Source: Patescibacteria group bacterium
GTDB lineage: Bacteria; Patescibacteria; Microgenomatia; Daviesbacterales; UBA10151
Assembly: GCA_023380995.1 (NCBI GenBank)
Contig: JAMCTD010000043.1
Location: 1 to 12,875, forward strand
Direction of reading: 5' to 3'
DNA: 12,875 bases
Below, in pieces: positions 1 to 12,875 of this stretch. Numbering within the stretch: the stretch's first letter is position 1; every line of letters starts with the position of its first letter. The position numbers were made by a program, and so were the translations under genes. Below the pieces are notes generated by a model that saw only the letters and a list, made by a program, of their open reading frames with translations, was not told the DNA's origin and did not search any database.

Positions 1-9
1 TTCTGCCAT
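1..9 (-). CDS. 5' end of a gene running off the left edge (Met-Ala-Glu...)
   Basis: Only the first three codons, ATG GCA GAA read leftward from position 9, lie in the window, so the product cannot be named. The start is well supported because it follows a full Shine-Dalgarno sequence (AAGGAGG, 24 down to 18) at 8 bases. It lies 5 bases beyond the stop of the preceding small membrane-protein gene, so the two are probably co-transcribed and translationally coupled. Confidence 0.6.
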
Positions 10-14
10 TTAAT

Positions 15-251
15 TCACCTCCTTCTTTTAATTATTCTACTAACTAAGGCTATTAAAAGGGCAGGCAAAGCTGCTAATATCCTGGATTTTAAATTTTCTT
101 TGATATTCTGAGTGGTATCTTCCAAAGAATTAGCAAGCATAGTGACAGCTTTTAATGCTTTTATTAAAAAATAAGTTATAAATACGAAGGAAATTATCAC
201 AATAGAAAGTACTATAATCAGTAAAATATTTAAAACATCCTGAGTAGTCAC
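15..251 (-). CDS. Small membrane protein, 78 aa, unknown function
   Basis: I do not recognise a named family. With the GTG start at 251 the protein begins VTTQDVLNILL and has a long hydrophobic helix at about residues 5-32. A polar stretch with helix character follows (about 33-57), then a second hydrophobic segment (about 58-73) and a basic KRRR tail. The open frame extends upstream to 482, but that part lies antisense to homoserine dehydrogenase and crosses a promoter. GTG at 251 is preferred because an extended -10 box ends 7 bases before it, so the mRNA would be leaderless. The layout of a membrane helix followed by an amphipathic region resembles small DUF948 or YtxH-type envelope proteins, but that is only an impression. 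The next gene follows closely and probably works with it. Confidence 0.6.
   Translation of the reverse strand: MTTQDVLNILLIIVLSIVIISFVFITYFLIKALKAVTMLANSLEDTTQNIKENLKSRILAALPALLIALVSRIIKRRR
18..24 (-). promoter_or_regulatory. Strong Shine-Dalgarno site for the gene starting at position 9
   Basis: AAGGAGG read on the minus strand lies 8 bases before ATG at 9 and overlaps the last codons of the upstream gene. It is the only near-perfect Shine-Dalgarno sequence seen before any start in this window. The other genes have weak sites, none, or apparently leaderless transcripts. Confidence 0.7.
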
Positions 252-258
252 AATATAT

Positions 259-267
259 ATTATACCA
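259..267 (-). promoter_or_regulatory. Extended -10 promoter for the small membrane-protein gene
   Basis: TGGTATAAT is read on the minus strand from 267 to 259. It matches the extended -10 consensus TGnTATAAT perfectly. The gap to the GTG at 251 is 7 bases, so the predicted transcription start falls on or next to the start codon. No convincing -35 element is seen, which is usual for extended -10 promoters. Confidence 0.6.
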
Positions 268-289
268 CGATTACATGCTATACTTTTTC

Positions 290-298
290 TGATATAAT
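290..298 (+). promoter_or_regulatory. Extended -10 promoter for homoserine dehydrogenase
   Basis: TGATATAAT on the plus strand matches the extended -10 consensus, with a weak TTACAT at 271-276 as a possible -35. Predicted transcription would start near 305, leaving a leader of about 16 bases. TAGGT at 308-312, 8 bases before ATG 321, may act as a weak ribosome site. It lies back to back with the leftward promoter at 259-267. Confidence 0.55.
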
Positions 299-320
299 CT
301 GTATCCTTAGGTAAATAATT

Positions 321-1628
321 ATGAGCCTTGAGAATAAAAAACCAATAAATGTAGGTCTTATTGGTATGGGTAATATCGGAACTGGTGTAGTACGATATTT
401 CCAGGATGGCAGGGGCGAACCTTTTAATATACACCTCAAACGGGTAGCAGTAAGAGATCTGTCTAAACCTCGGGCTGTCCAATTTTCTTCTATCACAGAC
501 AACCCTACGGATATTCTTAGGGATCCCTCAATTGACATTATAGTTGAACTTATGGGTGGCATAGATTTAGCCAGGAAATTTACATTGGATGCCATAGATA
601 ATGGGAAAAGCGTAGTAAATGGGAATAAAGCATATTTAGCCAGGCATATGAGAGAATTATTTGAAGCAGCCCGCCAAAGACAAGTTAGTTTAGGATTTGA
701 AGCCTCGGTGGGAGGAGGCATACAAATAATAAATATTTTCCATAGACAAAGAGGTGAAACTATGACAGGATTCTCCGGAATTCTAAATGGGACCGGCAAT
801 TATATTCTCACAAAAATGGAGAGAAAAGATTTTGCAAAAGCCCTTAAAGAAGCTCAAGAAAAAGGATATGCGGAATCTGATCCTAGGGATGATATTGAAG
901 GTTATGACACTAGAAATAAATTAGCTGTTTTAGCATCATTAGCTTTTAATACCCAAATAGACGTTAGCCACATACCATGCACAGGTATAACAGGTGTAAG
1001 TAAAATTGATATAGATTTCGCTAATAAATATGGGGTAGACGAAGGTAAACCTGGATACGCAGTTAAATTACTTGGTATTGCCAAAAGACATGGTACTCAT
1101 GGAGTAGAGCTTCGGGTTCAACCAGTGATGGTGAGTAGGGATAATCTTCTGGCCGCTGTGAGGAACTCCTATAATGCAATAAGAACTGAACCTGAACTTG
1201 CCGGAGCCCAGATACATTATGGGAAGGGTGCTGGAGAAAGTCCAACCACCAGTGCTGTTGTATCGGATATTATCCAAGTAGCAGAAAATATCAGAAAGGG
1301 TGTCCAAGATGAGTATCCGGCATTAGATGGAAAAGTTACCTATGTAAATCCTGATAGGATAAAACAGAGAGGTTATGTTAGGGTTAATCTTAAGCATAAA
1401 CCTGGAAGCGGAGCAGAAACACTTAGAATTTTGGCTGATCATGGTTTAAATGTTGAAGATTCTATACAGAGACGTAGGTTTAGGACTAGAGAAAATGGAG
1501 TTATTTACATACCAGACATAATTACTTTTGAAGCAGCTCCTCAGGGTGATATAGATGCAGCCTTGGAAGAAATCAAAAAATCAGACAGAGTTTATGGTAC
1601 TCCATTCTTTATGAGTATTGCAGCGTAA
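321..1628 (+). CDS. hom: Homoserine dehydrogenase with C-terminal ACT domain
   Basis: This enzyme reduces aspartate-4-semialdehyde to homoserine with NAD(P)H, at the branch to threonine and methionine. The 435-residue length fits the bacterial Hom-ACT form. The Rossmann motif GLIGMGNIGTG lies at residues 12-22 and the catalytic lysine is K103 in NGNKAYLA. The substrate region reads FEASVGGGI (126-134) and GILNGTGNYI (153-162). E185, D196 and K200 line up with the family's E, D and K active-site residues. Residues from about 351 form an ACT domain, known in this family for feedback control by threonine. One oddity is NGTGN where NGTTN or NGTCN is usual. ATG 321 is the first start after an in-frame TAA at 312-314. 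It converges on aspartate kinase with 7 bases between the stops. Confidence 0.95.
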   Translation: MSLENKKPINVGLIGMGNIGTGVVRYFQDGRGEPFNIHLKRVAVRDLSKPRAVQFSSITDNPTDILRDPSIDIIVELMGGIDLARKFTLDAIDNGKSVVNGNKAYLARHMRELFEAARQRQVSLGFEASVGGGIQIINIFHRQRGETMTGFSGILNGTGNYILTKMERKDFAKALKEAQEKGYAESDPRDDIEGYDTRNKLAVLASLAFNTQIDVSHIPCTGITGVSKIDIDFANKYGVDEGKPGYAVKLLGIAKRHGTHGVELRVQPVMVSRDNLLAAVRNSYNAIRTEPELAGAQIHYGKGAGESPTTSAVVSDIIQVAENIRKGVQDEYPALDGKVTYVNPDRIKQRGYVRVNLKHKPGSGAETLRILADHGLNVEDSIQRRRFRTRENGVIYIPDIITFEAAPQGDIDAALEEIKKSDRVYGTPFFMSIAA

Positions 1629-1646
1629 ATTCAAACTATGCTGCAA
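1618..1646. terminator. Inverted repeat across the hom / aspartate kinase stop codons
   Basis: TTGCAGC (1618-1624) and GCTGCAA (1640-1646) form a perfect 7-base stem with a 15-base loop that holds both stop codons. No T-run follows on either side, so it is at best a weak bidirectional terminator. It also partly reflects both proteins ending in Ala-Ala codons. Confidence 0.25.
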
Positions 1647-3087
1647 CTCTAGCAAATACAGAATCATGGATAGATTGGGTTAACACTTTCAATCTGTCTT
1701 CTGAAAGGTCTATTAATATTGAAGCCTCGTATTCACCTGTTGTTAGTTTATATGCATCTGGTTTTCTAAGTTCAGGGAAATTACCATTCATCCCATCGAT
1801 AACCCTTTTTAATATTTGAGGATCTGAAATTCCTCTTCCGATAACTCCAATTACACCAACTCTCATTGCCTTAACAATATCAATATCATTAGCTCTAATT
1901 TCTTCCTTTAACTCCTCTCTAATTGCTTCTCCCAACTCAAATTCTGAACCATCAAATTGAAAAGCTAAATCAAGAGCTAATTTTGAATGAGGCTGGCCAA
2001 TAAAATCGATATCTATTCCTCCTTTAGCTAGGGCACCAGTAATTTTTCTCATAATCCCTGGCCTGTCCATTCCCCAACCTTTCACGGTCAACCTGACCGC
2101 ACTCTTAATCAATGAAACTGCTTTTATTGGATCATCCTCTGATTTCATTTGATTATCTATTAAAGTACCTGGTAAATAAGGTTCAAGAGTACTTTTAACA
2201 AATATAGAAAAAGGTAACCTTTTTGAACTACCAGATCTCACAGCATGATGTACAGCCTTGGGATGGATCACTTTACCACCGTATACTGTAAAAGCTGCTG
2301 CTTCTTCATAGCTCATGTGTGGGATAACATGAGCATTTGGAACAATACTAGGATCAGATGACATAACACCGGCTACATCAGCTTTATATAAATAAACACT
2401 GATTGGATCAAACCAAGGAGTTAAAGTGTGTCCCATTGCTGTAGCAGTCAAATCACTACCACCTCTTGAGAATGTTGTATATTTTCTATTTCTGTCAGCT
2501 CCGTAGTAACCACCCATAACTACCACTTTATTTCCACCTAAATCACGCACTACGCTATCCTTTATTTGCTCTCTTGTGCTGGTTACTAACAGATTTGCAT
2601 TTCCGAAGTTCCCATCTGTAATCAAAACGTCAGCCGCGTCATAATAAACTGCACCGATACCCCTGCCTCTTAAATGAGCTGCAAATACAGGGGCTACCAA
2701 CCTTTCACCTAAAGAGGATATCCAATCTAAATGAGGGGAAGATCCCAAATTAAGAGTTCTCATAGCTTCAATATATTTATGAGTTTGAAAAACTTGTTCT
2801 TGAGCAGCTTTTTCCAAAGGATCAACTTCATGTGATTCCACAGCTTGCTCAATTAATTCAACATGGCGGCCTGCAATCTCCCTCATTAAATCCCAATAGT
2901 CTCTACCTTCTAATCCTTTTTTAATAACACTTTTCAATTGATCAGTTACACCGCTCATTGCCGAAACAATACTAAGAACCGAACCTTCCTTCCTGTGTGC
3001 CTCCGAAACAACCGACGCAGACTGTTCCATTGCCTTGGCATCAGCCATAGAGGTTCCGCCAAATTTTAGAATATCTATAGATCTCAT
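1636..3087 (-). CDS. lysC: Aspartate kinase, monofunctional, with tandem ACT domains
   Basis: This enzyme phosphorylates aspartate to aspartyl-4-phosphate, the first step of the aspartate family pathway. The 483-residue protein starts with the kinase motif KFGGTSM (8-14). SLGERL (125-130), FSRGGSD (206-212), DVAGVMSSDP (237-246) and GGKVIHPKA (270-278) follow, all in the order typical of the family. Two ACT regions follow at about 331-400 and 408-480; in this family they bind lysine or threonine for feedback inhibition, but the effector cannot be read from sequence. It is not fused to homoserine dehydrogenase as in E. coli ThrA. It lies 34 bases downstream of thrC on the same strand, so read-through is likely, but it also has its own extended -10 box at 3101-3109. 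The symbol lysC is a convention; thrA or ask would serve equally. Confidence 0.95.
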   Translation of the reverse strand: MRSIDILKFGGTSMADAKAMEQSASVVSEAHRKEGSVLSIVSAMSGVTDQLKSVIKKGLEGRDYWDLMREIAGRHVELIEQAVESHEVDPLEKAAQEQVFQTHKYIEAMRTLNLGSSPHLDWISSLGERLVAPVFAAHLRGRGIGAVYYDAADVLITDGNFGNANLLVTSTREQIKDSVVRDLGGNKVVVMGGYYGADRNRKYTTFSRGGSDLTATAMGHTLTPWFDPISVYLYKADVAGVMSSDPSIVPNAHVIPHMSYEEAAAFTVYGGKVIHPKAVHHAVRSGSSKRLPFSIFVKSTLEPYLPGTLIDNQMKSEDDPIKAVSLIKSAVRLTVKGWGMDRPGIMRKITGALAKGGIDIDFIGQPHSKLALDLAFQFDGSEFELGEAIREELKEEIRANDIDIVKAMRVGVIGVIGRGISDPQILKRVIDGMNGNFPELRKPDAYKLTTGEYEASILIDLSEDRLKVLTQSIHDSVFARVAA

Positions 3088-3100
3088 ATTTTAAGCCTGA

Positions 3101-3109
3101 ATTATAGCA
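3101..3109 (-). promoter_or_regulatory. Extended -10 promoter before aspartate kinase
   Basis: TGCTATAAT on the minus strand matches the extended -10 consensus and lies 13 bases before ATG 3087, within the 34-base gap after thrC. Transcription from it would leave a leader of about 6 bases. It suggests that aspartate kinase can be expressed apart from the operon. Confidence 0.55.
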
Positions 3110-3121
3110 CAAGGAAGATGT

Positions 3122-4579
3122 TTATGGGCTTAATAATTCTCTAATTTTATCTTTTGCTTCTGCAACTTGCTGATCAGTTAACCTAAGACCCTTTTTAGTA
3201 CGCTCCGGCTTGCTTTCAATAGCATAAATCCTCTCTTTAAGCTCTGCTTGTTTTTGAATACCTTCCGGTATATTAGGCTCAATTCCTATTGCCTCTTTAA
3301 CATACAGGGGGAACTTACCAGGATCAGCAGTTTCATAAACCACAGCCAATTTATCCTGAACCCCATTAAGATATTCTTCCAAAGCCTTCCATCCCACTGC
3401 CCCGTGTGGATCCAAAATTACTTTATATTTTGCATATACTTCTTGTATGGTTTGAAGGTGCTGGGGATTACTGACAGCAAAAGAAGCAATATCCCTTCTC
3501 ATAGCATCAAGGTCTGGCATAGACTTAATTACCCCTTCTGTAATAACCTTTCCATTTTCGTCCCTTTCATCCATCATATGCCCTCCATAAAAATCAATCA
3601 GCCTGGCTAAATTGCTGGGGTGGGAAACAATCATAGCTGAGGAAGGTGAAGTTTTTGCAGATTCAACAGCATACCTGCCTGTTTTCAAAAACCTGGGAAA
3701 TTCTTGGTTTTCATTAACCCCGCAAACAATTTTAGAAATTGGCAGCCCCATTTCTTTAGCAATAACTGTGCCCATCATGTCACCAAAATTACCGGAAGGG
3801 ATACTAACAATCATTGGTTCACCATCCCTGGCTACTCTGGAATAAGCAAAAAATGGGTAAACAGCCTGAGGCAAAAGCCTGCCTAAACTAATAGAATTGG
3901 CTGATGTTAACCTATCAGGATCACCAAAAACTTCTCTGGCAAATTGTTTATCTCCCAAAATTTTTTTCACTAAAGCCTGACAAAGATCAAAGTCACCATT
4001 GACCTCAAATGCGTAAACATTACCCTGTAAGGTAGTCATCTGCCTTCTTTGGCCATCGCTCACTGCTTTTTTAGGAAAGAAAACTATATTGTCCACATTT
4101 GGCAAACCATGCAAAGCATCAGCTACAGCTCCACCCGTATCACCTGATGTAGCCACCATTACTGTTCTTTTTAAATCTTCTTCCCCTAAAAAATAATCCA
4201 AAGTCCTACCAAAAAACCTCGCAGCATAATCCTTGAAGGAATAGGTTGGACCAGCAGTAAGCCACATGATGTGAGTCTTACCAACAATATGCTGAATTCT
4301 GGTAGGAATAATGTTTTCATCATAAGCATCTTCAAGCAAGGTTCTTAATCTATCCTGAGGTATTTCTCTGCCTAAAAATGGATTTAAAACTTTAAAAGCA
4401 ATATCTGCATAAGAAGACCCCTCCATGCCTTCAATTTGTTTTAAAGCAAGCTTAGGAATATCCTGCCGGGGCATCATATAAAGCCCGTAATTTGATCCAA
4501 TTCCCGCAAGAAGAGCGGTCTTAAAATTTACCCTCTCATCTTTATTATTGGTGCTGTAATAGGTCATCTGCTCTATCAT
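3122..4579 (-). CDS. thrC: Threonine synthase (PLP-dependent)
   Basis: This enzyme converts O-phosphohomoserine to threonine, using pyridoxal phosphate. The 485-residue length and N-terminal STN...YGLYMMP region match the long E. coli/fungal-type ThrC. The PLP lysine is K116 in TYSFKDYAARFF, and ATSGDTGGAV (143-152) is the phosphate-binding loop. SIPSGNFGD and LDPHGAVGW are further family motifs. Two starts are possible: ATG 4579, 5 bases after the upstream kinase stop, or ATG 4567 (MTYYSTNN), which matches the usual family N-terminus; neither has a good Shine-Dalgarno site. Its substrate must come from a homoserine kinase, and no GHMP-type ThrB is visible. The gene immediately upstream is a small P-loop kinase. 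Confidence 0.95.
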   Translation of the reverse strand: MIEQMTYYSTNNKDERVNFKTALLAGIGSNYGLYMMPRQDIPKLALKQIEGMEGSSYADIAFKVLNPFLGREIPQDRLRTLLEDAYDENIIPTRIQHIVGKTHIMWLTAGPTYSFKDYAARFFGRTLDYFLGEEDLKRTVMVATSGDTGGAVADALHGLPNVDNIVFFPKKAVSDGQRRQMTTLQGNVYAFEVNGDFDLCQALVKKILGDKQFAREVFGDPDRLTSANSISLGRLLPQAVYPFFAYSRVARDGEPMIVSIPSGNFGDMMGTVIAKEMGLPISKIVCGVNENQEFPRFLKTGRYAVESAKTSPSSAMIVSHPSNLARLIDFYGGHMMDERDENGKVITEGVIKSMPDLDAMRRDIASFAVSNPQHLQTIQEVYAKYKVILDPHGAVGWKALEEYLNGVQDKLAVVYETADPGKFPLYVKEAIGIEPNIPEGIQKQAELKERIYAIESKPERTKKGLRLTDQQVAEAKDKIRELLSP

Positions 4580-4584
4580 GGAAT

Positions 4585-5208
4585 TTATTTGTCCAAAGCC
4601 TGTATAAATTTGTCTATAGTAAGATCCCGGTCAGATATTAATCTATAATCAAGCGTAATATCAGCCAGTTTTTCATACCTTTTTGCCCGGAAAGCAAGCA
4701 ATTTTGGATAACACCTGGCTAAAGCCTCCATATCTGTTTCTCCTTTTAGCTTTTTGAAAGAATTCCCCCAAATAACAGGCTTCGGATGCTTAAGATATAT
4801 TTTATACATTTTCTCTCTAAAAGAATCAGGAATCTGAAGATAAATAACCCGGGTGATTTTGGCTAACTTATTCAGGATAGAATTTTGCAGATAAATTAAG
4901 CTTCCTGTGGCATCAATAACAACGTCCTGATTAGGATCCAATTTTTCAACATCAGCTAAAATCTCAGACAGCGATTCTTTTTCAAAAGCCAGATACTGTT
5001 TACTCGTCCTGGGGTATTGGGAATCAAAAGGCTGACCCATCCATTTACCTACATCTTTTATCCCTGAATAACCTAAGGTTTTTAACTCACAGCCCAGCTT
5101 CTTTTCAATTAAATCATCACAGCAAAATCTCTTAAAGCCTTTACTCTTAAATTTTTTGCTCCAATAACTTTTACCGCTGCTTGACATACCAATAAGCGAG
5201 AATTTCAT
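4585..5208 (-). CDS. Shikimate-kinase-like P-loop kinase next to thrC; candidate homoserine kinase
   Basis: This is a 207-residue small-molecule kinase of the shikimate kinase fold. Walker A is GMSSSGKS (7-14). A CDDLIEKKLG segment (30-39) matches the DxD..IE...G region that begins the substrate site in shikimate kinases. The GGG motif of shikimate kinases is replaced by DATGS (99-103). Other striking segments are KWMGQP (55-60), HPKPVIWG (141-148) and an Arg/Lys-rich lid-like helix (174-180). The stop lies 5 bases before thrC, and aspartate kinase follows, so this is the first gene of a threonine operon. Its position and the absence of ThrB suggest that it makes O-phosphohomoserine. That function is inference: the sequence alone supports only a P-loop kinase with an altered acceptor pocket. 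A true shikimate kinase is less likely, as no aromatic-pathway gene is nearby. Confidence 0.85.
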   Translation of the reverse strand: MKFSLIGMSSSGKSYWSKKFKSKGFKRFCCDDLIEKKLGCELKTLGYSGIKDVGKWMGQPFDSQYPRTSKQYLAFEKESLSEILADVEKLDPNQDVVIDATGSLIYLQNSILNKLAKITRVIYLQIPDSFREKMYKIYLKHPKPVIWGNSFKKLKGETDMEALARCYPKLLAFRAKRYEKLADITLDYRLISDRDLTIDKFIQALDK

Positions 5209-5221
5209 AATTTAAAAGACT

Positions 5222-5250
5222 ATAATAAATAAAAGTTCAGAAATTTGCAA
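5222..5250 (-). promoter_or_regulatory. Promoter of the kinase-thrC-aspartate kinase operon
   Basis: On the minus strand TTGCAA (5250-5245) and TATTAT (5227-5222) are spaced by 17 bases. TATAGT at 5224-5219 is an alternative -10. The start ATG at 5208 lies 13 bases after the first box, so the leader would be only about 6-8 bases. It is divergent from the promoter at 5252-5281. Confidence 0.5.
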
Positions 5251-5251
5251 T

Positions 5252-5281
5252 TTGGAGCTGGTTTTAATAGAATGATATAGG
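5252..5281 (+). promoter_or_regulatory. Probable promoter for the His-rich membrane-protein gene
   Basis: TTGGAG (5252-5257) and TGATATAGG (5273-5281, an extended -10-like TGnTATAgg) are separated by 18 bases. The box ends 6 bases before ATG 5288, so the mRNA would be leaderless. Both boxes are imperfect, but the position repeats the spacing seen at several other starts in the window. Confidence 0.4.
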
Positions 5282-5287
5282 CTAGAC

Positions 5288-5659
5288 ATGGAATATTTAT
5301 CACTCATACCCGCTACAGCTTTAGGGTACTTAACATCACGGACAATAACTCATCCAACATCCCGGATCAGAAAAAAAATGCCTAATATTAAAACCAAACG
5401 GGTACAAATTTTCCCTGTGCTACGGATTAGAGTATTCGGTCAGGTAATACACCTTCACCACTGGATATATTTTTCCATCATTCTGATAGTTTCCTTTTTT
5501 GTATCACTAGGCGTAACCGACTATATTGTGACAAAAGGTATACTCTTAGGCGCGATTATACACGGAGTAACACTCCCTAAAGAACACAGGAAAATTATCT
5601 ATAAAAATCATTCACTTGAAAAAGTTATTGCAATCGATAAAAATATACTCAGTGAATAA
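5288..5659 (+). CDS. Small His-rich membrane protein, 123 aa, unknown function
   Basis: I do not recognise a named family. The N-terminus (residues 3-16) is moderately hydrophobic and is followed by a strongly basic stretch (17-48). The central feature is HLHHW at 55-59, at the edge of a transmembrane helix (about 59-76). A second hydrophobic segment (about 79-94) ends in IIHGV with H92, and H100 follows in a polar tail. Histidines grouped at the ends of two neighbouring helices could bind a metal or heme, but no catalytic family can be named. The 3' end overlaps the preferred GTG start of the guanylate kinase-like gene by 8 bases, so the two are probably translated together. It is divergent from the threonine operon. 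Confidence 0.65.
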   Translation: MEYLSLIPATALGYLTSRTITHPTSRIRKKMPNIKTKRVQIFPVLRIRVFGQVIHLHHWIYFSIILIVSFFVSLGVTDYIVTKGILLGAIIHGVTLPKEHRKIIYKNHSLEKVIAIDKNILSE

Positions 5660-6245
5660 ACTCCTAATTATTCTTACCGGAAAAACAGCCTCAGGCAAAG
5701 ATACTGTAATGCTTAAACTCCTATCCCGATTTCCTAATTTCAAAAAAGTCATTACCACTACTTCCAGGGCTCCCAGGGATGGGGAAATTAATGATAAAGA
5801 CTATCATTTTATTTCCAAATCAGAATTTCAAGAAAAGCTGCAAAAAGGTGATTTCATTGAATGGGTGGAATATGCCGGTAATTTTTATGGTACAGAAAAA
5901 GAGCAGATCGTAAATAATCTTGACCAAAGTTTAATCTGGAGGATTGACCCTTCCCGTGCCGGTCAAATCAGGCAATTTATTAAAGATGCTTTTGATCAAA
6001 ATTTAGCTGAAGAATTATTAAAAAGGGTATTAGTTATATATTTAACAGTTGAAGATGAGGTAATATTAAAAAGACTTGAGGAACGCAACTTAAACCAGGA
6101 AGAAATTGACAGAAGGATGGCGGAAGATACCAGGTTCTGGTTAAATTATAAGGATAATTATGATTTTGTTGTGGAAAATGTACCTGGAAAATTAGATGAA
6201 ACAGTTGATAAAATAGTAGGTATTATAGAAAACCGCTTTTCTTAA
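5652..6245 (+). CDS. gmk: Guanylate kinase-like protein
   Basis: Guanylate kinase phosphorylates GMP to GDP with ATP. With GTG 5652 as start the protein has 197 residues, the usual size. The P-loop reads GKTASGKDT, then TTTSRAPRDGE, DYHFISKSEF, FIEW and NFYGT, which match the GMP-binding region of the family (STTR.PR.GE, DY.Fvs...F, YGT). RRMAEDTRFW and YDFVVEN match the C-terminal lid and core. The frame is open back to a TTG at 5616, but GTG gives the family's normal N-terminus, just before the first beta strand, and only an 8-base overlap with the upstream gene. Oddities are the P-loop (usually GPSGVGKGT or close) and RIDPSRAGQIR where DIDvQGA..vR is usual. It may therefore be a divergent Gmk or a related nucleotide kinase. 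The symbol is tentative. Confidence 0.8.
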   Translation: MNKLLIILTGKTASGKDTVMLKLLSRFPNFKKVITTTSRAPRDGEINDKDYHFISKSEFQEKLQKGDFIEWVEYAGNFYGTEKEQIVNNLDQSLIWRIDPSRAGQIRQFIKDAFDQNLAEELLKRVLVIYLTVEDEVILKRLEERNLNQEEIDRRMAEDTRFWLNYKDNYDFVVENVPGKLDETVDKIVGIIENRFS

Positions 6246-6260
6246 ACTATCAAACTGCCT

Positions 6261-7262
6261 ATGAAATTTTTAGATCAAAAGGATTTGCCCCGTTTCCGCT
6301 TTGGTGAAGCAGGAATAGCCCCTATTGTTGTAATTTTGGGCATATTTATAGCATCCTTAGTGTTCTTATTTGTCAAAGGACCTAAAACACCTTATTTAAA
6401 ATCTAATATAACACCTGTCTTAATTAAGCCTTCTCCAACTCCTGCCTTAACCCCAACTCCTACACCTACCCCCATTCCCACCCCAACACCCACCTCTACT
6501 CCTTTACCCAAACCCACTTCTACTCCCACACCTACTCAACAACCTGTTGTGACAAATAACACTCCTCCGGGTTCCGGGTATTCACGCCAAAATGTCAGCG
6601 TTGACGGGCAAACCTTCCCTGTTTCCATTATTGCAGCAGATTTAAATTCCACCAAGGTTATAGTTGATACTGCCTCAGATTCTGATTGTTCAAATGACTG
6701 CCCTGTTTTATCCCTGGGTGATTATGTGGGAAGAAATGGGGCATATGCCGGAATTAACGGGTCTTTCTTTTGTCCTAAAGAATATCCAAGTTGCGCTGGT
6801 AAAACTAACTCCTTTGACACCTTAGTAATGAATAAAAACAAACACTACTTTAACTCTGACAATAATGTTTATTCCACTGTTCCTGCAGCAATTTTTTCTG
6901 CCGGTTCTGCCAGGTTTGTCAGCAGATCTTTGGAATGGGGACGGGACACGGGGGTAGACAGCGTAATTGCCAATTACCCGCTTTTGGTTTCCGGAGGCAA
7001 TATTAGTTACTCTGAAGCTCCAAACGAACCAAAATTTGGCCAAAAAGGCCCAAGGTCTTTTATAGCTGCCAAAGGAAACATTGTTTATATCGGCATTGTG
7101 CACAATGCTACCATGGGTGAATCTGCCAAGGTCTTAAAAGCTTTGGAAATGGGTGATGCATTAAATTTAGATGAGGGAGGATCTACAGCACTCTGGTTTG
7201 GAGGGTATAAAGCCGGCCCTGGTAGAAATATCCCTAATGCAGTATTATTTGTACAAAGATAG
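6261..7262 (+). CDS. Membrane-anchored phosphodiester glycosidase (NAGPA) domain protein
   Basis: The 333-residue protein has a short basic N-terminus, one transmembrane helix at about 20-38 and a Pro/Thr-rich stalk (57-93). A C-terminal domain of the phosphodiester glycosidase / NAGPA (DUF2233) type follows. Domain motifs are AGINGSFF (163-170), KGPRSF (262-267) and NLDEGGSTALW (302-312), the last being the family's signature loop. Cysteines at 143, 147, 171 and 178 could form disulfides, which fits a domain outside the cell. Members of this family cleave sugar-phosphodiester bonds or act on cell-surface glycans and sporulation targets; the substrate here is unknown. It starts 15 bases after the gmk-like gene on the same strand, with no clear Shine-Dalgarno site. 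Its TAG stop lies 3 bases from the stop of the convergent pgi gene. Confidence 0.85.
   Translation: MKFLDQKDLPRFRFGEAGIAPIVVILGIFIASLVFLFVKGPKTPYLKSNITPVLIKPSPTPALTPTPTPTPIPTPTPTSTPLPKPTSTPTPTQQPVVTNNTPPGSGYSRQNVSVDGQTFPVSIIAADLNSTKVIVDTASDSDCSNDCPVLSLGDYVGRNGAYAGINGSFFCPKEYPSCAGKTNSFDTLVMNKNKHYFNSDNNVYSTVPAAIFSAGSARFVSRSLEWGRDTGVDSVIANYPLLVSGGNISYSEAPNEPKFGQKGPRSFIAAKGNIVYIGIVHNATMGESAKVLKALEMGDALNLDEGGSTALWFGGYKAGPGRNIPNAVLFVQR
6429..6539 (+). repeat. Low-complexity Pro/Thr-coding repeat (stalk)
   Basis: This C-rich tract encodes alternating Pro-Thr/Ser, mostly CCN ACN codons such as CCAACTCCTACACC. It corresponds to residues 57-93 of the glycosidase protein. It forms an extended linker between the membrane helix and the extracellular domain and is likely to vary in length between strains by slippage. 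Confidence 0.8.
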
Positions 7263-7272
7263 ACTCTATCTT
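7256..7272. terminator. Perfect short hairpin spanning both convergent stop codons
   Basis: AAGATAG (7256-7262) and CTATCTT (7266-7272) form a 7-base perfect stem with a 3-base loop. The TAG of the glycosidase gene lies in one arm and the TAG of pgi in the other. It is AT-rich with no long T-run, so it could be a weak bidirectional terminator or a consequence of matching 3' ends. Confidence 0.35.
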
Positions 7273-7868
7273 CCTATCTTTTGGGCATATTCTTCCGGAG
7301 TAAACCACTGGGCTTCCGGAACTGATTTATAGTTTTCATTCTTAACCAACTTAGGCTTACCATTTTCTTCCACTACATAATAAGCAGCACCTTGGAGTTT
7401 CTGGAAAGGCACATAATCAGCATGACCTGGCAAAGACACCGGATCAGCCTCGGCAAAATTTACCGGGCTGTCATCAGAAGTAACCAGCCAAACCTTACCG
7501 GTGTTTACTATCAAATGCCCTGTCCCTGAAGAAATAAACACATGATCTCCCACCTTTACCGGTATGGCATAAAAGCTTTCTATCTCATCATCAATTGGAT
7601 TGCCTTCAGTGTCTTTTTTCCTGGTTTGAAGCAAAACTATTCCCTCGCCTGATATTGCCTGATAAGTTTCCTCAATCTGTCCAACATGATAATGCCCATA
7701 AGTTTTAATGTATTCCCCTCCAACTGTGCCTGTTTCCCAAACTGTAATGTTTGTTTTATCTGTGCCTCCCCTGATCATATAGTAATGAACCTCGGGTCCG
7801 GAAGCATCTGGGTTCATAAGCACCTCCCTCATTTTTTCATGAGGTCTGTCTGCAAAAGGTTTGAGCAT
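7266..7868 (-). CDS. pgi: Archaeal-type cupin phosphoglucose isomerase
   Basis: This enzyme interconverts glucose-6-phosphate and fructose-6-phosphate. The 200-residue protein belongs to the metal-dependent cupin GPI family of Euryarchaeota, unrelated to the common 550-residue Pgi. With Met at 7868 as residue 1, the metal ligands are H59 and H61 in GHYH, E67 in EETY and H118 in GTGHLIVNTG. SGEGIVLLQ matches the cupin G-x-G segment. The frame is open back to TTG 7904, but that codon is part of a perfect TTGACA -35 box with a -10 at 7881-7876. ATG 7868 is therefore preferred, with a leaderless mRNA. It is divergent from glucose-6-phosphate dehydrogenase, which uses the same substrate, so the pair probably sets the glycolysis/pentose-phosphate split. 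Confidence 0.9.
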   Translation of the reverse strand: MLKPFADRPHEKMREVLMNPDASGPEVHYYMIRGGTDKTNITVWETGTVGGEYIKTYGHYHVGQIEETYQAISGEGIVLLQTRKKDTEGNPIDDEIESFYAIPVKVGDHVFISSGTGHLIVNTGKVWLVTSDDSPVNFAEADPVSLPGHADYVPFQKLQGAAYYVVEENGKPKLVKNENYKSVPEAQWFTPEEYAQKIGR

Positions 7869-7875
7869 ATTTTTT

Positions 7876-7904
7876 AGTATCCCTTCTTTACTTTTTATTG
7901 TCAA
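7876..7904 (-). promoter_or_regulatory. Consensus promoter of pgi
   Basis: On the minus strand TTGACA (7904-7899) and GATACT (7881-7876) are spaced by exactly 17 bases. The -10 ends 7 bases before ATG 7868, so transcription should begin at or next to the start codon. This decides against a TTG start at 7904, which would lie within the -35 box. Confidence 0.6.
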
Positions 7905-7913
7905 TGATCCAAA

Positions 7914-9341
7914 ATGTACCCTATGGAAGATTATGCCTTAATTATCCTTGGTATTACCAGTAATTTGGCTCAAATAAAGCTGATCCCCGTTCTATATGAC
8001 ATGGCAGAAAAAGGTTTATTACCTGGGAATATGCCCATTATTGGCATTGCCAGAAAACCAATGACCAATAAAGAATTCCAGGATTATATTAAAAATATAC
8101 TCCACCTGGAAAACATCCACCACCGCCACGAAATTAAGGAAGAGGTTTTTCAAAAACTTGTTAGAAAATTACACTATATTTCCGGCAGCATCAATGAACC
8201 AGGGCTATACCGGGAACTAAGAAAATATAAGGGAAACCGTATTTATTATTTGGCAACCTACCCCAGCCTTTATCAAGCAATATTTGAGAATTTACAGAAA
8301 AACAACTTAAACAAACAAAACAACGGCTGGGTTAGACTCATGATTGAAAAACCAATTGGTAACGACCTTGAGTCTGCCAGACAATTAAATCAACTCCTTT
8401 TAAAATATTTTTCCGAGGATCAAATTTACAGGCTTGATCATTATTTGGGTAAAGAAACTTTGCAAAATATTTTAACCTTCCGCTTTGCTAACGGCATTTT
8501 TGAACCGATTATTAATAAAGATGATATTGACCATATCCAAATTACAGCTTCAGAAAGCTTCGGCATAGGCAAACGCGGGGGATATTATGATCAAGTTGGA
8601 GCCTTAAAAGATGTCGGGCAAAACCACCAGCTGCAAATGCTGGCCTTTGCCACTATGGACGCGCCAACTGAATTTACCAATGAAGCAGTTACCAAAGAAC
8701 GCCTTAAAATCCTAAGCAATTTGGTACCTATACCGGAAAAAGTAGTTTATGGGCAATATGAAGGGTATCAAAAAGAAGAAAATGTGAGCCCGGATTCCAC
8801 TGCAGACACATTTTATGCCCTTAAAACTTTTATTAACAATGAGCGCTTCAAAGATGTACCGATTTATATCAGGGCAGGCAAAAAGTTAAAACAAACTGCC
8901 ACAGAAATATCCATAGTTTTTAAAAACCCGGTTAACAGATTATTTAAAAACTTAAACCTGGGAGAAGAACCAAATGTACTAATTTATAGAATTCAGCCAA
9001 ATGAAGGAATAGTTTTTAGAATTTTAACTAAAGTGCCGGGGTACGAAATTAAGCTTGAACCGGAATACATGCAATACTGCTACAGGATGGATCCTCACAG
9101 CCACTATATACCTGACCCTTATGAAAGACTGCTGGTTGATACCATGAGGGGTGATCAAACATTTTTCAATGACGCAACAGAAGTAGAAGCCCAATGGGCA
9201 TTTGTTGATCCCTTAATTGCTGCTAAAAAGAAAGCTTATCCTTATAAACCAGGATCCTGGGGACCCAAAGAGGCAGATAAATTAATCCAGGCAGATGGCA
9301 GGAACTGGCTTGAGCCCTCAATGGAATTTTGCAGAATTTGA
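7914..9341 (+). CDS. zwf: Glucose-6-phosphate 1-dehydrogenase
   Basis: This enzyme oxidises glucose-6-phosphate to 6-phosphogluconolactone, the entry to the oxidative pentose-phosphate pathway. The 475 residues fit the family. EKPIG (145-149), RLDHYLGKE (173-181) and RGGYYDQVGALKDVGQNH (221-238) hold the substrate lysine, the Asp-His pair D175/H176 and the catalytic base H238. The C-terminal PYKPGSWGP is typical. The N-terminal dinucleotide loop is unusual: GITSNLAQIKL (13-23) where G.TGDLAkRKL is normal, so the GD pair and the Arg linked to NADP preference are changed. ATG 7914 and ATG 7923 are both possible starts, with no Shine-Dalgarno site. No clear promoter was found, and it must overlap the pgi promoter region. 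The last 24 bases overlap the 3' end of the convergent zinc-ribbon gene. Confidence 0.95.
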   Translation: MYPMEDYALIILGITSNLAQIKLIPVLYDMAEKGLLPGNMPIIGIARKPMTNKEFQDYIKNILHLENIHHRHEIKEEVFQKLVRKLHYISGSINEPGLYRELRKYKGNRIYYLATYPSLYQAIFENLQKNNLNKQNNGWVRLMIEKPIGNDLESARQLNQLLLKYFSEDQIYRLDHYLGKETLQNILTFRFANGIFEPIINKDDIDHIQITASESFGIGKRGGYYDQVGALKDVGQNHQLQMLAFATMDAPTEFTNEAVTKERLKILSNLVPIPEKVVYGQYEGYQKEENVSPDSTADTFYALKTFINNERFKDVPIYIRAGKKLKQTATEISIVFKNPVNRLFKNLNLGEEPNVLIYRIQPNEGIVFRILTKVPGYEIKLEPEYMQYCYRMDPHSHYIPDPYERLLVDTMRGDQTFFNDATEVEAQWAFVDPLIAAKKKAYPYKPGSWGPKEADKLIQADGRNWLEPSMEFCRI

Positions 9342-9659
9342 TTTTTTAAAACATTCTTTGCAAAAATGGGTTTCCACTAATTTTTTACCCTCTTTAGTCC
9401 AAATATGAAAGGATTTAAACATATTCCGTCCACACTTATCACAAATAAAAATCTGATAAGTCCCACCCTTAAAACCAAATTTCTTTTGGCATTTATTACA
9501 AAAGTGAATGGGGGTTTTGAAGCCTCCGTAATTTAAGTAGTGATGCCAGGCTTTATGCATATATTTTTGGCAATCTGCACATCTAAACCCCCTATATTCA
9601 GGCTGAAATTTAATATTCCAGGTTTTAACTATTGTTAGTAAAGTTTTGTTATTTTCCAT
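9318..9659 (-). CDS. Zinc-ribbon protein with a tandem internal duplication, 113 aa
   Basis: I do not recognise a named family. Two repeats, about residues 25-61 and 71-107, each carry C-x2-C-x23-C-x2-C. The cysteines are C27, C30, C54, C57 and then C73, C76, C100, C103. Shared residues beyond the cysteines include an M...K...H after the first pair and HFC before the second. Each repeat can bind one zinc ion, so the protein is probably a two-module nucleic-acid or protein binder, but its target is unknown. An N-terminal segment (1-24) has no clear motif. ATG 9659 follows a perfect TATAAT by 10 bases. The 3' end overlaps the zwf coding end by 24 bases in convergent orientation. Confidence 0.75.
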   Translation of the reverse strand: MENNKTLLTIVKTWNIKFQPEYRGFRCADCQKYMHKAWHHYLNYGGFKTPIHFCNKCQKKFGFKGGTYQIFICDKCGRNMFKSFHIWTKEGKKLVETHFCKECFKKSNSAKFH

Positions 9660-9674
9660 ATCTTAGTATATTAT
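9646..9674 (+). promoter_or_regulatory. Promoter of the HAD phosphatase gene
   Basis: TTGTTA (9646-9651) and TATTAT (9669-9674) are separated by 17 bases. The -10 ends 6 bases before ATG 9681, predicting a leaderless mRNA. The -10 region is the same AT block used on the other strand by the zinc-ribbon gene. Confidence 0.5.
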
Positions 9675-9675
9675 A
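9670..9675 (-). promoter_or_regulatory. -10 box of the zinc-ribbon gene
   Basis: TATAAT on the minus strand (9675-9670) lies 10 bases before ATG 9659. No good -35 is visible. It overlaps the plus-strand TATTAT at 9669-9674 almost completely, so the two divergent promoters cannot be occupied at once. Confidence 0.45.
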
Positions 9676-9680
9676 GGTGC

Positions 9681-10328
9681 ATGAATAGCAAGAAAAAAGG
9701 TGTAATTTATGATCTGGATGGAACAATTCTCTCAACTGCAAAACTGCATGAGGAAGGATGGAAAGAAGCAGGAAAACATCATAATGTAGAAATTACTGAA
9801 GACTTTTTAAAAAATCAAAAAGGAATTACAAATGAATTGGCAGCCAGACAAGTTTTAGGAAATAAATTTGAGGAATTGGGAGAAAGCTTTGTTAAAATAA
9901 AGGATGATTACACTGTGCAAAATACCAGCCTAGTTAGGCTTTATGAGGATTTTCTGGATGCGTATAAGAAATTAACAGAAAAAAACATTGATGTTTGGAT
10001 TTGCACCTCTGCCACAAAAAAATTTGCTCTCACTGTTTTTGATAGTCTTCAACAACTACAGCCATTAACTGATAAAACAGTTTATAGGGAAATGTATACC
10101 CATGGTAAACCAGACCCTGAGCCCATTTTACTTACTGCCAAATTTATGGGAATACCTATTCAAGATTGTGCCTACATAGGAGATGCATACAGTGATTATC
10201 TCGCCTCCAAAAATGCAGGCTGTAACTTTATCTATTTTTGCAGGGATTTAAATGACAGGGATTTAAGAATCCCTGAAAATATCCCTATCATCTCAAACCA
10301 TACACAGATTTTATCCTTGGTTGGCTAA
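9681..10328 (+). CDS. HAD-superfamily phosphatase (phosphoglycolate phosphatase / beta-phosphoglucomutase-like)
   Basis: The 215-residue protein has all four HAD motifs. Motif I is YDLDGTI, with nucleophile D11 and acid/base D13. Motif II is the T109/S110 region in ICTSATKK, motif III is K143 in HGKPDPEP, and motif IV is GDAYSD (167-172). The helical cap between motifs I and II (about 16-90) makes it subfamily I. Such enzymes hydrolyse small phosphorylated metabolites or isomerise sugar phosphates. Location between zwf and gnd genes hints at a sugar-phosphate substrate, but specificity cannot be read here. ATG 9681 follows a -10 box by 6 bases. The gene ends 2 bases before the stop of the convergent transporter. 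Confidence 0.85.
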   Translation: MNSKKKGVIYDLDGTILSTAKLHEEGWKEAGKHHNVEITEDFLKNQKGITNELAARQVLGNKFEELGESFVKIKDDYTVQNTSLVRLYEDFLDAYKKLTEKNIDVWICTSATKKFALTVFDSLQQLQPLTDKTVYREMYTHGKPDPEPILLTAKFMGIPIQDCAYIGDAYSDYLASKNAGCNFIYFCRDLNDRDLRIPENIPIISNHTQILSLVG

Positions 10329-10338
10329 TTTTAAAATT
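10327..10338. terminator. 12-base palindrome across the HAD / EamA stop codons
   Basis: AATTTTAAAATT is a perfect palindrome holding the TAA of the HAD gene and the TAA of the transporter gene. It is pure A/T and too weak for a stable hairpin. It is noted because the other tight convergent ends in this window also carry inverted repeats. Confidence 0.2.
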
Positions 10339-11236
10339 TTATTGCTGTTGTCTTTTGCAATTTAGAATATGCTGTAGCATAAAAAACTCCAAAAATAATT
10401 AACAATCCGCCTAAAATCAGATTAAATGTAATCTTTTCTCCCAAAAAAGGAACTGCAGTTACCGCAGCAGCAAGAGGTCCTATATAGCCAAAAAGTGAGG
10501 TTATAAATGTTCCAATTTTCTTGATTCCAATTTGAATTAAGTTTATGCAAATTACAGAAGAAAAAATTCCCACAACCAGCAAACTAATAACACCTAATCC
10601 AGAAATATCTGCCAGAGAAAAAGACCTGATCTTAAGTTCAAAAGGAATTAAGGCAGAAAGTATAATGGCAGAAGTTAAAAAATTGGCAAAACTAATAGAC
10701 ACTTGAGAATAAGTATGAGTAATTTTGCGTGAGACTATATAATAACAAGACCAAGATAAAACTGCTAGCATAATCAGCAGATTACCCAAAGGTGTTCCAA
10801 AAGTGCCTGGTTGTCCGCTAAAAGATTGAGAAATTAAAAATAATAGACCTGAAAAAGCAATAATAGATCCTATGGCATTATTCTTAGTAATCCTCTCTTT
10901 TAATAAAAAATGGCCTAAGAAAGCCACAATAATTGGTACCAAAGCATAAAGGACCTGACTCATCACAACACCTGTATATTGGATTCCAATACTAAACAAA
11001 GCCACATTAACAGTAAAAAACACTGAATCTATTAACACCCATTTAAAATTTTTCTTAGTTATTTTTAAACCCGGATGTTTTAGGTAAAGAGGAAGTGTTA
11101 TTAAAAAAGCAATGATAAACCTAAAAGCTGTAAAAGTTATGGGGGGTATTTCCCTAACGCCCAACTTAATAAACATAGGGGTTAACGCTCCACCTACTAA
11201 ATTTGCAATAAGAAGGGAAACAATTCCAAAAGCCAT
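10331..11236 (-). CDS. EamA / DMT-family membrane transporter
   Basis: This is a 301-residue integral membrane protein with about ten hydrophobic helices in two halves (about 4-135 and 150-290), the layout of the EamA drug/metabolite transporter superfamily. Typical features are a Pro and Arg-containing first loop (IPPITFTAFRF), the end of the first half (FLGHFLLKERIT) and the matching end of the second half (PFLGEKITFN). Members export or import small metabolites such as amino acids, sugars or nucleotides; the substrate is unknown. ATG 11236 lies 6 bases after TATAAT, so the mRNA is predicted to be leaderless. The promoter is embedded in the tail of a 6-phosphogluconate dehydrogenase remnant. 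Confidence 0.9.
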   Translation of the reverse strand: MAFGIVSLLIANLVGGALTPMFIKLGVREIPPITFTAFRFIIAFLITLPLYLKHPGLKITKKNFKWVLIDSVFFTVNVALFSIGIQYTGVVMSQVLYALVPIIVAFLGHFLLKERITKNNAIGSIIAFSGLLFLISQSFSGQPGTFGTPLGNLLIMLAVLSWSCYYIVSRKITHTYSQVSISFANFLTSAIILSALIPFELKIRSFSLADISGLGVISLLVVGIFSSVICINLIQIGIKKIGTFITSLFGYIGPLAAAVTAVPFLGEKITFNLILGGLLIIFGVFYATAYSKLQKTTAIKF

Positions 11237-11242
11237 CTGGAT

Positions 11243-11272
11243 ATTATACTTTTTTTACAGGGTGTCTGCCAA
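11243..11272 (-). promoter_or_regulatory. Promoter of the EamA transporter inside a gnd remnant
   Basis: On the minus strand TTGGCA (11272-11267, 5 of 6 to consensus) and TATAAT (11248-11243) are spaced by 18 bases. The -10 ends 6 bases before ATG 11236. The -35 lies in codons of the gnd remnant (GRHP region) and the -10 covers its last codon and stop. Confidence 0.5.
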
Positions 11273-11312
11273 ATTGCCACCTCATGGCAACTACAGTTTT
11301 ATTCCTAAACCC
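11244..11312 (-). pseudogene. 3' remnant of a 6-phosphogluconate dehydrogenase gene
   Basis: Read leftward from 11312, the codons give GFRNK, then a short divergent stretch, then MRWQFGRHPVKK and a TAA stop. This is the conserved C-terminal end of 6-phosphogluconate dehydrogenase. It is nearly identical to the end of the copy at the right edge: 36 consecutive bases are the same (11254-11289 against 12398-12433). Similarity to gnd stops abruptly upstream of the GFRNK codons, so the rest of the gene is gone. It looks like the scar of a third copy, or of an unequal recombination between copies. The sequence now supplies the promoter of the EamA gene. Confidence 0.75.
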
Positions 11313-11418
11313 TGATAGGTACAGAACTTTTAAATCTCATGAATTAGCTCAAGCTGATTTAACATTAGAGTCTTTAGAGGAAAAAGATAAAGTCTTAAAG
11401 TTCCTAAATTTAAGTTAA
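11284..11418 (+). other. Short open frame, 44 codons, possible 3' end of a lost gene
   Basis: An ATG at 11284 opens a plus-strand frame to TAA 11416-11418. Its first nine or so codons are antisense to the gnd remnant. The rest, from about 11313, encodes a hydrophilic Leu/Glu/Lys-rich stretch (SHELAQADLTLESLEEKDKV) that looks like a genuine protein C-terminus. I do not recognise the family. Its stop overlaps the stop of the complete gnd gene within GTTAAC (11414-11419). It is probably the tail of a degraded gene joined to gnd debris, but a real small gene cannot be excluded. Confidence 0.3.
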
Positions 11419-12338
11419 CTCTTCTTAACAGAATGGTGACCAAACTGACCTCTAAGGGCCGACACAATTTTATTACGGAAACCTGCAGGAGAATTCTCTG
11501 GATCTTTTTTGGATTCTACTCTAACTTTAAATGCATCCTGAATAGCTGGTACATCAATTCCAAGATTCTTCGCTGTTTGAATAGTCCATTCTCCCTCACC
11601 GGTATGTCCTATTATAGAAGATATATCTGTTAAATTTGGATCTTGCAATAACGCTTGCTCAGTCCAATCAATTAATCTAGAAGCAATAACCGTATTATGT
11701 CTATAAGCTGTTGCCACCGTGGCTAAATTAAGTTGAAAAGGGCCATTTTTTAAAACAGCAAATCCTTCTCCTATAGCTTCCATAAAAGCATATTCAATTC
11801 CATTGTGAACCATCTTTACAAAATGACCCGCACCTACGGGCCCAACACGGGCATAAGAATCTGGAGCAGCAACAATTTTAGCCAACCATTCTATTCTTTG
11901 ATAATCTTGCTCTGATCCTCCAATCATTAAAGCAGCACCATTTTTTGCTCCGGAAGGCCCTCCTGATACACCAAAATCCATAAAATTCAAACCTAATGCA
12001 TCCATTTGCTTTGCTCTTCTGATAGAGTCTTCATAATGAGAATTCCCTCCCTCAATAATTAAATCGCCTCTTGTAAGCTTCTTAGAAAATACCTCTAGGG
12101 TTTGATCAATAGGTTCTCCGTGAGGCAACATAAGCCAAAGGATACGAGGGGGTTGTAAGCTATCAATCACTGCATTAAGATCCTTAGCAGGTTGCGCACC
12201 AATTGAAGCTATTTTAGCAGTTGCTTCTGATGAAGCATCCCAGCCCACTACACGAACTCCATGTTCAACTAGCCTTGTAACCATATTAAAACCCATTTTT
12301 CCTAAACCAATATATCCTATTTCTCTTTGTTCAAGCAT
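11415..12338 (-). CDS. gnd: 6-phosphogluconate dehydrogenase, short form (complete copy)
   Basis: This enzyme oxidatively decarboxylates 6-phosphogluconate to ribulose-5-phosphate. The 307-residue length matches the short bacterial/archaeal form rather than the 470-residue E. coli form. The Rossmann motif is IGLGKMG (10-16), and D34 at the end of the second strand suggests preference for NAD over NADP. EGGNSHY (96-102) and GVSGGPSGA (123-131) are substrate motifs. K175, H178, N179 and E182 in VKMVHNGIE are the catalytic lysine and its partners. GEGEWT and the C-terminal RGQFGHHS complete the site. ATG 12338 follows TGGTATAAT by 6 bases, so the mRNA is predicted to be leaderless. A second copy lies 49 bases upstream on the same strand. 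Confidence 0.95.
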   Translation of the reverse strand: MLEQREIGYIGLGKMGFNMVTRLVEHGVRVVGWDASSEATAKIASIGAQPAKDLNAVIDSLQPPRILWLMLPHGEPIDQTLEVFSKKLTRGDLIIEGGNSHYEDSIRRAKQMDALGLNFMDFGVSGGPSGAKNGAALMIGGSEQDYQRIEWLAKIVAAPDSYARVGPVGAGHFVKMVHNGIEYAFMEAIGEGFAVLKNGPFQLNLATVATAYRHNTVIASRLIDWTEQALLQDPNLTDISSIIGHTGEGEWTIQTAKNLGIDVPAIQDAFKVRVESKKDPENSPAGFRNKIVSALRGQFGHHSVKKS

Positions 12339-12344
12339 AGAAAA

Positions 12345-12353
12345 ATTATACCA
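12345..12353 (-). promoter_or_regulatory. Extended -10 promoter of the complete gnd copy
   Basis: TGGTATAAT (12353-12345 on the minus strand) matches the extended -10 consensus exactly, with a weak TTGTAT (12373-12368) 17 bp... upstream as -35. The box ends 6 bases before ATG 12338, predicting a leaderless mRNA. It lies in the 49-base gap after the second gnd copy, so the two paralogues can be regulated separately. Confidence 0.6.
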
Positions 12354-12387
12354 GATAATGACCTATAATACAACTGTGTGAGGATTT

Positions 12388-12875
12388 TTAGCTTTTCTTT
12401 ACAGGGTGTCTGCCAAATTGCCACCTCATGGCAGCTACTATTTTATTCCTAAAACCATTTGGAGAGTCGACCTTATCCTGATCAGAATTATCCCTAACCG
12501 CAACAGATGCTTCTATCACAGGCACATCTACTCCCAAGGATTTGGCATGTTCTACTGTCCAATGAGCTTCTCCCTTAGTTTTCCCTGCTCCCCCTCCTGA
12601 TCCTATAACAGAGGAAATATTTGAAAGATCAGGATCATTTTTTAGTTCAGCTAATGTCCAACCCACTAATCTTGATTCTATAATAGATCCAGTGTTATAA
12701 ATCCTGAAAACTTCCTGTAAATCATAAGGAAATTCTGAGTTTTTTAAAATCGCTGCCCCTTCTCCAATTGCCTCCATCATCCCATATTCAATTCCATTGT
12801 GAATGGTTTTGGCAAAATGTCCGCTTCCTACCGAGCCTAAATGGGCATAAGCTTCTGGTTGAGCAGCTGCCTTAA
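12388..12875 (-). CDS. 6-phosphogluconate dehydrogenase paralogue, 5' end outside the window
   Basis: The frame is open from the right edge to TAA at 12390-12388, giving about 161 C-terminal residues. It includes GSGHFAKTIHNGIEY, where the catalytic Lys, His, Asn and Glu of the family are kept although VKMV has become AKTI. A Gly-rich insert of about six residues (SGGGAGKTKGE) lies in the loop that is GHTGEGEW in the neighbouring copy, close to the substrate site. The C-terminus MRWQFGRHPVKKS keeps the Arg and His used by the family to bind substrate across the dimer. It is clearly related to, but well diverged from, the complete copy downstream, so this is an old duplication. It could be a second Gnd with a different cofactor or a related beta-hydroxyacid dehydrogenase. 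Confidence 0.9.
   Translation of the reverse strand, partial: KAAAQPEAYAHLGSVGSGHFAKTIHNGIEYGMMEAIGEGAAILKNSEFPYDLQEVFRIYNTGSIIESRLVGWTLAELKNDPDLSNISSVIGSGGGAGKTKGEAHWTVEHAKSLGVDVPVIEASVAVRDNSDQDKVDSPNGFRNKIVAAMRWQFGRHPVKKS

Follow-up and report, generated by a model that had tools for sequence, protein, structure and literature searches.

In the established route from aspartate to threonine, the products of ask, hom, asd and thrC account for every step except that of homoserine kinase. It is a known gap that some genomes encode a threonine synthase without any recognised homoserine kinase. In excerpts of the GapMind report, ThrB was of low confidence in 29 of 148 organisms able to grow in the absence of amino acids, and 15 of these 29 have a protein of the TIGR02535 family (PMC7311316). 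This family is related to phosphoglycerate mutase and has been proposed as a homoserine phosphotransferase; according to the same excerpts, the protein of B. thetaiotaomicron matters for growth without threonine and does not rescue E. coli thrB (PMC7311316). A homoserine kinase resembling shikimate kinase is already a known kind of enzyme, because DvMF_0971 of Desulfovibrio has been proven by complementation. Originally annotated as a shikimate kinase, DvMF_0971 complements an E. coli thrB mutant, and its own mutants are rescued by threonine (excerpts of Price et al., PMC5764234). The same authors stated there that novel homoserine kinases are still to be discovered (PMC5764234). Judging from the name of the model, DvMF_0971 probably belongs to NF040667 (hom_kin_desulfo), and its acceptor pocket would then carry the pattern of the members of that model described below.

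The window analysed here is the whole contig of 12,875 nucleotides, and its threonine genes are listed in Table 1. The gene under study, called K, runs in the same direction as thrC and ask, with 5 bases between K and thrC and 34 between thrC and ask. The hom gene is convergent with ask, 7 bases away. The ORF coordinates agree with the original prediction, which had described a 207-aa GMSSSGKS protein just before thrC, with ask in the same set and hom opposite. Our best reading is that K represents a separate family of putative homoserine kinases with the shikimate-kinase fold. For the Patescibacterial members linked to thrC, the K of the window included, we put the probability that they are homoserine kinases at about 85%.

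Table 1. Threonine genes of the window and motifs of the K protein.
Feature	Position	Strand	Remarks
K, candidate homoserine kinase, shikimate-kinase-like P-loop protein, 207 aa	4585..5208	-	First gene of the K-thrC-ask set
thrC, threonine synthase (Thr_synth_N and PALP)	3122..4579	-	TIGR00260, 200.9 bits (cut-off 167.1)
ask, aspartate kinase	1636..3087	-	TIGR00657, 252 bits (cut-off 208.7)
hom, homoserine dehydrogenase	321..1628	+	NF004976, 391.6 bits (cut-off 205)
Walker A (P-loop) GMSSSGKS, K residues 7-14	5167..5190	-	Read from the sequence
QYLAFE, K residues 71-76	4981..4998	-	Aligned with FRxxE of shikimate kinase; Leu73 replaces the substrate Arg, Glu76 kept
DATGS, K residues 99-103	4900..4914	-	Aligned with the GGG region of shikimate kinase
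HPKPVIWG, K residues 141-148	4765..4788	-	Lid-like segment, aligned with the RP motif of shikimate kinase

K falls outside the curated families. A Pfam scan gave no family over its gathering score and only AAA_33 at E 0.14. The sole NCBIfam match at E<=1 was NF040667, with a score of 28.3 bits where 197 are required and the best stretch over residues 4-45. TIGR00191 (ThrB, a GHMP kinase) and TIGR00938 (ThrB2) gave no match at E<=1, and an identity of K as ThrB or ThrB2 was rejected on this ground; these enzymes share with K the proposed reaction and the position in the pathway, but they are different protein families. The TIGR02535 protein has been proposed for the same gap and, unlike K, is not a P-loop kinase. 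Matches of K in the PDB were weak, with shikimate kinases among them. The Walker A motif and a core found in common by profile comparison place K in the shikimate kinase-like P-loop superfamily.

A homology search returned 306 homologues of K at E<=1e-3. Among the 120 matches listed of these 306, the names given to relatives are few, either ‘hypothetical protein’ or ‘shikimate kinase’. An alignment of 59 homologues, drawn from the same 120, is invariant in 20 columns, among them W56, P60, T101-G102-S103, K143-P144, W147 and R174. The segments KWMGQP (residues 55-60) and HPKPVIWG had been called unusual in the original prediction; this holds in comparison with shikimate kinase but not within the K family, where both are hallmarks. 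A scan limited to a single genome from each species found 184 encoded K relatives, and the best 80 of them served as the set of loci (L numbers; genomes carry G numbers). By title, many of these 80 are Patescibacteria, followed by deltaproteobacteria, SAR324, Woesearchaeota, Nitrospirota, Chloroflexi, Acidobacteria and a small number of other groups. Measured along the tree, the K proteins closest to that of the window belong to Daviesbacteria (L002) and Levybacteria (L001). L002 has the K-thrC-ask order of the window, and the two ThrC proteins share 75% identity. The window itself probably comes from a bacterium of the Microgenomates type. A description of the K family was not found in the open-licence literature searched by title or abstract start.

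The neighbourhood of K was analysed in 78 of the 80 loci, leaving out L062 and L065, for which no K ORF was picked. A thrC gene matching TIGR00260 directly adjoins K in 23 of the 78, on the same strand in 21 and on the opposite strand in two (L007, L014). K also adjoins thrC in one further genome (G069), with an overlap of 4 bases. A thrC, ask/hom or asd cluster gene lies no more than four genes from K in 26 of the 78 loci, a count that includes one false case: the apparent thrC neighbour in L021 was rejected as a diaminopropionate ammonia-lyase and taken out of the thrC count. In L070, the ORF taken as the centre was not K, and no thr gene was found at this locus. The link with thrC is concentrated in Patescibacteria, where thrC is the direct neighbour of K in 19 of 24 loci and asd in two more (L003, L059), leaving L001, L015 and L020 with neither directly beside K. 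These 24 loci were assigned by title except for L011, titled ‘archaeon’, which was counted among them because its K falls among the Patescibacterial K. Outside Patescibacteria, thrC was found beside K in 4 of 54 loci (L025, L067, L077, L080); L025 is titled Spirochaetia, and its K is closest in the tree to that of a Tagabacteria member.

Four loci carry the full set. In L005, L006, L009 and L011, the genes ask, hom, asd, K and thrC follow one another in that order with small gaps or overlaps, ask and hom being joined in one ORF in L005. All four neighbours of K were confirmed by NCBIfam in L006 and by BLAST clusters in the other three loci. In three Roizmanbacteria loci (L008, L010, L012), K-thrC is preceded by a gene of cluster 11, a threonyl-tRNA synthetase as judged by the L008 member.

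The original prediction had also noted that neither ThrB nor ThrB2 was visible. This means little in the 12.9-kb contig itself, so the genomes of relatives were used instead, and there it was borne out. Profile searches covered 50 of the 80 K genomes, namely the Patescibacterial loci by title and a spread of others. Over the respective cut-offs, thrC was found in 42, ThrB in one, ThrB2 in none, TIGR02535 (cut-off 446 bits) in 10 and aroC in 34; single absences weigh little here because many of the records are drafts whose completeness is not given. The one genome with ThrB is from Woesearchaeota (G044) and has no thrC match, so that none of the 42 K genomes with thrC has ThrB or ThrB2 over cut-off. 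K thus co-occurs with thrC in genomes without either enzyme, as had been expected. All 14 control genomes have thrC over cut-off, 11 have ThrB and one has ThrB2. TIGR02535 is over cut-off in 9 of the 42 K genomes with thrC, and the remaining 33 have no other homoserine kinase over cut-off. Six of these 33 have weaker TIGR02535 matches (54-287 bits overall): G004 with 287 bits, G036 with 227, G037 with 225, G048 with 221, G031 with 127 and G049 with 55. All 10 genomes with TIGR02535 over cut-off are deltaproteobacterial, Nitrospirota or Anaerolineae by title, and none is among the 24 Patescibacterial K genomes searched.

Whole-phylum samples were also examined. In 286 Patescibacteria (minimum completeness 60; K threshold 100 bits), K was found in five and thrC over cut-off in 10, and ThrB passed its cut-off in none. 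Absence of ThrB is the rule in this sample and is not telling by itself in this phylum. The association of K with thrC was seen as thrC in 4 of the 5 genomes with K versus 6 of the 281 without. With the centre genome dropped, the counts are 3 of 4 versus 6 of 281 (Fisher p=9e-5), and with G025, already among the loci, dropped as well, 2 of 3 genomes with K have thrC (p=0.002). One sampled genome (G286) has a distant K (146 bits) and no thrC. In six of the 10 genomes with thrC, K (no match over 31 bits) and ThrB over cut-off are both missing; something else must therefore serve there, which may be a further homoserine kinase or another source of phosphohomoserine. In four of these six (G239, G099, G115 and G258; L113-L116), the ORFs in a stretch of 12-13 kb near thrC gave no match to the K, HSK or AroK profiles; nine ORFs scanned from them have RNase H, NYN, WhiB, ribosomal S9 or RNase PH-type domains or belong to no family. 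In 198 Desulfobacterota (minimum completeness 80), K was found in four, one being the centre genome, and ThrB over cut-off in five. NF040667 exceeded 140 bits in 35 of the 198 (6 over cut-off), and none of the four K genomes is among the 35, although four cases decide nothing.

The acceptor site of K was compared with those of the two related enzymes. By hhalign, K matched the AroK profile with a probability of 99.0 over 187 columns and the HSK-type profile with 98.4 over 182 columns. Residues were counted in 76 K rows (75 loci and the window, L020, L059 and L070 having also been dropped), 12 HSK-type rows and 18 AroK rows. The HSK-type rows are six over the NF040667 cut-off and six below it, with L088, a K, left out. 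Ten AroK regions were fetched, and L105 was not recovered. The mapping rests on a remote alignment, with residue numbers of the M. tuberculosis shikimate kinase transferred by motif. In that enzyme, we take Asp34 to be the catalytic base and GGG to be residues 79-81. Its Arg58 and Arg136 are important in shikimate binding and its Lys15 lies in the P-loop (excerpts of PMC3646032).

Three columns set K apart from AroK and join it to the six NF040667 members over cut-off. At the column of Arg58 (Leu73 in K), Leu is found in 73 of 76 K rows; at the third GGG column (Ser103), Ser is found in 76 of 76; three columns on (Tyr106), Tyr is found in 71 of 76. All three residues are present in the six NF040667 members and in none of the 18 AroK rows. 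Conversely, Arg at column 73 and Gly at columns 101 and 103 occur in none of the 76 K rows, and all three occur in every AroK row. The replacement of the shikimate GGG by DATGS was noted in the original prediction, and DATGS does fall at the GGG region of the alignment; T-G-S stands for GGG in 76 of 76 K rows, with G102-S103 in all of them. The residues Asp31 (for Asp34), Glu76 and Arg174 (for Arg136) are kept in 76 of 76. A pattern derived here and not curated, L-x-x-E with G-S-V-[IV]-Y, was matched by K, which reads LAFE and GSLIY in the window. The six NF040667 relatives below cut-off all have the Ser and the Tyr, with Leu (three), Arg (two) or Cys (one) at column 73. This Leu/Ser/Tyr pattern is as would be expected if K bound the same acceptor as NF040667, yet it is a correlation, and it is shared by the Woesearchaeal K, whose four checked genomes have no thrC match.

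K and NF040667 are therefore alike in some respects and different in others. Both are P-loop kinases of the shikimate-kinase type with the same proposed reaction. The NF040667 members over cut-off have Leu for Arg58, GGS for GGG, a Tyr after it, and the retained Asp, Glu and Arg. K, in contrast, is 207 aa long against the 163 positions of the model, lies far below its cut-off, and is set apart by W56-x-x-x-P60, D-T-T-G-S, KPVIWG and, in 23 of 78 loci, an adjoining thrC. In a tree, the 76 K rows formed one group apart from the HSK-type and AroK rows. A second tree, built from an alignment without the three signature columns, included 28 of the 76 K rows and was given gluconate kinases and cytidylate kinases as outgroups. 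K and HSK-type again formed separate groups; a clade of K and HSK against AroK was not rejected (AU p=0.24), in a tree where the outgroup was not one group and long branches meet.

For the reaction and the role of each residue, we infer the following. With ATP and Mg, K would transfer a phosphate to the side-chain hydroxyl of L-homoserine, and the product, O-phosphohomoserine, would be converted to threonine by the neighbouring ThrC. Activation of that hydroxyl would fall to Asp31, handling of the phosphates to Lys13 and Lys143, and holding of the homoserine carboxylate to Arg174. The changed pocket, with Leu73 for Arg58 and T-G-S followed by Tyr for GGG, would fit a smaller amino-acid substrate.

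Could K instead be a divergent shikimate kinase, co-transcribed with thrC by chance? The two share the superfamily, the Walker A motif and the Asp, Glu and Arg columns, the hhalign probability is slightly higher for AroK than for the HSK-type profile, and both the weak PDB matches and the names of some relatives point the same way. Against this stand the missing GGG and Arg58-equivalent, and the genomes themselves. No aroC match was found in 16 of the 50 K genomes, 9 of which are among the 33 that have thrC and no TIGR02535 over cut-off (G001, G002, G005, G013, G014, G017, G021, G022, G023), and K is therefore hardly a shikimate kinase. A separate AroK-like gene with GGG and Arg58-type residues lies within about 2 kb of aroC in 7 of the first 10 K genomes (G003, G004, G006-G010), the other three (G001, G002, G005) having no aroC match. 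In G007 and G009, this aroK is on the contig of K, about 9 and 16 kb away. The 80 loci were also searched by tblastn (threshold 1e-8) with AroA, AroK, AroL, parts of AroB and the ORFs surrounding seven aroK genes of Patescibacteria, and 78 of them gave no match. The two exceptions, which count in favour of a shikimate kinase, are L007, with an aroB-like gene and another aro-operon gene 6-8 kb from K, and L064, where an ORF 4.4 kb from K is related to one from the aroK regions. An association of the relatives mainly with aromatic genes, which would have spoken against the original prediction, was thus not seen; the neighbours in Patescibacteria are threonine genes, and elsewhere thrC is beside K in the few loci given above. 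With GGG and the Arg58-equivalent absent, and with K present in genomes that lack an aroC match or have a separate AroK-like gene near aroC, identity with AroK or AroL was rejected, and we regard a shikimate kinase paired with thrC by chance as very improbable.

Another possibility is that K phosphorylates some other small hydroxyl compound, such as threonine or an amino acid akin to it, or acts in regulation, while an unrecognised enzyme makes O-phosphohomoserine. The sampled Patescibacteria that have thrC and lack both K and ThrB over cut-off are consistent with this, as are the Woesearchaeota, in which none of four checked K genomes has a thrC match although the pocket residues are kept; acceptor specificity, moreover, is not readable from sequence alone. 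The ask-hom-asd-K-thrC sets argue the other way, since they hold every other step from aspartate and leave K at the gap of homoserine kinase, as does the agreement of the acceptor site with NF040667, and we consider another substrate unlikely. A narrower function is harder to set aside: only the Patescibacterial and thrC-linked K might be homoserine kinases, with those of deltaproteobacteria, Nitrospirota and Woesearchaeota doing something else. The scarcity of adjoining thrC outside Patescibacteria, the confinement of TIGR02535 to deltaproteobacterial, Nitrospirota and Anaerolineae genomes and the Woesearchaeota without thrC all favour such a division. Nearly the same pocket residues across the family speak against it, as do the SAR324 genomes (G031, G036, G048, G049), G037, two of Chloroflexi (G040, G043) and G046, which carry thrC but, apart from K, nothing that passes the cut-off of a homoserine kinase model. 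We give this division a little under an even chance. The proposal that K fills the missing step is well supported for the Patescibacterial branch by gap position, co-occurrence and pocket; as an idea it has a proven precedent in DvMF_0971, and K is only remotely similar to NF040667 and to shikimate kinase.

Patescibacteria are generally regarded as poor in biosynthesis. If K is a homoserine kinase, some of them make their own threonine, proteins now named hypothetical or shikimate kinase gain a function, and it becomes possible to test a residue signature that marks homoserine kinases among proteins of the shikimate-kinase fold. A wider proposal can be offered tentatively, as one that we hold to be rather less probable than its converse. 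K would be a homoserine kinase family spanning Patescibacteria, SAR324, Chloroflexi, Acidobacteria, deltaproteobacteria and Nitrospirota, whose acceptor-site changes arose independently of the Desulfovibrio type. The shikimate-kinase fold would then have been turned to homoserine on two or more occasions through identical substitutions, and part of the gap of threonine synthase without homoserine kinase would be closed in unrelated phyla.

Several minor observations were made. Long thrC-like frames (618-650 aa) over the TIGR00260 cut-off were found at G025:C4:75615-76559, G069:C40:290-1261, G127:C16:12854-13798 and G149:C11:11456-12412; they are additional to the K-linked thrC in G025 and G069 and may not be threonine synthases. 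In SAR324-type loci such as L034, L037 and L055, the gene order is conserved: upstream of K lies a gene for a protein of about 135-146 aa, downstream a membrane-protein-like gene (by reading), and no link to threonine is evident. In the Woesearchaeota, a ferredoxin-reductase-like gene follows K (from the reading of one sequence), and two K genes stand in tandem at L074:8001-9556. Close to the threonine genes, the window encodes a cupin-type glucose-6-phosphate isomerase, a glucose-6-phosphate dehydrogenase-like ORF (by reading) and a 6-phosphogluconate dehydrogenase (7266-9341 and 11415-12338). A second 6PGD-like frame (12388-12875), open to the contig end, resembles the end of 11415-12338 as a tandem copy. 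Positions 9318-9659 encode a 113-aa protein with many CxxC pairs, zinc-ribbon-like by eye, with a sub-threshold Pfam match to C1_1 (21.8 bits).
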